Assembly (NCBI GenBank): GCA_030841085.1
Contig: JAVEDP010000018.1
Location: 62,001-126,000, forward strand
Reading direction: 5' to 3'
DNA length: 64,000 nucleotides
DNA from: Pyrinomonadaceae bacterium
GTDB lineage: Bacteria; Acidobacteriota; Blastocatellia; Pyrinomonadales; Pyrinomonadaceae
In this document: positions 1 to 64,000 of the stretch, one piece after another
How positions within the stretch are numbered: position 1 is the first letter of the stretch
Layout of the letters: the number at the start of each line of letters is the position of its first letter
Program-made: the position numbers and the translations under genes
The notes under the pieces: generated by a model
What the model saw: only the letters and a program-made list of their open reading frames with translations
The model's database searches: none
What the model was told of the DNA's origin: nothing

Positions 1-470
1 GTGACGAGCGTTTGAGGTGGCAGAATTCCGCCCCACCACGAGAACATGACAGCTACTTCATCCTCCGGCTGCAAACTTTCCAACGCCGTAGTCATCGATT
101 TCAGAATCGCCGGACTCTGCAAGGAGTTTCTGGCGCGCTCATCTATCGGGGCTAGCAAGAGCAGCAGAGCCAACGGTCGATCGGTTCGCTCAGCGCTGGA
201 GCTGAAATAGGTAATTTGGCGGAGGCGGCCATCATCGAAAATTTTGAAGTCGTCAATTTTCAGGCCCGTGACCGGAGCATTCGTTCGCCTGTCTTTTATC
301 AACACATCAATCGGAACAACACGGGTGCGAATACGAACTGTATCCGCTGGTCGATCTTGTGCCTGAGAGTTGAAGATGCAGGCCGACACCGCGAGGGTGA
401 GCAACAGTAGAACGAGTTTACTTCTGGTTCGGGTAAGGCGTAATTGACTTGGCACAGATGAATCTCTCAT
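1..470 (-). CDS. VWFA-related secreted protein, N-terminal part (runs off the window)
   Basis: Open minus-strand frame from ATG at 470 to the window edge with no stop, so only about the first 156 residues are visible. A basic start and hydrophobic stretch (LVLLLLTLAVSAC) form a signal peptide or lipoprotein signal. Next comes a strand-rich segment with VPIDVLIKDRR, then GLKIDDFKIFDDG, which is the pattern that opens the VWFA-related family common in Acidobacteria, followed by the start of a Rossmann-like VWA core (PLALLLLLAPIDE). Family members are exported and their ligand is generally unknown. The identification is from motif recall; the metal-site residues of the VWA domain cannot be judged in the part seen. 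Confidence 0.75.
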   Translation of the reverse strand, partial: MRDSSVPSQLRLTRTRSKLVLLLLTLAVSACIFNSQAQDRPADTVRIRTRVVPIDVLIKDRRTNAPVTGLKIDDFKIFDDGRLRQITYFSSSAERTDRPLALLLLLAPIDERARNSLQSPAILKSMTTALESLQPEDEVAVMFSWWGGILPPQTLV

Positions 471-486
471 GACCCAGAGTTAAGAG

Positions 487-526
487 GACGCTGTAGGCAT
501 CCAAAGACCGGGATGCCTACAGCGTC
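487..526. terminator. Strong hairpin between the VWA gene and the secreted protein gene
   Basis: A 16-17 bp stem (GACGCTGTAGGCATCC pairing with GGATGCCTACAGCGTC) around a 7-base loop lies downstream of the minus-strand gene ending at 597. There is no clear U-tract on either strand, so it may be a transcript 3'-end hairpin or a repeat palindrome. Confidence 0.5.
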
Positions 527-596
527 ACAACCGCCGGCAAGAATCAGAAAAGAAGTGTTTTTCAAACGCCGACGGTAGTCTGAAAGACAATTCAGG

Positions 597-1502
597 TTAT
601 GGGTAGCAAATACCTTGACCGGAATTGTTGCCAGAGAATCGCGCGCAGCAACCCGCTGCGTAGACTCCCGCTGCCATAGCACAAATCAGGCTGTTACGAA
701 TGTTTGGTTGCGGCGAGACACATTGGCGGCCAACAAATGCAGCAGTTCTGCTAAAGCAGCGCCAAAATCTCGAGAACCATCTGAACACAGCCCCCACCGG
801 CGCCGTCGTCGCGGAAGCATAGGAAGCCTTCACAAACATACTGCCCGTCGAAGAGCCGGCTTCCTGGTTTTTAGACATAAGCATGACTTGGCAAGGACCA
901 CCGTCTCGAGGACACTCCGTCGGGTCACCGCCGTCAGGCGGATAATAGACTTCATTTGTTACATCCCACACGGAAGGATCATTCGTCGCTCCAAAGTCCC
1001 ACATCTCCCCGTTGTATACTCGGTTTTCCCCGGTATAGTAATCTGTGACAGAGATGGTGCCGTCCCAGGTGTTTTCGGGTCCATCGTAGGTGATAAAGGT
1101 CGCTTCTCCGGTACCATCGCTAAGCGTATCCTCCGGTGCGAAGGAAGTGCGCAGCATCTTCGGCACGCTGAGTTGAGCAGTCTGTGTCCGCTTCGGTGCC
1201 GAGAAAACAAGCACCGCGCTCAAGTCCCAGGCGACCTGTTTACCTGCTTTTTCCTTATCCTTCATTGCCCGATCCAGGGCTTTGTTGGTGGCTCGAAGCC
1301 GATTGACGCGCCGCTTCACGGCGTCGCCCTTGTAGGCTCCCGGGAATAGCCGGTCACCTAACTCTTTTTGCTGCCCGCCTGCAGGTTGCACCGGGTCAAC
1401 GTTGCCGGCGGCAACCGTCGAGACGGATGCCATCGGAAGAATCGCACTGAGCATAATCGCAACGAGTAAAAGACTCGCCAGATAACGAACATGGTTTTTC
1501 AT
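597..1502 (-). CDS. Secreted protein of unknown function with Cys-containing C-terminus
   Basis: 301 residues. A clear signal peptide (MKNHVRYLASLLLVAIMLSA then AILPMASVSTVAAG) marks it as exported. The middle (about 85-220) is rich in aromatic, Thr and Asp residues and looks like a beta fold with WDGTISVTDYYTG. The last 70 residues hold several cysteines (CFSRTAAFVGRQC, CAMAAGVYAAGCC), suggesting disulphides or a small membrane-like tail. I recognise no family. The start is supported by an AGGAG-like stretch just upstream. The divergently encoded shadow frame at 615-1349 has no such features and was discarded. Confidence 0.7.
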   Translation of the reverse strand: MKNHVRYLASLLLVAIMLSAILPMASVSTVAAGNVDPVQPAGGQQKELGDRLFPGAYKGDAVKRRVNRLRATNKALDRAMKDKEKAGKQVAWDLSAVLVFSAPKRTQTAQLSVPKMLRTSFAPEDTLSDGTGEATFITYDGPENTWDGTISVTDYYTGENRVYNGEMWDFGATNDPSVWDVTNEVYYPPDGGDPTECPRDGGPCQVMLMSKNQEAGSSTGSMFVKASYASATTAPVGAVFRWFSRFWRCFSRTAAFVGRQCVSPQPNIRNSLICAMAAGVYAAGCCARFSGNNSGQGICYP

Positions 1503-2103
1503 TCAAAATCTCCTGTTTGTAAGGTTAGAAGGTTAAGTGGAAGACAAACGCGACAATGGTTCCGCAGACAAGCCTGCCAGCCACACGTTCATCGTGAAGT
1601 AATCCTTAGATCGGCTTGCTGCCGATATGTTTAGGTTTAAGCAGAGGCTGGACGCATAATGGAAATGACTCTTCGAACTGCTTCTTGAGTCATTGCCGGT
1701 TGTGCGTTAAGATGAGTGCTAGTTAGGCCAATGCATCTCTAATGCACAAGTGCGACAGGGTTGTATTGCAAAAAGCTCCAGCGCTACTTGCCGGTAGCGC
1801 TGGAGCTTTTATTAGCTAAGCTCTGAATAAACATTTAAGCCACGAAAACCTCGCCCGAATTCTGCCAGGTTCCACATAGACAGAGTCTTAGACTTGCTTT
1901 GCGGCACACAACGAAACTCCGTGCGAGAAAATTGCATTACACCATCCTTTGCTCGATTAACTGCTTTGTGACAAATGCTCAATTTGCGAGAGAGACTGAG
2001 CATTTAAAGGCGAACCTATTATTGAACGGAATGATTCTAGCCGAGCTGCAAAATATCCGTCTGTCTAAAACTCGACAATGCCAGAAAAAAATTTTGCGTT
2101 CGA
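1503..2103. other. 600-bp intergenic region
   Basis: It holds a perfect hairpin (1770-1810) and two weak overlapping open frames (1812-2003 minus, 63 aa; 1899-2117 plus, 72 aa), neither with a convincing ribosome site or recognisable sequence. The promoter of the secreted-protein gene is presumably near 1503-1600, but I see no strong -35/-10 pair. Confidence 0.4.
1770..1810. terminator. Bidirectional rho-independent-like terminator
   Basis: AAAAGCTCCAGCGCTAC pairs exactly with GTAGCGCTGGAGCTTTT around a short TTGCCG loop, with an A-run on the left and a T-run on the right. It could end transcription from either side. No good gene abuts it, so it may end an unrecognised small RNA. Confidence 0.6.
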
Positions 2104-2826
2104 TCAAGCGGCGATGATGTAGCGGGTTATGCTTTCATTAACAATGCCGTAGCACTCGCACGCCGCGGCTTCCAGACCAGTGCGGTCGAGGATTTGGATC
2201 GTACCTCGATTGTAGTTGATTAAGCCTTCCTTCTGGAGGCTTCGGGCAATCATCGTGACGCTGGTGCGAGGAGTGCCGATCATCTGGGAGAGGAATTCCT
2301 GTGTGAGAGAAAGAGTGTCTGAGTGCACCCGGTCACTGCCGATCAATAACCACCTACAGAGTCTCTGTTTCACCGTGTGAAAGATATTGCAGGAAGCCGA
2401 TTGAGAGATCTGTGCGAGTAGGGTGTAGGTATAGCGGAGCAGAAGTCGATGGAGTTGCTCACCTTGGTTAAATTCCGCTTTGAGCTTTTCAGCTTTGATT
2501 CGCATGGCCGAACACTGGAGTTGTACAACGACTTCATAGGGCGTGGTGCTAAATCCCAAAATAAGAGGCAGGCCGGCCATGCCTTCATTGCCAACCATAC
2601 CTACTTCAGTCGCCCTTCCGTCTTCAGTTACGGAGAGCAAAGAAACCATTCCAGTCAAAAGAAAATAACCGTACGGGACAGTGTCACCCGCCGCATACAA
2701 AATTTTGCCTCTTGAAAGGGCAATTGGTTCCAAGTATGAAGAGAGATGCTCAAGTTCCTTATCTGGCAAGGCGCCTAGAATTAGATTCTTCTTGGAGGCA
2801 AAAGGTAGAGGTTTCGATAAGGCCAT
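2104..2826 (-). CDS. CRP/FNR-family transcriptional regulator
   Basis: 240 residues, the usual length of the family. Residues about 20-130 form the cyclic-nucleotide-binding jelly roll (LSRGKILYAAGDTVPYGYFL, then EVGMVGNEGMAG). Residues 150-225 carry the Crp-type helix-turn-helix, with LTQEFLSQMIGTPRTSVTM as recognition region and NRGTIQILDR as wing. No cysteine cluster typical of oxygen-sensing FNR is seen at the N-terminus. The ligand is unknown: a cNMP contact Arg is not obvious, and the 'GNEGMAG' form is common in heterotrophic paralogues of unknown effector. It is transcribed alone. Confidence 0.88.
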   Translation of the reverse strand: MALSKPLPFASKKNLILGALPDKELEHLSSYLEPIALSRGKILYAAGDTVPYGYFLLTGMVSLLSVTEDGRATEVGMVGNEGMAGLPLILGFSTTPYEVVVQLQCSAMRIKAEKLKAEFNQGEQLHRLLLRYTYTLLAQISQSASCNIFHTVKQRLCRWLLIGSDRVHSDTLSLTQEFLSQMIGTPRTSVTMIARSLQKEGLINYNRGTIQILDRTGLEAAACECYGIVNESITRYIIAA

Positions 2827-3472
2827 GGTGGGATTCCTTTATTTGTCAGTACCGGCAACCATCGGGTTATGAGAGCCCAAATGGCAATGACTAATCTGGA
2901 AAAGGACTAAGTCTGAACAAAGTATACCAGAAGCGTCTGTTACTGCATAAAGGATCTATCTCGAGGTCGATCTCCCTTCGATTTCCATCAATGCCTACCT
3001 AAATAGCGGCGTGCCGCTGCATACACAGGTTTGAAGGATTAGCCTTTCCGTCGGTTTTCCAACCCCATGTCACTCCGTGCAACCAAGTAGTAAAGCCCGT
3101 GAGGATTATGAGGCTGCTGACAACAACTCTATGCTTCGAACTCTATGTTAAGCAATGACATTTCTCCCGCCGATATACCAACACGGGTTCCTTCTACATA
3201 TGAGAAGGGTAATGTTGTGTGACAAGTGTGTGCCAACAGGTCGCCGTCTCTGAAACTCGTTGCTTTCTAATAAACCTACACCTCACTAATCACACTGAAA
3301 CTGCCACGAGTAAAACCAAAATCATTAATCGGCTTGACTGGCAACACACGGGCATGCCCGCAATGCTGCCACAAGAAAAACTGATAGTTAAGCACTTAGC
3401 TCCTTGAAGATTGCCAACAGAATTCCAATTGTGATCAGGTATTAAAAGAGTGGTGCTTGTAGATATTGAGAT
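2827..3472. other. Gene-poor region upstream of the tRNA fragment
   Basis: Apart from the short coding remnant at 3219-3407, this stretch shows no supported gene. It begins the disturbed region that carries the tRNA fragment and the TIR locus. Confidence 0.4.
3219..3407 (+). pseudogene. Short coding remnant, twin of the one at 8.4 kb
   Basis: A 62-residue open frame ending LDWQHTGMPAMLPQEKLIVK plus a few residues. A diverged copy at 8372-8510 keeps the peptide PAMLPQEKL-VK while changing third codon positions (CTG/TTG, CCA/CCG, CAA/CAG, GTT/GTG). That pattern indicates both descend from a translated sequence. Family unknown. It may be the tail of a lost gene rather than a complete small protein. 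Confidence 0.4.
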
Positions 3473-3526
3473 TGGTGCGTGCGGGAATCGAACTCGCACG
3501 ACCTTACGGACAAAAGGATTTTAAGT
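3473..3526 (-). other. 3' part of a tRNA-Leu(UAA), putative attachment site remnant
   Basis: Read on the minus strand, the segment starts at the anticodon loop (ACTTAAAATCC, anticodon TAA), continues through a long class II variable arm (TTTTGTCCGTAAGG), then a T-arm with GTTCGATT, and ends GCACGCACCA. The acceptor 5' strand, D-arm and 5' half of the anticodon stem are absent; the sequence beyond the loop is unrelated. A break exactly at the anticodon loop is what remains when an integrase uses a tRNA gene as att site. The fragment cannot give a functional tRNA. Confidence 0.65.
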
Positions 3527-3907
3527 GGGCCTATCGGGCTGAAGCGAAGAAAAAAAGGCTAGAGGCATGACGGTTGGTAAAGTAATGACGCTGTGGGGCG
3601 AGTATGCCGACCTACCGCGCAGATTTGAGATAGCCTGTTTGAAAAACACGCGTCGCGTCTGGATCAGGGCTTGCCATGCCGGACCGAAACGTCTACTTTT
3701 CAATGGGGGTTACCGCCACCGATCGATGAGGGCACGGTCGCCGTCGACGATTTTGCAAATCCCAGGCGGCTTCACTCCGCGCGCGATATTGACTGCCCGT
3801 CGAGTCGGAAGCTTCGCATGCACAAGCAGGAACTTTCGTAACCTGATGTCTCATGTAGGGGTGCTCTGTATTCATTCTATCCTTAACGCAGTTGCCAGAA
3901 CGGAATT
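3527..3907. other. Intergenic region between tRNA fragment and membrane protein gene
   Basis: Small overlapping frames (3567-3911 plus; 3521-3703 and 3693-3875 minus) lack ribosome sites and recognisable motifs. I see no supported gene. Confidence 0.35.
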
Positions 3908-4942
3908 ATGACGGCGCGTTTTCACAACAGGGATATTAATGTTCCGCAGGAGGTCGCTGCGCAATTCTCTCAATTGTCCAGGTTACTCGACAATCCAGAA
4001 ATTAGTAAGGAATTTGCAATTCCTGAGGCCCAGGCAAAAAGATCGAAGATTTTTTTTAATACGCTTGGCATATTGTCACTCACTTTTATCATTCTGTTGT
4101 TATTAATTGCGACGTGGCGTTTCTATTTGTACAGAGTCGGCGTCGAACCTCCTCTTTCTCTTTTATGGATTAGTGGCGCGTTGGGTGTGGCTGCTTTTGC
4201 AATGGCGTTGTCATCACATTTTCTATTTGGTTTTCAGGATAAGTGGCTTCACAACCGCTTTACGACGGAAAGACTTAGACAATGGAAGTTCCAGCAGTTA
4301 CTGGATGGAGAATTTCTCACGCTATCTCAAACAGACCAGCCTGAATTTGACAAACAACTTAATGCCCGCTTCGTGAAAGCAAGATTTATCCTGCAGAAGC
4401 CAGGAGCCGTAAATGATTTTCTCAATGCTGAAGACTTCCACCTATTTGTGAAACCCTCTATCTCTTCAGATAGACAATTGGCCAAACAGATCTTTGAAGC
4501 GTATCAACATTTCCGGCTGGATTATCAGGCTGCCTATTTCAGCTTCAAACTAGAGAGATTACGGACCATAGATGTCTGGACAACCAGCATCGCAAAATTT
4601 TCACTCATGCTAGCCGGGCTCCTCGCACTTGGCGAAGTCATTCTCCTACTTGGCGACGCTGGCCGGCGGGAATCCAATCTAAGTTGGCTTGTGGGAGCTT
4701 TAGCTTTATCAGCCGCTTTGATTAGCGCTGCCATCAGGGTCGTTCGTAGCGCGAAAGCCATCTCCGAAGAGACTGAAACTTATGCCAGCAAATGGATTTC
4801 GCTTAAAATCCTGGCAGATAGTTTTCAATCGTTGACAAGCCACAACAAGAAGCTGGAATGCATGATCGAAACAGAAAGAATTTGCGTTGACGAGCTTCGT
4901 GCCTTCATCCGCACCTTTAGCAAGTCCGATTATCTACTGTGA
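3908..4942 (+). CDS. Four-helix membrane protein, SLATT-like in layout
   Basis: 344 residues. Two hydrophobic hairpins are seen, at about 49-69 plus 84-108 and about 231-251 plus 259-278. Each is followed by a charged helical segment (NRFTTERLRQWKFQQLL; ETYASKWISLKILADSF). This duplicated helix-pair plus amphipathic-helix layout resembles SLATT/DUF4231-type membrane effectors of bacterial immune systems, but that rests on topology, not clear sequence identity. It converges on the TIR-receptor gene with only 71 bp between stops, and sits next to the tRNA fragment. Composition is more AT-rich than the housekeeping genes, consistent with acquisition. Confidence 0.6.
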   Translation: MTARFHNRDINVPQEVAAQFSQLSRLLDNPEISKEFAIPEAQAKRSKIFFNTLGILSLTFIILLLLIATWRFYLYRVGVEPPLSLLWISGALGVAAFAMALSSHFLFGFQDKWLHNRFTTERLRQWKFQQLLDGEFLTLSQTDQPEFDKQLNARFVKARFILQKPGAVNDFLNAEDFHLFVKPSISSDRQLAKQIFEAYQHFRLDYQAAYFSFKLERLRTIDVWTTSIAKFSLMLAGLLALGEVILLLGDAGRRESNLSWLVGALALSAALISAAIRVVRSAKAISEETETYASKWISLKILADSFQSLTSHNKKLECMIETERICVDELRAFIRTFSKSDYLL

Positions 4943-5013
4943 GTATTGTAAGTAACTAGAATTACCCCATCCTGAGACTGGTGATGGTCCCAAAAGTTTG
5001 AATGAATAAGTCA

Positions 5014-8004
5014 TTAATTGCCAAGCGGCTTTAATGGGACGGTGACACATTCTCTAATAAACGAAGGTCCATTGAATATTAAGCCGGAAAAGACCTCAAC
5101 TACATCGGCCCCGGCATTTAGAAATTCCAGCACGTGATACGGGTCTGTAATCCCTCCGCAACCTATGATCAGGACATCTTTTCCGACCAACTGTCGCAGG
5201 ATTGAGACGGTATTAATTGCCTTTTCCCTAAGCGGCTCCCCGGAAATCAGGCCCGGAGAGTTCCTTTCTTCGGAGGGCGGCACTAAACTCTTAGAAAAAT
5301 GAGCTGAAGAGCCGGTCGCCACAAACCCGTCACAGGCATCGCGCTGCAGCAGGGGCTCGATGAATGTCTTCAGGGTAGCGACAGACCAGGCTACGCCACT
5401 CGCATCTTCAGGCGTGAGCTTCAGCAAAACGGGTTTTCTAGCTTCGCCACTCAGTTTGTGCGCCTGTTGTTTCAAAGGAAGAAGAATGTCCCCGGCGATT
5501 TGTTCGCTGTCTAATAGATTCAAGGTGTCCGAGATTGCATTCGGGTTGAGGGTGACTACAAAAAAATCCACGTAGTTGATCAATTGTCTAATGAGATACA
5601 ACAACTCGCTGTGAACGTAGGTTGCGCATCTACGCGAATCATCACCCGCGTACTTATCGAGATGGTCCGGGTGAGGTCCGATGTTACAGCCGATTAAAAG
5701 CCCTTTGCGTTCGGTCTCAGGGAAAGCTTTGAGCCTCTTCTTCACTTCCTCAACGCCATCGCTGGCAAACGCTTTACGATGCCAGATAGCTTTCCGGTCA
5801 CGTAAGTGCGTAATCCTGGCCTGGTCTCCCGCCCCCTTCCACGGGTCATCGAAAACGATCCCGATTTCTATGAAGCCGATGCCCAGGCTTTCCAGGCCAA
5901 CCAGGGATTCCGCATTTTTCGAGAAGCCGGCGGCAATGCCGATGCGATTGCGAAAACTGAGACCGCAGTGCTTTTCAACCTCAGCTCTAACTACTTCATC
6001 GCTGCGATAAAAGCGCGCGAAACGGAGAAGATGCAAGGCTGCTCTTTGGGCCAGCTTAGGTGGTATGCGTTGAATTAGGGGCCAGAGCTTCTGATAAAGG
6101 GTCATGCGAAAGACCCAATACCAGATTTGAAAAAAAAAGCCCCGCGCACGGAAAGTCCTGGCGAGTCGCTCCCTAAGCTCTTTAGCCATCGCGTGAGGCA
6201 GTTCCGGCGGTAAGATAATGTCCGCCTCGCCCGCAAACACCATCTCCCGGGCCGTTTCCAACTCAGTCGCGTTCAAGCCGAAGTACAGCGGAATGATTTT
6301 CGTGCAGGCTTGCCCTTTGGCAATGCCTACTTCCTTCTTACAATATTTGGAGTTGAGAAAGTCCTTAGTCACTATTCCGACAAAAGTTCTACACCTATTG
6401 AGTTCTTCCTCGATTTGCGCGTCAGTTTTCTCTCCCGGCCTATAGCTCAGCGAATAGAGATACGTCTCAAACCCCAACCGGCCGAGAATAAGTCGCACTT
6501 TCAGCGCCAAACGCAAATCCTCAGGATTCTGTTCGGTGTAAGAGATAAAGCAGCCTCCCAACTTTCGTTGGTAGTGATATTTCAAGATGAATAGAAAGAG
6601 AAGGGCCGCTAGTAGCAAGGCAAGGATGATTGACGGGATGGAAATTATTCGAAGGCTGTTCCAAAAGCTCAATCGCTCGTCGGTCAAGGGAAGATTTGCT
6701 ATCTGGTCAAGCCCTCTTTTATTCGGGTTGACGTAGGTTAATTCGAACGCCCGATTATCTGGGCGTCTTGCCTCCCCCGTTTCACTATCGAAGCCGGAAA
6801 AATAGCTGATGCCGATCTCGAAAGCACCCTTTCTAAAGTAATCGCGTAGCGCTGAGCGCAGAGCCGAAATTCTTTTCGGCTTAAATAGCTCGGGCTTTTC
6901 CAAATAAACTGTCTTTATGCCCTGAAGAGCTACAACCATAGCGTCGATGGATTTAGCAAGATGGTAGTCATATTCGAGCACATCCTTGGAATAGTCCGGA
7001 TGGTCAAGCTGCCATTCCCGGAACGCGTCGGCACGATTGCGCCGCTCTACAACCGCGAGGTCGCCTGATAAGACAAGCACATACGCTGCCCTCTCGTCGC
7101 TCGTGAAAGCTGAGATATCCAGGCCTGACCCACCAAAAAGATAAAGCCACTGGTTCTTGCGCAATTCGAAACGATTCTTTATTGAGCCTAAGTGAGAATT
7201 GACGTAATCAGATATCGGCAACTCGTCAATATGAAGTCCCAGCAGACCTATCGCATCGACACGCGGCCAACCTCGACGCTTATACTCCTTCTCCAGGTTT
7301 GACAGCAGCCGAACCACATCCTCAGAGCTCAAGTTCCGGTGGTAAGGTATGGCTATCGGTTCATCCGAACCCCCGAGCCCCTTCCAGGCATTCAAGAAAT
7401 CAACCTTCATTCCGTGACCGAACGTGTCCTCATCGCCCTCCTTACCGCTGAAGAACTTGTTGGATGACTCGTAGAATAGCGCGACATATTTTACCGCCCT
7501 CTCTTCTCTGAGTTTCTCCGCTAGAATCTTCATCTGGATGGAATCGGGAGTTGAAATGCGAAAAAGCCAGGGATCGCCTCGTTCCCAGGCGGTGACTGCA
7601 GTGGCGGTACTAATCGGGCAGAGAACGGGAGTCTTATTCGCGGCTGCTACCTGTCCAATTTTGATTGAACAAGAGCTATTCACCGACCCAATAATGAGCG
7701 CCGCATTCTTGTTTATTTGCTCAGCAGCCAAGCGGCTGGCTATTTCTGGATTGCTGTTATCGCTCCCAAAGATTAATGAGACTTCGAGGCCTGGGGGGAG
7801 ATCTACAAAATCTTTCTTACGAGCATTAACAAACTCAATCGCTCGCCGCTGTATAACTCCCGGTCTATATTGACCGACTACCGTGGTGTCGTAAGGACAA
7901 ATAACCCCCACTCTTACTTGGTCTGCGGATTTGATCTCTTGTGCAAGCGTATTCTGGCTTACCAGCAGAACCGCAAATACGATCGTGAGGAATCCCGGTC
8001 TCAT
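5014..8004 (-). CDS. Fusion: periplasmic type-1 binding domain - TM - TIR - dihydroorotate-dehydrogenase-like
   Basis: About 996 residues from ATG at 8004; numbering below is from an in-frame TTG at 8037 (1007 aa). Residues 12-33 are a signal peptide. Residues 40-450 match the amino-acid-receptor type-1 periplasmic binding fold (RVGVICPYDTT, IIGSVNSSCS, VLCPISTATAVTA). Residues 463-487 form one membrane helix. Residues 493-600 are a TIR domain (GGCFISYTEQNPEDL, CKKEVGIAKGQ with Glu569 as candidate NADase residue). Residues 640-1000 resemble class 2 dihydroorotate dehydrogenase: IAAGFSKNAE, VLLKLTPED, ISGEPL, IIGCGGI, FSGLIFNGP. FMN-phosphate motifs are kept, while orotate-contact positions of PyrD look replaced (NPNAIS for SSPNTPG; ATGSS for ATNTT). 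Inferred role: an envelope sensor with cytoplasmic NAD-related output. The frame is unbroken across all joints. Confidence 0.8.
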   Translation of the reverse strand: MRPGFLTIVFAVLLVSQNTLAQEIKSADQVRVGVICPYDTTVVGQYRPGVIQRRAIEFVNARKKDFVDLPPGLEVSLIFGSDNSNPEIASRLAAEQINKNAALIIGSVNSSCSIKIGQVAAANKTPVLCPISTATAVTAWERGDPWLFRISTPDSIQMKILAEKLREERAVKYVALFYESSNKFFSGKEGDEDTFGHGMKVDFLNAWKGLGGSDEPIAIPYHRNLSSEDVVRLLSNLEKEYKRRGWPRVDAIGLLGLHIDELPISDYVNSHLGSIKNRFELRKNQWLYLFGGSGLDISAFTSDERAAYVLVLSGDLAVVERRNRADAFREWQLDHPDYSKDVLEYDYHLAKSIDAMVVALQGIKTVYLEKPELFKPKRISALRSALRDYFRKGAFEIGISYFSGFDSETGEARRPDNRAFELTYVNPNKRGLDQIANLPLTDERLSFWNSLRIISIPSIILALLLAALLFLFILKYHYQRKLGGCFISYTEQNPEDLRLALKVRLILGRLGFETYLYSLSYRPGEKTDAQIEEELNRCRTFVGIVTKDFLNSKYCKKEVGIAKGQACTKIIPLYFGLNATELETAREMVFAGEADIILPPELPHAMAKELRERLARTFRARGFFFQIWYWVFRMTLYQKLWPLIQRIPPKLAQRAALHLLRFARFYRSDEVVRAEVEKHCGLSFRNRIGIAAGFSKNAESLVGLESLGIGFIEIGIVFDDPWKGAGDQARITHLRDRKAIWHRKAFASDGVEEVKKRLKAFPETERKGLLIGCNIGPHPDHLDKYAGDDSRRCATYVHSELLYLIRQLINYVDFFVVTLNPNAISDTLNLLDSEQIAGDILLPLKQQAHKLSGEARKPVLLKLTPEDASGVAWSVATLKTFIEPLLQRDACDGFVATGSSAHFSKSLVPPSEERNSPGLISGEPLREKAINTVSILRQLVGKDVLIIGCGGITDPYHVLEFLNAGADVVEVFSGLIFNGPSFIRECVTVPLKPLGN

Positions 8005-8076
8005 AAAAGGATTGGAGCAAATCCTGGTGCAGCCCAATTGAGTTAGCTTTCCCGCGGTTCAACGCATGCGGTGTGA

Positions 8077-8298
8077 TCACTTCTGCGCCATGCTCTCGAA
8101 GTCTTCGGTTAGGTATGTGTTCGCGCTCAAATCATTTCCCGCTCTGTTGAGCACTCGGATTGTCCATTCTGGCATAACAGTGGTCTGGAAAGGAATAAGC
8201 ATTCGACAATCCAATTTGCAACAGGTGCACGCCTGCCTGATGTTCGGCATCTCCGACCATGGTCTATCTCTGGCACGGTTGTTGTGAGAGATGATCAA
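8077..8298 (-). CDS. Possible small or truncated protein upstream of the TIR receptor
   Basis: Short frame on the same strand as the TIR receptor, with a plausible beta-rich tail (MPEWTIRVLNRAGNDL). This recalls the N-terminal pattern of small carboxypeptidase-regulatory-like proteins of Acidobacteria. It ends 72 bp before the receptor start. It may be the stump of a larger gene. Low confidence. Confidence 0.25.
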   Translation of the reverse strand: MIISHNNRARDRPWSEMPNIRQACTCCKLDCRMLIPFQTTVMPEWTIRVLNRAGNDLSANTYLTEDFESMAQK

Positions 8299-8371
8299 GC
8301 GTACCGAACCTTCAGAATCGTTCCGCAGCCCCGTTTATCTCTTGCTAAATTTAATCGTGATTTATGTGACA

Positions 8372-8510
8372 ACTGGGTGTGCCAATTGTAACTGTTACCA
8401 ATGAACCCCATTGGTTTCTAATAAACTAAACTTCATCAGCTTAACTGGCGGCATAAGTAAACGCCCGCCATGTTGCCGCAGGAAAAATTGCTGGTGAAGG
8501 GCTGACCAAT
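8372..8510 (+). pseudogene. Second copy of the short coding remnant
   Basis: Aligns with 3229-3400: shared TGTGACAA-TG-GTGTGCCAA, TTTCTAATAAAC, and a coding core reading PAMLPQEKLLVK. Here the frame is broken by TAA before the core and TGA after it. It lies on the far side of the TIR-receptor locus from its twin. Confidence 0.4.
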
Positions 8511-8700
8511 CGCTCCTTGTCCCTGCACTCAATCAACCGCTGAACTTCGATAATTGTCCTTACAAATTTTCCAACAAGCCAAGCCGGAATGTTAGAATGC
8601 GAGGCCATTGCCCAGGAGTCCCCCATTCGGTCGCCCCCGTTTAATACTAGTGATTGTTGACTGGCTATACGGTAATCATCGAGCCGGACAGCGGAAAAAC

Positions 8701-9636
8701 ATGAGCTCATCCCGACTTAGCGTGGTAATGCCTGCTCATAACGCATTACCCTTTTTGAATGACAGTATCCGCTGCATTCTCAATCAGACTTTCAGTGATT
8801 TCGAATTTGTGATTTTGGACGATGCCTCGACTGATGGTTCAGAGCGTGTGCTACGCGAATGGGAAAAGCGAGACAGCCGCATACGTCTATTAAGAAGCGA
8901 TCGCAAACTTGGGCTGTCGGCTAGTTCAAATTTCGTAGTGCGAAACTCAAACGCGCCGGTCGTGGCGCGTATGGACGCAGACGACACCTGTTCTCCGGAT
9001 AGACTCGCGCGCCAGTGGGAAATTCTCGAGACGCAGCCTGACGTCGTCGCCCTGGGAACACTTTGCGAGGGCATCGATGCCAGCGGGCGACATGTCAGGC
9101 CGCGCGATCGCTGGCGCGTGGTGCGACGTTCACCTTATGTTCCTTTTCCTCATGGCTCAGCTATGTTTCGCAGATCGGCATTCGATGCAATCGATGGTTA
9201 CAGCGAAGAATATGCCGGCGGCGAAGACCAGAACTTCTTTTTCAAGCTGAAGGCCATTGGTCGCGTTGTCACCTTGCCGGATACGCTTTACCAATATCGT
9301 TACCATTCGGGCAATGCTACTTTTGCGACGGCTAATGGCGGACTGGACTCGAACTCACACAGATATGCCGATGATGCCGGGGAGATTGCTGCGTTTTACA
9401 TGCTCGGGGCAATGCGACTTTGGGCGGGCCAGCCGCTGCGAATCCTTCCGCAAATGGTAGCCAAGCGACCATTCAAACCAGATTTGCAAACAATGATGGC
9501 ATTGGCTTCCGCCTCGTTGGGCACCGTCAGTCCGCGCACATTGAAATTTTTTCTGCGTTCATTGATCCGTTCTCGCGATTTTCTGGCCGGCCTAAGTGTG
9601 AAGGACGGACGAGCTTACGAATGGCACTTAAAGTAG
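8701..9636 (+). CDS. Family 2 glycosyltransferase
   Basis: 311 residues from ATG 8701. The GT-A fold opens with LSVVMPAHNALPFL and VILDDASTDGS, and the metal-binding DXD region is RMDADD. Then come the acceptor region PHGSAMFRRSAF and the GGEDQNFF segment expected around the catalytic base (E/D-D). There are no membrane segments, so it is a cytosolic transferase adding a sugar from a nucleotide donor to a surface or secreted glycan; the substrate cannot be told. First gene of a tight operon, overlapping the next gene by 16 bp. Confidence 0.9.
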   Translation: MSSSRLSVVMPAHNALPFLNDSIRCILNQTFSDFEFVILDDASTDGSERVLREWEKRDSRIRLLRSDRKLGLSASSNFVVRNSNAPVVARMDADDTCSPDRLARQWEILETQPDVVALGTLCEGIDASGRHVRPRDRWRVVRRSPYVPFPHGSAMFRRSAFDAIDGYSEEYAGGEDQNFFFKLKAIGRVVTLPDTLYQYRYHSGNATFATANGGLDSNSHRYADDAGEIAAFYMLGAMRLWAGQPLRILPQMVAKRPFKPDLQTMMALASASLGTVSPRTLKFFLRSLIRSRDFLAGLSVKDGRAYEWHLK

Positions 9637-10640
9637 TCGTGGCCGGAATGGGCTCTCGCGGCAGGGACTGGGTGCGCGAAATTAGAGCAGCGCCCGCTTA
9701 TGAACTTGCCGGCTGCAGCGACATCGATCAATACATTCTGCGAGACGCTGCCGGCGCGTTGAATATTCCACAGCAGTCTTGTTTCCCGGACTTGCAAGAA
9801 GCAATTGAGCAAACGAATTGCGATGCGGTCGTTGTCGCTACTTCCGCCGATTGTCACACCGAAGCCTGCAACGTTGCGCTAGCGAAACGGATCGCAGTGT
9901 TGGTGGAGAAACCTTTTACAGTCAGTCTGAAAGACGCCGTTGCCTTAGTCTCACTCGCGGAACGACAAGGCGTCCCGATCCTGGTGGCCCAAAATTTTCG
10001 TTACATGCGTGCCTTCCGCACCGTTAAGCGTCTGATAAGCGATGGCGCACTCGGCAGAATCGGCATCGTCACTTGCCAGTATTACGCTCCCCCTCATCAG
10101 ATGGCGGCGTCGCTTGCGGCACTGCAAAACAGCGTGCTCTGGGGAATGAGCGTCCATCACCTTGATGCGTTGCGTTACGTTTTAGGAAAGGAAGTAAGCG
10201 GCGTGGCGGCTGAAAGCTTTACGCTGCCGTGGGGCAGACTTCCGCCGGGAGCTTCGTTGCAGGTGCTGTTAACTTTTGCAGACGAAATACGCGCTTCTTA
10301 CACCGCTACTTATGAATCAAGCGGACACCAGTTCTTTGAACGCGGTCAGGAATTCTACGCGCGCTTTGTAGGCGAACGCGCCACTCTGCACGTTTTTCAG
10401 CGCTGGCTGATCTTGTGCGAAAACGGAAAGTTGCCGCGGCTGGTAAGGCGCGGCGCCAGAACGTTGACGGAAGAAAGAATTATTCTCGATCAATTCGAGC
10501 GCGCGTTGCTGACGGGTGTTGAGCCGGATTCCAGCGGCCGCGACAATCTACAAACAATGGCCGTGGTTGAAGCGTGCTTGCGATCCGCCTCTGAGCGGCG
10601 CTGGATTAATCCGCAGGAGCTGCTCAATGACTACCGCTAA
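9621..10640 (+). CDS. Gfo/Idh/MocA-family oxidoreductase
   Basis: 339 residues from ATG 9621, overlapping the glycosyltransferase stop. The N-terminal Rossmann domain has VVVAGMGSRGRDW (a GxGxxG variant) and the family signature VLVEKPFTV at about 95, with the EKP lysine that acts in catalysis. A C-terminal alpha/beta domain follows (SVHHLDALRYVLG, with histidines placed as in sugar dehydrogenases of this family). Probably NAD(P)-dependent oxidation or reduction of a sugar or cyclitol. The operon context suggests it modifies a glycan precursor or activated sugar. Confidence 0.88.
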   Translation: MALKVVVAGMGSRGRDWVREIRAAPAYELAGCSDIDQYILRDAAGALNIPQQSCFPDLQEAIEQTNCDAVVVATSADCHTEACNVALAKRIAVLVEKPFTVSLKDAVALVSLAERQGVPILVAQNFRYMRAFRTVKRLISDGALGRIGIVTCQYYAPPHQMAASLAALQNSVLWGMSVHHLDALRYVLGKEVSGVAAESFTLPWGRLPPGASLQVLLTFADEIRASYTATYESSGHQFFERGQEFYARFVGERATLHVFQRWLILCENGKLPRLVRRGARTLTEERIILDQFERALLTGVEPDSSGRDNLQTMAVVEACLRSASERRWINPQELLNDYR

Positions 10641-12126
10641 CGGCGGGAACGTCCTGGCGATCGGAATCGACGCGGCTGAGTCTACGCTGGTGCGGCAGCT
10701 CATCGAACAAGATGAAATGCCGGCGCTGAAGTCGTTGCTGGCGGATGGCAAATGGTTGCGCGTGCAGTCTCCGGCACACATCGGCAGCGCTGCGGTCTGG
10801 CCCACGTTCATGACCGGCGTCGAACCCGGAACGCATGGGGTCTACAGCGAGTGGAGCTGGAGGCCGGAGTCTATGAATCTCAGCCGTTACAACGGCCTGC
10901 ACCTGACGCCGTTTTGGACGCTACCAGCTCTACAAAATGTTCGAGTTGGAGTTTTCGATGTGCCCTTCGCCCAGCCGGTTGGTATGTCGGACGGATTTGA
11001 GGTCTCCGAGTGGTGGGCACACGACACGACGGATGCGGGTCTTCAGGCCGGTCCAAAAGAAATTCTTTCGCTGGTGAAAAGATCACCCGGGCATCCGCTG
11101 TCCGCTAACCGCTTCGTCAACACCACGCCGAATAATCAAATCAATCTGAAAGAATTGACCGCGGCGTGTGTCGAAGGTGCGCGCTTGCGGGGCCAGTTGG
11201 CACAAACGTTAATCAGGCAAACCAAACCACGATTATCGTTAATGGTGTTTCCGGAAATTCATCACGCGGGCCATCAGATGTGGCATACAGTCCAACCCGA
11301 TCATGGGGTCTACAACGCGCGAAATAGAATTGATGGCCACCCGCAGGAGCCGCTGCTGAAAGAAGTTTATCGGGCGGTCGATGCGCAAATCGCGAAGTTG
11401 ATCGAAGCCGCAGGTAGCGATGCCACGGTTATGGTTTTTGCGCTTCATGGAATGCGGCCGGCGTTGGGGTTCCCCGCGTTCCTCGCTCCGATACTTTGCG
11501 AGCGTGGTTTTTCTCACTTGGCTAACTGGCGTTCGCAGTCGTGGGCCAAACGCGCGCTCTCTTTGTTAGCAGCAATCAAACGCCACACGCCTGACGAATT
11601 CAAAAAGCTCTATTACCGATTGACGCCAACGGTGGCAACTCACAAGTTAGCCCGGCCAATCATGCTACCGGCATACGATTGGGCGAACACGCGCGCGTTT
11701 TCTTTACCGACCGATCAGTATGGATGGATTCGCGTTAACTTGATCGGACGAGAGGCACAAGGAAGTGTCCCTTTTGATCAGTATGACGAAACCTGCGGTC
11801 AGCTAAAGGATTTATTACTGGGCCTGGTTAACGATGATGGGCAGCCGCTGGTGCAGGATGTGGTCCGCACAGCCGCGAACGCAGAGAATGCGCTGAACAA
11901 TCCGCTTCCGGATCTCGTGGTCCACTGGCACGACGCCGCGTTCGCATGGCCGGTCAGAATCAAGGGCAGCAAGGTTCGCGCTGAGCCCGTGGGTAAGAAG
12001 TCCACCGGCCAACACGCGTCAGAAGGGTTTTGTATTTACCGTGGCGCTAACGCTCAGGACTTAGGCGGCGTGGTGGCTGCTTCAGACCTGAGCCGTTTGA
12101 TAATTGGAAGTCTTAATGTCCGATAA
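10627..12126 (+). CDS. Alkaline-phosphatase-superfamily phosphodiesterase-like protein
   Basis: 499 residues from ATG 10627, overlapping the preceding stop by 14 bp. It begins with the type I phosphodiesterase pattern VLAIGIDAAESTLVRQLIEQ followed by MPALKSLLADG, then SAAVWPTFMTGVEPGTHGV, where a Thr/Ser nucleophile region is expected. Metal-ligand segments appear as FPEIHHAGHQMWH and later LPDLVVHWHDAAF. No signal peptide is seen, so it probably acts in the cytosol. Together with the two upstream genes it forms a three-gene glycan-related operon; substrate unknown. Confidence 0.8.
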   Translation: MTTANGGNVLAIGIDAAESTLVRQLIEQDEMPALKSLLADGKWLRVQSPAHIGSAAVWPTFMTGVEPGTHGVYSEWSWRPESMNLSRYNGLHLTPFWTLPALQNVRVGVFDVPFAQPVGMSDGFEVSEWWAHDTTDAGLQAGPKEILSLVKRSPGHPLSANRFVNTTPNNQINLKELTAACVEGARLRGQLAQTLIRQTKPRLSLMVFPEIHHAGHQMWHTVQPDHGVYNARNRIDGHPQEPLLKEVYRAVDAQIAKLIEAAGSDATVMVFALHGMRPALGFPAFLAPILCERGFSHLANWRSQSWAKRALSLLAAIKRHTPDEFKKLYYRLTPTVATHKLARPIMLPAYDWANTRAFSLPTDQYGWIRVNLIGREAQGSVPFDQYDETCGQLKDLLLGLVNDDGQPLVQDVVRTAANAENALNNPLPDLVVHWHDAAFAWPVRIKGSKVRAEPVGKKSTGQHASEGFCIYRGANAQDLGGVVAASDLSRLIIGSLNVR

Positions 12127-12140
12127 ACTTTAGTTTGTCG
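12121..12140. repeat. REP-like palindrome left of the RAYT gene
   Basis: GATAAACTTTAGTTTGTCG lies between the phosphodiesterase stop and the transposase start. Its counterpart (CCGACAAACTTTAAGTTT) is at 12880-12897, followed by a second palindrome ACAAGCTAAAGCTTAT at 12930-12945. Such flanks are typical of a RAYT gene embedded between its own REPs. Confidence 0.6.
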
Positions 12141-12169
12141 AAGTTCTACGCAATCATTCAAGTCTGACA

Positions 12170-12895
12170 ATGGCCCATCTCGAATTTAAGCAATTCACCT
12201 GGCGTCGTCGACCCCACATTCATCCACCCGGTGCGCGATTATTTGTAACGTATCGTTTGGCAGGCTCGATTCCACAATCTACATTACGTGAATATAGGGC
12301 GAAGAAAGAATGGCTTGAGAACGAACTGAAACGAGCACGAATAACGGAGCAAGACGAGGGAACTCCAGAACTTAAGAAATCGCTCGAACGAATCGAAATA
12401 TTTCACCGCGATTGGTTTCTGAAATTCGAGGCGATTCTTCACCAAGCTAAGGTCGGGCCAATGTGGATGCAAGATGAAAAAGTGGCAGACGCGGTTGCGG
12501 ATAGCCTGCGGGCGTTAGACGGCAAAGCTTACAGATTGGATGCGTATTCCGTAATGTCAAACCACGTCCATACCATCTTTTAACCATTCGTTTCCGAAAA
12601 CAATTTACAAGAGACGAGGGATAAGAATGGGCATCCAGTCTTCACCAGTGAGTACCCTAGCCTGGCGCAAATAATGCAATCCCTGAAAGGTCGTAGCGCG
12701 CGGGAATGCAATCTGATCTTGTCGCGCTCCGGAGGTTTTTGGGAGCACGAGAGCTTCGATCATGTAATTCGCCCAGGAAAGTTCAATGCCACGATGAGAT
12801 ACGTGCTGAACAATCCAGTCAAAGCGGGTCTAACAAAACATTGGCGAGACTGGCGATGGAACTACTGTCGCAAAGAACTGTCCGACAAACTTTAA
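12170..12895 (+). pseudogene. RAYT (REP-associated tyrosine transposase), interrupted by one stop
   Basis: A single frame would give about 241 residues, but a TAA at 12581-12583 splits it. Frame is preserved across the stop (IF-stop-PFVSENN then IMQSLKGRSARECN), so one base change, likely AAA to TAA, explains it. Family hallmarks: RLFVTYRL near the N-terminus, the HUH-type motif SNHVH just before the stop, and the C-terminal FWEHESFDHVIR and MRYVLNNPVKAGL. The catalytic Tyr is expected in the second half. Probably inactive unless the stop is read through. It may be the past source of the REP elements in this region. Confidence 0.85.
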
Positions 12896-12953
12896 GTTTT
12901 TTCGCTCGTTTGTACCCAAGCTAGCGACAAGCTAAAGCTTATCGGACAAAATT

Positions 12954-15900
12954 CTACCGGATCGTTTTGATCGGTCCAGCCGGCTTCGGCGCCAACTTCA
13001 CCGGTGTCTTCAGCCGCGCCATCACTTCCGCGATGCCGCGTTCGAGTTGTGCGTCCCGTCCTTCAATCTCGGACTTTGGATCGTTGTCGACTTCGATGTC
13101 CGGATCGACACCATAGCCCTCTATGATCCAATTGCCGTTTTCATCGGCCAGCCCAAAGCCAGGAACAAAAACAGTGCCGCCGTCCATTAGCGGTCCGCGG
13201 CTTTGAATGCCAACCACGCCGCCCCACGAACGTTTACCAATCAATGGACCAAGTCCCGCTTTGCGAAACATGTAGGGGAAAATATCGCCATCGGAAGCCG
13301 AGTTTTGATCCAGCAACGCAACCATCGGTCCTACAAACACCGCATCAGGATAAGTGATAGCGTCGTCGTCGGTGCGTTCGTAATTAAGGCCTAACAACTT
13401 TCGCCGCAGTCTTTCAATGAGCATGCGCGATACGTTGCCGCCACCGTTGGCCCGCACGTCGACGACCAATCCTTCTTTGCGAATTTGCGGGTAGTACCAT
13501 TTGATGAATTCGCGAATACCGTTCGCGCCCATGTCGGGGATGTGGATGTAGCCGACGCGGCCGCCGGTCGCCTGGTCCACCTTGCGCCGGTTCTGATTAA
13601 CCCAGTCGAGATAGATCAAATTTCCTTCGTCGGTAATCGGTCGATAAGAAACGATGCGCGCGCCTGCGAGCGTTGGCGTCTTGTTCACTGTCAATGAAAC
13701 GGGGTTATCGGCCTTGAACCGCAACAGACGATAGGGATCGTCAGTGCCTTTCAACTCTTCGCCATCGATCGCCAGCACGTAGTCGCCGACGTTGATGTTG
13801 ACTCCGATTTCATGCAGCGGCGAGCGATAAACATCCTCTTCGTTCTCGCCTTCGAAAATTTTGGAAATGCGATAGCGACCCGATGCCTTGTCCAGTTCAA
13901 AACGTGCGCCCGGTAATCCACTGCGCGGCCGCGGCGGGATTTGAAAATCGCCGCCCTCAATGTAGGCATGCTGGATCGTTAACTCCGAAATCATTTCGCT
14001 GATCACGTAATTGAGATCAGAACGATGCGAAACGTATTGCAACAGCGGACGATACTGCTCGCGCAAAGCGGCCCAGTCGTAACCGTGCATGTTGGGGACG
14101 TAAAAGAAGTCGCGATAACGCCGCCAGACTTCGTTGAATATCTGGTTCCATTCTTCCGCGGGAACACGATCCACAAACATCCCCGAAGTCGAGACAGGCT
14201 TTTTGGTCTTATCGCCCTGCGGCGTGGCGTCGTAGATGTTGTAACCCGGCCCCTGCGCGACCAGCAGTTTTGAGCCGTCGTCGGACATGGTGTAGCCGCG
14301 AATGTCTTCCGCGATTGTTGATTCCTTGCGATCCTTGAAAGCAAAGATTTTCAAAACTGTCGGACGATCACCGTTGCGTCCGTAATAGAAAGCCGAGCCG
14401 ACTGCATAGATCAAATGTCCGGTCTTTGCCGAGATGCCACCATAGTTGTCAGCCGCCACCGGAACGCGGGCGACGCGCGTGCCGATGCCATCGAAGTCGA
14501 TCGTCATGGGCGCCTGTGATTTCGCGGCGGTGTCAGACTTAGCTTCGCCCGGAGCCGGTGTCGGTGTTTTCTCAGCATCCGGAGTTGGCTCTTGCACCGG
14601 CTCCTTCGCCGGCGGTTTCAACTCCTTATTAATGTCTTTGGCTGGTTTTTTCGGCTCTTCGCCGGGCGGCATGCCAGCGGGCTTTGGCGTCTCATCGGGT
14701 TTGCCGATCGTTACCTCATCGCTTTCCGGAGGAAACGGATGTTTGACGTCTTTACGCAAAGCCATGGCGTAAATGTAGGCGGTGCGATTGGTCGCATAGT
14801 TGAATTCTATCTGCGAGATCTGTGGCTGAAACTCACGATCGCTGAGAAAGTAAAGATAGTTTCCCTGGGGATCCCACGCCGGGCTGTAGGAATTGAACAT
14901 GTCGTCCGAGACGCGGCGCAGCTTGCCGTCACTCACGCCCCAAACGTAGATGGCCGAAAAACGGTTCGGACCGGCATTCATGCTGAAGGCAAGAAAATTT
15001 CCCCGCGGCGACCAAACGTAATCGCGAACCTGGCCGTGCGGCTCATCGGCAATTTGAATGATCTTGTGATCGGCGAGCGTCACTACATAAACTTTTCCGT
15101 CCTTGTCGCTGAACGCGATGCGCTTGCCATCAGGCGCCCATTCAGGTTGATAACGCATCGCCTGGCCGCCGCTGGTAATCTGCTCGGCAGGCTTCAGTCC
15201 ATCCTGCGGCATGACGTACAACTCTTCTTCGCCGGTGCGGTCGGAAATGAAAGCAATGCGCGACCCATCGGGAGACCAGGCCGGCCACTTGTCATGCGCG
15301 CCTGACGAATGCGTCAGATTCCGCGTTGGGCCTTTCTCGATCGGCGCCGTAAAGATATCGCCACGCGCGGCAAACAGCGCGCGCTCGCCTTTGGGACTGA
15401 TTCCGACGGATTCAATGAAACTGGAAACTGCAATATGGCTGGGACGACGCGACAGTCCTTCGTCAGGAACGGTAATAGAAATGGGCGTACTGCGATTGCT
15501 TTTGGTGTCGAGCACTTGAAGCTCGCCATTTAATTCGTAGACGATCCGGTCCTCATTGTCCGAGCTGGGCCAACGCACGTCGTATGTCTTGTTGCTGGTT
15601 ACTTCAGTAGTCTTGCCGCTGCCGGTGTCGTAGGAATACAGATTGAAATGTCCATCGCGATCGGAGTTGAAGTAGATCGTACTGCCAACCCACATTGGAT
15701 CGCGTGTCGCGCGCGGGCCTTCGGTAATCCGTTTGGTGGCGTAGGTTTTCAGATCGAAAGTGTAAAGCGCATTTGCCTGACCGCCGCCGTAACGCTTTTC
15801 CGATCGAAAATCGCGCGACTGCGGCGAGTAGACCATCTGGTCCGCGTTCGGAGAATAATCGCCCGAACCAGCTTCCGGCATTGGCAATGGTTCCGCTGGT

Positions 15901-16385
15901 CCACCTTCAACTGAAACTGAGAACAGTCGCGCGATGGGCAGCGCCCAGGAATCGCGCAACGAACGGAAAAAGATCCGCTTGCCGTCGCGGCTCCAGCCAT
16001 AGACCTGATTGTCCCAACCCCAGCGCGGCGCCAATGGTCCCTTGGCAGGATAAAAAGTAAGTTGCCGCGGCACGCCGCCTGTCGCGGGCACAACATAAAC
16101 CTGCTCGTCGCCGTCGTATTGCCCGGTGAAAGCAATCCACTTGCCGTCAGGAGAAAATCTGCCAAATACTTCCATGCCCGGATGTGCCGTCAGGCGAATC
16201 GCCGAACCCCCGGCAGCCGACGCGGTCCATAAATCTCCGCCGTAAGTGAACACCACGCGGTCGCCGTAAATGTCCGGAAAACGAAGCAGCTTCGTCTGGG
16301 AAAAGACGGTAGTCGTAAGACCGAACGCGAACATCAGAAAAATCACGGAGCTGATGAGACGATTAAGTACGCGGCGATTGAACAA
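12954..16385 (-). CDS. Tricorn-type S41 protease
   Basis: 1143 residues. Signal peptide (SSVIFLMFAFGLTTTVFSQ) then a long WD40/PD40 propeller region with repeated FSPDGKWIAF, WSPDGSRIAF, WAPDGKRIAF motifs (residues 30-550). A Pro/Lys/Glu-rich linker covers about 550-620, then a core with a PDZ-like segment (INVGDYVLAIDGEELKG) and the S41 catalytic domain, where LLDQNSASDGDIFPY holds the nucleophile Ser. The GGNVSRMLIERLRRK stretch is also typical. Probably a periplasmic or outer-surface peptidase degrading peptides. Monocistronic. A REP palindrome cluster lies upstream. Confidence 0.93.
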   Translation of the reverse strand: MFNRRVLNRLISSVIFLMFAFGLTTTVFSQTKLLRFPDIYGDRVVFTYGGDLWTASAAGGSAIRLTAHPGMEVFGRFSPDGKWIAFTGQYDGDEQVYVVPATGGVPRQLTFYPAKGPLAPRWGWDNQVYGWSRDGKRIFFRSLRDSWALPIARLFSVSVEGGPAEPLPMPEAGSGDYSPNADQMVYSPQSRDFRSEKRYGGGQANALYTFDLKTYATKRITEGPRATRDPMWVGSTIYFNSDRDGHFNLYSYDTGSGKTTEVTSNKTYDVRWPSSDNEDRIVYELNGELQVLDTKSNRSTPISITVPDEGLSRRPSHIAVSSFIESVGISPKGERALFAARGDIFTAPIEKGPTRNLTHSSGAHDKWPAWSPDGSRIAFISDRTGEEELYVMPQDGLKPAEQITSGGQAMRYQPEWAPDGKRIAFSDKDGKVYVVTLADHKIIQIADEPHGQVRDYVWSPRGNFLAFSMNAGPNRFSAIYVWGVSDGKLRRVSDDMFNSYSPAWDPQGNYLYFLSDREFQPQISQIEFNYATNRTAYIYAMALRKDVKHPFPPESDEVTIGKPDETPKPAGMPPGEEPKKPAKDINKELKPPAKEPVQEPTPDAEKTPTPAPGEAKSDTAAKSQAPMTIDFDGIGTRVARVPVAADNYGGISAKTGHLIYAVGSAFYYGRNGDRPTVLKIFAFKDRKESTIAEDIRGYTMSDDGSKLLVAQGPGYNIYDATPQGDKTKKPVSTSGMFVDRVPAEEWNQIFNEVWRRYRDFFYVPNMHGYDWAALREQYRPLLQYVSHRSDLNYVISEMISELTIQHAYIEGGDFQIPPRPRSGLPGARFELDKASGRYRISKIFEGENEEDVYRSPLHEIGVNINVGDYVLAIDGEELKGTDDPYRLLRFKADNPVSLTVNKTPTLAGARIVSYRPITDEGNLIYLDWVNQNRRKVDQATGGRVGYIHIPDMGANGIREFIKWYYPQIRKEGLVVDVRANGGGNVSRMLIERLRRKLLGLNYERTDDDAITYPDAVFVGPMVALLDQNSASDGDIFPYMFRKAGLGPLIGKRSWGGVVGIQSRGPLMDGGTVFVPGFGLADENGNWIIEGYGVDPDIEVDNDPKSEIEGRDAQLERGIAEVMARLKTPVKLAPKPAGPIKTIR

Positions 16386-16654
16386 GGTTAGTTCCTCCTG
16401 AAGCAGATCTGTTTTTGAAATTTTCGTTTGTTGAGCCGTTCAGATTCGTCTGCTGGATCCAACCGGGAGCAGAGACAAATGGCTGACGATTTATGTACTC
16501 GAGCTGCGAAAGATGTTGAGCTTAGCTTAGAAAGCAATCTTAAGTAAAACAAATGGACGGGGAGTCAAGAGTGTTACGCGAGTAATGCCGGGGAGGTTTC
16601 AAAAACGAATCCGGGAAGAAGTCAGTCCGTAGTGCGTTCGCGTAAAACGTCACG
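16386..16654. promoter_or_regulatory. Upstream region of the tricorn-like protease
   Basis: The minus-strand gene starts at 16385 with AGGAGGAACT just upstream (plus-strand complement at 16388-16398), a strong ribosome site. No other gene is seen before the inverted repeat at 16655. Confidence 0.5.
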
Positions 16655-16828
16655 CGAAGCGATCTCATTAGCACCGTGGCTTCAGCCCGGTGATAAGGTA
16701 GCGTGCCATCTCCCTAACCGTTTTAACGGTTTACGGGACGCCGAAAACCGTTAGAAACGGTTGGAATTTTCATCCTACCGGTCGTAGTCACCGGGCTGAA
16801 GCCACGGTGTTAATGAAATCGCTCCGCG
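16655..16828. repeat. REPIN-like long inverted repeat
   Basis: Left arm 16655-16693 includes CACCGTGGCTTCAGCCCGGT; right arm 16787-16828 is its reverse complement plus flanking CGATTTCATTA/CGCGAAGCGAT matches. The spacer itself has an inner inverted repeat around CCGTTTTAACGG. The whole could fold into a large cruciform or a transcribed hairpin. Confidence 0.8.
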
Positions 16829-16859
16829 TAGCGCCGGTATGATCGTTTGGGCAAAGCCG

Positions 16860-17363
16860 TTACTGCTTCGGTTTCGCAGCCTTCTGATTCGCGTTGTTGT
16901 TGGTCGTGTTCGCGGCGACGGTCAGCATATTCTTAACACCCGTCACGCCTTCCACGGCTTTGGCTACGGTTTCAGCTTTAGCCTTTTGTGCCGCGCTTGC
17001 GACCGAGCCGGTCAGCGTCACGACTGCGTTTGAAACGTCGACGTTGATGGTCGAGTCACGCAGATCGTCCGCGGCTGCCAAATCAAACCGAGTCTTGGTC
17101 CACAGCCAACCATCGTTGAGGCCAGTGCCAATGGTGCGGCCCGCGCCTTTCGCTTCCTTCGCATACTTCTCTTTGTTCGTTTCATAGTCCTGGCGGGTTA
17201 ACCCGCGATTCGTGTTTGTGTTTACGTTCGTATTTACATTTGCCACCGTGTTGGTGTTGGCATAAACGCGCGTGTTTGCGTTGTCGTTGGCGGTTTGATT
17301 GCATCCGGTAAACAAGCCGATGAGTGCGGTTGCAACTATGAATCCGAGAAACTTGTATCTCAT
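16860..17363 (-). CDS. BON-domain lipoprotein with Asn/Thr-rich spacer
   Basis: 167 residues. Lipoprotein signal (VATALIGLFTGC), then an Asn/Thr/Val-rich low-complexity spacer (about 22-55), then a BON domain: STINVDVSNAVVTLTGSV and AVEGVTGVKNMLTV. BON domains bind membranes or partner surface proteins; this one is likely anchored in the outer membrane or periplasm and helps envelope stability. A strong AGGAGG sits upstream of the start. The Asn-rich spacer resembles the one in the protein at 40644-41111. Confidence 0.85.
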   Translation of the reverse strand: MRYKFLGFIVATALIGLFTGCNQTANDNANTRVYANTNTVANVNTNVNTNTNRGLTRQDYETNKEKYAKEAKGAGRTIGTGLNDGWLWTKTRFDLAAADDLRDSTINVDVSNAVVTLTGSVASAAQKAKAETVAKAVEGVTGVKNMLTVAANTTNNNANQKAAKPKQ

Positions 17364-17544
17364 TTTGGCGAGACCTCCTTCAGATGAATAGTTCGGAAAA
17401 CATACGTCCGAACCAAAACCCGCCAGCGCGGCCCAGCCGGGCCAGCGAGCGGACCTAAATTATTCAGGGGTTTATTGAAATTAACGGGGCAAAAATCAGG
17501 GGAGAGTCAACGCGGGATAATTACTGCAAGGACTGGGCCAAGAG

Positions 17545-17692
17545 AGAAGGATGAAGGCGGAAGGCGGAAGGATGAACGATGGAAAATAAACATTGGGAAC
17601 AAGGATCAAAATTGGCAGTCCGGGATCCCAACCCTTAGAAAAGCTCTTATTTCATCCTTCATCCTTCCGCCTTCATCCTTCGTCCTTCATCC
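17545..17692. repeat. Inverted repeat of AAGGATGAAGGCGGAAGG type
   Basis: Left block (about 17545-17580) has repeated GAAGGATGAAGGCGGAAGG units; the right block (17651-17692) has the reverse complement ATCCTTCCGCCTTCATCCTT. The flanked 70 bp is unique. Low-complexity purine/pyrimidine arms could form a long imperfect hairpin. The region 17364-17692 holds no gene. Confidence 0.75.
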
Positions 17693-17980
17693 CTACCACT
17701 TCACCGTGCCTTCTTTGGTCGTATCAATTTCCGCCTCTAAAGGCTGCGCTTCGCCAAACAGGAAACCCTTGATGTTATCGAAGAGAAAGTTTTGCGCGTC
17801 CGGGTTGGTGAGGTCCAGGCCATAGTGATTGATGATTTGTGTTTGCTTCTGTAACCAGCCGGCCCAGCACGGTTGGCAAATCTCACCGGCAATGCGCTGG
17901 CCCAGCTCATTCGGAAACGGAGAGAACCCAAGCGCAGTTCGTTTCTCGCCGCAATGTTTGCATTTAATGGTTTCAGCCAT
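17693..17980 (-). CDS. Fe(2+)-trafficking-like protein (YggX family)
   Basis: 95 residues from ATG 17980. Two CxxC-type pairs (CKHCGEKR; CQPCWAGWL) surround FPNELGQRI, which together with QTQIINHYGLDLTNPDAQNFL matches the iron-trafficking/oxidative-damage-protection family. That family normally has only one Cys and an ELGQRI motif; here the added cysteines suggest a metal site. Cytosolic, predicted to protect Fe-S clusters. Monocistronic, bordered by repeats. Confidence 0.75.
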   Translation of the reverse strand: MAETIKCKHCGEKRTALGFSPFPNELGQRIAGEICQPCWAGWLQKQTQIINHYGLDLTNPDAQNFLFDNIKGFLFGEAQPLEAEIDTTKEGTVKW

Positions 17981-18002
17981 ACTTCGCTTTCTCCTGATTT
18001 TG

Positions 18003-18306
18003 TAAAGCAAACTGTTAGTTTGCGGCCGCACGCTGCCACTCACCTTGAAAGTTCGGCAACCGACGCAAACTAACAGTTTGCTTTACGAATGGAAAACGAA
18101 TTATAGCTTGTTCTCAACTTGCGCTGCTATTCGTACGCGCCGGGCGCTGTTGGTTTGCAGGCCGTTGTACAGCAAACTGTTAGTTTGCGGCCGCACGCTG
18201 CCACTCACCTTGAAAGTTCGGCAACCGACGCAAACTAACAGTTTGCTTTACGAATGGAAAACGAATTATAGCTTGTTCTCAAGTAGCGCTGCTATTCGTG
18301 CGCGCC
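18003..18306. repeat. Tandem duplication containing REP palindromes
   Basis: Two copies offset by 165 bp: 18007-18117 is repeated at 18172-18282 essentially base for base, with a further near-identical tail. Each copy contains GCAAACTGTTAGTTTGC and its inverse GCAAACTAACAGTTTGC (18007, 18065, 18172, 18230). The right copy includes the last codons of the response-regulator gene, so the left copy carries a second, detached 3' end of that gene. Confidence 0.9.
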
Positions 18307-19700
18307 TGGATCCCGAATTCACTAATCAGCCGGTGCAGATACGAGCGGCTAATGCCGAGGCGCTTGGCCGCCGCGACTTTGTTTCCGCGTTCCGCTTCCA
18401 ACGCGGTCACGATCAGCTTGCGCTTCAACGCAGTCAGCGCACCTTCGAAGGTCTTATCGCTGGCAACGCCCGGAGCCGGCTGCACCTTTAGCATTTTCTC
18501 GGGAAGAAATTCCAGGCCCAGCGTGGCGCCGCGATCGAGCAGCACCAGACGCTCCATTAAATTTTCAAGCTCGCGAACATTTCCCGGCCACTCATATTCG
18601 TGCAACGAATCCACCAACGCCGGTTGCAACTGCGGCGTGGCGCGCCCGTGTTTCTCGGCTGCTTTCGCTGCGAAATGTGCGGCCAGTCCGGGAATGTCTT
18701 CGGCGCGCTCGCGCAGCGGCGGCAGCACCAATGGCACCACATTGAGCCGATAAAAAAGATCGCGGCGAAAGTGTGACGCTGCCACTTCCGTTTCCAAATC
18801 GCGATTGCTCGCCGCGATCAGGCGAATGTCGACCGTTAAAGTCTTTGTGCCACCAACACGTTCAAAAGCTCGCTCTTGCAAGACTCGCAACAGCTTGACC
18901 TGCACGCCCCCAGTTAACTCTACGATCTCGTCCAGGAACAAAGTGCCGCCATCGGCGAGTTCGAATCGCCCCTGCCGCATGTAATTGGCGGAGGTAAACG
19001 CGCCTTTCTCGTGGCCAAACAGTTCCGACTCAATCAACGACTCAGTTAGCGCCGCACAACTGACCCCTATGAATGGCCGGCGCGCGCGCTGGCTTTCTTC
19101 GTGTATCGCGCGCGCCAGCATCTCTTTGCCGGTGCCGTTTTCACCGATGATCAAAACGGTGGCATTCGTGTCTGCCACCGCGCGCGCCTGCTTCAAAGTT
19201 TTTTCCAGCGCCTGACTCGAACCAATCAAGCGCCCAAAGCCCGTCGCTCCAACCAACTCGTCGCGCAAACGCGTGTTTTCAAGTTCCAGCCGCCGCATGC
19301 GCACCGCCTGATTGACGATGTGCACAACCTCGACCGCGTCCAGCGGCTTTTCAAAAAAACCGTAAGCGCCGCGTTTGACCGCTTCCAGCGCCGCGCGTTT
19401 CGAGTTGCTGGCGGTGATCACGACAACCTGGACCGGCGGATTTCTATCGCGGGCAGCCTCAATAATTGCGAGGCCTTCGGAAATGTCTTCAACCTTGGGC
19501 GGCAAATGCAGGTCGCTGAGAACCAGATCAATGTTCTCCTGTTGCAGCAGCTTGACAGCCTCTTCACGCGACGCAGCTTCCAACACTCGATAATCAGAAT
19601 TCAGCGTCCAGTAAAGTCCGCGGCGCACTGATTCATCGTCATCGACGACCAGCAGAGTTTCTTTCACTCTGGATTCTTTGTTGTGATTGTCGTGGCCCAT
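18279..19700 (-). CDS. Sigma-54-dependent response regulator (PrsR-like)
   Basis: 473 residues. Receiver domain about 15-130 with VVDDDES, phospho-acceptor Asp in LVLSDLHLP and KPLDAVE. AAA+ domain about 165-395 with Walker A GENGTGKEM, Walker B GTLFLDEI, and the sigma-54 contact loop reading GAFTSA rather than GAFTGA. C-terminal Fis-type HTH (KRLGISRSYLHRLISEFG). Partner is the histidine kinase immediately upstream. The LxxDLHLPP receiver and long spacing resemble PrsR of exopolysaccharide/PEP-CTERM systems, though no such genes are here. Its 3' end lies in a tandem duplication. Confidence 0.9.
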   Translation of the reverse strand: MGHDNHNKESRVKETLLVVDDDESVRRGLYWTLNSDYRVLEAASREEAVKLLQQENIDLVLSDLHLPPKVEDISEGLAIIEAARDRNPPVQVVVITASNSKRAALEAVKRGAYGFFEKPLDAVEVVHIVNQAVRMRRLELENTRLRDELVGATGFGRLIGSSQALEKTLKQARAVADTNATVLIIGENGTGKEMLARAIHEESQRARRPFIGVSCAALTESLIESELFGHEKGAFTSANYMRQGRFELADGGTLFLDEIVELTGGVQVKLLRVLQERAFERVGGTKTLTVDIRLIAASNRDLETEVAASHFRRDLFYRLNVVPLVLPPLRERAEDIPGLAAHFAAKAAEKHGRATPQLQPALVDSLHEYEWPGNVRELENLMERLVLLDRGATLGLEFLPEKMLKVQPAPGVASDKTFEGALTALKRKLIVTALEAERGNKVAAAKRLGISRSYLHRLISEFGIQARTNSSAT

Positions 19701-19798
19701 CGAAACTTTTGCTCAAACGAACGCCCGCAAAGGCTGAACAAATGGACTGGAAAAAGCCTGGGCAACTGATGAGGATGCGAGCGGGATTATTCACCGCG

Positions 19799-21715
19799 TT
19801 ACGATTGGGGCGATGGTAGCACGACCCTAAAAGTAGTGCCAGCACCTTGCTCCGACTCAACTTCGATCGTGCCGCCGTTTGCGCTGACAACTTCGCGGCA
19901 GGTATACAAACCAAGACCGACACCTCTTCGTTTCGTTGTCGCGAAAGGATGAAACAACCTCTCGGCAATGAAGCGCTCGCTCATGCCCTCGCCGGTATCG
20001 CTGACACTGAAATACGGTTTGCCGGAATCCGTTTGGCCCGCTGTAACCGTTAATTTTCCACGCTTCTCTCCCATCGCCTCCAGTCCGTTGATGATCAAGT
20101 TTTCCATGACTCTGTCGATCCGATCGCCGTCAACCAACGCGACCAGAGCATCCGGAAGATTGACTACAATCTCGTGTTGAGTGCGTGCCGGCTCGGCCGT
20201 CATCGCCAGCACTCGCTTAAGTATCGGCACGAGATCGACAGGCCGCGGCCGCTTGTGCTCACCGCTCAACGTGTTCACGGGATTGCTCAAGCGCGTCACT
20301 AACGCTCGCAATTTATCGGTGGCCGCAGTTAAAGATTGCATTGCATCGACACGGAATTCTTCCTTTTCATAATGCTTTTCCATGTTGTTGACGATGAGCG
20401 ACAACGCTTCGATCGCATTCTTAAGATCGTGGGTGAGCACCGCAGAAAGTCGCACGAAAGATTGAAACTGCCGGCTCTCAGCTTCGCGCGCGATCTGTTC
20501 ACGCAGTTGTTTTGTCACCAGCCCAACGTTGTCGGCCAGCGGTCTCAAAGCATCGCTGGAGAGTAACTCGATGCGATGGTCCAACTTGCCCTTGACGATT
20601 TCATCGACGCCGGCCGCAACCTGATCGATGCTTTTTGTGCGGCGCTGAGAATACCGAGTGAGAACAACTGCAGCGATTGAGCCAACCAGCAACGCCAGCA
20701 TAATGCCGACCCAGCCGTAGCGCCGCGCGTCGCGCGAGGCCAGCGAATAATTGCGCGCCACGGCCAACGATAATTGGTTCCCCATGAGCGGAGAATAGGT
20801 GACCAGCCATTGATCACCGTCCGCTGCCTTAAAGCTATTCGTGCCCGAACGACCGGCAACCATTTCCGCACCAATAGCGCGCAGGTACGGCATCGATGAT
20901 TGGGCGTGTTGATGTTTCAGCGCTGCGTTGGTGTGGTAAACAATTTCGTCCTGGTCGTCGACGACCAGCACGACCGTAGAACGCCGGGAAGTGTTTTTGT
21001 TTTCAGCAACCGAAGACTCGAGTGGGCGGGCAGCGGAAGAAATAACCGAGTCCAGTCGCAGGTCTGCCACCAAAGCGCCGCGAGTGGTTCCTGCATCAGA
21101 AAAAGAAACCGGCGTCGTGCAACGCAAAGTCTTGCCCGCGGCCGCAGTGGCTACAATCGAGCAAAGGACCTCATCATCCGGCGCGGTCCAGACAACTTTC
21201 TCAGGTTGGATTTGCTCCACCAGCAAATCGCGAGTGCGAAAAATAATGTCGCCCGTTTTCGTAGGCGGCGCTTCGGCGACAAAAATCGCTTCCCGGTTGG
21301 GAGCGAAGGCGGCAATGGCCCGGTAAGAGTTCGGCCCACGAAGCAGCGAAGCGATGGCGCTTTTCGCTTCCTGCATTTCGTTATCTGCCGGCTCTGACGC
21401 TGGATTGCCAGTGCTGTTGCCTGCAGGTCGATTAGCGGCGGAAGTTATCGGCGGATGATCAACCCCGAGTATGCAGGTTTGCAGTGCACTGCTGGCTGCC
21501 AAATTCCTAATTTCCTGTTTTCGCTCACGAAGTAAAGTTTCAAAACTTTGGGTGGTAGCTGCGAGTTCGTGCTCCAATTCGTTGCGCACAAGAGTCTCGC
21601 CGGATCTGACGTTGACGAGGAGATTGACGCCGCTGAGAAGCAGCAGAGGCAGTACACAAAAAAGAGCAAATGTGAGAAAGATTCGTGATCGACTTTGCAC
21701 CGCGCCACCCCACAT
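19799..21715 (-). CDS. Membrane sensor histidine kinase (PrsK-like)
   Basis: 638 residues from ATG 21715; an earlier in-frame start at 21778 lies in a REP-rich leader and is less likely. First helix about 20-38 (FLTFALFCVLPLLLLSGVNL), a large periplasmic sensor, second helix (GIMLALLVGSIAAVVLT), HAMP-like linker, then a HisKA region with phospho-acceptor His in VLTHDLKNAIEALSL. The ATPase has ENLIINGLEAMGEK (N box), DTGEGM (G1) and GVGLGLYTCREVV (G2). The HDLKN motif is typical of PrsK kinases. Co-transcribed with the response regulator 98 bp downstream. Confidence 0.9.
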   Translation of the reverse strand: MWGGAVQSRSRIFLTFALFCVLPLLLLSGVNLLVNVRSGETLVRNELEHELAATTQSFETLLRERKQEIRNLAASSALQTCILGVDHPPITSAANRPAGNSTGNPASEPADNEMQEAKSAIASLLRGPNSYRAIAAFAPNREAIFVAEAPPTKTGDIIFRTRDLLVEQIQPEKVVWTAPDDEVLCSIVATAAAGKTLRCTTPVSFSDAGTTRGALVADLRLDSVISSAARPLESSVAENKNTSRRSTVVLVVDDQDEIVYHTNAALKHQHAQSSMPYLRAIGAEMVAGRSGTNSFKAADGDQWLVTYSPLMGNQLSLAVARNYSLASRDARRYGWVGIMLALLVGSIAAVVLTRYSQRRTKSIDQVAAGVDEIVKGKLDHRIELLSSDALRPLADNVGLVTKQLREQIAREAESRQFQSFVRLSAVLTHDLKNAIEALSLIVNNMEKHYEKEEFRVDAMQSLTAATDKLRALVTRLSNPVNTLSGEHKRPRPVDLVPILKRVLAMTAEPARTQHEIVVNLPDALVALVDGDRIDRVMENLIINGLEAMGEKRGKLTVTAGQTDSGKPYFSVSDTGEGMSERFIAERLFHPFATTKRRGVGLGLYTCREVVSANGGTIEVESEQGAGTTFRVVLPSPQS

Positions 21716-21774
21716 CGAGGATGGCAAAGATATTAGCTCAGCGACGCGTTTACCGTAAGGGGTATTGATGTAAA

Positions 21775-21979
21775 GCAAACTGTTAGTTTGCGGCGGCGTG
21801 CCGAAAAATGTCTATGGAAAGCTCGGGCGCCTGCTGATCGTCATCGGAATAAGCGAGCAGTTTAGAGTACAAACTCATAGTTTGCTCGTACCCAGGCGGC
21901 AAGCTAAAGCTTGGGCTTCTGGACTCATTACCATTCAACGGTCGGATGGGCCACGACCGACCGCAAACTAACAGTTTGC
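21775..21979. repeat. Facing pair of GCAAACT-n3-AGTTTGC palindromes
   Basis: GCAAACTGTTAGTTTGC at 21775-21791 and its inverse at 21963-21979 bracket 170 bp that also contains CAAACTCATAGTTTGC and CAAGCTAAAGCTTG palindromes. A composite of several REP units between cysQ and the sensor kinase. Confidence 0.8.
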
Positions 21980-21993
21980 TTACCGAAAACGGG

Positions 21994-22857
21994 TTAGACA
22001 GGCTTGCGGCCAAACTCAACCAATAACGGTGTCAGAACTGCGATTACTTGTGCGTGGGCCACGCCGTTGCTGGCGACAACGCCGTTGCGATTCTGAACTT
22101 CGAGAGAGTTATAACGAAGCGGCTTCCCAAATAGGTCTGTAAGCTTGCCGCCTGATTCCTGCAAAATAACTTCCGGCGCGCAGGTGTCCCATTGCTTGGT
22201 ACGCGGCGAGAGGTGCACGTAAAGATCGCATTGCTGTTCGACAATCAAGCCGACTTTTATGCCTACCGAACCGCGGCGCACTTCCTGTTTGACGCCAAAG
22301 CTTTGGACCACGCGGTCCATGCGAGGACTGCGATGTGAGCGGCTGGCCGCCAGTCGCATCGTCGCGAGATCCGTGTGATTAGAGACGCGCGCTCGTTCCG
22401 CATCGGCTTCAGGTCGCTCGACCCACGCGCCGCCGCCGCGCACAGCGCGATAGAGAACGCCGGTCAAGGGCTGGTAAACAACGCCGAGCACGCATTCGCC
22501 GTTTTCCGCCAAACCAATCTGCACTGCGAAATCGCCGTTGCCTTCGATGAAGCCCGTAGTGCCGTCGAGCGGATCAACCATCCACACGCGTGACTTACCG
22601 AGGCGGCGTTCCGTATCGATTGATTCCTCAGCCAGGATTCCATCTTCCGGGAATTCCCGGGTCAAGCGCTCCACAATAATCTCATTCGCAACTCGGTCGG
22701 CTTGCGTAACCGGCTCGAGATCGCCGGCGCCGGCTTTCTGTTCAATCTCAAACGGGCCGTCATAGACGTCGAGGATGGCGGCGCCCGCTTCGCGCGCGAG
22801 TTCCAGCGCGACTGACATTTCGCGATCGTATGACGTTTGCTGAATGATTCTGCTCAT
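21994..22857 (-). CDS. cysQ: 3'(2'),5'-bisphosphate nucleotidase / inositol-monophosphatase family
   Basis: 287 residues. Li+-sensitive, Mg2+-dependent phosphatase fold: EPVTQADRVANEII, ILAEESIDT (metal Glu), the signature WMVDPLDGTTGFIEG, and the second signature TKQWDTCAPEVILQESGG. Length and motif spacing fit CysQ, which removes 3'-phosphate from PAP/PAPS in sulphur assimilation; inositol monophosphatase activity is the alternative. Cytosolic. Monocistronic, bounded by repeats on both sides. Confidence 0.85.
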   Translation of the reverse strand: MSRIIQQTSYDREMSVALELAREAGAAILDVYDGPFEIEQKAGAGDLEPVTQADRVANEIIVERLTREFPEDGILAEESIDTERRLGKSRVWMVDPLDGTTGFIEGNGDFAVQIGLAENGECVLGVVYQPLTGVLYRAVRGGGAWVERPEADAERARVSNHTDLATMRLAASRSHRSPRMDRVVQSFGVKQEVRRGSVGIKVGLIVEQQCDLYVHLSPRTKQWDTCAPEVILQESGGKLTDLFGKPLRYNSLEVQNRNGVVASNGVAHAQVIAVLTPLLVEFGRKPV

Positions 22858-22917
22858 TAGAATAGGAAACTAAAGAATAGGAAGCTAAAACTCACCACAT
22901 ACTCGTCAACCTGGCAG

Positions 22918-22992
22918 GTCGGGAAGGGTGGCTTGCCCCCGCTCTGATCGCTTGGCATCAACGGCGGCGGGGGCAAGCCACCGACCTGATAA
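22918..22992. repeat. REP pair, GGGGGCAAGCC family
   Basis: GGTGGCTTGCCCCCGCTC (about 22927-22944) faces GCGGGGGCAAGCCACCGACC (about 22968-22988). Members of the same family recur at 26797-26936 and 28816-28953. Confidence 0.8.
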
Positions 22993-23035
22993 TCTCTGAC
23001 TTCAAATCAAGCCCGTACGTCGCCCCGTTCCATAC

Positions 23036-24535
23036 TCAAATTGCCACGGCCGCTTCACGGATGATATCGAGTGTCTGTTCGATATCCGCGCGCGTCGTGC
23101 GAAAGTTTGTGATGCAGGTGCGCAAAGCAAATTTGCCGTGAATGGTCGCGCTGGAAAGGTAAGCTCGGCCGCCGCGTTGGATCGCGTACATGATTCTTTC
23201 GTTCAGCTTATTCAGTTCACTTTCAATTGCTTTGTTTTCCTGAGCCTCAGTCAAACGCGATCGCATTGCCGGCGGAACATAACGGAAGCAACAAATACTC
23301 AACTGCGGCTGCGCCAACAGTTCGAAATCTTCCGCCTGTCCGACGATTTCTGCCAAGTACCCAGCCAACACATTGTCTTCAGTAATCGCCGCGGCAATGC
23401 GGCTCACGCCGTAGTAACGCAACGTTAGCCAAATCTTAAGCGCGCGAAACCGGCGCGATAGCTCTGGTCCATAATTCCAAAAAGCAAACGACTCGTCCGC
23501 GTCTTGCTCAAGCACCTTTATATAGTCCGCGTCTTCATCCCCAAACGCGATCCGGGCTTGCGCCTCGTCGCGGAACAAGAGACAGCCACAATCAAGCGGC
23601 GCGTATAGCCATTTGTGCGGATCCAGAGATACGGAATCAGCGCGCTCGAGGCCGACAAAAAGGGAACGTTTGGTTTCGTCAAGCGCGGCAGGCGCGCCGT
23701 ACGCGCCGTCGACGTGAAACCAAAGCGCAAATTCTTTAGCAACATGGGCAATCTCAGAAAGCGGATCGACTGCGCCGGTGTTGGTCGTGCCGGCGCTGGC
23801 CACAATGCAAAACGGTCGCAATCCATTTTGCAGGTCGGCCGCGATGCGCTCGCGAAGCAGGCCCACATTCATGCGAAACTGATCGTCGCAACCAATCAAC
23901 CGCACCTGATCGCGCCCAAAGCCGAGTATGTCCGCCGCTTTCGGTATCGACATGTGAACTTGCTCGGACGCATAGATGGTCATGGGCGCATCACTTCGCC
24001 AAAGACCTTTTCGCGAAGCTTCCCTTCCGGACTTCACTCGCTGCGCGATTAACAACGCCGTCATATTGGCCATCGATCCGCCGCTGGTGAGCAGGCCGCG
24101 CGCGTCCTCATCGTAGCCAATCAACGATCCGAGCCAGCGGACCACTGTGCGTTCGATTTCAGTGGCGGCAGGACCGGAACGCCATGAGGTGACGTTCGAG
24201 TTCAGCGCCGAAGCAATTAGATCGGCAAAGGCGCCAACAGGCGTCGCGGGCGATGCGACGTAACCAAAAAAGCGCGGGTGGCCGTTATGACGACTGTTTT
24301 TGATGATCGTGTGGCAATCGTTTATGAGCTGCTCTACCGGCTCGCCTTCTGCCGGCAATGTAGCTCCCACTTGTGCGAGTGTGTCGCCGGCAAATGTTTC
24401 CGGAAATACCGGCAAGCTGGAAACTTCGGAGAAGTATTCAAGCACGAGTTCATTGACTCGCGACGATAGTTCACGCAATTCGTCCGGCGAAACATCAAGC
24501 GAAGACTGTCGCGTCGAAGATTGTTTGATTGTCAT
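23036..24535 (-). CDS. Group II pyridoxal-dependent amino acid decarboxylase
   Basis: 499 residues, the normal length. The PLP-binding lysine is in SVSLDPHKWLYAPLDCG. FHVDGAYGAPAA provides the Asp that contacts the pyridine nitrogen, and LTSGGSMANMTAL the phosphate region. The family includes aromatic-L-amino-acid, tyrosine and glutamate decarboxylases; the PLDCG after the lysine motif suits the aromatic branch, but the substrate is not certain. The start overlaps the upstream cupin stop (ATGA), so the two are translationally coupled. Confidence 0.92.
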   Translation of the reverse strand: MTIKQSSTRQSSLDVSPDELRELSSRVNELVLEYFSEVSSLPVFPETFAGDTLAQVGATLPAEGEPVEQLINDCHTIIKNSRHNGHPRFFGYVASPATPVGAFADLIASALNSNVTSWRSGPAATEIERTVVRWLGSLIGYDEDARGLLTSGGSMANMTALLIAQRVKSGREASRKGLWRSDAPMTIYASEQVHMSIPKAADILGFGRDQVRLIGCDDQFRMNVGLLRERIAADLQNGLRPFCIVASAGTTNTGAVDPLSEIAHVAKEFALWFHVDGAYGAPAALDETKRSLFVGLERADSVSLDPHKWLYAPLDCGCLLFRDEAQARIAFGDEDADYIKVLEQDADESFAFWNYGPELSRRFRALKIWLTLRYYGVSRIAAAITEDNVLAGYLAEIVGQAEDFELLAQPQLSICCFRYVPPAMRSRLTEAQENKAIESELNKLNERIMYAIQRGGRAYLSSATIHGKFALRTCITNFRTTRADIEQTLDIIREAAVAI

Positions 24536-24858
24536 TTGTTCGGCGGTGGAGCTATGGCTACCAGCAATGAAAGCCGCTCGGTTCCGGAATTAGTCACGCC
24601 GTGTCTTATTCCTGCCGGCGCGGCGACGACTGTGCCCGCCTGCGCCTGTCGTTCTTCATCGCCAACGGTGAACATTCCTGAGCCTGCCAACACAAAATAA
24701 AATTTGTCAGCGCCGTCATGTGCGTGGGCGCTTTGCGTTTGTCCCGGCTCGAGACAGTTTAGTCCTATCATCAGGTGCGCGCCCTGGAACAGAGTGGTCT
24801 TGTAAAACTTATCCGGGTTTGAGCCCGCATGCTGCTCCCAGTTGAAAAAGTAATCCAT
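24532..24858 (-). CDS. Small cupin protein
   Basis: 108 residues from ATG 24858. Single cupin barrel with metal-ligand pattern SAHAHDGADKFYFVL and later GTVVAAPAGIRHGV. Usual metal ligands (two His, Glu, His) are largely present (HAH, H in RHGV; the Glu position reads Asp/Lys). Overlaps the decarboxylase by 4 bp, which suggests it senses, binds or processes the amine or amino acid handled by that enzyme. Confidence 0.85.
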   Translation of the reverse strand: MDYFFNWEQHAGSNPDKFYKTTLFQGAHLMIGLNCLEPGQTQSAHAHDGADKFYFVLAGSGMFTVGDEERQAQAGTVVAAPAGIRHGVTNSGTERLSLLVAIAPPPNK

Positions 24859-24930
24859 ATGCTTCCTTAAATTTTTTGGTAACGGCAAAACTAACACAGG
24901 CTTTCGCAACCATGAAGCGCCTGCCGAGAA

Positions 24931-25111
24931 CAGAGGTCGGAGATCAGAGGTCAGAGTTCAGAGGTCAGAAGTCAGAGGTCAGAGTTCAGAATCATTGTCG
25001 TCGCCAGGCGCTGGATTGTGCGTCAATAGATTTGTTGTTATTTTCTGGCTTCTGGCTTCTGACCTCTGACTTCTGACTTCTGACTTCTGACCTCTGACTT
25101 CTGACCTCTAA
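24931..25111. repeat. Heptamer-like direct repeats arranged as a long inverted repeat
   Basis: Left block (24931-24990) is built of units such as GAGGTCAGAAGTCA and GAGGTCAGAGTTCA. The right block (25041-25111) has the complement, TGACTTCTGACCTCTGACTT. About 50 bp separate them. The gap between the divergent cupin and aldo/keto reductase genes (24859-25116) is otherwise empty. Confidence 0.85.
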
Positions 25112-25116
25112 CTTTT

Positions 25117-26226
25117 ATGTCAACCACAAACAACGCCACGCCCGATGGCACAACCCGTTATCGCGCTCGCTTTCCCGATGCTGCGAAGGATCATTTTCGC
25201 GAGCGTCAGCAACTCTGGCTGTCATCAATCGGCATCGGCACTTACCTGGGCGACGCTGACGAACGAATGGACCAAGCGTACACCGACGCAGTTATACGTT
25301 CAGTTGAACTGGGCGCGAATGTGATCGACACTGCCGCGAACTATCGCTTTCAGCGAAGCGAGCGAGCGATTGGGAATGCTTTGCGTGAACTGATCGGGAC
25401 CAGGGGCTTCGCGCGCGACGAGCTGATCGTCTGCACGAAGGGCGGTTATTTGCCGTTTGACGGCGCACCGCCGCGCGATGTTCGTGCCTACGTTGAAGAG
25501 ACTTTCGTCAAACCCGGCATCGCGGGTTTTGCGGATTTCGCCGGGGGCAGCCACTGCATGACTCCCTCGTACTTGCAGAACCAGTTGGACCAGTCACTGG
25601 CAAACATGAATCTGGAGTGTGTGGACGTTTATTACATTCACAATCCGGAATCACAGTTGGGTTCAGTTTCTGACGAAGAGTTTTACGTACGCCTGCGGGC
25701 GGCGTTTGTGCAGCTTGAAGAAAATCGCGCCCTGGGCAAACTGAAATTTTATGGCGTGGCTACCTGGAATGGTTTTCGAGTTCCCGCGGCGTCAGCCGGC
25801 TATCATTCCTTGGCGCGGATGGTCTCGCTGGCGAGCGAAGTTGGCGGTGAAGCGCATGGCTTCCGGTTCGTTCAGTTGCCTTTCAATTTGGCGATGTCGG
25901 AACCGTTGACGTTGGTTAACCAATTGGTTGATGGTCAATCTCTAACGGTGCTGGAGGCGGCCGAGCTACTCGGTATTACAGTCATTTCCAGCGCTTCAAT
26001 TTTTCAGGGTCGCGTTACTCGGGGGCTGCCGGAGAATATTCGAGAAACGTTAGGATCATTGTCCAGCGACGCGCAGACCGCGATACAATTTGTGCGCTCG
26101 GCGCCTGGAGTTACGACTGCACTGGTTGGCATGAGCAACCGCGAACACGTCGAAGAAAACTTGCAGCTTGCGCGCGTCGCTCCCGTTGCTACTGAACAAT
26201 TTATGCAGTTGTTCTCGACAACCTAA
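25117..26226 (+). CDS. Aldo/keto reductase
   Basis: 369 residues. Barrel start SSIGIGTYLGD, catalytic Asp/Tyr region VIDTAANYRFQRSERAIG, Lys in LIVCTKGGY, His/Asn in DVYYIHNPESQ, and the C-terminal cofactor segment TTALVGMSNREHVEENL. An insertion after KGGYLPFDG (about 115-150) is longer than in typical family members. Likely NADP-dependent reduction of an aldehyde or ketone; substrate unknown. Monocistronic, start right after the heptamer repeat. Confidence 0.9.
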   Translation: MSTTNNATPDGTTRYRARFPDAAKDHFRERQQLWLSSIGIGTYLGDADERMDQAYTDAVIRSVELGANVIDTAANYRFQRSERAIGNALRELIGTRGFARDELIVCTKGGYLPFDGAPPRDVRAYVEETFVKPGIAGFADFAGGSHCMTPSYLQNQLDQSLANMNLECVDVYYIHNPESQLGSVSDEEFYVRLRAAFVQLEENRALGKLKFYGVATWNGFRVPAASAGYHSLARMVSLASEVGGEAHGFRFVQLPFNLAMSEPLTLVNQLVDGQSLTVLEAAELLGITVISSASIFQGRVTRGLPENIRETLGSLSSDAQTAIQFVRSAPGVTTALVGMSNREHVEENLQLARVAPVATEQFMQLFSTT

Positions 26227-26263
26227 GACAATGAACGATTTGATTAAGTTATTTTTGTACTAA

Positions 26264-26428
26264 CGCGCGGCTTTGCCGCCTTCCGTGCGGAAAGGCTGTG
26301 CCTTTCCGGAGTGCCTAACTCAGAATTGAGGCTACGCCTCGGATTCGAGGCATAGCCTCTCAAAACAAAATGAAAGAACTCGCCGGTAAGGCCGAGCCTT
26401 ACCGCAAGGAAGGCGGCAAAGCCGCGCG
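26264..26428. repeat. Nested palindrome, GGCTTTGCCGCC family
   Basis: Left arm 26264-26290 (CGCGCGGCTTTGCCGCCTTC...) pairs with 26402-26428. Inside, GGAAAGGCTGTGCCTTTCC, GAGGCTACGCCTC and GAGGCATAGCCTC form further hairpins. Similar to the element at 30532-30724. Confidence 0.85.
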
Positions 26429-26468
26429 GGAGTTCTTCTCTTGCACTAGAGCGCGGGTGAAGATCGCA

Positions 26469-26828
26469 ATGTCTCAACGCCGATACAATTCATTCACCGA
26501 ATTCTGGCCCCACTATGTCGCCGAACACAGCAAGCCACAGACTCGTCTGCTCCACCTGCTGGGAACCTCAGTCGCGCTCGGTTGCGTTGCTTACTTCATC
26601 GTCGTCGGCAAGTGGTGGCTGTTCCCGCTCGCTCTCATACCGGGTTACGGCGCCGCCTGGATTGGTCACTTCTTCATCGAGAAAAACAAACCGGCGACAT
26701 TTCAATATCCGCTGTGGTCATTCATGGGTGACTATAAAATGATCTGGATGATGCTGACCGGAAGGATGGAAGCGGAAGTTAAGCAAGCTACACAAAGAGC
26801 GGGGGCAAGCCCGCCTTCCCTACCCTGA
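26469..26828 (+). CDS. DUF962/Mpo1-like membrane protein
   Basis: 119 residues from ATG 26469; the upstream in-frame extension lies inside a repeat and was discarded. RRYNSFTEFWPHYVAEHSKP with TRLLHLLGTS and a helix pair (VALGCVAYFIVVGKWW, FPLALIPGYGAAWIGHFFIE) match the Mpo1/DUF962 family, whose yeast member is an Fe-dependent dioxygenase of fatty-acid alpha-oxidation; histidines HYVAEHS, LLHLLGT and IGHFF are the expected ligands. The last residues (RAGASPPSLP) are encoded by a REP element. Confidence 0.85.
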   Translation: MSQRRYNSFTEFWPHYVAEHSKPQTRLLHLLGTSVALGCVAYFIVVGKWWLFPLALIPGYGAAWIGHFFIEKNKPATFQYPLWSFMGDYKMIWMMLTGRMEAEVKQATQRAGASPPSLP

Positions 26829-26936
26829 GCTTCTCTGCCAGTCTGCTCATCTGCCGCGTCAAAGTCTTTCAATCTGGTTTCCACCACAAACTGCGAAGAC
26901 TCTCAGGTTGGGAAGGTGGGTTTACCCCCGCTCTTC
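26797..26936. repeat. REP pair of the GGGGGCAAGCC family overlapping gene ends
   Basis: GAGCGGGGGCAAGCCCGCC (26797 on) and GGTGGGTTTACCCCCGCTC (26916 on) face each other. The left unit supplies the last codons of the Mpo1-like gene and the right unit those of the convergent MutH-like gene. Confidence 0.8.
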
Positions 26937-27602
26937 TATACCAGCGATAACAGCGGGCATCCACGCCAGCTTCTGCAAATTCAAAATGTGCGCAACAAAC
27001 GCCGGCCGTGCGTAAAACGCTCGCGAAGTACTGCCGTGTCCGCGGCCTTTGGTCCGCGCCTGCACATATTTCCCAGTCTCGCCGGTTAACGTGTCCACAC
27101 CGCTTGTCCTGATGATTTCGCGAATCGCTTCATAGTCCGCTTCCACCTGTTTGCGAATTGCCGGATTGTCGAGATCAAACTCAGCGGCTGAATGCAAATA
27201 CGCCGACGTCTCCTGCACGTCCTGAAAGATTCGCGCGACTACAATCATGCTACGCAGTTTGTCGTAAAGATGACTGTCGCTGAATTTGCTGGCTACGACT
27301 TCGGCGGGCTCGATCATAGTTATCGCCATCGATTCTTTGACCAACACTGTTCCTTCCAATCCGGGAATAACCGGAACAACTTTCAACTCCCAAGTGCCAA
27401 AGTCCGGCGCCTGCAAAGAGTTTTGCCGCAGCCCGAGATAGTGCTCAATTACCTGCCCCGCCCAGCCTTTGTTCTTGTGGCCGTTTTTCCAAACCGTGAT
27501 GCCATACTGATCGGCCAGCGGCCGCAAGTCTTTACCGGTAAGCAACCTGATGCGTCGCAGCGCCTCGGCTCGCGTTAGAGTTTGCGTTTGAATTACAAGC
27601 AT
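26922..27602 (-). CDS. MutH/Sau3AI-like endonuclease
   Basis: 226 residues. LTGKDLRPLADQYGITVW with NGHKNKGWAGQVIEHYLGL, followed by the catalytic triad region APDFGTWELKVVPV (D...E-x-K), is the MutH/Sau3AI nuclease core. MutH nicks the unmethylated strand at GATC during mismatch repair; Sau3AI cleaves GATC. Here no MutS, MutL or methylase is adjacent, so whether it repairs or restricts is open. It sits in a run of nucleases (OB-exonuclease, RmuC, AddB, AddA). The final residues EERG come from a REP. Confidence 0.85.
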   Translation of the reverse strand: MLVIQTQTLTRAEALRRIRLLTGKDLRPLADQYGITVWKNGHKNKGWAGQVIEHYLGLRQNSLQAPDFGTWELKVVPVIPGLEGTVLVKESMAITMIEPAEVVASKFSDSHLYDKLRSMIVVARIFQDVQETSAYLHSAAEFDLDNPAIRKQVEADYEAIREIIRTSGVDTLTGETGKYVQARTKGRGHGSTSRAFYARPAFVAHILNLQKLAWMPAVIAGIEERG

Positions 27603-27694
27603 GGAAAAGATAAAACCAAATTGACTTTGGTGAGTGACCCTTTAGCGCCGCGCGACAGTATAGAATAGACTTTCGCAGTCGTTAACGTTGTAAA

Positions 27695-27711
27695 GCAAAC
27701 TGTTAGTTTGC
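27695..27711. repeat. Single GCAAACTGTTAGTTTGC palindrome
   Basis: Isolated unit of the same family as at 18.0, 21.8 and 40.6 kb, in the gap between the MutH-like and exonuclease genes. Confidence 0.8.
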
Positions 27712-27764
27712 GTTCGATGCAAGAAAACTTGCACAAAATACCAAGCTCGTAATATTCGGAAATC

Positions 27765-28793
27765 ATGAGAGGCAACATTCCCATTCCTGAAATGCCCCTG
27801 GGCGAAGAGCTGTGGTTGATGGTCGTCATTACCTCGGTCCGCGAGAAGCGAACGCAACAAGGCAAACGCTTTTGCGATGCCACCGCGCGCAACGCGACCG
27901 GCTCGCTGCCGCTGAAAATCTGGGGCGAGACGCTCGACATTTGGAAAGAGCTTAAGCCGGGTTTGTTCGGTATAGCCGGCACGCTCGAAACCTATCAAGA
28001 GCGTCCGCAGTTTGTAGTCAGCGAGTATCGCCCGATTACCCTCGAGCAATATCGCGAACATCAGAACGCTGATCCGGTGCTGCCGCGCGCTTACACGATG
28101 GACATCGAGACGCTGACGCTGCCGGACTTTCGCGAACGCGTTGGCCCACAACTCGAGCGGCTTTGGAAGCTGGGAAACATGCGGCTGGAACAACAGCAGC
28201 GCTATCTGGAAGACATTGTTATCGAGGAAGAGCGCTGCTACCAATTGGGATCGTTGAGTGCCGCTTCCGGTCGGATAGTTTCCATCGCCGTCCACGCCGG
28301 GCCAATCGCCGGAATTGATCTCGGCGTGGAGTTGCCGCACAGCGAGCACGTGTTTGGCATCGACGAAGATGGCGTCGAGCAGGACGAGAAACAATCGCTG
28401 CTGGCGTTCCTCAAGTTCATAAAAGATTTTGATTGCGAGACGGACGAACTGGTCGGCCACAACCTAATTGGTTTTGATTTGCCGTTTATCTTTCAGCGTT
28501 GCCTGGTCCATTGCATTTCGGCAAAGCCGCTGGTCAATCTTTCCGAGTTTCGAGTGCAAGGAGTATTCGACACCATGCATCATTGGTGGTTGGGCGCGAA
28601 ACGCTTTGTCAGTCTCGACGACATCGCCTGGGCGCTGGGAATTGAGTCGAGCAAAACGGCAACCGCGGAAGGCAGCAAAGTTTTCGATTTGTATCAAGAG
28701 GGGAAACTGGCAGAGATTCGCGAGTACAACCTCAACGACGTGCGCGTGACGCGAAAAGTATACGAGCGCATGGTTGGGTGTTTTGGCAGGTGA
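27765..28793 (+). CDS. OB-fold plus 3'-5' exonuclease (DnaQ/PolB-exo-like)
   Basis: 342 residues. N-terminal 1-100 resembles a nucleic-acid-binding OB fold (ELWLMVVITSVREKRTQQGK, RNATGSLPLKIWGE). Then an RNase H-like exonuclease: ExoI-type TMDIETLTLPDF with the DxE pair, ExoII HNLIGFDLPFI, and ExoIII YNLNDVRVTRKVYERM (YxxxD). An insertion of about 100 residues sits between ExoI and ExoII. Cytosolic, probably trimming 3' ends of single-stranded DNA or RNA in repair. Neighbours are repair nucleases. Confidence 0.85.
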   Translation: MRGNIPIPEMPLGEELWLMVVITSVREKRTQQGKRFCDATARNATGSLPLKIWGETLDIWKELKPGLFGIAGTLETYQERPQFVVSEYRPITLEQYREHQNADPVLPRAYTMDIETLTLPDFRERVGPQLERLWKLGNMRLEQQQRYLEDIVIEEERCYQLGSLSAASGRIVSIAVHAGPIAGIDLGVELPHSEHVFGIDEDGVEQDEKQSLLAFLKFIKDFDCETDELVGHNLIGFDLPFIFQRCLVHCISAKPLVNLSEFRVQGVFDTMHHWWLGAKRFVSLDDIAWALGIESSKTATAEGSKVFDLYQEGKLAEIREYNLNDVRVTRKVYERMVGCFGR

Positions 28794-28815
28794 GTAATTC
28801 CGCTTACCAGAGAAG

Positions 28816-28953
28816 GAGCGGGGGCAAGCCACCCTTCCCGACCTGAGAGGTTTTCATACGCGCATTGATTTACCTTGAAAGCCTTTCAAGCCAGGAATGA
28901 AAGCTCAACTGTAATTAGCTCATGGTTGGGAAGGCGGGCTTGCCCCCGCTCTT
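28816..28953. repeat. REP pair of the GGGGGCAAGCC family
   Basis: GAGCGGGGGCAAGCCACCCT (28816 on) faces GGCGGGCTTGCCCCCGCTC (28933 on) in the gap before rmuC. Confidence 0.8.
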
Positions 28954-29031
28954 CGCCCGGCGTCAGTCGGCCCGTTGGCGGGTCGCTGTTTCATTTCCGA
29001 AACACCATCTGTTAAACTTCATTCCACTAAA

Positions 29032-30510
29032 ATGAACGCTGAAATTCTAATTGGAATCCTGGTTCTGTTGTTGGGCGGTGCGCTAGGTGCGGCGCTCGCG
29101 TGGCTACTGCTCAAAACAAAAGCTGGAGCAGTCACAGCCGCGGAACTCGCCACGCTGAAAGAACGCCTGGCCGGCAAAGAAAACGAATTGCAAAAACTGC
29201 ACGAGACGCAACTACGAGAAGTTGCGGATCACAAGCAGTCTCGGACCGAGAATGCGCAATTGCAGGCCGAACTTCAGGGAGAACGCCGCGCGGCTCAGGA
29301 ACGAATTTCATCTTTCAACAAAGCCACCGAAGAACTGGCCGAGCGCTTCAAAGCGCTGTCTCGCGACGCGTTGAAAGATAACAATCAATCGTTTCTGCAA
29401 CTCGCACACGCGACGCTCGAGAAATTTCAGGAGAACGCCAAAGGAGATTTGGAGTTTCGCCAAAAAGCGATCGATCAATTGGTCAAGCCGCTCAAGGAAT
29501 CGCTGGAAAAAGTCGACGGCAAGATCGGCGAGATCGAGAAAGAACGCGCGGGCGCGTATTCCGAGTTGCGCCAACAAGTGAAAGCGCTGGCCACTTCCCA
29601 GTTGCAGCTTCAGGCGGAGACGGGAAATCTGGTGAAGGCCTTGCGCACGCCGCATATCCGCGGCCGCTGGGGTGAGATTCAACTGCGCCGCGTGGTTGAG
29701 ATGGCCGGCATGCTCCAGTATTGCGATTTCGTCGAACAGGAAACAGTGGTCACTGAAGATGGCCGCATTCGGCCCGACCTGATTGTTCGGCTGCCGGGCA
29801 ATCGCACGATCGTGGTTGATGCGAAGGTCCCTTTCGACGCCTTCTACGAATCTATCTCAACTACGGACGAGGACATCCGCAGCGCGCGGCTTAAAGATCA
29901 CGCGCGGCTCGTGCGAGTGCATATCGGGCAGTTGAGTAAAAAATCGTATTGGGAATCGGTTCAGCCCACACCCGAGTTTGTGCTGTTGTTCCTGCCCGGC
30001 GAAACTTTTTATAGTGCGGCACTTGAAAATGATCCGAAGCTGATTGAAGACGGCGTGGGCCAGAATGTGATCATCGCCACGCCGACAACGCTGATCGCTT
30101 TGCTAAAAGCCGTCTCGTACGGTTGGCGCCAGGAGCAGATGGCTGAGAACGCGAAAGAAGTGAGCGAGCTTGGCAAAACGCTTTACGATCGTCTGCGCGT
30201 GTTCACGAACCACTTCGCCAATATCGGCAAAGGCATCGAGCGCGCGCTGGATTCTTACAACCAGGGCGTCGGCTCTTTTGAAGGTCGAGTGTTGCGAACG
30301 GCGCGAAAGTTCAAAGAGCGCGGCGCCCTTTCCGGCGAAGACATTGAAATCCTCGAGCCCATCGACAAAGCAATTCGATCGTTAAGCCTGGACGAAGGCG
30401 GACTGTTTCCGGATTTAGTGGCTGCCGATGAGATTGCCGCACCCGACGCCGTGGATGACGAGTCACTGCCGTTGCTGAGTTCAAAGAGCGCGACCGGCGG
30501 TGAGAAGTAA
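29032..30510 (+). CDS. rmuC: DNA recombination protein RmuC
   Basis: 492 residues from ATG 29032. One N-terminal membrane helix (ILVLLLGGALGAALAWLLL), a long coiled coil (about 30-200), then the RmuC nuclease-like core: KALRTPHIRGRWGEIQLRRV, IVVDAKVPFDAFYE and FLPGETFYSAAL, with the D-x-K motif of a PD-(D/E)XK fold. RmuC limits inversions at short inverted repeats, which is notable given how repeat-rich this chromosome is. The next gene along is addB, after a repeat element. Confidence 0.93.
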   Translation: MNAEILIGILVLLLGGALGAALAWLLLKTKAGAVTAAELATLKERLAGKENELQKLHETQLREVADHKQSRTENAQLQAELQGERRAAQERISSFNKATEELAERFKALSRDALKDNNQSFLQLAHATLEKFQENAKGDLEFRQKAIDQLVKPLKESLEKVDGKIGEIEKERAGAYSELRQQVKALATSQLQLQAETGNLVKALRTPHIRGRWGEIQLRRVVEMAGMLQYCDFVEQETVVTEDGRIRPDLIVRLPGNRTIVVDAKVPFDAFYESISTTDEDIRSARLKDHARLVRVHIGQLSKKSYWESVQPTPEFVLLFLPGETFYSAALENDPKLIEDGVGQNVIIATPTTLIALLKAVSYGWRQEQMAENAKEVSELGKTLYDRLRVFTNHFANIGKGIERALDSYNQGVGSFEGRVLRTARKFKERGALSGEDIEILEPIDKAIRSLSLDEGGLFPDLVAADEIAAPDAVDDESLPLLSSKSATGGEK

Positions 30511-30531
30511 GAGAAACTTCGCTGGTGAGGC

Positions 30532-30724
30532 TTCGGCTTTGCCGTCTGATGTGCGGCGGTGGCTATGCCCCGCCGTAGAACGGCCTTTTTCACTTTGGGC
30601 TACGCCCGTTGTTTTGGACGAACAAAATCCGATGGGCTGGCGCGGATCAAGGGCGTAGCCCAAGAACAATATGTCGCTGTCGGCGGGGCATAGCCACCGC
30701 CGCACATCAGGCGGCAAAGCCGAA
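30532..30724. repeat. Large nested palindrome between rmuC and addB
   Basis: Left arm 30532-30575 (TTCGGCTTTGCCGTCTGATG...) pairs with 30681-30724 over about 44 bases. An inner pair GGGCTACGCCC / GGGCGTAGCCC at 30597 and 30651 adds a second stem. Fills the 265-bp gap. Confidence 0.9.
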
Positions 30725-30775
30725 CTTGACGTGGCCTATGACATTTGAGGCAAAGCTGACAATATCGGGAACACT

Positions 30776-33700
30776 GTGTCAAAAGAAATCTGGTTAGGTC
30801 CTCTCCTCGGCAACAATCGCTCGCGTCTCATCAAACGGTGCGCGGAGCTTGTCTCCCAAGGCAAGTCTGAAACATTCCTTTACCTCGCCGCTTCTCATCC
30901 GCTGCTCGAACTCGTAACTGAAGAAATTCTCGACGGCGGGCAAAACGCCGGGCTGTGGGGTGAACTTCCCGTCTACCTCTTTCGCGGCTTCGTAAGAAAA
31001 ATTGTCGCAACTGCTGTCGATGAAGAAACCGGCGCGCGCCTGACGACGCGAGTGCCGATTGATCGCGAAGAGTTTCCACTAAAACGAAGTTTGGTTTCGC
31101 AAATCCTGAAACGCCTCGCGGCTGAAGGCAAACTGAAAGCGCTTGACCGCCTGGCAGCACGCGAAGGTTGTGTGAATTCGATTGCGACATTGATTGGAGA
31201 AATTCAGCGCGCCGGCAAACGGCCGGAAGAGTTCGCCGATATCGTGGCGCGAAGGGTTACCGATGTTGGTGCGGATCAAAAACAAGCGCCGCTGCCTGTC
31301 AGTTCGCAAATGATTCCACGCCAAGTCGATTTTGATAGCGACGTGGCGTTGATTTATTCGCTCTATTGTAAGTTGCTGGACCAGCACCAACTCACTGACG
31401 CGGACGCCGATCAGTTGCGCGCCGTTTCAATTCTTGACGCTGCGATTGATGGGCGAACGGTGGGGAATGTTTGGCTGCCTAACGTCAAATTGCTCGTGTT
31501 GGATGGTTTTTTTGACTTCACCCCGGTCCAGGGCGAAATCCTTCGACGCTTGATTCCGCAAGTTTCAGAGGTGATCGTCAACCTGAATAACGACCAGCGA
31601 AATCCGGAGATCTTCCTTCCTTTTCAGCAAACCATCGACCAGCTGAAAGCGATTGCGCCCTTTGAAATAAAATACAGCGGCGAAACTTCGATCGCTCTTA
31701 GCGGCGCGCTCGCCGGGTTGCGCGAAAGTCTTTTCAATCCGGCGAAAGAGATGCTAGCGCCTGCGGACGACGAAGAAACCGTTGCGCGCGATAGTAGGAC
31801 AGACTTTCCAGTCTGTCCTTCGGGAGAACCGGTCCGATCCGTCGAAGCAATGGAAGAACGGGCAGACGGGAAAGTCTGTCCTACTCAGCCGGCATTAGAG
31901 ATCAGATATCTGGAGTGTGGCGATCGTGACACTGAAATTCGCACCATCGCCAAGCAGATCAAACAACTGATTCTGGTTGACGGTTTCAAACTGTCCGACA
32001 TTGCGCTGGTTGTGCGGCAGCGTGCCGCATACGCCGAGACAATTGCGCGCGTCATGCGCGAAGAGTCGCTGCCGTGCAACCTCGAGTTGCAGCTCGAAGC
32101 AGGCGACATTCCGGCCAATCGTGCTGCGCTTAAACTGCTAGCCATCGTCGAAGAACTTTCTCGCGACGAAGCTGTCACACCGCGAACGTCGGATCTCGCC
32201 GACCTGATCAAGTCGGAATACTTTCGTCTGAATGACGAAGAAGTTGAAGAGCTGGCCGCAACTTTTGACGCCGAGCACGCGGCTTTGTTTACAGAAAACG
32301 GTCCGCCGCCCGATGAGAAACAAATCGAGCGACTTAAGAACCGTTACCGCATCGGCATCTGGGACGCTGACGCGCTCGAGAATGCGTTCGCCTACGTCGG
32401 CAGCGACTTGCGCATCAGCGATTGGCTGACGCGCGCACGCAAGTTGATCAAGGAACTACCGACGGCGGCGGCGACGCGTGAGTTGCTCAACATCGACAAC
32501 ACCGAACAAGCGCGCGAAGCGGATGAAGCCGATCAAATCGAAAATGCTGAGACGGCAAAGATTGAAGAGAAGGACGTCGAAAAGAAAAGGCGTCCATCGC
32601 ACGATGTGCATCCGGCCGCGCTCGCCTGGACAGCGCTGGTAATACAAGCGTTTGCCGCGCGGGTGCAATCGTTACCGCGCACGGCGGCGCCTGGGGAATT
32701 GAGGCGCGCGTTGATGGGCCTGTTCGAGCAATTCAGTTTTCGCGAGCAGATTGCGCGGCGGGTAAAGAACCTGGTCGAAGACGAAGAGCTGCCGCAGGCA
32801 ATGCTCAATTTCAACAGCCTCGAAGCGCTGCGCCGCGCTTTTGCTGCCGCCATCAAGAGCATCGAGATTGCCGCCGCCGCGAATGAGAACACAACAAAGA
32901 TGTCGACCTTTGTCGAAGAAGCGCGTCGTTGTTTGAGTTCGCAGTCACAGGTTTTTGGCGTCGCAGATCGCGGCGGCTTGTCTGTCCTTGAGGCCACTGA
33001 CGTGCGCGGTCTTCGTTTCCGCGCCATCTTTGTCGCCGGTTTGATCGAGGGAGGTTTTCCGCTGCGCGCGTCGCGAGATTGGATCTATCCGCACGAAGAA
33101 CGCGAACGCTTGAAGCGCTATGGCCTGACGCTGGAAGACATTTCGCCGGCCACCTTGCTGAAAGAGGAGCACTATTTTTATCAGGCTGCTTGTCGTGCCA
33201 CGGAGCGTTTGTATCTTACGCGACCGCTGTTGTTGGAAGACGACGCGGAAACTGTTGCTTCCTATTACGTAGATGAACTGCGGCGGGCAGTGGCGCCGTT
33301 GAGGATCACTGCAGAAACCGTTCGCCGCGATTATGAAGGCAAACAGTTACCCGCAGTCTCAACCGGCGGCGAACTGGATGTTGCACTCGTTCGCCAGCAG
33401 GAACGGCATCTGCACCGCGGCGAGAAGCAGCAGCTACTGCCGCAGCCGATAATCGCCACACTGATGGACCTTGCGCTCAATGAAAATCTGCTAACCAAGT
33501 CGGCGCTGCGCCGCATTGATATCGAGCACGAACGGTGGCGCACGGCGTTTGGTCCATACGATGGCGAGATTACCGATCCGCATTTGATTGCATTGCTGCA
33601 ACAGCGCTTTGGCGCCGACTACGTGCTCAGTGCCAGCGGGCTCGGCGTCTATGGTAATTGCGGCTATCGTTTTTTTGGCCAGCGCGTGTTGAAGCTTGAG

Positions 33701-34582
33701 CCGCGCGGTGAAGCGGCATTGGACCTTCAGGCAATCGATGCCGGCAAACTTTTGCACGATATCCTGCGTCGCTTTTTTGAGCGGCATCGTGCCGAGCGTC
33801 TAACGGAAGTTGATCGCGAGACGCTACGTAAGGAACTTGCAGGAATTGCCGATGATGTTTTTGACGAGCATGAGCGCGTTGTGCCACCGCTCAACAAACA
33901 AATCTGGAAAATCGATCGCGAGATTCGCAAGATCCTGTTGGACCAGGTGCTGCTGTACGAACTTGGCATTCAGGAAGACTCGACCGCCCTCGGCGTTGTG
34001 CCGGCTTTTTTTGAGCTTGCCTTTGGTGGGCCAAGATCGGCCGCGCGCGATCCCAATTCGAAACAGGAGCCGCTGGCGTTAAGCAGAACGACGGCCACCG
34101 GTGCGGAAACGCTGAAGATCAGCGGACAAATCGATCGCGTAGATGTGGCGCGCGATAAGACGTTGATTGCTTACGATTACAAACTATCATCCGGGGCCAG
34201 TCTGGAAGACATCAAGTCGGGACGCAGCCTGCAGTTGCCGATTTATCTCGAGGCGCTGGAAAAGTTGCTGTTGATAGATCATCGCATTGCCGGCGGTGGC
34301 TACTACGTGATTCGTGGCGGCAACGAGCGGCGCAATCGTGGGCTGCACCGAGCGAGCGCGATCGAGTATTCCGGAATTGGCAAGAAGGCAGGCGCGGTGA
34401 TCGGCGATGATGAGTGGCAAGACATTCGCGCGAATGCCATCGCGAAGATTTGGGATTTTCTGGATCACATGCGCGCCGGTCATTTTTTCGTTAATCCTTC
34501 GGAAAAGAAAAAGACCTGCCGGTTTTGCGATTTCGCGGCGGTCTGTCGCTACGACCGCTATCGGATCGACCGGAAGAAGTGA
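30776..34582 (+). CDS. addB: AddB-like helicase-nuclease subunit
   Basis: 1268 residues from a GTG start at 30776. The N-terminal half is an inactivated UvrD-like helicase fold (LVLDGFFDFTPVQGEILRR; EATDVRGLRFRAIFVAGLIEG). The C-terminal PD-(D/E)XK nuclease has GQIDRVDVARDKTLIAYDYK, and an iron-sulphur Cys set closes it (one Cys in the YGNCGYRFF region, then CRFCDFAAVC). Works with AddA to process double-strand breaks for recombination. Residues about 340-371 are encoded by an in-frame repeat insertion. Followed by addA after a 98-bp gap. Confidence 0.88.
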   Translation: MSKEIWLGPLLGNNRSRLIKRCAELVSQGKSETFLYLAASHPLLELVTEEILDGGQNAGLWGELPVYLFRGFVRKIVATAVDEETGARLTTRVPIDREEFPLKRSLVSQILKRLAAEGKLKALDRLAAREGCVNSIATLIGEIQRAGKRPEEFADIVARRVTDVGADQKQAPLPVSSQMIPRQVDFDSDVALIYSLYCKLLDQHQLTDADADQLRAVSILDAAIDGRTVGNVWLPNVKLLVLDGFFDFTPVQGEILRRLIPQVSEVIVNLNNDQRNPEIFLPFQQTIDQLKAIAPFEIKYSGETSIALSGALAGLRESLFNPAKEMLAPADDEETVARDSRTDFPVCPSGEPVRSVEAMEERADGKVCPTQPALEIRYLECGDRDTEIRTIAKQIKQLILVDGFKLSDIALVVRQRAAYAETIARVMREESLPCNLELQLEAGDIPANRAALKLLAIVEELSRDEAVTPRTSDLADLIKSEYFRLNDEEVEELAATFDAEHAALFTENGPPPDEKQIERLKNRYRIGIWDADALENAFAYVGSDLRISDWLTRARKLIKELPTAAATRELLNIDNTEQAREADEADQIENAETAKIEEKDVEKKRRPSHDVHPAALAWTALVIQAFAARVQSLPRTAAPGELRRALMGLFEQFSFREQIARRVKNLVEDEELPQAMLNFNSLEALRRAFAAAIKSIEIAAAANENTTKMSTFVEEARRCLSSQSQVFGVADRGGLSVLEATDVRGLRFRAIFVAGLIEGGFPLRASRDWIYPHEERERLKRYGLTLEDISPATLLKEEHYFYQAACRATERLYLTRPLLLEDDAETVASYYVDELRRAVAPLRITAETVRRDYEGKQLPAVSTGGELDVALVRQQERHLHRGEKQQLLPQPIIATLMDLALNENLLTKSALRRIDIEHERWRTAFGPYDGEITDPHLIALLQQRFGADYVLSASGLGVYGNCGYRFFGQRVLKLEPRGEAALDLQAIDAGKLLHDILRRFFERHRAERLTEVDRETLRKELAGIADDVFDEHERVVPPLNKQIWKIDREIRKILLDQVLLYELGIQEDSTALGVVPAFFELAFGGPRSAARDPNSKQEPLALSRTTATGAETLKISGQIDRVDVARDKTLIAYDYKLSSGASLEDIKSGRSLQLPIYLEALEKLLLIDHRIAGGGYYVIRGGNERRNRGLHRASAIEYSGIGKKAGAVIGDDEWQDIRANAIAKIWDFLDHMRAGHFFVNPSEKKKTCRFCDFAAVCRYDRYRIDRKK
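31794..31886. repeat. REPIN inserted in frame inside addB
   Basis: TAGGACAGACTTTCCAGTCT and the facing GACGGGAAAGTCTGTCCTAC bracket about 50 bp. The 93-bp element keeps the reading frame and contributes a non-family peptide (FPVCPSGEP ... DGKVCPTQP) between two conserved helicase segments. Confidence 0.85.
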
Positions 34583-34589
34583 ATCCGCC

Positions 34590-34678
34590 GATTACGCGGA
34601 TTGCACCGATTGGTAAGACGCCGCTAAGCCGTTAGGTCTCTTCCGAATCTGTGTAATCGGCGTAATCTGCGGATGGTT
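34590..34678. repeat. Imperfect inverted repeat of GATTACGCGGATTG type
   Basis: CCGATTACGCGGATTGCACC faces GTGTAATCGGCGTAATCTGC in the addB-addA gap. Confidence 0.7.
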
Positions 34679-34686
34679 TATTGCTA

Positions 34687-37600
34687 ATGGAAACCAAGCG
34701 CGAGTTACAACCTGAACAAGCCGCGGCGGCGTATGAACTGGACCATCACATCTCGGTGACGGCTGGGCCAGGTTCAGGCAAGACAACCGTTCTGGTTGAG
34801 CGTTACCTGCATATCCTGCGTTCGCAAAAACTTTCCATCGATCAAATCGTCGCCATCACCTTCACCAATCGCGCTGCCAACGAAATGCGCGAGCGTCTGC
34901 GGTCACGTCTCAACACGCTGCTGCAAACTGCTTCCGGCGACGAACGAAGGCGCTGGTTGAATCATAAGCGCACGCTTGACGGCGCGGTCATTACCACCAT
35001 TCACGGATTTTGCGCGCGCTTGTTGCGGGAGTTTCCAGTTGAAGCGCGTGTCGATCCGCAATTCACTTTGCTGGATGAGCATCGCGCGCAAATGTTGCTC
35101 GAGGTAACGGTCGAGCAGGTCTTGACTGAATTCTTAAGTTCAAACCACGCGGAAATCTCGCGGCTGACGCTGGGAGTGGGACGAGGAAGACTGGCGGATG
35201 GGCTAGCGCGTATTTACCGGGAAGTGCGCGGCCAGGGCTTGTCGGTCGCGGATTTGAAGGCGAAGACGGAACAGAGCCATGCAACCGACCTTCATTATCA
35301 ACAAGCTCTCAACGAACTATCGCAAACGATGAACGATTTTCTGTTGGTTCGGCGTACCACACCCGCGACCAGAGCCAACCATGCTGAAGTGAGTTCTACC
35401 TGGCCCGCTTTAGAGAAATTAGTTAGCACCACTCCCGAGCATGAAGATCTTGCCGACTATTGCCGCGCCGTTGAGGGCTTTCGCAAGTTGCGACCACAGG
35501 CGCGCGGCGAATTCAAGGAACACATTCAAGCACTCGATGCGTTGGTCTGGGAAAAAGATTTGCTGGGGCGCGTGCCGCAAACCTGTTTGGATCTTTTTGC
35601 GAAGCGTTACGCGCTGGAACTAATCAGTGTGGTGACGCGCATTGACGAAAGATTGAACCAGGAGAAGCAGCAACTGTCGGCGCTGGATTTCGATGACCTT
35701 GAACTGCGCGCGCTGGAATTGTTGGCCCGGCCGGAAGTCATCGCGCGTACCTCCGAACGCTACAAGTTTTTTCTGGTCGATGAGTTTCAGGACACGAATA
35801 ATGTGCAACGCCAGTTACTCGAGCGGCTCGCGTTGCGACCGGCGGGGCGTGATAGCGCCAACCTGTTCATTGTCGGTGATCGCAAGCAATCCATCTATGG
35901 CTTTCGCGGCGCTGACGTTGATGTGTTTCGTGAGATGACGGGAACGCTAATCGCTGCGGGCGGCGAAGAAAAATCGCTGCAGCTCAACTTTCGCAGCCAG
36001 CCGCCGCTGGTAAATTTCTTCAATCATCTTTTCCGGCAGTTGTTCCAGCCAAAACAGGAAGTGACGCCCGCCGAACGCGCGCAGCTTGGTTACGTCGAGC
36101 ATGAGCCAAGCCAGGCCAAGCGCGAGCCGCGCGATGGTGGCCCATTGGTCGATTTGCTGATCACGACGGAAAGCTCGGGTGACGACGATGATCCAAAGTT
36201 GGACCAAAGTTCGCGCGAGCTGGATGCTGAACAACTGGCGCGGCGCATTATTGAGTTAACCGATACTGGGACCGTTAATACTGGGACCGCGGGCGTCCCG
36301 CCCGCCTCGAGCGACCGGTTCACTCAAGTTAAGGCTGAATCTGATAACCCTGACTACTCGGCATTCAACGACGGCGGGCGGGACGCCCGCGGTCCCGGTA
36401 TCAAGTACAGCGACATCGCACTGTTGTTTCGCGCGATGACGAACGTAGGCGTCTACGAATCGGTTTTTCGCCGTGCTAACATTCCTTATCAAACGGTGCT
36501 CGGCCGCGGCTTTTATGAACGCGAAGAGATAACCGACCTAATCCAGTTGCTCCGGTTTCTGGATAACAAGACTGATGAGTTGGCGTTGGCGGCGGTGTTG
36601 CGCTCGCCGCTATGCGGTATTTCCGACAATGCGTTGCTGGCATTGCGTTGCGCGCCCTGGCTCGACGAACTTGAGACCGCGGATCCGCTGCTGCACTTTT
36701 CTCAAACGCGAAATCTTTTCCACGCTCTTAAGCGACATGCAAACATTGCCTTTATCGGTGATGACGAACACGAACTGCTGGAACGCGCCGCTAACTTAAT
36801 CAGAGGCTTGATCGCGCGCCGCCATAACTACGGCATCGGCAGCTTGTTGCGCTATGCCGTCGAGCAATCGGAATTCATGACAGTCATCGCCGCGAATTTC
36901 GACGGCGCGCAACGGCTGGCAAATGTGCAGCGGTTGTTTACCCTGGCCGAACGTTTTGAAAGATCGGGCGCCCATCTGATTCGCGATTTTGTGCGCTACG
37001 TCGAAGAATTTGAGGCGATCGGCAGCCGCGAAAGTGAAGGCCAGATTGATGAAGCGACCAACGCTGTTCGCTTGATGACAATTCACCAGGCGAAGGGTTT
37101 GGAGTTTCCGGTCGTCATTATTCCGGAGCTGCAACGCTATTCCAGAGTTCCCGACAATTGGTTCCTGTTGGATCGACATCGCGGTCTCACTTTGAAAGTG
37201 CCGGACGGGCGCGGCAAGCTGGTTGCCGGTTGCACTTTCAAAACTTTCGAAGAGCGCCAGTCGTTGCGCGAACAATTTGAAAGCATGCGTTTGATGTATG
37301 TGGCGGCGACGCGCGCCGAAGACCGTCTGATTTTTTCGGGCACAACAAAAGACTTTGAAAGTCTCGGCGGCAAAGGCGATACCTGGCTGAAATGGATTTG
37401 TCAGTCGCTCGAATTAGAAGCACAGCCACGCAACGGTGTCGTCGATTTGGCGCCGGGAGTGCAAATTGAAATAACGCCGAACCTGATTGATACGCCGCAA
37501 CAGGCAAAACTCACGGGCGAGCCGCTGCCTGAGCCGGTTAACAAAGAAGTCGTTTCGCTTGCCGAAGAGTTTCCGCTTCTGCGCGCGATTGAACCGGAGC

Positions 37601-38757
37601 ACGACGCGTCAGTCCATCGTTTCAGCGTGACGCAGCTAATCAACTATCAGCGTTGCCCGCGGCAATATTATTTCGATCGGGTGCTGCATTTACCGTCGGC
37701 AGATCAAATGGCCGTCTGGAACGATGCCGAAGCGCCCGAGCCTCCGGCGAACTTGACGGCGACGCTGAAGGGCGCGGTCATTCACCGGTTTTGCGAAATG
37801 TATGAGACGAAAGACGACACGCGCGAATTGCTGCGACAGAGTTTTGCCGATGTCTTGCGCTTGCGGCAGGCGGAGCTTGGCGATCGCTTAATGGAGATCG
37901 ACACGCAAGTAGCTGTCGCCGGGTTGCTGCCACTGGCGGAAAACTATTTGGCAAGCGGTGTGTTTGAGCGGGTTGAGCGCGCACGCGAACTCTTGTTAGT
38001 ACCGCCTGCGGTAGTGGGTGGGTCGCAAGATTTAAAACCGGATAGAGGAGCAGGACTCTGGAGCGAATTGCCGTTTCGCTTGCGACGACCCCTGGGTATT
38101 TTGACGGGCGCTATCGATAAGCTACTTGTTCTGCCGGCCGCTGACGGTGAAGGTTTCGATGTTGAGATTATTGATTTCAAAACAAATCGAATGAGATCGG
38201 CTTCGGCGTCAAGCTCTTCACTGGGATCGCGGGCGTCCCGCCCGCAAGGTGTTAAGGAAAACGCTACGATTACTGTAGGTACAGAAAGGCGGGCGGGACG
38301 CCCGCGGTCCCAGTATGAAGTTGGTCAGTTTGCTTTTGACTTCGAACCAATGCCGGTTGAAGCCGAGGTAGAAGTCGCTCCTGTTTCTGTTGAAGATCAA
38401 GTCCGACTTGCCGCGTCAGATTATCAACTGCAAATGCAGGCGTACGGGCTGGCAGTTCACGATCTGTTGCCTTCCCTTTCAGAAAAAGGCGGCGTTATTA
38501 AAGTCACGTTGCATTTTCTTGATCCAAATATTGAATTTCATTTGCCGCCGGAGTTGCTTTCTCGCGATGCTTGCGCGCGTGCAATTGACGCGGCAATGAT
38601 GGATATTGTTGCCTCGCATCAGCCTGCGGAATTTCCGGTGCGGCCGGCGCTGCATTGCCGCATGTGCAGCTTCTTGAGCATTTGTCGCGGCGGCCGCCAA
38701 TGGCTGCGGTCCAGAACCAGGAGCGGAAGAACTTTTGCCGCGGATTCACGCGGATAA
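34687..38757 (+). CDS. addA: AddA-like UvrD-family helicase-nuclease
   Basis: 1356 residues from ATG 34687 (an in-frame TTG lies 6 bp upstream). Superfamily 1A motifs in order: Walker A TAGPGSGKTTVLVERY, motif Ia AITFTNRAANEMRERL, motif II VDEFQDTNN, motif III VGDRKQSIYGFRGAD, motif IV LNFRSQPPLV, motif V TIHQAKGLEFPVVII, motif VI YVAATRAEDRL. C-terminal nuclease around EIIDFKTNR, with cysteines in CPRQYYFD and CRMCSFLSICRG. Two repeat elements are inserted in frame, at about residues 531-571 and 1179-1209, both in linker-like positions. Confidence 0.92.
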   Translation: METKRELQPEQAAAAYELDHHISVTAGPGSGKTTVLVERYLHILRSQKLSIDQIVAITFTNRAANEMRERLRSRLNTLLQTASGDERRRWLNHKRTLDGAVITTIHGFCARLLREFPVEARVDPQFTLLDEHRAQMLLEVTVEQVLTEFLSSNHAEISRLTLGVGRGRLADGLARIYREVRGQGLSVADLKAKTEQSHATDLHYQQALNELSQTMNDFLLVRRTTPATRANHAEVSSTWPALEKLVSTTPEHEDLADYCRAVEGFRKLRPQARGEFKEHIQALDALVWEKDLLGRVPQTCLDLFAKRYALELISVVTRIDERLNQEKQQLSALDFDDLELRALELLARPEVIARTSERYKFFLVDEFQDTNNVQRQLLERLALRPAGRDSANLFIVGDRKQSIYGFRGADVDVFREMTGTLIAAGGEEKSLQLNFRSQPPLVNFFNHLFRQLFQPKQEVTPAERAQLGYVEHEPSQAKREPRDGGPLVDLLITTESSGDDDDPKLDQSSRELDAEQLARRIIELTDTGTVNTGTAGVPPASSDRFTQVKAESDNPDYSAFNDGGRDARGPGIKYSDIALLFRAMTNVGVYESVFRRANIPYQTVLGRGFYEREEITDLIQLLRFLDNKTDELALAAVLRSPLCGISDNALLALRCAPWLDELETADPLLHFSQTRNLFHALKRHANIAFIGDDEHELLERAANLIRGLIARRHNYGIGSLLRYAVEQSEFMTVIAANFDGAQRLANVQRLFTLAERFERSGAHLIRDFVRYVEEFEAIGSRESEGQIDEATNAVRLMTIHQAKGLEFPVVIIPELQRYSRVPDNWFLLDRHRGLTLKVPDGRGKLVAGCTFKTFEERQSLREQFESMRLMYVAATRAEDRLIFSGTTKDFESLGGKGDTWLKWICQSLELEAQPRNGVVDLAPGVQIEITPNLIDTPQQAKLTGEPLPEPVNKEVVSLAEEFPLLRAIEPEHDASVHRFSVTQLINYQRCPRQYYFDRVLHLPSADQMAVWNDAEAPEPPANLTATLKGAVIHRFCEMYETKDDTRELLRQSFADVLRLRQAELGDRLMEIDTQVAVAGLLPLAENYLASGVFERVERARELLLVPPAVVGGSQDLKPDRGAGLWSELPFRLRRPLGILTGAIDKLLVLPAADGEGFDVEIIDFKTNRMRSASASSSSLGSRASRPQGVKENATITVGTERRAGRPRSQYEVGQFAFDFEPMPVEAEVEVAPVSVEDQVRLAASDYQLQMQAYGLAVHDLLPSLSEKGGVIKVTLHFLDPNIEFHLPPELLSRDACARAIDAAMMDIVASHQPAEFPVRPALHCRMCSFLSICRGGRQWLRSRTRSGRTFAADSRG
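36279..36400. repeat. REPIN inserted in frame inside addA (first)
   Basis: ACCGCGGGCGTCCCGCCCGC faces GGCGGGCGGGACGCCCGCGG. Translated as TAGVPPASS ... GGRDARGPG, between helicase motifs IV and V. Frame is kept. Confidence 0.9.
38221..38315. repeat. REPIN inserted in frame inside addA (second)
   Basis: GATCGCGGGCGTCCCGCCCG faces GGCGGGCGGGACGCCCGCGG. Translated as GSRASRPQG ... RRAGRPRSQ, just after the nuclease motif IDFKTNR. Same repeat family as the first insertion. Confidence 0.9.
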
Positions 38758-38920
38758 GCGCGGATATGAATGTATGACGCGAATTCAAGGTCGAAGTGCA
38801 AACAATGCGATGCGGCATTCGATCTTTAAGGCCGCTCGAATGCTCAAATTTCATCGTCGACCCAAGCATCCGGTCGCTACCGCTCGCGGTTCCGCATTGA
38901 CCGCGTTAATCCGCGGCTAA
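38735..38920. repeat. Inverted repeat of CGCGGATTCACGCGGAT type
   Basis: GCCGCGGATTCACGCGGATA at the end of addA faces GCGTTAATCCGCGGCTAA near 38903-38920. The left arm encodes the last codons of addA (DSRG). The enclosed 150 bp holds no supported gene. Confidence 0.65.
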
Positions 38921-38943
38921 TGCTGAGTTCCGACAGGAAACTT

Positions 38944-39417
38944 ATGAGCAAAACAGACAGCCCGCAGATTGGCGCGGCAGCTCCTGACTTCACGCTGAAG
39001 GACGGCAACGATCAAGCTTGGCGCCTGGCGGATCAGCGCGGGAAAGTGGTCGTGTTGCTGTTCTATCCGGGCGACGAGACGCCCATTTGCACACGGCAGA
39101 TGTGCTCCGTGCGGGATCGTTGGGAAGACTATGCCGCCACGGGCGCGGAAGTGGTTGGCATCTCCACTGACTCAGTTGAGTCGCATAAGAAATTTGCGGA
39201 GCATCATCAATTGCCTTTGCGTCTGTTGTCGGATGTGGACGGTGCGATTGCCAGGCTGTATGGCGCGCAGTCGTTAATTCCAGGTAAGGTTGCGCGGTCG
39301 GTTTTTGTGATTGATGCGCAAGGAAAAATTACCTATCGCGACGTGCGGCCGCTGGGGTTATTCAAACCGAAAGACGACGCGACGATCGCCGCAATTCGTG
39401 ACGCGCAAACCAAATAG
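38944..39417 (+). CDS. Peroxiredoxin (BCP/AhpC-TSA type)
   Basis: 157 residues from ATG 38944. Thioredoxin-fold peroxidase: GAAAPDFTLKDGNDQAWRL, peroxidatic Cys region FYPGDETPICTRQMC with a nearby second Cys five residues on (BCP-like pair), GISTDSVESHKKFAE, and a C-terminal Arg in KVARSVFVI. Reduces hydrogen peroxide and organic peroxides using thioredoxin. Cytosolic. Monocistronic. Confidence 0.92.
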   Translation: MSKTDSPQIGAAAPDFTLKDGNDQAWRLADQRGKVVVLLFYPGDETPICTRQMCSVRDRWEDYAATGAEVVGISTDSVESHKKFAEHHQLPLRLLSDVDGAIARLYGAQSLIPGKVARSVFVIDAQGKITYRDVRPLGLFKPKDDATIAAIRDAQTK

Positions 39418-39436
39418 CACGTTGAAGAGAGAAGAA

Positions 39437-39625
39437 AAATTTATCATTCATCATTTGACATTTCTCATTTGGCATTTGACAGCAGAAGAAAATCACTGCG
39501 ATGCCAAATGAATTGAGTTGTGCAACCTTTAATGCGCCGTAAGATTTCCGATTTGCCATTTGTCGTAAGGCTCGTTGGATCAAATGGAAAACGAGAGATG
39601 TCAAAAGATGAATGATAAATAGTCT
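39437..39625. repeat. Low-complexity inverted repeat of CATTTGACATTTCTCATTTGG type
   Basis: Left block (ATCATTCATCATTTGACATT then TCATTTGGCATTTGAC, 39440-39480) and right block (CATTTGCCATTTGTCG; GAGATGTCAAAAGATGAATG, 39554-39620) are complementary in parts. Same design as at 17.5, 24.9 and 41.1 kb but a different word. Confidence 0.65.
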
Positions 39626-39672
39626 TTTCTGTTTCACTTACTCGACATTATGCAGGCCCAAGGTTTCTTAAG

Positions 39673-40548
39673 ATGGCAAACGTTCAGCAGCGGCTTCCGG
39701 AAAATATTCCCGGCGACTTTTATGTCGATGCCAGTTGCATCGACTGCGATACCTGCAGCCAATTGGCGCCATCGATCTTTCGCGATCATGGCGAGCAGTG
39801 CAGCGTCTATCGTCAGCCGGAGACGGACGCCGAGACGCGGCTCGCGCTGATGGCCTTGGTCGCCTGTCCGACCGGCTCGATCGGCACGACGAAGAAACAC
39901 AACGCGCACATTGGCATCGATGCTTTTCCCATGCTGGTTGCGGAAAACGTTTATTTTTGCGGCTTCACTTCCGAAGCAAGTTTTGGCGGCTGGAGTTATT
40001 TGATCGTGCGCCCGCCGAGCGAGGGCGGGAATGTTTTGATCGATTCGCCGCGTTTTGCCACTCAGATTGTGAAACGAATCGAGGCGATGGGCGGCGTGAA
40101 TCAAATGCTGTTAACGCACCGTGACGACGTTGCCGACCACGCATTGTTTCACAAGAAGTTCGGCTGTGAACGCGTCATGCACGCGGATGACGGCGCGCGC
40201 CGGTTGGGCGTCGAAAAAATAATCGAGGGCGAAGCGGAGGTTTCGCTCGCCAACGATATCCTGGTTATTCCGACACCGGGCCACACGCGCGGCCACATCG
40301 TTTTTCTTTACAAACAGAAATTCCTGTTCACCGGCGATCACCTGGTGTGGTCGCCGAAGCGCCAGACATTGACGGCGTTTCCGAGCGTCGCCTGGTACTC
40401 GTGGAGCGAGCAAACACGCTCAATGGCAAAGCTGGCGAATTATGATTTCGAGTGGGTATTGCCCGGCCACGGCGACCTTCATCACGACAGCGCGGCAAAC
40501 ATGCGCTATCATCTCCAGTCCTGCATTGAGTGGATGCAAACGCGTTAG
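39673..40548 (+). CDS. Ferredoxin / metallo-beta-lactamase-fold fusion
   Basis: 291 residues. N-terminal [4Fe-4S] ferredoxin-like part with VDASCIDCDTCSQLAPSIF and later ACPTGSI as the fourth Cys. Then an MBL-fold hydrolase (about 85-290) with LLTHRDDVADHALF in place of the usual HxHxDH, TPGHTRGHIVFLY, FTGDHLVW and WVLPGHGDLHH. Keeping the later His and Asp ligands suggests a metal site survives with altered first ligands. Likely a redox-coupled hydrolase or oxidoreductase; substrate unknown. Confidence 0.88.
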   Translation: MANVQQRLPENIPGDFYVDASCIDCDTCSQLAPSIFRDHGEQCSVYRQPETDAETRLALMALVACPTGSIGTTKKHNAHIGIDAFPMLVAENVYFCGFTSEASFGGWSYLIVRPPSEGGNVLIDSPRFATQIVKRIEAMGGVNQMLLTHRDDVADHALFHKKFGCERVMHADDGARRLGVEKIIEGEAEVSLANDILVIPTPGHTRGHIVFLYKQKFLFTGDHLVWSPKRQTLTAFPSVAWYSWSEQTRSMAKLANYDFEWVLPGHGDLHHDSAANMRYHLQSCIEWMQTR

Positions 40549-40560
40549 AGCCTTCGTAAA

Positions 40561-40621
40561 GCAAACTGTTAGTTTGCGATGGTTGATTGGCGTCAACGCG
40601 CCCCGCAAACTAACAGTTTGC
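40561..40621. repeat. Facing pair of GCAAACT-n3-AGTTTGC palindromes
   Basis: Units at 40561-40577 and 40605-40621 in inverse orientation, each flanked by TAAA/TTTA, 27 bp apart: a compact REPIN. Confidence 0.9.
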
Positions 40622-40643
40622 TTTACACAAAAACGAGGTAAAG

Positions 40644-41111
40644 ATGGACAGAAATAAAAAGATTGCCATCGGTTGCGGTGGCGCGGGATGCCTGGGCTTG
40701 ATCCTGATCGTAATTGTCTGCGTCGTTCTGTTGTCGACCGGATACATAACGATGCCTGGCAACAGTAATTCCAACCGCAACGAGAATTTCAATGCGACGA
40801 ATACAAATTCGAATACCAATTCAAACCTGAACGAGAATACAAACAGTAATTCCTCAACGTCGTCATCCTCCCTCTCGGACGACGACAAGCATAAATTGTT
40901 TCAGGCGGCCGGCATGACCCGAGACAACGCGCTAATCCAAAAAGTTTTGCGTAAGATTGGACTTCTTACTCCGGACAATGACTTGTCGGACGACTATGCG
41001 TCCTTCACAAAGAAGCATGTTGAATGGGCCAAGAGTAACACCACCTTTATCCAATCGGTGCTGACCCCCGAAAAAGCGCGTGCCTATGTCGACGAACACA
41101 TGAATGACTAA
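40644..41111 (+). CDS. Membrane-anchored protein with Asn/Ser-rich linker
   Basis: 155 residues with GAGGTAAAG upstream of the start. A Gly/Cys-containing helix (GCGGAGCLGLILIVIVCVVLL) anchors it; residues about 40-78 are an Asn/Ser/Thr low-complexity linker, and the last 75 residues form a helical domain (KLFQAAGMTRDNALIQKVLRK, KKHVEWAKSNTTFI). No family recognised. The linker style matches that of the BON lipoprotein at 16860. Confidence 0.7.
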   Translation: MDRNKKIAIGCGGAGCLGLILIVIVCVVLLSTGYITMPGNSNSNRNENFNATNTNSNTNSNLNENTNSNSSTSSSSLSDDDKHKLFQAAGMTRDNALIQKVLRKIGLLTPDNDLSDDYASFTKKHVEWAKSNTTFIQSVLTPEKARAYVDEHMND

Positions 41112-41119
41112 CCAATATT

Positions 41120-41190
41120 AGTCCAATGCCCAACGTCTAAAGTCCAATGTCGGGCGGATGACTTTGGACATTGGACTTTGGACTCTAGAC
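41120..41190. repeat. Inverted repeat of AGTCCAATGTC type upstream of lepA
   Basis: TAGTCCAATGCCCAACGTCT then AAAGTCCAATGTC faces GACTTTGGACATTGGACTTT. It lies just before the lepA start. Confidence 0.75.
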
Positions 41191-41197
41191 TGCTCAC

Positions 41198-42997
41198 ATG
41201 GACCCTTCGCGCATCCGCAACTTTTCAATCATCGCCCACATCGATCATGGCAAGTCGACTCTGGCAGATCGCCTGCTGGAGTTGACGGGCGCGGTGACCG
41301 GCCGCGACATGGAGGCGCAGATCCTCGACGATATGGATCTCGAGCGCGAACGAGGTATCACTATTAAGGCGCACGCGGTCAGGCTGGATTACAAAGCGCA
41401 GGATGGCCGGCAATACGTCCTGAACCTGATCGACACACCCGGCCACGTCGATTTCTCTTATGAAGTTTCCCGCTCACTGTCTGCGTGCGAGGGCGCGTTG
41501 TTGATTGTCGATGCGTCGCAGGGCGTTGAAGCGCAGACGCTCGCGAATACCTATCTCGCCATCGAAAACAATCTCGAGCTTATTCCCGTCATCAACAAGA
41601 TCGACCTGCCGGGCGCCGAGCCCGAAAAAGCAATCGAACAGATCGAGCACTTCATCGGCCTGGAAACTCACAACGCGATCCTTACCAGCGCGAAGACAGG
41701 CCAGGGCGTCGCCGAAGTTTTGGAAGCAATCGTACACGAGGTGCCGCCGCCGAAAGGCGATCCGACTGCGCCTTTGAAAGCGTTGATTTTCGATTCGTGG
41801 TACGACTCTTATCGCGGCGTAATCGTTTTGTTTCGCGTTATCGACGGCTCTATTCGGCCGGGAATGAAGATTCGTTTCTTTAATGCCGGCCGTGACTACC
41901 AGGTCGAGACGCTCGGCGTGAATCGCCCGCGCCCAACGCCGGTCGATGAGCTCGGCGTCGGCGAAGTCGGATTCCTGACGGCTTCAATCAAGACTGTCGC
42001 CGACGTGCAAATTGGCGACACCGTTACCGAAGCAGCGCGGCCCACGAAGGAGCCTTTCCCCGGTTATCAGGAAATCAAGCCGATGGTTTTCGCGGGACTC
42101 TATCCCGTCGACACCAACCAGTATGAAGAGCTGCGCGATGCGATGGACAAGCTGCGCCTCAATGACGCGTCGTTCTTTTACGAGCCTGAATCGTCCACCG
42201 CGCTTGGGTTTGGTTTTCGTTGCGGCTTTCTCGGCCTGCTGCACATGGAAATTGTGCAGGAACGTTTGGAGCGCGAGTTTAATCTCGATCTGATCACTAC
42301 TGCGCCGGGAGTTCGTTATGTAGTGACGACAACCGACGGCAAAGTTACAGAAATCGATTCGCCGGCAAAGATGCCCGATCCCGGCCGCATCGTGAAGATT
42401 GAAGAGCCGGCGATCAAGGCTACGATACTTACTCCTGAAGAACACCTTGGTGGCATCCTGGCGTTGCTGGAAGAAAAGCGTGGCCAGCAAAAAGGTTTCG
42501 AGTACATAACTTCGAATCGAGTGATGTTGACTTATGAGCTGCCGCTCAACGAGATCGTTTTGGATTTTTATGATCGCTTGAAATCGACTTCGCGCGGATA
42601 TGCTTCGCTCGATTACCATTTGGCGGGCTATTGGGAAAGCGATCTGGTTAAGCTTGATGTGCTGGTTGCGGGCGAACCTGTCGACGCGCTGTCGTTAGTG
42701 CTTCATCGCGATACCGCGGCAGCGAAGGGGCGAGCGCTGGCGAGCAAGATGAAGGAGCTTATCCCGCGCCAACTTTTTGAAGTGCCAATCCAGGCGGCAA
42801 TTGGCGCCAAAGTAATCGCCCGCGAAACCGTAAAAGCGATGGGCAAGAACGTAATAGCGAAGTGTTACGGCGGCGACATTTCGCGCAAACGCAAGCTGCT
42901 CGAGAAACAGAAGGAAGGCAAGAAGCGCATGAAGAAAGTTGGCCGCGTTGAGATTCCGCAGGAAGCGTTTCTGGCAGTGCTGAAAGTGAACGAGTAG
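41198..42997 (+). CDS. lepA: Elongation factor 4 (LepA)
   Basis: 599 residues, the standard length. G-domain motifs: G1 [18 protein letters not shown]2 region [16 protein letters not shown]3 DTPGHVDF, G4 NKIDLPGA. Then the EF4-specific domains: [20 protein letters not shown] and the C-terminal [20 protein letters not shown]. Ribosome-bound GTPase that back-translocates or remobilises stalled ribosomes. A strong marker of ordinary chromosome. Confidence 0.98.
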
Positions 42998-43097
42998 GTT
43001 CCGCGTTCTTTGTCTTCTGTGTTTTCTGGTGCTGAATAAATGCTTGCCAAACATTCTCATAGAAACACGAATCTCGATTGTAGATATCAGAAGTAAG

Positions 43098-44150
43098 TTA
43101 GTAGTACTCGATCTTTCGTGTTTCAAACCATTCGTCGATCACTTTGCCGGTCGCGGGCTCGACGCTCTGTACAGTTTGTTTGATCCAGTTGCCCGCCTGG
43201 TCATATTCATAGCTCCGAACCGTCTTACAACATTTACTGTTCTGATCAAGCGCTCCGGCCTCGACAACGTTGTCTCTGCCGTCATAAATCTGAACCACTC
43301 CTATATTGAGTGAGCCATCTTCATTAAAGTTGGTCATCTCTTCTCTTTTTCTGCCCGCCTCATAAGAAAAAATAGACTGCTTATAGAGTTTGCCGTCGGG
43401 CCGATAGGCCGATTCGCCGGTCAACCTGCCGCTTTCGTCGTAAGAATAAACAACTTTATGGAACACAATTCCTGCGGCGTTGAGTGTCGACATTTCCGTC
43501 AGACGTCCTGCTGCAAAGCTATAACGATAGAAAGCATTCTGCTCATGTCCTGCTTCGCTGTAACCGGCTTTTATCTGTCTTCCCTGGGGATCGTAGGACG
43601 CAGTGTATCGCCGCGTGATAACAGTCTTCTCTCCTACCTGCTCTAACGCTTCAATCTCGAGCCCCTGTTGATCGTAAGCGTAGGTCGTCTCACCGGAAAT
43701 CGCCCCCTGGCGCATCGACTGCGCAGTTTTTCGACCATTGCTGTCGTAGCTGTAGCTGGTTCGATGAACTGTTGGGCCACCCGTATTGAAATATATTTCC
43801 TCGCTCTTGTTTCCTTCGGTATTAAAGGAGATGCTGCTTATCAACCGCGTCTGCCGGTATGGGAACAAACCTAATATCTTTGTGTTATTGAATTGTTCCC
43901 GGGTGATGGACTTTACTGGACCAAACAAATGTTCCTTCTCTCTATCAGATTTCTGGGAGAGACCGGGCAGATCTGCCGGCATTGCCAACGCGTACATGAC
44001 CATAGTATTTGTCTTTGCCGGACTTAGACTTTGACTTGGGCTTGGACTAAAACTCAAGCTGACGAGATCTCGATGACGAGTGAGGATCAGAAACACAGCA
44101 AGACCAAGTATGAAGACAACCAGAAGGATCACGATCTTTTTTAAGTGCAT
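43098..44150 (-). CDS. Membrane-anchored protein with YD/RHS-like repeats
   Basis: 350 residues from ATG 44150. One N-terminal helix (IVILLVVFILGLAVFLIL), then repeated strands of the YD type: SYSYDSNGRKTAQS, TYAYDQQGLEIEAL, ASYDPQGRQIKAGY, VYSYDESGRLTGES, FSYEAGRKREEM. These resemble short RHS/YD repeats and should fold as a beta sheet outside the membrane. No toxin tip or polymorphic C-terminus is seen. Function unknown. It marks the start of the accessory region after lepA. Confidence 0.75.
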   Translation of the reverse strand: MHLKKIVILLVVFILGLAVFLILTRHRDLVSLSFSPSPSQSLSPAKTNTMVMYALAMPADLPGLSQKSDREKEHLFGPVKSITREQFNNTKILGLFPYRQTRLISSISFNTEGNKSEEIYFNTGGPTVHRTSYSYDSNGRKTAQSMRQGAISGETTYAYDQQGLEIEALEQVGEKTVITRRYTASYDPQGRQIKAGYSEAGHEQNAFYRYSFAAGRLTEMSTLNAAGIVFHKVVYSYDESGRLTGESAYRPDGKLYKQSIFSYEAGRKREEMTNFNEDGSLNIGVVQIYDGRDNVVEAGALDQNSKCCKTVRSYEYDQAGNWIKQTVQSVEPATGKVIDEWFETRKIEYY

Positions 44151-44227
44151 AGAAATCTCTTCATTCAACTTGGGTGAAAACTAATTCAACGATTGCATTC
44201 TAGGTTGAGTTCAACCGCTTACAATTT

Positions 44228-44581
44228 TCAATCACCTGGCAACGTTCGCATAAAGCTGCGCTCATACTTGATGAAGCACTTTGTTTCTTCGTAGTAGGCT
44301 GTGGCCGCGCGGCATTCCTCACCCTCGGTAGCTTTCCGGCGGTAAGTTTCATATGCAACAAGACTGGGGAAACTAAACAACGCGACGGCCACATTGCTCG
44401 GGCCTTCTTCACCGACACCCGGGAAACTAAACGCCGCTGAGGGGAGGCTGTCGCCGGGAAGGAAGTAGCCGTGATGTGTGCCGCCATACTTTTCAATCAG
44501 TCGCATCCATAGTCGCGCGTAATTTTCAAACTCCTCCAACTTGTCAGGATCAATCAGGTAGCGCAAGTAACAAGTAATCAA
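44228..44581 (-). CDS. NIPSNAP-like protein
   Basis: 117 residues. ITCYLRYLIDPDKLEEFENYA at the start and GTHHGYFLPG fit the NIPSNAP/ABM-like dimeric alpha-beta barrel family. Cytosolic; substrate unknown. An AGGAGACGCG stretch precedes the start. Confidence 0.8.
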   Translation of the reverse strand: MITCYLRYLIDPDKLEEFENYARLWMRLIEKYGGTHHGYFLPGDSLPSAAFSFPGVGEEGPSNVAVALFSFPSLVAYETYRRKATEGEECRAATAYYEETKCFIKYERSFMRTLPGD

Positions 44582-44669
44582 CGCGTCTCCTTACACCTTA
44601 GCGTTCAGCGTTCGATTTGAGTAGGAAATCAATTAGCAATATCGAAGCCCAACAATGAAGTAAAAAACG

Positions 44670-45215
44670 TCATCCGTACTCTGCTCCATCCGTTTTTTCG
44701 ACTGCTTCAATCGGCTGTCGCGCCAACCTATCGTGGCTGGCGGCGCCGGCAACGAAACGCATCGCGACGTGCCCCACGACCACTATGCCGGCATAGGTAC
44801 CAGCATCGGCGAGGACGGGAGCCACTCCCGGTGCGAACACCATCCACTTGGGAAACAGCGACGCGATAAAGTAATCCCGCGGAGCGCCGATGATCGTCAC
44901 AATAAGAGTGAACACCGCCAGGCCGCGCCATCCGAACCGGCGCGCCAACCGCCACGTGACGAGGTAGATTGGTGTCAGCGAGATCGCGAGCCCGAGGTAG
45001 AAGATCGTCATGATGTATGGTTTCGAGGCAAACAATACCTGCCACCAACCCATGCGTTCGCAGAAGGCGATTGCGCCCAACCCCAGCAACCCGGCCACGG
45101 CTCCACCGACGAATGCACCCAGAACGCGTCGTACGGTCGCGCGCGTAAAGTAGATCACAGCAACAAGCTCGACCAAATAGGCGCAAGTCCAAAGGATGAT
45201 TTGCTGCGTTGTCAT
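44670..45215 (-). CDS. Multi-spanning membrane protein of unknown function
   Basis: 181 residues with about five hydrophobic helices (LWTCAYLVELVAVIYF; AFVGGAVAGLLGLGAIAF; YIMTIFYLGLAISLTPIYLV; GLAVFTLIVTIIGAPRDYF; AGIVVVGHVAMRFVAG). No family recognised and no enzymatic motif apparent. Confidence 0.7.
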   Translation of the reverse strand: MTTQQIILWTCAYLVELVAVIYFTRATVRRVLGAFVGGAVAGLLGLGAIAFCERMGWWQVLFASKPYIMTIFYLGLAISLTPIYLVTWRLARRFGWRGLAVFTLIVTIIGAPRDYFIASLFPKWMVFAPGVAPVLADAGTYAGIVVVGHVAMRFVAGAASHDRLARQPIEAVEKTDGAEYG

Positions 45216-45243
45216 TTGCGTTCTTGACTAACCCAAAAAATTT

Positions 45244-45388
45244 TTATTTCTTCGCCAGCAAAATACGAAAACGAAGGCTCGCCGCACCACCGTGTTCCGG
45301 TAATTTGTGAAACTGTTCAATCAGTTCACCGGCGTTTGCTTCAATCACCCGCTGGGATGGAAAGTTGCCAGCATTCAGATTATTGACT
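45244..45388 (-). pseudogene. C-terminal remnant of a GNAT acetyltransferase
   Basis: A 47-codon open stretch reads NNLNAGNFPSQRVIEANAGE then LIEQF, and ends RFRILLAKK-stop. The N...SQRVIEANAGE motif is the hallmark of the last part of GNAT acetyltransferases. A TGA directly upstream and no start mean the rest of the gene is gone. Confidence 0.65.
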
Positions 45389-45406
45389 ATTCAAAACCGT
45401 TCTGCC

Positions 45407-46048
45407 CTACGCCGACTTCTTAGCGATAACGGCGATATGCCCGCGTGACGACGGATCATCTATTTCCCAAACCTCAATTTCAAAACCGGCGGCCTCTAAC
45501 AAGCCGCGCGCTACTTGAGGATCGTATCCGCTATAGAAGAACGTGTGACCGTACATTTCGGAAGTAAAACCTTCCGCCTCCGCGTCATAAGTCGCAGCGA
45601 ACTCTGCAGCAGTCGAGGCAGCGTCCGAACCACCAACCGATAACAATAACCTTCCACCAGGTTCAAGCGCATTCGCGACCTTCTGGAAAATTCCTGCGTG
45701 ATGTTTTCGCTCAACGTGAAAAATGGAATCCCAGGCGATGGCGGCGCCAAATCCCGGGGCGAGTTGTACATTGATCATGTCGCTGTGAATAAACTCTGCT
45801 TCCGAAACTTCCTGCTTCGCAATTTCAAGCATCTTCTCAGATTGGTCAACGCCAGTTACACGAAAACCTTTTTCGACGAGGTACCTGGCAACAGGCTGGC
45901 CGGTGCCACAACCCAAATCAAGAACTCTAGCTCCGGACTGCAAGCCTTCAAGAGCCCGATCAACATAACCCAGGAGCCGATCTATGTAAGCCTGTGCGCG
46001 AATATGGGAATGCCATTGCTGCGCGATCTGGTCATAAGAAGTCCGCAT
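45407..46048 (-). CDS. Class I SAM-dependent methyltransferase
   Basis: 213 residues from ATG 46048. SAM site ARVLDLGCGTGQPVARYL, acidic strand end RVTGVDQSEKMLEIA, then IHSDMINV and FGAAIAWDSIFHVER. A generic small-molecule methyltransferase fold; acceptor unknown. The upstream in-frame extension overlaps the neighbouring gene on the same strand and was discarded. Confidence 0.88.
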   Translation of the reverse strand: MRTSYDQIAQQWHSHIRAQAYIDRLLGYVDRALEGLQSGARVLDLGCGTGQPVARYLVEKGFRVTGVDQSEKMLEIAKQEVSEAEFIHSDMINVQLAPGFGAAIAWDSIFHVERKHHAGIFQKVANALEPGGRLLLSVGGSDAASTAAEFAATYDAEAEGFTSEMYGHTFFYSGYDPQVARGLLEAAGFEIEVWEIDDPSSRGHIAVIAKKSA

Positions 46049-46074
46049 GCTAGTTATTCTTCGGCGGCCAGTGC

Positions 46075-46500
46075 TTATGTCTCGCGGCGGCTCTTCATGT
46101 AGCGACGCATTGCCGCGACTCGCTCTTCCCAATCGGGTAGGCGCTGCACCACCGGCTCGAGATGCTTTAGGTAGAGATACGGCGGAATACCCGGCAGCGC
46201 GCGAAGCTCTTCCAAAAATGGCTGAAGCTTGGCGTACACCAGCACGTGCTCTGTATTTATCGCATTGAACATTTCTTCGTGAATGGCCCCGAGAATGACG
46301 AACGCCGTTGCCATGTCCCAATACGAAGCCACCATCCGGAAATCAGCGCTGTGATCGCCAACCAGCACTTGAAGAATGTCTTGCGTACTTTCCGGGTGGA
46401 AACCTGTAGCGAACCAAGCGCGCGCCTTACGCATGGTTTGCTCAGACCTCAACTCATACAATTTGAGGATGCCCATCATGCTCTCATGCTCGGTGCTCAT
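46075..46500 (-). CDS. All-helical protein of unknown function
   Basis: 141 residues, mostly helices (ARAWFATGFHPESTQDI, YWDMATAFVILGAIHEEMF, WEERVAAMRRYMKSR). I recall similar uncharacterised proteins in Acidobacteria (DUF4760-like lengths), but cannot name a function. Preceded on its 5' side by the leftmost attC-like site, so it is probably the last recognisable cassette gene of the array. Confidence 0.7.
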   Translation of the reverse strand: MSTEHESMMGILKLYELRSEQTMRKARAWFATGFHPESTQDILQVLVGDHSADFRMVASYWDMATAFVILGAIHEEMFNAINTEHVLVYAKLQPFLEELRALPGIPPYLYLKHLEPVVQRLPDWEERVAAMRRYMKSRRET

Positions 46501-46556
46501 TGGAAGATTTCCTTTCGTAATGGATATAGATCAGTCAACGCGCAAGTCGCCGAATA

Positions 46557-46652
46557 CTCGAACGCACGGACTCGAGCGGATATCGCCCAAGCAGCATCAG
46601 CTGAAGTGCATTACGAGGTACGCTTTCGGCGATCCGGTGGAATGAGTTATTG
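46557..46652 (-). other. attC site, degenerate (leftmost)
   Basis: CTCGAAC ... GTTATTG, 96 bp. The interior (CATCAGCTGAAGTG; GGCGATCCGGTGGAATGA) aligns with the subtype at 56947-57052. Confidence 0.5.
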
Positions 46653-46661
46653 GACCGCAGT

Positions 46662-47159
46662 TCATTGCTCTTTTTCCCATCTGATTTGCGACATGGCTCC
46701 GTCCAGGGCCATCTCTATCGCCCAGAGTTCTAATGGTCCTTGTCCGCCATGGTTCGTTATTGTTTTTCGTTGGTTTCCGTAAGCAACGCTTGTAACCATG
46801 TATCCCTGATCCATAGCTGTCGGTCCATATTGGTCCTCGAAATTCAGGTATTCGTTTTTAGCCATCAATTTCGCGATCTGCGTGAAGTAATACTTATTGT
46901 AACTTGATTTGTATTTCCCTTTGCGCTCGGCGTATGGAGTGCCAACGTACGAGGCCGTGCCATCTTTGCGTAAGATGATTTTATACATTGGGCACTGACC
47001 CTCGCATCCGAAAACCCGCTCATAGGTTATCTCACTTACTTGCTCAATCGGCAGACGAGCGCTCTTCGGCTGTTTCGATTGTTCGAGCGCATGTTTACAG
47101 CTAAGAGACAAGACCAGCAGAACGAAGGCTAGCAGCGTGAGATTGCGTTTTAACTTCAT
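46662..47159 (-). CDS. DUF6438-like secreted or lipoprotein cassette gene
   Basis: 165 residues. Signal with Cys (LLAFVLLVLSLSC), then ISEITYERVFGCEGQCPMYK and IILRKDGTASYVGT, the pattern of DUF6438 proteins (an acidic strand, C-x(3-4)-CP-x-Y, then a DGT turn). Exported, function unknown. A second member is the cassette gene at 58081-58551, so the array carries two divergent relatives. Confidence 0.75.
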   Translation of the reverse strand: MKLKRNLTLLAFVLLVLSLSCKHALEQSKQPKSARLPIEQVSEITYERVFGCEGQCPMYKIILRKDGTASYVGTPYAERKGKYKSSYNKYYFTQIAKLMAKNEYLNFEDQYGPTAMDQGYMVTSVAYGNQRKTITNHGGQGPLELWAIEMALDGAMSQIRWEKEQ

Positions 47160-47171
47160 TGCTCTTCTCGC

Positions 47172-47288
47172 TTAGTCGATTTCCGTAGCGTCGACGAGCA
47201 TGTCGACCAGCGTTTGTTGGTTCTCTGGCTCAACGGTGAAGATGTTTATGAGCGTAACAAAATTATCGGCTTTCGAAATTGTGACCAT
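47172..47288 (-). pseudogene. N-terminal stump of an antibiotic-biosynthesis-monooxygenase-like protein
   Basis: A 38-codon frame from ATG 47288 reads MVTISKADNFVTLINIFTVE then PENQQTLVDMLVDATEID-stop. This matches the first strand and helix of ABM-domain proteins, which normally continue for about 60 more residues. The gene is cut short by a stop or deletion. Confidence 0.6.
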
Positions 47289-47329
47289 CAAGATTTCGTT
47301 TCAATAATTGTTATTGTAAAGAATACCTA

Positions 47330-47668
47330 TCAATATTTTGTGGCTTTTATCCATTTAATGCAGCCGGCAGATTTACATTTACACGCGAAATCCCAGGGAG
47401 ATGCAGGAATCGGATGACGCAAATAATCGTAAGTGATCTCCTCATTTTCCTTAATTTCTCTTAAAGCGATAAGCATTCCTTGCTCGTTGAATGCGGCATT
47501 AGGATCACACGAATGATTGGTGACGTGAATGGGCATTAATTCTTGGGACCAATAATCAAGCGGATAGATGGCTTCGTCTTTGACGAACATTCTGGAAGCA
47601 AACAGACCTCTTCCTTTGTGATTTGGATCATCTCGAACATGAAAGTCTTTTGTAACTGAGACAGGCAT
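47330..47668 (-). CDS. Small SET-domain protein (cassette gene)
   Basis: 112 residues. SET core motifs: HKGRGLFASRMFVKDE, the knot motif VTNHSCDPNAAF, EEITYDYLRHP with the catalytic Tyr, and a post-SET-like CKCKSAGC zinc cluster. SET proteins methylate lysines using SAM. At 112 residues this is close to a minimal fold. Start ATG lies at the cassette boundary (GTATGCC). A longer SET cassette is at 58698-59204. Confidence 0.88.
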   Translation of the reverse strand: MPVSVTKDFHVRDDPNHKGRGLFASRMFVKDEAIYPLDYWSQELMPIHVTNHSCDPNAAFNEQGMLIALREIKENEEITYDYLRHPIPASPWDFACKCKSAGCIKWIKATKY

Positions 47669-47711
47669 ACATTCGAGTCACTTCAAAAGCCCGCTGCAAG
47701 CGCCGTTATGA
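47664..47711 (-). other. attC-like site, short or degenerate
   Basis: GGCATAC ... GTTATGA, 48 bp, overlapping the SET gene's start codon. Inner pairing is weak; inferred from position between two cassette genes. Confidence 0.35.
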
Positions 47712-47739
47712 GTTTGGCGCCTTTATGAGCCCATCAGTT

Positions 47740-48525
47740 TCAGTGACGTTTCTTCGGTTCAAGGAAGACGCCCTTCCAAAGCATAAGAATGTTACCAGAC
47801 GGTAATGCCAATATCAGACTTCGAGGCGGAGTCCACTCGCGCGTTCCACATTCCAGAACGATACCCCCAAATGGAATTGCTTTGACTCCAAGTGAGTCTA
47901 ACGAGATTCCCTGTTTCAGAAAGAACTCCTTGTCGGAAAGCGGGTGGGATCGATAGCTCGGTGAGGAACACCGCTGAGTCCCAACTGCGGTCATATCAAC
48001 ATCGAGTATGACCAATGTGCCATTCAACCTTGCAAGCTCATACGGTTCAGTGGCCTCGTCTGCTCTGCCGTCTCCATAGCGATGCCCAACAACTGTCCAA
48101 CGTCCCAACGGAGGCAACGCGCGGGCAGCAGCAAAAAGCCGCGCCATCATCCCACCGTCTTTGAACTGTTTCCAATCCTGCGAAGAAGTTGATGAAGAAG
48201 TCTGCAGGATTGCACCCGCTGGATCCAACAAGCTCGTTTCGTAATAGCGATAGCGCTTTTCGGTGGCTATGAATTCGACGGTTTCGAGCCGAATCTTATA
48301 CCTTGTGGTTGAGTTACGGCTGATCGGTTCCGGTTTGGAAAAGACCGTTCGAAATTGCGCTCTGAATGTATGACCGGGTTCGAAACTCAAACTTTCGGGA
48401 TTTATTTCGACGATGAATTCTTCACCGGTATAAACGCGCTGCCATCGTTCATGCTGTGCCTGTGTCGGGATTGGCGCGCAAATTAAGAGGAGAAGGATAA
48501 CTATAACGCAGCTCACTGGAAGCAT
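47740..48525 (-). CDS. Secreted protein of unknown function (cassette gene)
   Basis: 261 residues from ATG 48525, chosen because a signal peptide (MLPVSCVIVILLLLICAPIP, TQAQ) starts there and the earlier TTG at 48579 lies in the putative attC. A beta-rich body follows (GEEFIVEINPESLSF, YRYYETSLLDPAGAILQ). A later half with PPLGRWTVVGHRYGDG and CSSPSYRSHPLSDKEF may be a second domain. No family recognised. Confidence 0.7.
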   Translation of the reverse strand: MLPVSCVIVILLLLICAPIPTQAQHERWQRVYTGEEFIVEINPESLSFEPGHTFRAQFRTVFSKPEPISRNSTTRYKIRLETVEFIATEKRYRYYETSLLDPAGAILQTSSSTSSQDWKQFKDGGMMARLFAAARALPPLGRWTVVGHRYGDGRADEATEPYELARLNGTLVILDVDMTAVGTQRCSSPSYRSHPLSDKEFFLKQGISLDSLGVKAIPFGGIVLECGTREWTPPRSLILALPSGNILMLWKGVFLEPKKRH

Positions 48526-48536
48526 CTTCAAGAACC

Positions 48537-48574
48537 GCCGAACACGACGCTTCAACTTCGTCGCGATGTTAGAC
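48537..48574 (-). other. Candidate minimal attC (38 bp)
   Basis: Minus strand GTCTAAC-ATCGCGACG-AAGTTGAAG-CGTCGT-GTTCGGC: R boxes at both ends, a short CGACG/CGTCG stem and a 9-base loop. Placed exactly between two cassette genes, but shorter than any attC I know. Confidence 0.4.
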
Positions 48575-48581
48575 CGCAAGT

Positions 48582-48905
48582 TTATGAACCAACCTTTGTT
48601 AGATCGAAATCGTATTTGGTCAGCCGATCGCGCGCAATATTACGTTCTTCTTCGGAAAACAGATCGTGCCATTCGGGTTTGAGAATCAGCGCTTCAACCG
48701 TTAGCTCGAGATGACCACGTTCCCAAAGCGCCGTGTAACCGTCAGAGACGTTCGAAGCATGAATTAGAGTGCGGGCAGCTTCGTAACCGCCCTGCTCAGA
48801 GACCATTCCCAAAAAGCGCGTCGCGTTGTAACCGGCGTCAAATTTTGCGCATCGGTATATTTCAAGCATCGCCTCGTGGAATCGTATTTCAAGTTCTGTT
48901 GGCAT
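48582..48905 (-). CDS. Conserved hypothetical cassette protein
   Basis: 107 residues, helical: FDAGYNATRFLGMVSEQGGY, ARTLIHASNVSDGYTALWE, RGHLELTVEALILKPEWHDL. This pattern is a widespread bacterial family of unknown function, which I recall only as hypothetical. The ATG overlaps the recombination site (GTTCATGCC), so the cassette supplies almost no leader. Confidence 0.75.
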   Translation of the reverse strand: MPTELEIRFHEAMLEIYRCAKFDAGYNATRFLGMVSEQGGYEAARTLIHASNVSDGYTALWERGHLELTVEALILKPEWHDLFSEEERNIARDRLTKYDFDLTKVGS

Positions 48906-49029
48906 GAACTGTCCATTGCGGCGCCCCGCTGGCCTTCAGGCCGCGCCGCGCGCTCAGCATTCAAGCTGAAGGAAAGAAGTTACTTGAGAAGCATGCTATC
49001 GCGGCGTCAGTTGCAAGGCTTTGTTGGGC
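48903..49029 (-). other. attC site (long subtype)
   Basis: CATGAAC ... GTTGGGC, 127 bp. Interior GCTCAGCATTCAAGCTGA and TACTTGAGAAGCATGCTATC is nearly identical to the site at 63711-63818. Confidence 0.75.
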
Positions 49030-49058
49030 GGCAGCGTTCAACGGAAGCGATTGTTTCG

Positions 49059-49616
49059 TTAGGTTAATCGAAATATAAGCCCAATCAATGATCCTCCTAA
49101 AGCAAAAAATAGAACTCCAAATATCCAAGCAAGCCATGTTACAAGCCCAAAGTTCAGAACATTCGTCATTCTAGATACACCAGTAGTTGGAATTATTCTA
49201 TTGGTGGCGCTCCTCCACAAGAACCCCCCAACGACGAAGGTAATTCCTAGAACCAAACTAAGGACAAAAGGAGCCCCGAGTAGGACTTTTAAGACATCAT
49301 TGTTCCTATCAGGTTCTCTTGAGAAATAGATTGAAATAATACCGCCAACAATTGCATAGAAAAGCCCAACTGCTTTCAAACCTTGCGCGATGAAGAATCT
49401 GAAGTTCTCCGAATGCCTTTCAAATTTCCATCTAAAGTCAGCTTTCTCTGCAGCTGTCAGGATATCAGCTTCTGAGTTTGTACATTTACTGGCAGCCTGT
49501 TCAGACTGCACTAGCCTTTCTCGCTCATGAACTACGCTTATATTAGAAGGTGGCGCACTGACAGTTTCTTTTGTTTGGTTATGATCTTCGGATTTAGGGT
49601 CTTCAGGTGAGGTCAT
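49059..49616 (-). CDS. Three-helix membrane protein (cassette gene)
   Basis: 185 residues. Hydrophilic N-terminal 75 residues, then helices at about 82-97 (GLKAVGLFYAIVGGIISIYF), 108-130 (VLLGAPFVLSLVLGITFVVGG) and 158-183 (FGLVTWLAWIFGVLFFALGG). No family recognised. AT-rich relative to neighbours. AGGAG precedes the start. Confidence 0.7.
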   Translation of the reverse strand: MTSPEDPKSEDHNQTKETVSAPPSNISVVHERERLVQSEQAASKCTNSEADILTAAEKADFRWKFERHSENFRFFIAQGLKAVGLFYAIVGGIISIYFSREPDRNNDVLKVLLGAPFVLSLVLGITFVVGGFLWRSATNRIIPTTGVSRMTNVLNFGLVTWLAWIFGVLFFALGGSLIGLIFRLT

Positions 49617-49688
49617 TTTTCACTCCTTTGGATGAGCTGCGACAAAGCCGTGTTGATGCTAGCTGCGCCGGTGCGCGCTGTTCTTATG

Positions 49689-49764
49689 CCCCAACCTGAG
49701 GGGACCCGCCGCAAACGGTACACAGCGCCGCTTGCGAACGGGCCCCTCGAAGTTATTGTTACGC
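49689..49764 (-). other. attC site (76 bp, distinct stem)
   Basis: CCCCAAC ... GTTACGC with inner arms CTGAGGGGACCCG and CGGGCCCCTCGAAG. Different sequence from the main family but the same architecture, so of another origin. Confidence 0.7.
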
Positions 49765-49774
49765 CAGCAGCGGC

Positions 49775-50086
49775 TTACTTCTTTTCTCCTTCGCCTACTG
49801 CCTCTTCAGTTGTTTTGATGCCATTCTCGTTTCCGCCACCGGTTCCGCTAAACAGCAGATACATTGGCGCCTCGTTTCTCAAAAGATCAATGGCATTCTG
49901 GTAGTCGTCGAGATGGTACCAGAGGTTAACTTGACCACCTGATGAAGTATCCGGAGGCAGTGCTGATCCATTGGGCTTAAAGATGAGCTGCCCAATATAG
50001 TTGCCGCCATGTTTCAACCAAATGCGCGGCACAAATGTGTTAGCCGAATACATAACTTCGTATGCATCGATTTTCGTGAGAGCCAT
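49775..50086 (-). CDS. Small protein of unknown function (cassette gene)
   Basis: 103 residues from ATG 50086 with AGGAG 8 bp upstream. IDAYEVMYSANTFVPRIWLK, GGNYIGQLIFKPNGSALPPD, WYHLDDYQNAIDLLRNEAPM: an alpha/beta protein. The pattern recalls small uncharacterised proteins whose sheets bind a partner; no family I can name. The stop lies 10 bp from the attC. Confidence 0.7.
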   Translation of the reverse strand: MALTKIDAYEVMYSANTFVPRIWLKHGGNYIGQLIFKPNGSALPPDTSSGGQVNLWYHLDDYQNAIDLLRNEAPMYLLFSGTGGGNENGIKTTEEAVGEGEKK

Positions 50087-50158
50087 GATGAAATCTCCTT
50101 TTCGTTGTGAGGGGGGTTGCTCATTCAGTCTGCTGGAAAACCTCACCACAGCAACCGG

Positions 50159-50417
50159 TTATGTGCTGAGGACTGACGCTGGGTCGACGATCTCCGCAGT
50201 GTTTCCAACTGCTGCCTCAATCGCTGACGATCCAGGTGTAAGAATCTTTAGTGCCAGGACTCTGGCTCAGTTCAATCTTAAAAGAATTAGCCACCCCATG
50301 ATTTGTAGTGGTTCCATCCATTAACACTGGCCCACGCTTTCAGAGGCCTTTACGAATGTACGGTAAGTTCTCCTCTGGCCGGAGCAGGAGGTCATAACTG
50401 ACATCAAAATTAGCCAT
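50159..50417 (-). pseudogene. Decayed small cassette gene
   Basis: ATG 50417 opens MANFDVSYDLLLRPEENLPY then IRKGL-TGA. The same frame continues KRGPVLMDGTTTNHGVANSF, KIELSQSPGTKDSYTWIVSD-TGA, and a shifted frame gives IEAAVGNTAEIVDPASVLST-TAA. So one nonsense mutation and one frameshift broke an approximately 85-residue protein. Family unknown. Confidence 0.5.
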
Positions 50418-50705
50418 CCTTTCCAGCCCGAGTAGAAATTAGACGCCTGCTCGCACTGGCGTTTTAGCATTACGCCGTTTGTTGATTTAGGCTGGTTCGC
50501 CTTGGCAAAGTGAAGTTTTCAAACCAGCTTTGCAGAATCTTTAGTTTGCTGACAATAAGGACAGGCAATCCCTATACACAAGGCGAGAGAGGGGAAAATG
50601 GAGCAAATGAAGAGTGTGCGTCTATTGAAGAGACATGCGTGTTCACCATTGGTAACACCGATACCTACAATTGTTCACACTATGCCGAACTAGAAGGATT
50701 CTGGG
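50418..50705. other. No supported gene
   Basis: Short open frames on both strands, none with a start site or recognisable pattern. Probably decayed cassette material. Confidence 0.35.
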
Positions 50706-50811
50706 CTGGAACGATTGAATTGACTGGGCGCCGCGGTTACACCCAAGCTTCGATTCAATCAATCAAGCTACGAAACACGTGCCTGCGGTATGGTCTGACG
50801 GGTTGTTTAGG
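50706..50811 (-). other. attC site, degenerate
   Basis: CTGGAAC ... GTTTAGG, 106 bp. The interior (GATTGAATTGACTGGGCG; AATCAAGCTACGAAACACG) clearly belongs to the main family. Confidence 0.75.
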
Positions 50812-50824
50812 CCGCGCCTTCACC

Positions 50825-50971
50825 TCAATATATGATGGACCGCTCGAGGAACGGCTTGGAGATTTTTATGATCTTATCTTTCGAGTTTTGGATCAACTTA
50901 TACTCAAGTTCGCCGACCGCTTCGAACTCCACGTCAACTTTGATATACGAGCATTGAGTCGCCGGTAGCTC
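50825..50971 (-). pseudogene. Short coding remnant in a tiny cassette
   Basis: A 48-codon open stretch with no ATG in frame: CSYIKVDVEFEAVGELEYKL, IQNSKDKIIKISKPFLERS. It has the look of a real beta-rich protein end. It fills the 156 bp between two attC sites, so the cassette is truncated. Confidence 0.4.
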
Positions 50972-51073
50972 TTACGCCCTTGCGCCGAAGCGCGGGACAG
51001 TGTGCTTGTCAAACCTTATCGATCAAGTTAAAGAACATGCCTCTCCGCGCTCCGGTCCAGCTATATGTTGGGT
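50972..51073 (-). other. attC site, degenerate
   Basis: CTTACGCCC-type left end (AAC lost) ... GTTGGGT right end. The interior keeps GATCAAGTTAAAGAACATGC and CCGCGCTCCGGTCCA. Confidence 0.6.
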
Positions 51074-51084
51074 TGGGTGTTTCG

Positions 51085-51654
51085 TTAACGTTCGAGCGTC
51101 AAAATATTTGACTCGACCTTGCCCAACCAATAGTTCATAAATTTGATTGCGGACATATCCAGGTTAGCGGTCTTTGCACCGGTACCTTCGTACTGAGCAG
51201 TCAACAGATTTTTGCCGGGCTCCAACGGTATGGAAAATTCTTTTGTTTCGGAACACCAAAACTGGTCGAATGTTAGTTGAAGTGTATAAGTCGAGCCGGC
51301 ACGAAGCGGAACGACATAATCATCCATTCGACCCGCTACGAACGGATATCTTTTGTCTGCGAATTTAAATAGTCGTGTCTTGCCGCGCGCGTCTGTGAAG
51401 TTCAAGCTGATGTTGTTTGGGAGTTGCGTCTTGCCATTGCCTAGCATTACGCCAAGATTCAAAATAACGTCACGGTCACCGACGTTCCGCAATGCGAGCT
51501 GGAGATTTGATCCCGTCGATGCCAGACATATTTGTAGTCCGGCAACCGCGCTTCCGCAATCGAGAGGTACCGGCGATCGGCGCAAGGCGTCAGCGGACGA
51601 GCCAATCAGCACTGACGATAACGATGCCGCAAGAATGAAAGATCTTGTTCTCAT
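51085..51654 (-). CDS. Secreted beta-rich protein of unknown function (cassette gene)
   Basis: 189 residues. Signal peptide (SFILAASLSSVLIGSSADA). A probable immunoglobulin-like fold with LQLALRNVGDRDVILNLG and LRAGSTYTLQLTFDQFWC, and two or three cysteines (LDCGSAVAGLQIC, FWCSETKE) placed for disulphides. No family recognised. Exported. Confidence 0.7.
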   Translation of the reverse strand: MRTRSFILAASLSSVLIGSSADALRRSPVPLDCGSAVAGLQICLASTGSNLQLALRNVGDRDVILNLGVMLGNGKTQLPNNISLNFTDARGKTRLFKFADKRYPFVAGRMDDYVVPLRAGSTYTLQLTFDQFWCSETKEFSIPLEPGKNLLTAQYEGTGAKTANLDMSAIKFMNYWLGKVESNILTLER

Positions 51655-51674
51655 TGGGTCTTCTCAAGGTTAAG

Positions 51675-51784
51675 AAGCAACCGGACCTTCGCGCAGGCGC
51701 GACGATTATATTCAAGCTTCGATTCAAACAATCGACTTGCGCAATCCCGATGCGTCGGGACGCCGCTCCAACGACTTGTTATGG
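51675..51784 (-). other. attC site, degenerate
   Basis: Left end AGCAAC, right end GTTATGG; interior ATTCAAGCTTCGATTCAAACA and CGCTCCAACGACTT. The stop codon of the gene at 51779 lies inside the right box. Confidence 0.65.
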
Positions 51785-52387
51785 CGCGGGCCTGGGGCAA
51801 GCATTTTTCGCGTCCGCTGTCTTAACGCAGCCACTGAGCCAACGCGTACCGTCGGGTAGAGTTACAAGCGTCTCACGTATTTGAGCCTTGGCCATCAGCG
51901 CTATGCCACCCTTTTCCTCGGTGCGACTTTTCACCCAATCATAAAAACCACCGCCGAGCAGTTTCAGTTCCACGATTTCACCCGGCCCTACGCCCTTTTC
52001 CTTATCAGCTCGCGCGCACCCGTAACAATAAACAATATCCGGCGAAGCATGGTCCATCTCGGGAAGAATAAGTGTCATTTGAATTGAGATAACCCGCTGC
52101 GGCGAGACATTCCTAACACGAATGATCAAAGTCTTAAGCCAATCGTCATTAGCAGGGAAAGATTGACCAAGAGTGATTGATGCGCCGTCAATAACCACGT
52201 TCTCAATCTGAATTTGTTCGATTTGGGGGTAGAGTCGGATTCCGGGCGCAACGCGTTCGTTGTTACTCCCGATTGGTCGCGGCGTCCATTCGACGGTCTT
52301 CTTCTGCGTTTGCGCTAAAGCCAGCGATGCCACGCAAAGAATCAAGCTCAACGATTTCAAACCTGGATTTGATTTACGTGAGTTCAT
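51779..52387 (-). CDS. Secreted protein of unknown function (cassette gene)
   Basis: 202 residues from ATG 52387. Signal peptide (LKSLSLILCVASLALAQ), then strands typical of an Ig-like or transglutaminase-free beta sandwich (TLIIRVRNVSPQRVISIQM, PGEIVELKLLGGGFYDWV), one CYGC motif and a C-terminal cysteine pair. No family recognised. Its TAA is formed by attC sequence (CCATAAC). Confidence 0.7.
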   Translation of the reverse strand: MNSRKSNPGLKSLSLILCVASLALAQTQKKTVEWTPRPIGSNNERVAPGIRLYPQIEQIQIENVVIDGASITLGQSFPANDDWLKTLIIRVRNVSPQRVISIQMTLILPEMDHASPDIVYCYGCARADKEKGVGPGEIVELKLLGGGFYDWVKSRTEEKGGIALMAKAQIRETLVTLPDGTRWLSGCVKTADAKNACPRPAP

Positions 52388-52395
52388 GATGAGCG

Positions 52396-52448
52396 CCTTA
52401 CGCCCGGATAGCCGAGCGCGAAATATTATGGAGCAGCGCGTGTTCGAA
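52396..52448 (-). other. attC-like site, strongly degenerate
   Basis: CCTTACGCCC left end (as in the site at 50972) and GTTCGAA right end, with GCCGAGCGCG and CAGCGCG between. Inferred mainly from position between two cassette genes. Confidence 0.4.
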
Positions 52449-52464
52449 CGCGCCCGCGTCGAAC

Positions 52465-53016
52465 TTACTTGCGCTGACGGTCCTGCAAAATCGACAGGTA
52501 GGCGCTCCATGGTCCAACTGCATCCGCGTACACCTTCGCCATCGTCCGCGCAATCTGCCCGACGTGGTCGAGATCATGTACAACCCACGTCGCCAGCAAC
52601 TGCCCGAGCGTGACTTCGCCAAGCTCTGGATGCAGACCGGTCCGGCTCAAGTCTTCGCTCGTCAGATTCATTTCCAATAGCGTAAAAATATTGTCTCGGC
52701 GAAGATCCGCAAACCTCGCGAGTAACTCAACCAAACTCTCGCCATGGCTTTCGGTGAATTGCGCAGTTCGATCAAATGAGTCGAACGGTCGCGCCTCCCC
52801 TGCGAGAATGTGTCGAGCGCGCGGAATCCAGTCTGTGCGCTCACCATGGATCAGATGGCCCATCACATCGTACGGTGACCAGGTGTTATCTCCTTCGGTC
52901 GCGGTTACCCAGGTATCAGATAATCCCTCAACCAGCGCCGTCAGACTGGCGGGCGTGCGCGCAAGCATTGCCACAACATCGTCAAGGTTGATTCCGTTAT
53001 CAGTCATAGAGTTCAT
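52465..53016 (-). CDS. DinB-like (YfiT/DinB superfamily) protein
   Basis: 183 residues. Four-helix bundle with metal histidines: SPYDVMGHLIHGERTDW (first His) and LLATWVVHDLDHVGQIARTM (HDLDH). Usual DinB-superfamily length. Members include thiol-dependent transferases such as bacillithiol or mycothiol S-transferases, which can detoxify electrophiles and drugs; specificity here is unknown. Confidence 0.88.
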   Translation of the reverse strand: MNSMTDNGINLDDVVAMLARTPASLTALVEGLSDTWVTATEGDNTWSPYDVMGHLIHGERTDWIPRARHILAGEARPFDSFDRTAQFTESHGESLVELLARFADLRRDNIFTLLEMNLTSEDLSRTGLHPELGEVTLGQLLATWVVHDLDHVGQIARTMAKVYADAVGPWSAYLSILQDRQRK

Positions 53017-53071
53017 TTTACTCTCTCACCAACTAAAGCGAACATTGCTGCTCGTCAGGCTGCAACAAGCC

Positions 53072-53182
53072 GTCGAACGGCAGCGATTCTGGGCGTGGGA
53101 TACATATGTTTGCGGCTAACGCCGGCATTCAATTGCGGCGCGCGATCTTCCCTCGCTTGCCATCGCCAACGATCTGCCGCAA
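53072..53182 (-). other. attC-like remnant(s)
   Basis: GTCGAACGGCAGCG at 53072, then GGCTAACGCCGGCATTCAAT at 53114 and CGCCAACGATCTGCCGC ending near 53180. Looks like a family site whose right box changed from GTT to GCC, perhaps two fused partial sites. Confidence 0.45.
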
Positions 53183-53184
53183 TC

Positions 53185-53796
53185 ATGGGTGACATGAAGA
53201 GATCGATGAAGACATCGCTGATCATTATCGCGCTGGCGCTGCTCGCCTGCTTCGTCGTGCTCAAATCGCGACGGAACGAGCCGGACACGCAGGTCGGGCC
53301 GGTTGAGGCGAACGGGTCAGAGACTTCCAGAGGACCGTCGTTCGAAGTGCACGTCGTGAAGCCTCTCTCCGCCCGGCCCCTCTTCGGGCTGCTCGGGCTC
53401 CTCGGGATCAACGATGACAGCGAGTTGCGGTTTGACCACACGAGCAGTGGCGCCGCGATCGGCAGCGTCGGACACGACCGCCTTGAGCTTAGCGCTGAGG
53501 GCTGGGATCTTTTCATCGAGATCAACGGCGACGGGCGCGTCGCTCCAGGAACGCACCTCGTGTTCCCGCTGGAGCTCGGGGGCAGGCAGGTGAAACTGCA
53601 CTGTCGCCCGGCGAATCCTGGTATCGGCCATCTCCAAACGACCACCTCGCGCACAGGTTCCGACGATCTCAGTGGCCGCTTCCTCGTCGAACTTGCCACC
53701 TGCGAAAATGCCGAGTCGGGGAAGGCCATCGAGTGGCCGCCGGCGCCGCTCACCGTCCGCGGGAGCTTCGCGGGCCTGCCACCTGCCCGTCGCTAG
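53185..53796 (+). CDS. Membrane-anchored protein in reverse orientation to the array
   Basis: 203 residues from ATG 53185, with alternative ATGs at 53194 and 53206. One helix (TSLIIIALALLACFVVL), then a beta-rich domain (RPLFGLLGLLGINDDSELRF, GTHLVFPLELGGRQVKLHCR). The only convincing plus-strand gene in the array. Base composition is visibly higher in GC than its neighbours. Function unknown. Confidence 0.7.
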   Translation: MGDMKRSMKTSLIIIALALLACFVVLKSRRNEPDTQVGPVEANGSETSRGPSFEVHVVKPLSARPLFGLLGLLGINDDSELRFDHTSSGAAIGSVGHDRLELSAEGWDLFIEINGDGRVAPGTHLVFPLELGGRQVKLHCRPANPGIGHLQTTTSRTGSDDLSGRFLVELATCENAESGKAIEWPPAPLTVRGSFAGLPPARR

Positions 53797-53807
53797 AACC
53801 CAAAACT

Positions 53808-53912
53808 ACCGAACTGTTGGGTTGACCGGCGCGGCGGTTACTTCACCAATTCAATCAATCGATCAAGTTGAGAAACGCGCTCCCGCCGCTCGCGTCCAAC
53901 GATTTGTTGGGC
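53808..53912 (-). other. attC site
   Basis: ACCGAAC ... GTTGGGC, 105 bp, main family with a slightly diverged left half (TGTTGGGTTGACCGGCGCG). Confidence 0.85.
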
Positions 53913-53949
53913 AGCGCCCTGCCGACCTGAATCCGATCCCGCAAGTGCT

Positions 53950-54405
53950 TCATGGATTGTTTGGCGAACATTGCTCTAAGATCACTCGCCACTCACCGCC
54001 ACGCCGCACACATAGCATTGTGCATCTATGGTCTTCCTTGAAGGATTTCCCATCCAACCCGCCTTCTGCTTGCGAGCGATGCACAACCACGGCGGCATTC
54101 TTCCCGACAGGTTTGACTATCACTTCGGTGCGCGTGCCCTTGTCCAGGTGATAGCTTGGCGAGCGAATGATCTTGAGGATGGCTTCGCGATCCAGCATTT
54201 GGCCGTTGGGAGCGATATACACATACTCATCTGCCATCATTTTTTCGACCAGCGCTGCATCCTTGTCCAGCCAAGCTTGCTCCCATATCTGATTGAGATG
54301 TTCCAAATCAGCAGTCATGTGTGAATCCTCCGCAGAAGATAATCGGGTGCAACTGGCAAGACCGATTAGCATTAACGCAAACACTGTCGCCGGCAGTTGA
54401 GACAA
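53950..54405 (-). CDS. Lipoprotein with SnoaL-like/DUF4440 domain (cassette gene)
   Basis: 151 residues from a TTG start at 54405, chosen because GGAGG lies 4 bp upstream and a lipobox follows (ALMLIGLASC). The body is NTF2-fold DUF4440: LEHLNQIWEQAWLDKDAALV, MMADEYVYIAPNGQMLDREA, and CVRRGGEWRVILEQCS. Anchored at the membrane; ligand unknown. Confidence 0.8.
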   Translation of the reverse strand: MSQLPATVFALMLIGLASCTRLSSAEDSHMTADLEHLNQIWEQAWLDKDAALVEKMMADEYVYIAPNGQMLDREAILKIIRSPSYHLDKGTRTEVIVKPVGKNAAVVVHRSQAEGGLDGKSFKEDHRCTMLCVRRGGEWRVILEQCSPNNP

Positions 54406-54451
54406 GGTCCCTCCAATTCCGCGGTGCAGTCTTGGAACTGATCGTGCGTCT

Positions 54452-54557
54452 GCCCAACGGTTGAGTTGACGCGGCGGCGCGAATTCGATCAAGCATCGCC
54501 GGATGAATCAAGTTACGAAACCCGCCACCGCCGCTCGCGTCCAACGATTTGTTCGGC
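54452..54557 (-). other. attC site
   Basis: GCCCAAC ... GTTCGGC, 106 bp, well-conserved member of the main family. Confidence 0.92.
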
Positions 54558-54619
54558 GCGGTTCTAAGAAATAATAGTCCTACCGTTGCCCTGACTTCTC
54601 TACGCACACGGAAAGCAGC

Positions 54620-55009
54620 TCAGTCGTCAATGGGTTCCTTATCCGCGATAAAGCCCTTCATCGCCTGGATTTCCTCCGGGGAATGTCCCTGCCAATCCAG
54701 ATGTTCGCTGACGACGCGCAGCGGGTCCTTGGAGCGGTAGGACTTCGTTGGATTACCCGGAAACTTTCTGTCGGTCACATTGGGATCATCCATGAACGGC
54801 CCCGTAGGTTCTATCACGTAGATCCGGCCCCGGCCTTCGCCCTTTGCCAGTTCAGCTCCCCAAGTAGCCGCGAACACGGTCTCGCTGAAGTAGATCCATG
54901 GCGACCGCCGTTCCGTGTAGTTGGAGGAATAGCCGCCTTGGAGCAAGTCCCCGGGCTTCAGCTCCGCCTTGGTGCCGTGGTAGAACGTTCGTGAGCCGTT
55001 TTCAGTCAC
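54620..55009 (-). CDS. arr: Rifampin ADP-ribosyltransferase, Arr family (cassette gene)
   Basis: 129 residues from a GTG at 55009. Arr signatures in order: RTFYHGTKAELKPGDLL (with the NAD-contact His and Tyr), PWIYFSETVFAATWGAELAK, GRIYVIEPTGPFMDDPN, KFPGNPTKSYRSKDPLRVV and the C-terminal EHLDWQGHSPEEI. Arr transfers ADP-ribose from NAD to the C23 hydroxyl of rifamycins and inactivates them; arr-2 is a known integron cassette. Short length (about 130-140) is normal. Activity is inferred from the conserved motifs. Flanked by two well-formed attC sites. Confidence 0.9.
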   Translation of the reverse strand: MTENGSRTFYHGTKAELKPGDLLQGGYSSNYTERRSPWIYFSETVFAATWGAELAKGEGRGRIYVIEPTGPFMDDPNVTDRKFPGNPTKSYRSKDPLRVVSEHLDWQGHSPEEIQAMKGFIADKEPIDD

Positions 55010-55035
55010 ATTAATTACCTAGTGCATTCGACGAC

Positions 55036-55141
55036 GCCGAACGCTTGAGTTAACGCGGCGGCGCGAATCAAAGCATCCTCCGCGGGACGAATCAAGTTGA
55101 GAAACACGCTCCCGCCGCTCGCATCCAACGATTTGTTCGAC
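55036..55141 (-). other. attC site
   Basis: GCCGAAC ... GTTCGAC, 106 bp, main family. Confidence 0.92.
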
Positions 55142-55145
55142 GGCC

Positions 55146-55465
55146 TCAGTCGAAGTCATAGAACTCATCGTCGGACATTGGCTTCACGGTGCCATCAGAA
55201 TATTTGTAAAAACCATCGAGAGCAACCAGTTTAAGAAGAGGAAAAAGCCGCGCATTCATGAATCCCTGCAAAACGACTCGCACAGAAGCATCGGGCATTG
55301 GCTGCACGATCGTCGCAATGGTGGCTGGCCTCGAGTCGACGACGAGATTCTCGATAGGCGAATCGTATAATTGTTCAATTCCTTATAACTCAAGTCGCGG
55401 AGTTTGCGGCCACGCACGTTAACGATCTCCCTAAACGTTTCGAGTGATCGCGGGATTGTCTTCAT
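55146..55465 (-). pseudogene. Frameshifted small cassette gene
   Basis: ATG 55465 reads MKTIPRSLETFREIVNVRGR then KLRDLSYKEL. Near 55373-55381 the frame changes and continues EQLYDSPIENLVVDSRP ... VVLQGFMNARLFPLLKLVAL ... GTVKPMSDDEFYDFD-stop at 55146. Loss of one G in TTGGAACAA explains it. The intact protein would have about 106 residues. Family unknown. A sequencing error is the alternative. Confidence 0.65.
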
Positions 55466-55486
55466 TACGATTGAAGGGGCGAAGCC

Positions 55487-55548
55487 GTCGAACGCCCAAG
55501 CTCAGCCGCGTTCTCGCGAAGTGAGAACTTGTGAGCGCCTTGTTAGGC
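55487..55548 (-). other. attC site, short type (62 bp)
   Basis: GTCGAACGCCCAAGCTCAGC ... GAGCGCCTTGTTAGGC with a CGTTCTCGCGAAGTGAGAAC centre. Similar in size to classical 60-bp attC and unlike the main family. Confidence 0.8.
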
Positions 55549-55552
55549 CTCT

Positions 55553-55759
55553 TTATTTGTCGCCCTTTTCCTGCTTAGCCTTCTCGGCTGCATCGTGCAG
55601 AACCTGCCAGAGCGCAGTGCCTTCATTTACATCCACGACGTGCCCACAGGAGCGGCAGGTGTACTCGCGCCAAACCTCCCCCGTGAACGTGTTCTTATCT
55701 GTCTGGAGCAACTCACCCCCGCACTTGGGGCAAGTGTCGCTGCGCGTAGATTTGGTCAT
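55553..55759 (-). CDS. Small zinc-ribbon protein (cassette gene)
   Basis: 68 residues from ATG 55759. CPKCGGELLQT and YTCRSCGHVVDV form a four-Cys zinc ribbon; the C-terminus is helical and charged (LHDAAEKAKQEKGDK). Possible nucleic-acid or protein contact role. The ATG lies 12 bases from the recombination point. Confidence 0.75.
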   Translation of the reverse strand: MTKSTRSDTCPKCGGELLQTDKNTFTGEVWREYTCRSCGHVVDVNEGTALWQVLHDAAEKAKQEKGDK

Positions 55760-55764
55760 GACAG

Positions 55765-55866
55765 GCCTAACGTTTGAGTTGACTGGGCGGCGCGAATTCA
55801 ATCAAGCATCGCCGGATCAAGTTGCGAAATACGCTCCCGCCGTTCGCGTCCAACGATTTGTTAGAT
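55765..55866 (-). other. attC site
   Basis: GCCTAAC ... GTTAGAT, 102 bp, main family. Confidence 0.92.
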
Positions 55867-55896
55867 TGCGTGGTGAGCATCTTTAACTTCTGTTTT

Positions 55897-56928
55897 TTAC
55901 TTCTGGTCCAAAATCATGACCCGCCGTGAATAATCAAACACGACCTTAAACCGGCGTAAGATCGCGTTCCCAACATGCCCGCTAAAGTCGGGACTCGACA
56001 AAACTCCGTTCGTTGCTTGCGAAAACATCGTCATCGGGTTTTCGATCTTTAACTTCCCCAGGAGTATCTCTGTAAGTGTGCCGATTTGCGTTTGTGAATC
56101 TCCGCCGATTCCGCAGATGCTAAAGGGGGTGGTTTGATTAGGCGGGGGCAGCAACTTGTGTTGTTCAACAAAAGGACTAGTGAGGACAAGGGCTACCGCT
56201 GAACCGCTGTCAATCATAAACAGACCGTTAATGGGAGAGCGTCCGGATGCGGTAATTAGTGCTCGCATGTAGATATGCTTTTGCCTTACTTCAAGCGGAA
56301 TCCGCTCGCCCTGACCGCGGTAATGATAACTTTGCGGATCGTATAGGTTCATTGATTTCGCCGCATAATCAATCTCGACAACAAAGTGTCTAAAAAACTC
56401 ATCGCCCAACACACCGTCAAAGGATGGCCGTTCGTCCCCACCGGCAGCCTGCGCACGCCAGGAAACTTTGCCTTGCAAATCGACCTCCATCTTATCCAAA
56501 CATTCTTCTACGTTTTCCAATGAGAGGACAGCGGACTTTTCGCGTGCAATTGTCACTCCGGGAAGAGTGAAAGAAACATTCTCGGTAAAGAAAACATCAG
56601 CCAAGCCTTCTCCCACACCAGTTGTCTGTCCTGCCGGGTTTAGCTTCAGTCCGAGCGCTCGCGCGTTCCTAAGGTTGATGATGTTTCCCGCTCCGGTGTC
56701 TAAAAGAAACCATAGCGGCTTGGCATTATTCAGGCTAACCTGAAGATAAACGTGATTGTTGAAGATTCTAAGTGGGATGTTCAACGCGCTCTTGCCTGAA
56801 GCAAAGCGCACATCAGGCGCGCCGCCTAATGAAACAGCGCAACAACTGATTATTAAGGAGATGGATAAAATAACCCGATGCACGTTTTGGAAGTAGCACC
56901 CAGTTTGGACATTTTCAACTTGCTTCAT
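55897..56928 (-). CDS. Retropepsin-like aspartyl protease, secreted (cassette gene)
   Basis: 343 residues. Signal-like N-terminus (VILSISLIISCCAVSLGGA). Two half-sites: PLWFLLDTGAGNIINLRNAR and NGLFMIDSGSAVALVLTSPF, each with the Asp-(T/S)-Gly motif of a pepsin-like pair, plus DGVLGDEFFRHFVVEIDY. Folding as a single-chain dimer is expected. Outside or periplasmic. The second member of the array is at 62231-63253. Confidence 0.85.
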   Translation of the reverse strand: MKQVENVQTGCYFQNVHRVILSISLIISCCAVSLGGAPDVRFASGKSALNIPLRIFNNHVYLQVSLNNAKPLWFLLDTGAGNIINLRNARALGLKLNPAGQTTGVGEGLADVFFTENVSFTLPGVTIAREKSAVLSLENVEECLDKMEVDLQGKVSWRAQAAGGDERPSFDGVLGDEFFRHFVVEIDYAAKSMNLYDPQSYHYRGQGERIPLEVRQKHIYMRALITASGRSPINGLFMIDSGSAVALVLTSPFVEQHKLLPPPNQTTPFSICGIGGDSQTQIGTLTEILLGKLKIENPMTMFSQATNGVLSSPDFSGHVGNAILRRFKVVFDYSRRVMILDQK

Positions 56929-56946
56929 GTGACTTATCTATAAGCA

Positions 56947-57052
56947 ATCTAACGGTTGAATTAACCCGCGCGAGCGCAGGCATTCAGTTTCAGCGCAAGG
57001 AAGCATCATGAAAGGAAGCTATCGAGGCGTCGGGTTGAATGAGTTGTTAGGC
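56947..57052 (-). other. attC site (second subtype)
   Basis: ATCTAAC ... GTTAGGC, 106 bp. Interior CATTCAGTTTCAGCGCAAGG and GGCGTCGGGTTGAATGAG differs from the main family. Confidence 0.85.
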
Positions 57053-57086
57053 TGCGACCTTGAACATAACGTGCCCTCGGCAAAAG

Positions 57087-57905
57087 TCATAGCTTTGTAA
57101 GTCTATTATTTACCCTGTTAACCATTTGCTGGAACTCACCAAGCGTCGGGGTGCTAAGATAAACTGGTAATTTATCCAGTGTTTCTTCTGCTTCTCTGAA
57201 CTTTGAAAACCCGAATCTCCTTAAAAGTGCTTCGCCTTCTCTAGAGTAAGCTAATGCACAAAGTTTAACGCCACTCTCGAATTTAGCCTCGTTTATCCAT
57301 CTACGCAAACCTTCTAGAATTAATATCTTTAAGGCAGATGTCTTCCTATACTTATTGCGGATTACGATGTTTGAAATGTACCAGTGGGTTCTTGGTTTTT
57401 GATAATTCTCTTCGCAAATAGACCTGGCAGTTATTGCTCGCTCCCTACGGTTACCCGCCAGTATGTCCTTAAAAGCTTGCTTCTTTAGCGGCCATAAAGA
57501 AAGGTACCCCACGATGGTGAATTCTTGATAAAGAACATACACTCCCTTTTCATAACATTTCCACCATGAGAGGACTTTATCGAATTCAACGTTCGTCTCC
57601 CCATAAATTGATTGGCTAATTTGCCATATTTCTCTGAGTTCGGCCTCATTTTTCAGGGTTCTCAATTCAAAATTTGAAGCTCTAATATCGGTTCTTTCAA
57701 GAGCCTTACTTAAATCCTTCAAAGCATTGTCATACTCTCGTGCCCTAAAAAAGAATAAAGCCGAAACAATCATGGCTACACCTGTGCAAGCTAGCGCCGC
57801 ATATAAAATCCAGCGTTTCTCAAGAGCCACAATTGAAAAGACGGCACTAATTAAGGAGAACGCACCAAAGACAAAGCCTAGGTATTTGTACAGATTACTC
57901 CTCAT
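57087..57905 (-). CDS. Membrane-anchored GNAT-like acetyltransferase (cassette gene)
   Basis: 272 residues. Two N-terminal helices (YLGFVFGAFSLISAVFSIVA; ILYAALACTGVAMIVSALFF), a coiled segment, then a GNAT-like core: HWYISNIVIRNKYRKTSALK (acetyl-CoA loop region, lacking the classical Q/RxxGxG/A) and CALAYSREGEALLRRFGF. AT-rich compared with neighbours. Substrate unknown; the modified CoA loop makes activity uncertain. Confidence 0.7.
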   Translation of the reverse strand: MRSNLYKYLGFVFGAFSLISAVFSIVALEKRWILYAALACTGVAMIVSALFFFRAREYDNALKDLSKALERTDIRASNFELRTLKNEAELREIWQISQSIYGETNVEFDKVLSWWKCYEKGVYVLYQEFTIVGYLSLWPLKKQAFKDILAGNRRERAITARSICEENYQKPRTHWYISNIVIRNKYRKTSALKILILEGLRRWINEAKFESGVKLCALAYSREGEALLRRFGFSKFREAEETLDKLPVYLSTPTLGEFQQMVNRVNNRLTKL

Positions 57906-57965
57906 CTCTCATCAACCCCCTTCGTAGAATTGCGGAGCTTTCTTTCATCAAAATGGAGACTAGTG

Positions 57966-58070
57966 GCCCAACGGCTGAGTTGACGCGGCGGCGCGAATCA
58001 AAGCACCTTCGCCGCACCAAGCTAGTTGAGAAAGAGGCTATCCGCGCTCCGGTCCAACGATTTGTTCCGC
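57966..58070 (-). other. attC site
   Basis: GCCCAAC ... GTTCCGC, 105 bp, main family. Confidence 0.9.
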
Positions 58071-58080
58071 GTCTGTTGAA

Positions 58081-58551
58081 TCAGAGTGGGCCAATGTATT
58101 CGTAGAGGCCCGCAAGTTTATCAATCAGGTCCTCCAGCGCGACAAGTTGCTTAGGCGGATCTTGATAATCAACGACTTTCTTGTATTTCCCATTCAAGGA
58201 AATCGACGTAGTTGTCCGAGCGCCATCAGTCATACTCATTCCACGGTCGTCGAATTCATAAGTGTCCTTCAATGAGAAATAGTTTGCCTGTTCGAAGGCC
58301 TTTACTAGTTGCGCCACTCGGTCAAGCGAAATCTTGTATCGCTTCTCGCCCGTGATCTTAACGCAAGCTTCGCCATGATAGACGACCGTTCGATCAGCGT
58401 AGATTTCAGCCGAGTAATCAGGAGTACAACCAAGGGCGGTTTCCCGTTTGATAGTAATTACGACTTGCGAGGGTGGTTTGGTCTGGGCAATCGCGACGGG
58501 ACAACCCAAGACAACCAGGAGAATTATGATCATTCCGTTTACAGAAGCCAT
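58081..58551 (-). CDS. DUF6438-like secreted protein (cassette gene)
   Basis: 156 residues from ATG 58551 (the longer frame starts inside the attC). Signal peptide (IIILLVVLGCPVAIAQ), then VVITIKRETALGCTPDYSAE and IYADRTVVYHGEACV, resembling the DUF6438 pattern seen at 46662-47159. Ends with a helical VALEDLIDKLAGLYEYIG. Exported, function unknown. Confidence 0.7.
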   Translation of the reverse strand: MASVNGMIIILLVVLGCPVAIAQTKPPSQVVITIKRETALGCTPDYSAEIYADRTVVYHGEACVKITGEKRYKISLDRVAQLVKAFEQANYFSLKDTYEFDDRGMSMTDGARTTTSISLNGKYKKVVDYQDPPKQLVALEDLIDKLAGLYEYIGPL

Positions 58552-58567
58552 AACATTTAGAGGTGAC

Positions 58568-58666
58568 GCCGAACGGTTGAGTTGACGCGGCCGCACGCAA
58601 CCGCGCTACGAGTAAGTTGTCGAGGACAGCCCGCTGATTCCGCTGGCGTCCAACGATTTGTTCGAC
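58568..58666 (-). other. attC site
   Basis: GCCGAAC ... GTTCGAC, 99 bp, main family with a diverged centre. Confidence 0.85.
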
Positions 58667-58697
58667 AGCAGTGGCCGCAGTATTGCGCGCCTGGCAA

Positions 58698-59204
58698 TTA
58701 GCGTACTTTCGTCATCTTGTCGATCAGGTACCAAGAGAAGTAACCCTCGTACTTCTCACGCAAATCTTCTCTTCGCCAATCTTGTCCGCTGATGACTTTT
58801 CGGCAAGTCGCTGCGCCGCAGTTGCATGGATGTTTGTTTTCATCATCGTCGGTCATCGCCCAATCGTGCGTTAGCTCTTCTCTGGAAGCGATGTCGCGCA
58901 TTGCCACATAAATGATTTGACCTTGCACGCCGATGTTCGGTTCGCATGAATGGTTGCTGAAAATCATGCTGCCGTTGCGTTCTTCTTCCTTGATCGGAGC
59001 GATGAACAAATCATCAGCAATTTGAATTTCAGCCGCGCGAAACCAGTCCGGCATTGATTCAAGTGTTTTGCGATTGATGATGGAGCCACCTTTGATGCAG
59101 ACGATCTCGCCTTTAGCAATCGGTTCCGCGGCAAATAGACCTTTTCCGTGAATTGGACTTTCTTTAACGATAGCTTTCGGAGAAATATAAGACAGACTAG
59201 GCAT
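58698..59204 (-). CDS. SET-domain protein (cassette gene)
   Basis: 168 residues from ATG 59204. SET core: IHGKGLFAAEPIAKGEIVCI, FSNHSCEPNIGVQGQ, EELTHDWAMTDDDENK and the post-SET cluster PCNCGAATCRKVISG. All elements for SAM binding and Lys access are present; in place of the usual catalytic Tyr before the post-SET motif the sequence reads THDW, so activity is uncertain. Start codon overlaps the attC boundary (GTATGCC), as in the other SET cassette. Confidence 0.88.
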   Translation of the reverse strand: MPSLSYISPKAIVKESPIHGKGLFAAEPIAKGEIVCIKGGSIINRKTLESMPDWFRAAEIQIADDLFIAPIKEEERNGSMIFSNHSCEPNIGVQGQIIYVAMRDIASREELTHDWAMTDDDENKHPCNCGAATCRKVISGQDWRREDLREKYEGYFSWYLIDKMTKVR

Positions 59205-59314
59205 ACGTCTCACAATACTCGGGTAGAAAGATGCGGCGATTACATCCAATCTTCGCCGCACCAATCAAGTTGAGAAACAGGCTATCCGCGCTCCGGTCCA
59301 ACGATTTGTTGGGC
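59201..59314 (-). other. attC site, left half diverged
   Basis: GCATACGTCTCAC left end ... GTTGGGC right end; right half (AATCAAGTTGAGAAACAGGC, CTCCGGTCCAACGATTT) is intact main-family sequence. Confidence 0.7.
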
Positions 59315-59662
59315 ATCGTTTAGGATATTGCGAAGTTGCGGTCGCGTAAATGATTCGACAGGATCAGTGCTGCCGCCGTGGTAATACTCCCCTTCATCAA
59401 AGGCGAGATAGATTGACCACGCAGGTTGGATAGACTCCATTGGAGTCTTACCGTCAATCATCATGCCGAAGATGGCGTTCATTACTCCGTCGCCGTCCGC
59501 ATAGGAAAGAGTGTCGTTATTAAAACGTTCCGCGACGATGAGTGCGATACGGTTGTAGAGGTCGTTCAGTTCGATACCTTGGGTGGCGCAAAAAGATTCT
59601 GCGTCGGCACGGTTCATACGACCGCTCGTAGCGTCACGTATTAAGCAGTCCAGTGTGTCCAT
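59282..59662 (-). CDS. Small protein of unknown function ending inside attC
   Basis: 126 residues from ATG 59662. Helical: DTLDCLIRDATSGRMNRADA, YNRIALIVAERFNNDTLSY, GDGVMNAIFGMMID, QPAWSIYLAFDEGEYYHGG. No family recognised. The C-terminal AQQIVGPERG is encoded by attC itself. No Shine-Dalgarno before the start, which is 10 bases from the cassette edge. Confidence 0.65.
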   Translation of the reverse strand: MDTLDCLIRDATSGRMNRADAESFCATQGIELNDLYNRIALIVAERFNNDTLSYADGDGVMNAIFGMMIDGKTPMESIQPAWSIYLAFDEGEYYHGGSTDPVESFTRPQLRNILNDAQQIVGPERG

Positions 59663-59671
59663 AGCGAAGAT

Positions 59672-59779
59672 GCCCAACGTCTGAGTTGACCGGGCGCGGC
59701 GCGAATCGAAGCACCCTCCGCCGCACCACGCAAGTCGCGAGAGGCGCTCCCGCCGCTCGCTTCCAACGATTTGTTGCGC
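59672..59779 (-). other. attC site
   Basis: GCCCAAC ... GTTGCGC, 108 bp, main family. Confidence 0.92.
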
Positions 59780-59802
59780 CGCGATATGGCAAGACACAAC
59801 AA

Positions 59803-60165
59803 TCAATGATCACGCGGCACTGCGTTTAGGATGCCAGAAATTTCCGCAGGAACGGGAACGGCATTCAGTTCGTAGAAATCGCGAATCGAGCGCATAACCG
59901 ACGGAGCTTCAGTAGCCTTTTGAAGTTTCTTGTCATTGTGAATAGCGAGCACGATCTGCGGCAGATTCGCTTCGGCCCGTTTTTGCAATTCATCCGCGCG
60001 ATGAGCGCGTAGTTCGGAAGCAATAAATACTTGTTCTCTTGCGGCCCTCATGGCGTAGTCGCGATACTGTAGATAGCTGATTTGGCCCAAAATGACGAAG
60101 GTCAATAACGCACCTGCTACTAAGCCGCCAATAAAGATTAGCGAGACTCTAGTGGGTTTCTTCAT
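59803..60165 (-). CDS. Single-pass membrane protein (cassette gene)
   Basis: 120 residues from ATG 60165 with AGGAGG 6 bp upstream. One helix (VSLIFIGGLVAGALLTFVIL), then a charged helical stretch (YAMRAAREQVFIASELRAHR). No family recognised. Confidence 0.7.
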   Translation of the reverse strand: MKKPTRVSLIFIGGLVAGALLTFVILGQISYLQYRDYAMRAAREQVFIASELRAHRADELQKRAEANLPQIVLAIHNDKKLQKATEAPSVMRSIRDFYELNAVPVPAEISGILNAVPRDH

Positions 60166-60181
60166 AGCGACCTCCTTCGCG

Positions 60182-60288
60182 GCCCAACGGCTGAGTTGAC
60201 GCGGCGGCGCGAATTCATTCAAGCATCGCCGGACGAATCAAGTTTACGAAACAGGCCCCCGCCGTTCGCGTCCAACGATTTGTTAGGC
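60182..60288 (-). other. attC site
   Basis: GCCCAAC ... GTTAGGC, 107 bp, near-consensus. Confidence 0.95.
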
Positions 60289-60292
60289 GCGG

Positions 60293-60925
60293 CTACGGTT
60301 TACTCTGACTTTGCGGGAAGTAAAGACGCTTCAACATCTCTCGGTATTCAGAAAGAGGAGGCAGTCCGACTTCCGCCCGCCGTTTATCGACGTTCGCCTC
60401 ATCCTCTATCGGCGCCAGCGCAGGTTCTTGTCCCTTCCACTCATCGAAGCGTGTCGCTTGCGTCCCGTAGACCTGCGGCTTTCCCTCACCAACGAGCACA
60501 CGATCCAGCAGTAACGCATAACTCTGCCCCGACAGCCCGCCGCTTCTGTAGGCCTTCTCCACGAGTGGCAACATCTCCGTCTGAAAGGCGAGGTCGGCGT
60601 GCTGGACGAGCAGAAACGCGGCCTCCGCACCATCCCGCCCGACGAGTTCGGGGCCGGGCCAGTTGTATTGTCTGATGATGGCCCTCATTCGCTCCGCATT
60701 AGCAGTATCGATGGCCTGCATCCGCGCGAGGATGGCTTTATCCGGATTTTTTACGCCCGTGCTGATTAGTTCTTTCCTGATCGCCTGATCCTGCTCGACT
60801 CGCTTCAGTAATTCACTGCGCAGGGCCGGTTCCTTCACAGGCGGATTGCCAACTTCTTGTGCTTGGGCGTTGCTTATGAGCAACAGCATGGAGCAAAGAG
60901 TTGTGGTGTAGTTGAGCTTTCTCAT
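60293..60925 (-). CDS. Secreted DUF6624-like protein (cassette gene)
   Basis: 210 residues. Signal peptide (YTTTLCSMLLLISNAQAQ). Then LRSELLKRVEQDQAIRKEL, IIRQYNWPGPELVGRDGAEA, LVQHADLAFQTEMLPLVEKA, LLDRVLVGEGKPQVYGTQ, which matches the DUF6624 pattern (W-P...LVG...QHAD...YGTQ). Exported; function unknown. A purine-rich GGGGACAT precedes the ATG. Confidence 0.8.
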   Translation of the reverse strand: MRKLNYTTTLCSMLLLISNAQAQEVGNPPVKEPALRSELLKRVEQDQAIRKELISTGVKNPDKAILARMQAIDTANAERMRAIIRQYNWPGPELVGRDGAEAAFLLVQHADLAFQTEMLPLVEKAYRSGGLSGQSYALLLDRVLVGEGKPQVYGTQATRFDEWKGQEPALAPIEDEANVDKRRAEVGLPPLSEYREMLKRLYFPQSQSKP

Positions 60926-60946
60926 ATGTCCCCTCTAAAGGCGAGC

Positions 60947-61051
60947 GCATAACGGTCGAGTTGACGCGGCGGCGCGAATTCAATCAAGCATCGCCGAACC
61001 AATCAAGTTACGAAACACGCCCACGCGCTCGCGTCCAACGATTTGTTGTGC
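60947..61051 (-). other. attC site
   Basis: GCATAAC ... GTTGTGC, 105 bp, main family. Confidence 0.9.
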
Positions 61052-61071
61052 GCGTTCTCAGTTTAGAGATT

Positions 61072-61536
61072 TCACCGCTTGCGCACCAGTTGCTCTAGCA
61101 ATTCGATGATTCGGTCGTTTTGCTGGATAAGAGTTTGGTTCTGAGCAATTCGGAAAAGCTGAAATTTCACACTCGCCTCATCTGCCGCTTGGGAAACCTG
61201 GGCTGCACCACGCGCCCCTTGTTTCAATTCGAGGAAATCGGAGAGCGTTTCGCCAAGAAGCGATTTCATTACCGGTGGCCTCTTCACTGCCTTTGCATAC
61301 AGTTCGGCCAGAGTGTTCGCGGCACCGGCCTTATCTTTGGCCGATTCGGGAGCGAGCGCGTAAAGTTGGGTTCCCATCTTCGTGGTGAAAATTTCGATTA
61401 GCAATTTCGCGTCTTCGGCCGACATCTCGGACGTAGCTTGTTGTGGCGTTGGCTTTGGAGTCGGGGTTTGGGCGCGAGATTGGATAGCGGCGCTGAGTAG
61501 CATCAGGCAGGCAGCGACTAAGGTGATGGGTTTCAC
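61072..61536 (-). CDS. Small secreted helical protein (cassette gene)
   Basis: 154 residues from a GTG at 61536, with GGAGG 8 bp upstream. Signal peptide (TLVAACLMLLSAAIQSRA), then a Pro/Thr spacer and helices (DAKLLIEIFTTKMGTQLYAL, ALAPESAKDKAGAANTLAEL) ending RIIELLEQLVRKR. No family recognised. Confidence 0.7.
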   Translation of the reverse strand: MKPITLVAACLMLLSAAIQSRAQTPTPKPTPQQATSEMSAEDAKLLIEIFTTKMGTQLYALAPESAKDKAGAANTLAELYAKAVKRPPVMKSLLGETLSDFLELKQGARGAAQVSQAADEASVKFQLFRIAQNQTLIQQNDRIIELLEQLVRKR

Positions 61537-61563
61537 AATTGGCCTCCGATTTAAGAGTTAAGC

Positions 61564-61669
61564 GTATAACGGTTGAGTTGACGCGGCGGCGCGAATCAAA
61601 GCACCCTCCGCCGCACCGGGTTAGTTGAGAAACAAGCTCCCGCCGCTCGCGTCCCACGAATTGTTAGAT
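61564..61669 (-). other. attC site
   Basis: GTATAAC ... GTTAGAT, 106 bp, main family. Confidence 0.92.
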
Positions 61670-62038
61670 GCGTCCGCTAATCATTTTCTCCTTGTGTGCT
61701 CTTTCTCGGTAATCACGCATCTTGTCATGCATGGAATCTACCTCGGCAAGATGTTTGTCGATATTCGACGGATTTACCGAGGTATCCAAAGATTTGTCAG
61801 ACAGGTACGCCATTAGCAACACATAATCAGCGAAAGGTAGAAGCAGCTTTCCGACGGCACCAGAATCTTTAGCGTTCTGACAATATTGCGCGTAACTCTC
61901 GACGGCGGTTTTGAGGATCAACTCTCTACGATGCCGACGTTCATCAAAATATTTATTGAGCCAGATAATTGCAGTAGACGAGATTGTGCTAACGAGCCCG
62001 CCAACCAGAGCACTAATGATGATAGTAGTCGTGTTCAT
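61664..62038 (-). CDS. Single-helix membrane protein (cassette gene)
   Basis: 124 residues. N-terminal helix (TIIISALVGGLVSTISSTAI) followed by a basic stretch (DERRHRRELIL) and helices (AVESYAQYCQNAKDS). No family recognised, though the layout recalls short membrane-tethered helical proteins. The TAA stop is contributed by attC (ATCTAAC). Confidence 0.7.
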   Translation of the reverse strand: MNTTTIIISALVGGLVSTISSTAIIWLNKYFDERRHRRELILKTAVESYAQYCQNAKDSGAVGKLLLPFADYVLLMAYLSDKSLDTSVNPSNIDKHLAEVDSMHDKMRDYRERAHKEKMISGRI

Positions 62039-62080
62039 ATGTCAGGAGTCCACAACGTCTGTCGTCTGGAAATAGCAAGC

Positions 62081-62186
62081 ATCTAACGTTTGAGTTGACG
62101 CGGCGGCGCGAATCAAAGCACCCTCCGCCGCACGAAGCAAGTGGACAAACACGCTCTCGCCGCTCGCGTCCAACGATTTGTTCGAC
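62081..62186 (-). other. attC site
   Basis: ATCTAAC ... GTTCGAC, 106 bp, near-consensus main family. Confidence 0.95.
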
Positions 62187-62230
62187 GCGGCTTGGAAAAG
62201 ATGCTCTTGACCTGGTTGTCGCGCAGATTG

Positions 62231-63253
62231 TTATTCGCCTCTATCCTCGAGATTATACGGATCATTGAAACTCTTGTTGGGCTCAAGAATCATTCGCTTG
62301 CGAGAATAATCGAGAATCACTTTGAAGCGGCGGAAGATCTCACCGCCGATAAGACCATCATTTTCCTCGCTCGCTCCTGCCCCTTCGGTGTCCAGCGAAA
62401 GCTGAACGGGCACATTCTTCAGCGTGAAGCTTCCTAATTTCACAGCGTTGGCCCGTCCAGTAATCACGTGCTGGTTGCCACCTGCTCCGTTGCGCGTATC
62501 TTGAGTAGTGTTCTGCATAGCTTCGACCAATTTGTGCCTCTTCGCGAACGGGCTATTCACTAAAACCGCATTGTCCCCGCCTGTATCCACTTCTAATTTG
62601 GCTTTGACGGAGACGCGCCCGGCCAAGAGGATCTTCGCATATACCAAGGGTGTCTTTTGTCCGATAAGGATGAGCGGGACACTCTCGCCTCTGCCCACGT
62701 ACCGATATGTTCGAGGGTTATAGAGATTCATAATTCTCTTCAGGTAATCAACCTCGACTACAAATTGTTTGATAAAGTCACAACCGATTACTCCATCAAA
62801 ATCGAAACCAGGTGGCGTTGGAAACGGAAAGCTGGCTACTGTTAGGTTGGAAACTTTTGCACCTTGAACTCTGAACTCAACGCCTTCGATCGTGGCGCCT
62901 TGGATTCTGCCTCCAGTGGCGTTCCCGTCGAATTGTCCTTGAGACTTCAAGCCCAATTCCGCTGCTCGTTTAGAATTGATAACGGAAATCGACGCGCCGG
63001 TATCGAAGATGAACTCTAGCGGCCTTGAGCCATTGACGTTAACGCGCAGGAGGATGAGGTTGTTGTCAATCTCCAGAGGAATTCTCAGCGCGCTATTGCC
63101 CAAATCGAATCGTGCCTTTGTTACGGGCGGCTGAGACTTCTGACCAGGCGATCTTCTGGTTGTTTGTTGCGCGCGCAAAGATACGGGACACCAAAGAACC
63201 GCGCTGCAAATGACGAAAGCCAATATCCATGAATATCGAAAGAGATTTTTCAT
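62231..63253 (-). CDS. Retropepsin-like aspartyl protease, secreted (cassette gene)
   Basis: 340 residues. Signal peptide (YSWILAFVICSAVLWCPVSL). Two half-sites: LEFIFDTGASISVINSKRAA and AKLEVDTGGDNAVLVNSPFA, plus FDGVIGCDFIKQFVVEVDY. Same layout as 55897-56928 (NNLILLRVNVNG / NNHVYLQVSLNN), so they share an ancestor but are well diverged. Probably periplasmic or extracellular protease; substrate unknown. Confidence 0.85.
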   Translation of the reverse strand: MKNLFRYSWILAFVICSAVLWCPVSLRAQQTTRRSPGQKSQPPVTKARFDLGNSALRIPLEIDNNLILLRVNVNGSRPLEFIFDTGASISVINSKRAAELGLKSQGQFDGNATGGRIQGATIEGVEFRVQGAKVSNLTVASFPFPTPPGFDFDGVIGCDFIKQFVVEVDYLKRIMNLYNPRTYRYVGRGESVPLILIGQKTPLVYAKILLAGRVSVKAKLEVDTGGDNAVLVNSPFAKRHKLVEAMQNTTQDTRNGAGGNQHVITGRANAVKLGSFTLKNVPVQLSLDTEGAGASEENDGLIGGEIFRRFKVILDYSRKRMILEPNKSFNDPYNLEDRGE

Positions 63254-63289
63254 TTGTGCACCAATCGAACCTGCTGCGAAGAATGGAGT

Positions 63290-63395
63290 GTCGAACGGTT
63301 GAGTTGACCGGGCGGCGCGAATTCACACAAGCCGCGCCGGACGAATCAAGTTACAAAACACGCTCCCGCCGCTCCGGTCCAACGATTTGTTCGGC
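63290..63395 (-). other. attC site
   Basis: GTCGAAC ... GTTCGGC, 106 bp, main family (GGTTGAGTTGACCGGGCGGC). Confidence 0.93.
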
Positions 63396-63415
63396 GACGC
63401 AGCAGGAAGACGGGG

Positions 63416-63682
63416 CTACGTATGCACACGTTTTTGCAATTTGTATTTGGTGATGTCGACGTTATGCCCCTGTTCCGATTCGACCCAGTTGTTTTGTTCG
63501 ACAATTTCCCAGCCGTCACGCAGCATGTTATTCAAATTCCTTTCGCCGCGGGTGTCTTCGCCGTCAAACCAGACTTCGATGAAACGAGTTTCAATCTTTG
63601 ACATTGGTCGACCACATCCGAGACATGCCGGAGACTGATCGGATACACCTCGGCCACAATCAGGACAAGTTAATAGCGCCAT
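63416..63682 (-). CDS. Zinc-ribbon protein with DUF4177-like tail (cassette gene)
   Basis: 88 residues with AGGAG 6 bp upstream. N-terminal zinc ribbon CPDCGRGVSDQSPACLGCGR, then a short alpha/beta segment LNNMLRDGWEIVEQNNWVES of the kind seen in DUF4177 proteins. Cytosolic; function unknown. Confidence 0.75.
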   Translation of the reverse strand: MALLTCPDCGRGVSDQSPACLGCGRPMSKIETRFIEVWFDGEDTRGERNLNNMLRDGWEIVEQNNWVESEQGHNVDITKYKLQKRVHT

Positions 63683-63710
63683 GAGGTTCTCCTATCCGAT
63701 GAAGATAGTG

Positions 63711-63818
63711 GCCGAACGACTGCCTTCAGCTGCGGCGCGCGATCAGCATTCAAGCTGAGGGAACGAGGCTACTTGAGAAGCATGCTATCGCGCCGTCAGC
63801 TGCAAGGCTTTCTTATGC
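63711..63818 (-). other. attC site (long subtype), boxes degenerate
   Basis: GCCGAAC ... CTTATGC. Interior shares TACTTGAGAAGCATGCTATC and GATCAGCATTCAAGCTGA with the site at 48903-49029. The last base-G of the right box is changed. Confidence 0.65.
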
Positions 63819-64000
63819 TGCGTGCGGTCTTCAGGCAGCGCTGCTCTTTGACTGCTAAACTGAACGAGGTTGAGCGCTCTCGTTATCTCTAAATTAAGGA
63901 AGTGATCCTTAATCTTTCTTTTCAAGCGGCGTAGCAATGCTGCTGTGACTCTAGGGTTCCTGTCTTCGGTGCTCTCTATCATGTCAGGATACTTGAATGC
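63785..64000 (-). CDS. C-terminal part of a cassette gene, open at the window edge
   Basis: The minus frame is open from base 64000 (AFKYPD then MIESTEDRNPRVTAALLRRL, KRKIKDHFLNLEITRALNLV, QFSSQRAALPEDR). The last residues (KKALQLTAR) come from attC sequence. An internal ATG at 63982 exists, but the frame extends further, so this is probably a fragment of a larger gene. Family unknown. Confidence 0.45.
   Translation of the reverse strand, partial: AFKYPDMIESTEDRNPRVTAALLRRLKRKIKDHFLNLEITRALNLVQFSSQRAALPEDRTQHKKALQLTAR

Follow-up and report, generated by a model that had tools for sequence, protein, structure and literature searches.

A one-chain TIR receptor with a periplasmic-binding domain and a dihydroorotate dehydrogenase-like barrel in a Pyrinomonadaceae genome

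A single minus-strand gene in the window (the whole 64,000-nucleotide stretch of Pyrinomonadaceae DNA analysed here) encodes a receptor in which a type I periplasmic-binding (PBP1) domain, one transmembrane (TM) helix, a TIR domain and a dihydroorotate dehydrogenase (DHODH)-like barrel follow one another on one chain, an architecture that is solid and is known from one genome. Together with an adjacent gene for a SLATT-like membrane protein, the receptor gene forms a 5-kb two-gene unit between direct repeats, within a 14.3-kb insertion, and we tentatively read the pair as an accessory, horizontally gained TIR conflict or defence module, the mechanism of which we infer below. The observations behind this reading are the architecture, the residue pattern, the gene pairing, the repeats and the empty site, all from a single copy of the arrangement.

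Results

The receptor frame runs uninterrupted for 1007 codons, counted from the TTG at 8037, to a stop at 5014-5016, with the ATG at 8004 as its probable start (996 amino acids); residues are numbered throughout with the TTG at 8037 as residue 1 (Table 1). Hydropathy revealed one strong membrane helix (residues ~467-485) and a hydrophobic N terminus compatible with a signal peptide, and KYHYQRK directly after the helix conforms to the positive-inside pattern. The initial annotation had described one unbroken frame with a signal peptide, an amino-acid-type periplasmic domain, one membrane helix, a TIR domain with a candidate catalytic Glu and a PyrD-like barrel; each of these elements, as well as the order of domains and the topology, was recovered with Pfam and NCBIfam profiles, hydropathy, alignment or predicted structure. 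That annotation gave neither the strand nor the start codon, and it did not mention the SLATT-like neighbour, the repeats around the pair or the empty site in a relative.

Table 1 Features of the receptor gene, its neighbour and the surrounding repeats (window positions unless another sequence is named).
Feature	Position	Strand	Basis
Full receptor open frame	5014..8037	-	ORF list, Pfam, NCBIfam
Predicted signal peptide MRPGFLTIVFAVLLVSQNTLAQ, residues 12-33	7939..8004	-	hydropathy and sequence
Type I periplasmic-binding domain (LivJ/LivK-like), residues about 34-455	6673..7938	-	Pfam, AlphaFold, Foldseek, alignments
Transmembrane helix IPSIILALLLAALLFLFIL, residues 467-485	6583..6639	-	hydropathy
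TIR_2 domain, residues 497-589	6271..6549	-	profile matches
Candidate catalytic Glu569 (SKYCKKEV)	6331..6333	-	motif and alignment
Class-2 DHODH-like barrel including N-terminal helical extension, residues 647-998	5044..6099	-	NCBIfam, alignment, AlphaFold, Foldseek
LNPNA where PyrD has the ISSPNT catalytic-serine motif	5536..5550	-	alignment with PyrD
TGSSA where PyrD has the TNTT orotate-binding motif	5302..5316	-	alignment with PyrD
Tandem SLATT-like protein, 344 aa, two TM-helix pairs	3908..4942	+	NCBIfam SLATT_1 and hydropathy
Direct-repeat copy, left edge of two-gene unit, small-gene 3' end ...HKGMPAMLPQEKL	3338..3407	+	repeat comparison
Direct-repeat copy, right edge of two-gene unit	8445..8498	+	repeat comparison
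Further direct repeat, left copy	3251..3275	+	84% with 8402-8426; at both unit edges only
Further direct repeat, right copy	8402..8426	+	84% with 3251-3275; at both unit edges only
Other repeat copies (L101:13291-13418 and 16839-16969)	C41:56291, 59839		repeat comparison
Empty site in the relative (L109)	L109:5823-5953		single repeat copy

The outer domain matched Peripla_BP_6 (Pfam) at 1.2e-7, just above the curated cut-off, and matched 3td9 at E 2e-42 with a profile made up mostly of relatives. Its AlphaFold model resembled LivK and the mGluR ectodomains in Foldseek comparisons and had the two-lobe PBP1 fold, with the C-terminal lobe modelled at low confidence.

We assign the TIR domain because of its TIR_2 profile score (Pfam, 3.1e-10; 41 bits, well above the cut-off of 28) and its SKYCKKEV motif, in which CKKEV (residues 566-570) fits the catalytic Glu position of the pattern S-W/Y-C-x-x-E. 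In a PDB alignment the Glu of CKKEV fell opposite that of 'WPQKE' in the Paracoccus TIR 3h16, a pairwise match that is weak (E 0.5). PADLOC gave only weak ThsB-like TIR matches for the receptor, and the closest relatives within the phylum, from a search with the TIR part alone, were too weakly similar to be informative. Three other TIR_2 genes occur in the same genome (L001, L002 and L004), and that of L004 (C24:27954-28199) lies ~11 kb from the genome's own pyrD.

The SLATT-like gene ends 71 bases from the receptor stop, and the two genes are convergent rather than arranged as an operon. Its product matched SLATT_1 (NCBIfam) over two stretches (5.7e-9), at 36 bits and hence below the curated cut-off of 41, and hydropathy placed TM pairs at residues 46-109 and 223-282, such that the SLATT arrangement, a pair of TM helices ahead of a helical region, occurs twice. 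Pairwise comparison of the two halves detected no similarity, Pfam and NCBIfam gave no SLOG, SIR2 or macro-domain match in the protein, and the gene was not found in 59 relatives, the same set that lacks the receptor fusion. A small plus-strand open frame (3567-3911), the composition of which looks non-coding, overlaps the SLATT-like start codon by ATGA and, if real, would be translationally coupled to that gene.

The insertion is delimited by a same-genus relative (G005, locus L109) that has the same flanking genes and from which C41:56418-70717 (14.3 kb) is missing. Flank DNA is roughly 66-79% identical between the two over long matches, the contig is collinear on both sides of the insertion, and the downstream genes common to both genomes are a GT2, an oxidoreductase, a phosphodiesterase and a tricorn-like gene. 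Four direct repeat copies split the 14.3-kb stretch of the host into three inserted segments, against a single copy in the relative; each repeat consists of the 3'-terminal part of a small Cys/His gene, ending ...CWQHKGMPAMLPQEKL. Such a layout is typical of integration at a gene's 3' end and marks an insertion hot spot. Copies were found at this locus only, and the repeat was accordingly rejected as a genome-wide element. Since the two-gene unit sits exactly between copies 3 and 4, its genes are tied as one gained unit; no recombinase and no other defence genes were recognised beside it.

Sporadic presence and a repeat-flanked insertion are more in line with accessory conflict genes than with core signalling, and they count, as does the SLATT-like neighbour, against a rather unlikely alternative in which the receptor would serve nutrient or amino-acid signalling and not defence, with the PBP1 domain sensing a metabolite, the TIR domain acting as a scaffold or NAD-level regulator and the barrel reading metabolic state. 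Speaking for this alternative are the amino-acid-binding type of the sensor, the descent of the barrel from a metabolic enzyme and the weakness of the ThsB-like matches in PADLOC.

The barrel is complete and carries the N-terminal helical extension of quinone-dependent DHODHs, as expected for class 2. It matched DHO_dh (Pfam) at 4.9e-25, well above the curated cut-off, and the class-2 (quinone-dependent) DHODH model NF003652 (NCBIfam) at 5.3e-52 across residues 651-997, under every equivalog cut-off; its predicted model had a pLDDT mostly of 85-95, and its top Foldseek matches were class-2 DHODHs, human, rat and E. coli among them (E ~1e-21, TM by target ~0.8). Residues were compared with those of E. 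coli PyrD and of eight ordinary family pyrD, with roles (flavin, substrate or catalytic) assigned as in established PyrD structures; an additional row, L009, was read on the wrong strand and explains the single deviating letter in most columns. Kept at the flavin site (E. coli PyrD numbering) are A62, G63, K66, N139, K217, T245, S267, G268, G296 and G297, including the phosphate-loop GG, with two changes (T86 to I and Y318 to F). Substrate contacts are altered at N111 (to H), N172 (to T), N246 (to G) and T247 (to S), the orotate Asn N177 is N or A depending on the alignment, and overall the barrel has lost at least three of the Asn that bind orotate; the catalytic serine S175 is absent (N or P, again alignment-dependent), SSPNT having become LNPNA. 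From this pattern the barrel probably binds flavin, and because the catalytic-serine motif and orotate-binding Asn are lost with flavin contacts mostly retained, it probably does not oxidise dihydroorotate and is probably not a working DHODH. The first reading of the barrel as a PyrD that binds dihydroorotate is not supported.

Retention of the FMN contacts and of the N-terminal quinone-tunnel helices, in a barrel predicted at high confidence, would also suit an active flavoenzyme that has switched to another substrate, carrying out small-molecule redox chemistry with membrane quinone, in which the TIR domain controls the barrel or the barrel the TIR domain. We consider this unlikely, given that the catalytic Ser and several substrate Asn are lost with no obvious replacement base and that T86 has become I in the flavin pocket.

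An ordinary pyrD with intact catalytic and orotate-binding motifs is present elsewhere in the genome (C24:39192-40217), and the housekeeping DHODH role is therefore covered. The receptor barrel is only 29% identical to this gene product, and in a tree its very long branch falls outside every ordinary pyrD that was sampled; it is thus neither a misassembled pyrD copy nor the result of the host's pyrD having recently been fused to a receptor. Relative to class-2 PyrD, then, the receptor shares the entire barrel, the N-terminal helices and flavin-site residues, whereas it lacks the catalytic Ser motif and orotate Asn, is fused to a TIR receptor, scores below equivalog cut-offs and occurs in a host with a pyrD of its own. 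The tree joined the receptor barrel weakly to a DHODH-like plus TM family (L025, L026), a grouping that long branches make unsafe. In that separate family, from the same bacterial family (L026:2906-4825, minus strand; L025:1242-3128; L119), the barrel is fused to a multi-helix membrane part and is strongly degenerate, with K66 and the catalytic motif lost; the membrane part stands alone in other genomes.

A decaying or accidental fusion with no selected function (unrelated genes joined recently, or a chimera of assembly) would agree with the single instance across every collection searched and is very unlikely in the face of 1007 codons without a stop, a third-position G+C that stays even (0.52-0.62 in blocks 101-1000) and does not shift where TIR and DHODH meet, conservation of structural and flavin motifs in an otherwise divergent barrel, and collinearity of the contig with the relative on each side of the insertion; an assembly chimera at the receptor locus is itself unlikely.

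Searches of genomes from the family (119), the class (162) and the phylum (396), the one phylum sampled at whole-genome depth, found no other copy of the fusion, at thresholds that excluded ordinary pyrD and with which a distant fusion could be missed. The fusion was also not found in a search of 59 relatives that did list ordinary pyrD, in which the only long frames were those of the DHODH-like plus TM family. Long DHODH-matching frames at L025 and L026 were rejected as further fusions as members of that family, and those at L058 and L060 as ordinary pyrD preceded by a fortuitous open frame. No further fusion emerged with the N-terminal part alone or the TIR part alone as query, nor in plasmids, phages, genome contigs (full protein query) or viral contigs, and genome contigs searched with a PBP1 alignment yielded only PBP1-ATPase receptors. 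The arrangement is new and so far unique, in keeping with the initial annotation, which knew of no described system with this order of domains: within a literature search that had preprints and most subscription journals outside its scope, we found no such system and no publication on a fused TIR domain and dihydroorotate dehydrogenase or on DHODH-like fusions in bacteria.

Discussion

As a conflict or defence module, our tentatively preferred reading, the pair might work as follows. The periplasmic PBP1 domain would bind a small ligand, probably an amino-acid-like one, and its closure or dimerisation, transmitted through the single helix, would bring TIR domains together; these would cleave NAD+, leading to depletion and/or an ADP-ribose-type signal; and the NAD product or the loss of NAD would open the SLATT-like membrane protein as a pore, by which the cell may be harmed or arrested. 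The flavin barrel, having probably lost dihydroorotate chemistry, would most likely act as a second sensor or as a lock on the TIR domain, responding to flavin, quinone or redox state, which is the simplest view of a barrel that lies next to the membrane and keeps its quinone-tunnel helices. A bolder and, in our estimate, improbable version would be a dual-key receptor, Toll-like in layout, with a former metabolic enzyme as its guard domain. In it an outside ligand and an inside flavin/quinone or pyrimidine-pathway signal, the latter read by the repurposed DHODH barrel, would jointly gate a TIR NADase, and the product of this enzyme would open the partner pore. Known anti-phage TIR systems mostly sense inside the cell, and sensing of an outside ligand is unusual among them. 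This weighs against the conflict-module reading, as do the single copy of the arrangement, the convergent genes, the SLATT_1 score below its cut-off and the absence of recognisable defence genes or a recombinase nearby.

We tentatively class the receptor and SLATT-like pair as a variant of TIR conflict systems, and as neither Thoeris (there is no ThsA) nor a DHODH enzyme (catalytic residues are lost). Several GAP1-N1 conflict systems pair a nucleotide-related effector, such as TIR, with a separate 2TM SLATT gene, the product of which is predicted to be a nucleotide-responsive pore (PMC7159879); the present locus resembles these systems in setting a TIR effector alongside a SLATT-type gene and differs from them in that no GTPase/GAP1 component was recognised, in its PBP1 receptor architecture and in the tandem, four-helix form of the SLATT-like protein. 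Thoeris uses TIR proteins with a TM-macro effector (PMC11204291), and here too a candidate TIR enzyme, with weak matches to ThsB-type profiles, adjoins a possible membrane effector. However, the TIR domain here is part of a membrane receptor with an outside sensor and an extra DHODH-like barrel, the genes are convergent, and the neighbour is SLATT-like rather than an adjacent ThsA (SIR2-SLOG or TM-macro). Animal Toll-like receptors likewise combine an outer sensor, one helix and a cytoplasmic TIR domain, with an LRR sensor where this receptor has PBP1, an analogy of layout alone that implies no descent.

Immunity has one of its shared roots in TIR systems. A one-chain PBP1-TM-TIR receptor, if our reading is true, would be a bacterial counterpart in layout to Toll-like receptors, and its rewired DHODH would, to our knowledge, be without precedent as a pyrimidine-synthesis fold with a regulatory role in a TIR system.

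The joining of PBP1-TM to a cytoplasmic signalling module is recurrent in the phylum, in the form of PBP1-TM-ATPase. These Acidobacteriota receptors (L049-L053 and L067-L071) are the nearest kin of the outer domain, at about 26-28% identity, and their outer domain, homologous to that of the TIR receptor, has the same NSSC and TAT motifs; they also share the single helix and the presence of a cytoplasmic module. That module is an AAA/STAND-like ATPase instead of TIR-DHODH, and a second ATPase gene lies downstream. In all three of the loci read (L068:6803-11087, L070:2816-8798 and L071:6218-11208), the PBP1-TM-AAA ATPase receptor was followed immediately by a second AAA ATPase-like gene (~630-660 aa), and this conserved pair looks like an undescribed membrane-receptor ATPase system of the Acidobacteriota.

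What the first reader, a model, noticed from the sequence alone, without database searches (positions are those of the whole stretch)
5014..5980. PyrD-like domain keeps FMN motifs but seems to have lost the orotate site
Seen: FMN-phosphate motifs IIGCGGI, FSGLIFNGP and ISGEPL and the Lys in VLLKLTPE are present. At positions where E. coli PyrD has SSPNTPG, NRMGFNN and ATNTT, the protein reads NPNAIS, HRKAFAS and ATGSS (alignment from memory). Inference: the barrel binds a flavin but not orotate, so it may sense redox or nucleotide state and gate the TIR domain rather than make pyrimidines.
Basis: partly seen in the sequence, partly recalled or inferred. Interest (0 to 1): 0.75.

Follow-up and report, generated by a model that had tools for sequence, protein, structure and literature searches.

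The report
Pseudo-PyrD flavin domain on TIR receptor
In an uncultured Acidobacteriota genome, a small inserted gene cassette encodes a membrane receptor with a TIR (immune-type) domain joined to a PyrD-like domain that keeps the flavin pocket but has lost the residues that bind and oxidise dihydroorotate, next to a likely membrane-pore gene; it looks like a repurposed metabolic enzyme in a signalling or defence unit, but nothing has been tested at the bench.

Summary
Observation confirmed. The 1007-aa ORF (5014-8037, minus) is signal peptide + type-I periplasmic binding domain + TM + TIR + class-2 PyrD-like domain. Against 51 PyrDs, flavin-site residues are kept (7 of 8 invariant ones; other invariant columns 30 of 77). 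The orotate Asn residues (N111 to H, N172 to T/F, N246 to G) and the Ser base are gone in every alignment; His19 and Arg102 of the quinone site are lost too. An intact PyrD lies elsewhere in the genome. So it is a class-2 PyrD derivative, not a dihydroorotate dehydrogenase.

(2) The only run of nine identical bases in the window lies at the TIR/PyrD junction (6130-6138); one T fewer would end the TIR gene in an ATGA overlap with an ATG matching PyrD Met1, so the 'fusion' may be two coupled genes, slippage or a sequence error. No other TIR-PyrD protein was found. 'Redox gate of TIR' is untested. New variant of a known theme.

The parts
5014..8037 (-). 1007-aa ORF (P0001): signal peptide, type-I PBP, TM, TIR, PyrD-like domain; likely start is ATG at 8004 (residue 12)
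   Evidence: Open frame; Pfam and NCBIfam hits
6673..7932 (-). Extracytoplasmic type-I periplasmic binding domain (approximate limits)
   Evidence: Peripla_BP_6 32.2 bits, cut-off 31.7; full-length alignment with the PBP half of PBP-TM-STAND proteins, shared NSSC motif
6583..6639 (-). Transmembrane segment, residues 467-485
   Evidence: Hydropathy peak 3.0; same place as the TM of PBP-STAND relatives
6271..6549 (-). TIR_2 domain, residues 497-589; E569 in SKYCKKEV at the NADase glutamate position
   Evidence: 41 bits, cut-off 28; Glu aligned with TIRs 3h16 and 9m0n
5014..6105 (-). Class-2 PyrD-like domain, residues 645-1007, with the N-terminal helices
5530..5547 (-). NPNAIS, where PyrD has the Ser base and Asn (SSPNTP)
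6130..6138 (-). T9 run (coding strand) at the TIR/PyrD junction; the only run of nine or more identical bases in the window
   Evidence: nine is the slippage-prone length in many bacterial genomes (PMC1088944)
6102..6105 (-). ATGA: in-frame ATG of M645, which aligns with E. coli PyrD Met1, overlapping a TGA that would end the TIR frame if the T run had eight bases
   Evidence: alignment
3908..4942 (+). 344-aa SLATT/DUF4231-like protein with four TM segments (P0002), convergent with P0001
   Evidence: SLATT_1 36 bits, cut-off 41, two stretches; DUF4231 21.5 bits, cut-off 24.7; hydropathy; no relative in 162 genomes of the class
3338..3392 (+). Left 55-nt direct repeat (copy 3) of the 3' end of a conserved gene
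8445..8499 (+). Right 55-nt direct repeat (copy 4), probably the decayed original 3' end

Best explanation
A small mobile signalling or defence cassette. Its membrane receptor carries an extracytoplasmic solute-binding domain, one TM helix and a cytoplasmic TIR domain with the NADase glutamate. Attached to TIR, as a fusion or as a translationally coupled partner, is a flavin-binding pseudoenzyme derived from class-2 PyrD that no longer oxidises dihydroorotate. Proposed working: a ligand or stress signal, read by the PBP and tuned by the flavin-loaded barrel, activates TIR; TIR consumes NAD+ or makes an ADP-ribose signal; the neighbouring SLATT-like protein is the membrane-pore effector. Shown: domain content, residue states, module boundaries, absence from relatives. 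Inferred: flavin binding, TIR activity, SLATT as effector, and the direction of signalling.
For: Domains over cut-offs for PBP, TIR and DHO_dh; FMN contacts kept 7/8 against 30/77; orotate, base and quinone residues lost; true PyrD elsewhere in the genome; TIR glutamate present; P0001 and the SLATT-like gene are the only sizeable genes between two 55-nt direct repeats and are absent at the orthologous site of G005. Published precedent: TIR-containing conflict systems on several occasions also encode a SLATT protein, predicted to be a nucleotide-responsive pore, and such systems recruit inactive versions of enzymes whose active counterparts are in the same cell (PMC7159879).
Against: Single sequence; no relative with the TIR-PyrD arrangement found, so no conservation evidence for the pocket. 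SLATT assignment is below curated cut-offs. The AlphaFold2 model of PBP-TM-TIR is poor (pLDDT 57). The T9 run leaves fusion against two genes open. The cassette is not called by PADLOC beyond weak ThsB-like TIR hits. The PBP-STAND relatives are not proven defence proteins.
Confidence: 0.4

Rival explanations
1. Two genes, not a fusion: PBP-TM-TIR (about 643 aa) and a separate PyrD-like protein (about 363 aa) overlapping by ATGA. The T9 run is a sequence error, or a real slippage site that yields both separate and fused products. (Compatible with most of the best explanation, but not with a covalent gate.)
For: T9 is the only run of nine or more in 64 kb and lies at the domain junction; with T8 the TIR frame stops in TGA overlapping the ATG that aligns with E. 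coli PyrD Met1. Nine is the slippage-prone length in many bacterial genomes, and replication slippage makes such runs hypermutable (PMC1088944).
Against: As assembled the frame is open through the junction; the neighbouring window genes compared with G005 look intact; no reads were available.
Confidence: 0.45
2. Neofunctionalised flavin oxidoreductase: the barrel still does redox chemistry on another substrate, and TIR reacts to, or is fed by, that reaction.
For: Both lysines of the flavin site, Asn139, Thr245 and the phosphate-site glycines are kept, with new polar residues H753 and K755 in the pocket.
Against: No base candidate and no electron-acceptor site recognisable; no relatives to show conserved pocket residues.
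Confidence: 0.2
3. Integrated decoy: an inactive PyrD copy that an invader factor aimed at pyrimidine synthesis touches, releasing TIR.
For: Active PyrD in the same genome; conflict systems recruit inactive enzyme copies that may act as decoys (PMC7159879); very long branch.
Against: A decoy needs surface likeness, not a flavin pocket, yet the pocket is what is kept; no invader factor known.
Confidence: 0.15
4. Still a dihydroorotate dehydrogenase.
For: Fold and flavin site. Ser to Cys at the base position is tolerated in some class-2 enzymes (PMC8520639).
Against: Base is neither Ser nor Cys, three substrate Asn and the quinone His/Arg are lost; intact PyrD elsewhere.
Confidence: 0.03
5. A decaying pseudogene in which the PyrD part is no longer under selection.
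For: More than half of the invariant PyrD columns are lost; very long branch; mobile region.
Against: A 1007-codon frame without a stop; flavin contacts kept above background (p = 0.019); confident fold.
Confidence: 0.08

Closest known systems
Class-2 (quinone-dependent) dihydroorotate dehydrogenase, PyrD
   Same: Barrel fold with N-terminal helices, FMN contacts, 26-36% identity
   Different: Ser base, substrate Asn and quinone His/Arg lost; joined or coupled to PBP-TM-TIR; below all curated PyrD equivalog cut-offs
PBP-TM-STAND ATPase proteins of other Acidobacteriota families (L073-L078)
   Same: Same PBP class with NSSC motif and the same TM position
   Different: Cytoplasmic part is an NTPase followed by a STAND-kinase gene, not TIR/PyrD
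Conflict systems with TIR, SLATT and inactive enzyme modules (Burroughs, Aravind and colleagues, PMC7159879)
   Same: TIR and SLATT in one unit; recruitment of an inactive copy of a metabolic enzyme; a PBP and an OMP-decarboxylase-like module are listed among their domains
   Different: No GTPase, MoxR-vWA or caspase component here; dihydroorotate dehydrogenase is not mentioned in that paper
Degenerate PyrD with a membrane domain (L024, L026, L027)
   Same: Degenerate class-2 PyrD in the same genus and family
   Different: Both flavin lysines lost; C-terminal multi-TM domain; not grouped with P0001 in the tree

Membership tests
Class-2 dihydroorotate dehydrogenase (PyrD) | FMN-binding TIM barrel with N-terminal helical domain | tested here: met
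   the model's alignment was made of DHODHs, so fold agreement is partly built in
Class-2 dihydroorotate dehydrogenase (PyrD) | Conserved FMN contacts | tested here: met
   7 of 8 invariant contacts kept, Y318 to F; the contact list is from memory of PyrD annotation
Class-2 dihydroorotate dehydrogenase (PyrD) | Serine catalytic base in the (S/C)PN motif | tested here: not met
   No Ser or Cys at the position in any of three alignments
Class-2 dihydroorotate dehydrogenase (PyrD) | Substrate asparagines N111, N172, N177, N246 | tested here: not met
   N111 to H, N172 to T/F, N246 to G; N177 depends on register
Class-2 dihydroorotate dehydrogenase (PyrD) | Quinone-site His19 and Arg102 (E. coli) | tested here: not met
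   Q and H; role of these residues from memory of human H56/R136
Class-2 dihydroorotate dehydrogenase (PyrD) | Score over the curated equivalog cut-off | tested here: not met
   TIGR01036 143 against 200; NF003652 177 against 267
TIR domain NADase | TIR family score over cut-off | tested here: met
   TIR_2 41 bits against 28
TIR domain NADase | Catalytic glutamate at the start of helix C | tested here: met
   E569, aligned with PDB 3h16 and 9m0n; its role is from general knowledge
TIR domain NADase | NAD+ cleavage | not testable with these tools
   Needs an assay
SLATT pore-forming effector | SLATT family score over cut-off | tested here: inconclusive
   36 against 41 bits, two stretches, four TM segments
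Thoeris (ThsA/ThsB) | ThsB TIR with an adjacent ThsA | tested here: not met
   Weak ThsB-like TIR hits only; no ThsA-like gene recognised in the module
Integrative or cis-mobilisable element | Direct repeats of a gene 3' end at both borders, with empty site in a relative | tested here: met
Integrative or cis-mobilisable element | Own or shared site-specific recombinase | tested here: inconclusive
   No recombinase recognised among the ORFs of the modules that were scanned; whole genome not searched for one

The most novel reading that the evidence does not exclude
A TIR receptor whose activity is set by a flavin-loaded pseudo-PyrD domain, so that the redox or ligand state of a repurposed pyrimidine-pathway enzyme controls NAD+-based signalling and a SLATT pore; the T9 run at the junction would set the ratio of fused to free pseudo-PyrD by transcriptional slippage.
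Probability: 0.12. Interest if true: 0.85.

Novelty: new variant of a known kind. Interest (0 to 1): 0.58.

Why it matters
If the flavin-loaded barrel controls TIR, it would link the cofactor state of a metabolic enzyme to NAD+-based immune signalling, and would be a compact testable case of how bacteria turn housekeeping enzymes into sensors. Even if the two parts are separate genes, a PBP-TM-TIR receptor, a pseudo-PyrD and a SLATT-like protein carried together on a 5-kb module is an unreported combination as far as searched, and it points to an insertion hotspot at the 3' end of a conserved gene where more such units can be looked for.

Tried and rejected
Orthologue searches: 162 genomes of the class, 396 of the phylum with PBP-TM-TIR and with TIR-PyrD at E 1e-31, 85k-species contigs by short patterns (low sensitivity), plasmids and phages by tblastn, viral contigs: no protein with TIR and PyrD together. 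Two long-frame hits (G103, G146) proved to be ordinary PyrD in accidental or extended frames. A local frameshift hiding an intact SSPN motif was considered: reading the two other frames around 5530-5566 by eye shows none, and flavin motifs on both sides are in the same frame. Grouping with the membrane-domain degenerate PyrD was not supported by the tree, though both branches are long. A full-length alignment for folding misplaced the PBP rows, so only the PyrD-like half gave a usable model; the PBP-TM-TIR model is poor and was not searched. A TIR-based viral scan had no conserved stretch. Paper searches found no TIR-PyrD report; only open-licence papers were searched. Promoter and terminator scans were at chance level.

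Full report
What is there. The ORF at window 5014-8037 (minus, 1007 aa, likely start ATG at 8004) reads signal peptide, type-I periplasmic binding domain, one TM helix, TIR, then a class-2 PyrD-like domain.

Checking the finding. I aligned the domain with 47 PyrDs, mostly from the same bacterial family plus E. coli, and then with 51 including haloarchaeal, Priestia and Tsukamurella enzymes, under three alignment modes. E. coli K66 and K217, N139, T245, G268, G297 and S319 are kept; Y318 is Phe. N111 is His, N246 is Gly, T247 is Ser, N172 is Thr or Phe, and the Ser base is replaced by Thr, Pro or a gap depending on register, never by Ser or Cys. Class-2 enzymes use Ser at this place and a few natural ones use Cys (PMC8520639). 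H19 and R102, which I take from memory to be quinone-site residues, are Gln and His.

How strong is the contrast. Of 85 columns invariant in PyrD, P0001 keeps 37 to 40. Flavin contacts are kept 7 of 8 against 30 of 77 elsewhere (p = 0.019), and 7 of 8 against 2 of 9 for substrate contacts (p = 0.015). Substrate contacts taken alone are not lost faster than the background (p = 0.29 to 0.49). The sets are small and chosen from memory, so this is modest support for a maintained flavin pocket, while the loss of the dihydroorotate site is direct from the sequence.

Fold. AlphaFold2 on the domain with 13 viral DHODH-like sequences gave pLDDT 79 and pTM 0.83; the best solved structures are human and Plasmodium DHODH, Z about 40 over about 340 residues. 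The N-terminal helices of class-2 enzymes are predicted, with low confidence. The model of the PBP-TM-TIR half is poor.

The junction. The only run of nine identical bases in the window is T9 (coding strand) at 6130-6138, between TIR and PyrD. Removing one T ends the TIR frame after residue 644 in a TGA that overlaps the ATG of M645 as ATGA, and M645 aligns with E. coli PyrD Met1. This looks like a former or actual pair of coupled genes. Whether the genome really has nine T, and whether transcription slips there, cannot be told without reads. Runs of nine A or T are the slippage-prone length in many bacteria (PMC1088944).

The neighbour and the module. The convergent gene at 3908-4942 is SLATT-like with four TM segments, below curated cut-offs, and has no relative in the class. 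In the nearest relative tested, G005, the genes left and right of this region are adjacent; here about 14 kb is inserted. The 3' end of the conserved 158-aa gene at the border recurs four times as a 55-nt direct repeat, starting at contig positions 56365, 59913, 65338 and 70445, and so splits the insert into three modules. The last module, window 3393-8444, holds the SLATT-like gene and P0001 as its only sizeable genes. Another genome, G100, is broken at the same 55-nt core, so this is a recombination hotspot. No recombinase was recognised among the module ORFs. The shared module is the best evidence that the two genes work together; that they do is an inference.

Relatives. No other protein with TIR and PyrD was found (and plasmid/phage searches). 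The PBP part is related to PBP-TM-STAND proteins in other Acidobacteriota families. Sensitivity beyond the phylum is low. On a tree the PyrD-like domain sits outside 52 PyrDs on a branch of 6.7 changes per column, so its exact origin is not resolved.

How it probably works. PBP input, TIR output with its glutamate E569 in place, SLATT-like pore as effector, and the pseudo-PyrD as a flavin-bearing regulator or partner. A published survey of conflict systems reports SLATT genes together with TIR effectors, and recruitment of inactive enzyme copies whose active forms are in the same cell (PMC7159879). None has been tested.

Noticed in passing
L024 1242-3128 (+), L026 2906-4825 (-), L027 1605-3548 (-): A 628-647 aa protein in the same genus and family: degenerate PyrD-like N-terminal part (both flavin lysines lost, phosphate glycines kept) fused to a multi-TM domain that occurs alone in other genomes of the class.
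   Followed up: partly
L105 238-1230 (NZ_CP045613.1, Bacteroides xylanisolvens conjugative plasmid): Annotated DHODH lacking the usual motifs (TINWGSIAPD for NISSPNTPG, ACGPT for ATNTT), beside an IS1595 transposase.
   Followed up: no
L111, L117, L120, L122, L132 (and probably the similar L116-L129): Class-2 DHODH-like genes on viral contigs with Cys at the base position (NISCPNT) and CTNLA for ATNTT.
   Followed up: no
L073 572-2917, L075 5568-9852, L074, L077, L078: Two-gene units: PBP-TM-ATPase next to a STAND-NTPase plus Ser/Thr kinase gene; a receptor class that shares the PBP of P0001.
   Followed up: partly
G000:C41 55982-70499 (window -6018 to 8499); L161, L162: Insertion hotspot at the 3' end of a conserved 158-aa gene (its C-terminal motif is present in 133 of 162 genomes of the class): three tandem modules here, the same core split by about 141 kb in G100.
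   Followed up: partly
L081 1432-2445 (-): Own-genome protein that joins an RmlC-like epimerase region to a TIR domain, next to a thymidylate synthase-like gene; named by eye from the sequence.
   Followed up: no
window 4050-4057: A T8 run inside the SLATT-like gene, the second longest homopolymer in the window.
   Followed up: no

Follow-up and report, generated by a model that had tools for sequence, protein, structure and literature searches.

Genes for REP-associated tyrosine transposases (RAYTs) have been described as lying between two inverted REPs, the downstream one being sometimes situated exactly at the gene's stop codon (PMC2817692). The motif Y---NP is given as the tyrosine signature of class-2 RAYTs in the accessible part of PMC6006769, which also reports repeats without the GT[AG]G head for RAYT subclasses 2.6 and 3. 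The role of the head as a guide of cleavage is supported in one REPtron (Mb) in what is available of PMC8266576. Nonsense and frameshift mutations of RAYTs, 'indicative of recent pseudogenization', are reported in PMC3686654, together with REP counts for the affected genomes and a model in which the REPs decay slowly. According to the available sections of PMC3733652, REPs with the head CGTC, or TGTC in many repeats, seem to be without a dedicated transposase, the REPtrons of CGTC/TGTC-headed REPs are proposed to have been lost early, and RAYT-like genes between terminal repeats (TIRYTs) are present in Acidobacteria. As far as the accessible portions of PMC3686654, PMC2817692, PMC6006769 and PMC3733652 extend, the phenomenon treated here is thus already known.

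The window, the whole analyzed stretch of 64,000 nucleotides from a Pyrinomonadaceae bacterium, is part of a genome assembly (G000) that comprises 43 contigs and 4.69 Mb. It includes a RAYT frame of 241 codons (12170-12892, forward strand) with a single lesion, an in-frame TAA at 12581-12583. The stop divides the frame into an N-terminal part of 137 aa (12170-12583, forward strand), which contains the HUH motif NHVH and ends with the residues ...SNHVHTIF, and a C-terminal part (12584-12895, forward strand) with FWEHESFDH, the tyrosine motif YVLNNP and a stop codon of its own, TAA at 12893-12895. Since the premature TAA is located between NHVH and YVLNNP, the two halves of the RAYT active site are separated by it. 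Both the single stop in an otherwise continuous transposase frame and the motifs on its two sides were thus found as the initial annotation had described them. Residues N131, H132 and H134 of the HUH motif and Y211, N215 and P216 of Y---NP were invariant in all nine aligned rows, the combination of these two motifs being the one that characterizes RAYTs. The TAA falls in a column with varied residues in the aligned relatives, and among the nine rows only that of the window has a stop there.

When the stop was read as X, the NCBIfam family NF047646 (REP_Tyr_transpos) matched residues 100-230 across it (E 5.5e-16), with a score of 58.8 bits that is below the curated cut-off of 80 bits, as is also the score of an intact relative in the same genome, L079 (71.1 bits). 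Of the two halves, the C-terminal one alone gave an E value of 2.8e-12 and the N-terminal one alone only 0.047. Pfam search of the halves produced no usable match for either, and the genome search with Pfam Y1_Tnp (PF01797) found 15 places, including neither the window RAYT nor L079.

The gene is flanked by two inverted REPs of 24 nt each, an A-type REP on the left (TGTCCGATAAACTTTAGTTTGTCG; 12117-12140, forward strand) and a G-type REP on the right (TGTCCGATAAGCTTTAGCTTGTCG on the reverse strand; 12925-12948). They are 92% complementary, and when folded tag-first each forms a hairpin immediately after TGTC, with a stem of 8 bp and the loop TTTA (z -2.97 for the left and -3.79 for the right REP). 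REP-like palindromes had been claimed for both sides of the gene and are there; the boundaries proposed for the feature, 12121-12945, fall 3-4 nt short on each side, as the REPs extend from 12117 to 12948. A third REP (12879-12902, forward strand) overlaps the RAYT stop, and with its 3' arm damaged it folds no better than shuffled sequences (z -0.29); at the corresponding site of G005, an assembly of the same genus, the 3' arm is still present. These three were the only REP sites in the window at ≤3 mismatches, while 0.00 were expected from 100 shuffles.

The REPs also overlap with coding sequence: the upstream ORF (10516-12126) terminates inside the left one, at the TAA 12124-12126, and in the third one positions 12879-12895 code for the C-terminal end of the RAYT and include its stop. 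The frame of the upstream gene in G005, read by eye, meets a stop just before the REP. The same gene, which is open in the window, has two stops in its matched part in G005 (L093 / G005:C103).

Comparison of the flanking REPs with those of the whole genome, a check proposed in the initial annotation, identified them as members of a genome-wide family of 82 sites (≤3 mismatches; reversed control 0). REPs do lie at the gene, but to call them local is therefore too narrow. At this threshold the 82 sites were divided into 58 clusters, 24 pairs and 34 singles. All 24 pairs were oriented head to head, their two REPs inverted and separated by a short spacer, as in REPINs. A spacer of 8 nt, often CGGCGTTA, was present in 13 pairs, and each of these joined an A-type half (AAACTTTAGTTT) with a G-type half (AAGCTTTAGCTT), as assigned by the nearest master. 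The 11 pairs with other spacers, the right side of the RAYT itself among them, included five A+G pairs, five A+A pairs and one tie, and A+G pairing is thus not a general rule. The two ends of the RAYT correspond to both halves of a REPIN, the A-type on the left and the G-type on the right, with their heads outward. Outside the G-type REPs the six adjoining bases show partial conservation (GTTTGA in front of TGTCC; 43 sites), and outside the A-type REPs hardly any (37 sites), one pair with overlapping arms (C12:59330) being left out of the count; the REP element may reach a few bases beyond the REP on one side only.

At six sites of the genome (L015 at C31:371855, L028 at C31:227953, L033 at C9:105473, L205 at C2:81816, L213 at C20:29587 and L235 at C29:29275) a repeat of about 300-400 bp with the ends GGAAGCTCTGAACAAGT...ACTTGATCAAAGCTTCC lies within a REPIN, in the loop of its second REP. 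Neither end of the repeat was found within the window, and a seventh site, C16:46557, was left out as it aligned in its first bases only. In the three sites that were read at both ends, four loop bases stand on both sides of the repeat in the manner of a target duplication, identical in two of the sites and different by one base in the third. The first REP of these REPINs is of the G-type at four sites and of the A-type at two, and because of this variation the insertions look independent. The repeat looks like a miniature element that targets REP loops; insertion sequences targeting REPs are known from the accessible part of PMC1525189.

Altogether 17 Y1/RAYT-like places, merged by hand from separate genome searches, were recognized in the genome. 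The window RAYT alone touches REPs of this family, the next closest being 1.8 kb away. As the sole adjoining place of the 17, the gene first proposed as the source of local REPs becomes instead the cognate RAYT of a genome-wide family. When 81 loci were scanned for these REPs, they were present at seven, from three places (G000, G005 and G012, the last also of the same genus), and a scan of 24 loci from the genus and family searches found them again at G012 and G005 and also at L294 and L297, with one weak site in L295 far from the gene. Forty further stretches around RAYT-like matches in G000, G005, G006, G007, G011, G013 and G014 had none. L126 and L131, the same loci as L294 and L297, are from other genera, and the RAYT frame of both is intact and flanked on either side by REPs headed TGTCC or CGTCC.

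In the tree of 101 RAYTs the sequences of G000 and G012 formed a pair (100/99), which was joined by L126, L131 and L058 (96/87). The REP of L058 has the head GTAC on a hairpin very similar to those of the window REPs, and GTAC heads were read by hand at the tree relatives L055, L056 and L058. Because L058 is nested among the four GTCC-headed RAYTs, the GTCC head is not established as a marker of one clade, and that grouping was not adopted, even though holding the four together as one clade was not rejected (AU p 0.085). With these GTAC relatives and the subclasses in PMC6006769, the GT[AG]G head is not strictly defining. There is a loose relation between the last base of the head and the residue that follows the conserved W, Q being found mostly with GTAG and E, A and H more often with GTAC, GTAA and GTCC. 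As a strict code (E/A/H with GTCC/GTAC/GTAA, Q with GTAG) this was discarded, as hand-reading found it broken in both directions, by E or A at GTAG heads (L176, L177, L198 and L295) and by Q at GTAC or GTAA heads (L141 and L166).

The intact relative in the same genome, L079 (C29:105986-106621), is 49% identical to the window RAYT and has a different REP family of its own, GTAAAGCAAACTGTTAGTTTGCGG, with 301 sites (≤3 mismatches), of which 139 are exact. In the family of the broken RAYT, 29 of the 82 sites are exact to one of the two masters, a fraction not significantly lower (p 0.10) in this comparison of counts. Decay of the family, as measured by the fraction of exact copies, was for this reason dropped as a result: the family of the broken RAYT is smaller, and it is not clearly more eroded. 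The missing deficit fits a recent death of the gene and fits a live locus equally, and the REP statistics are also compatible with movement by another RAYT.

Relatives were likewise compared for an intact copy, as had been suggested from the outset. Among the RAYT-like matches that were checked in the 16 genomes of the genus, most of the relatives being draft assemblies, no clearly intact RAYT with these REPs was found, and this type was seen only in G000, G005 and G012; the two intact relatives, L126 and L131, are both in other genera. The RAYT of G005 occupies the same locus, between homologous neighbours, with the same kinds and arrangement of REPs around it, and an internal deletion has left only its last 65 codons. 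The copy of G012 has a frameshift near its start. Only the first ~19 residues are affected, and translation from a TTG that follows them would yield most of the protein, so that this copy may still be working. A profile built of four such RAYTs had matches in eight of the 16 genus genomes, mostly to other RAYTs, and 12 of the 119 genomes of the family matched P0001 at E 1e-20.

The REPs themselves were present in nine of the 16 genus genomes, with 1 to 440 sites (≤2 mismatches). The largest number, 440, was in G007, which gave no match to the RAYT profile; all seven RAYT-like places checked there were without these REPs, in a draft assembly that is 88% complete. Because of G007, REP abundance does not simply follow the presence of the RAYT, unless the draft misses the gene.

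Between the window and G005, dN/dS of the last 65 RAYT codons was 0.097 (bootstrap 0.034-0.206), or 0.083 over 63 locally aligned codons, and these 63-65 codons are all that inform the age of the RAYT loss. In the same comparison the value was 0.042 for the neighbouring ORF (12954-16385), presumably a protease, and 0.143 for the gene upstream, which in G005 is also broken. Comparisons with G012 and more distant relatives were saturated and could not be used. A dN/dS of about 0.10 past the stop suggests that the constraint lasted until recently. If a broken gene drifts freely and the neighbouring ORF represents the constrained rate, the RAYT lineages may, on average, have been free of constraint during about 6% of their separation (0 to 17% over the bootstrap range). 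The initial proposal that the gene has recently died is supported by this value, by the presence of one lesion only in 241 codons, and by the different damage in G005 and G012.

The best explanation, to which we assign a probability of about three in four, is that the locus is a recent pseudogene: the RAYT of a REPtron was inherited under constraint and then cut by a single nonsense change, leaving its REPs orphaned. In its anatomy the locus is a REPtron, with two unlike REPs in inverted orientation at the ends of the RAYT gene, and the same two REP types joined by the 8-nt spacer form the commonest REPINs of the family. By analogy with the studied TnpAREP proteins, the HUH pair of the RAYT and the tyrosine of its Y---NP motif would serve to nick REP hairpins in single-stranded DNA, and REPINs would in this way be copied elsewhere. 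The gene was inherited at this locus under purifying selection, and the nonsense change then presumably split the HUH motif from the tyrosine. A truncated product without the tyrosine would make cleavage by this chemistry impossible, and the REPs would persist as orphans. The RAYT thus seems to be dying out while its REPs live on.

Constraint past the stop also bears on two readings in which the protein is not lost. The gene might be intact and the TAA an error of assembly or consensus, or a minor allele, in keeping with the 43 contigs of the assembly, the presence of only one lesion and the constrained look of the sequence beyond it. This is an unlikely reading, since the separate lesions in G005 (a deletion) and G012 (a frameshift), both from drafts, suggest that loss is the trend. 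Still less probable is that the stop is read through, or that the two halves are made separately and cooperate, so that the locus remains active. The second half does have an ATG at 12674, but it would yield only 73 aa, no ribosome-binding site was seen before it by eye, and no other row of the alignment has a stop at this position. We know of no split RAYTs, and with no start signal a functional split protein was judged unlikely. No result of this analysis favoured either readthrough or a base error.

It is also conceivable, at very low probability, that another RAYT of the genome spreads the REPs and that the window gene is a bystander between two of them. The genome has 16 other Y1/RAYT-like places, and G007 carries its 440 REPs with no RAYT of this type detected. 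The two REPIN halves at the gene ends with their heads outward speak against a bystander, as do the like arrangement in the G005 orthologue, the TGTCC/CGTCC flanks of the intact L126 and L131 in other genera, and the different REP family that belongs to the other RAYT, L079. Under the preferred reading of a recently broken REPtron, the spread of the family by this RAYT and no other is probable.

The genome offers a natural pair, a REP family with a broken RAYT (82 sites) and one with an intact RAYT (301 sites), in a genus where the RAYT seems to have been lost repeatedly while the REPs persist. The published model, in which REPs decay once the RAYT dies, thereby becomes testable outside Proteobacteria, and RAYTs whose REPs are headed TGTCC/CGTCC, of which two are intact, are material for testing the head as a guide of cleavage. 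Apparently new are a REP family that combines the TGTCC head with a RAYT of its own, and the parallel loss of this RAYT within a genus, neither of which was described in the literature covered. It is possible, if doubtful, that an acidobacterial group of RAYTs uses (C/T)GTCC heads and is the missing transposase of the CGTC/TGTC-headed REPs, its disappearance being caught underway in three genus copies with three kinds of damage and up to 440 REPs per genome.

With the RAYT/TnpAREP and REPtron systems, as they appear in the accessible parts of PMC2817692, PMC6006769 and PMC8266576, the locus shares the HUH and Y---NP motifs, two inverted flanking REPs, a dispersed cognate family, dimorphic REPs paired in BIMEs/REPINs and a downstream REP at the stop codon. 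It differs from them in its interrupted gene and in its REP head, which is TGTCC and not GT[AG]G. The pseudogenized RAYTs of Pseudomonas and Stenotrophomonas (PMC3686654, in part) similarly have nonsense, frameshift or deletion lesions with persisting REPs; they belong to another phylum, whereas here three copies within one genus have three lesions and none clearly intact was found. The pairs resemble REPINs as presented in the available parts of PMC8049555 and PMC3116915, in which a short spacer separates two inverted REPs and which are regarded as non-autonomous elements moved by a RAYT, while particular to this genome are the 8-nt spacer in 13 of the 24 pairs and a RAYT whose own ends are two unlike REPIN halves. 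The acidobacterial TIRYTs in the accessible text of PMC3733652 are also RAYT-like genes, and the terminal repeats of Koribacter ORF1552 form a repeated family, but their flanks are long TIRs unrelated to REPs, in contrast to the short hairpin REPs found here. The CGTC/TGTC-tagged REPs of the same source (CGTC or TGTC head, stem of 8-9 bp, loop of 4-5 nt) are alike in having TGTC as head immediately 5' to a stem of 8 bp, in the 4-nt loop (here TTTA) and in forming heterodimers. Their first two stem pairs are A-T and their tail is CCA-like, whereas the stem of the window REPs, CGAYAARC, begins with CG and not AT and is followed by AAG or CTA, and on stem start and tail membership in the CGTC superfamily was ruled out; the published families are, moreover, without a transposase, while here a RAYT is present.
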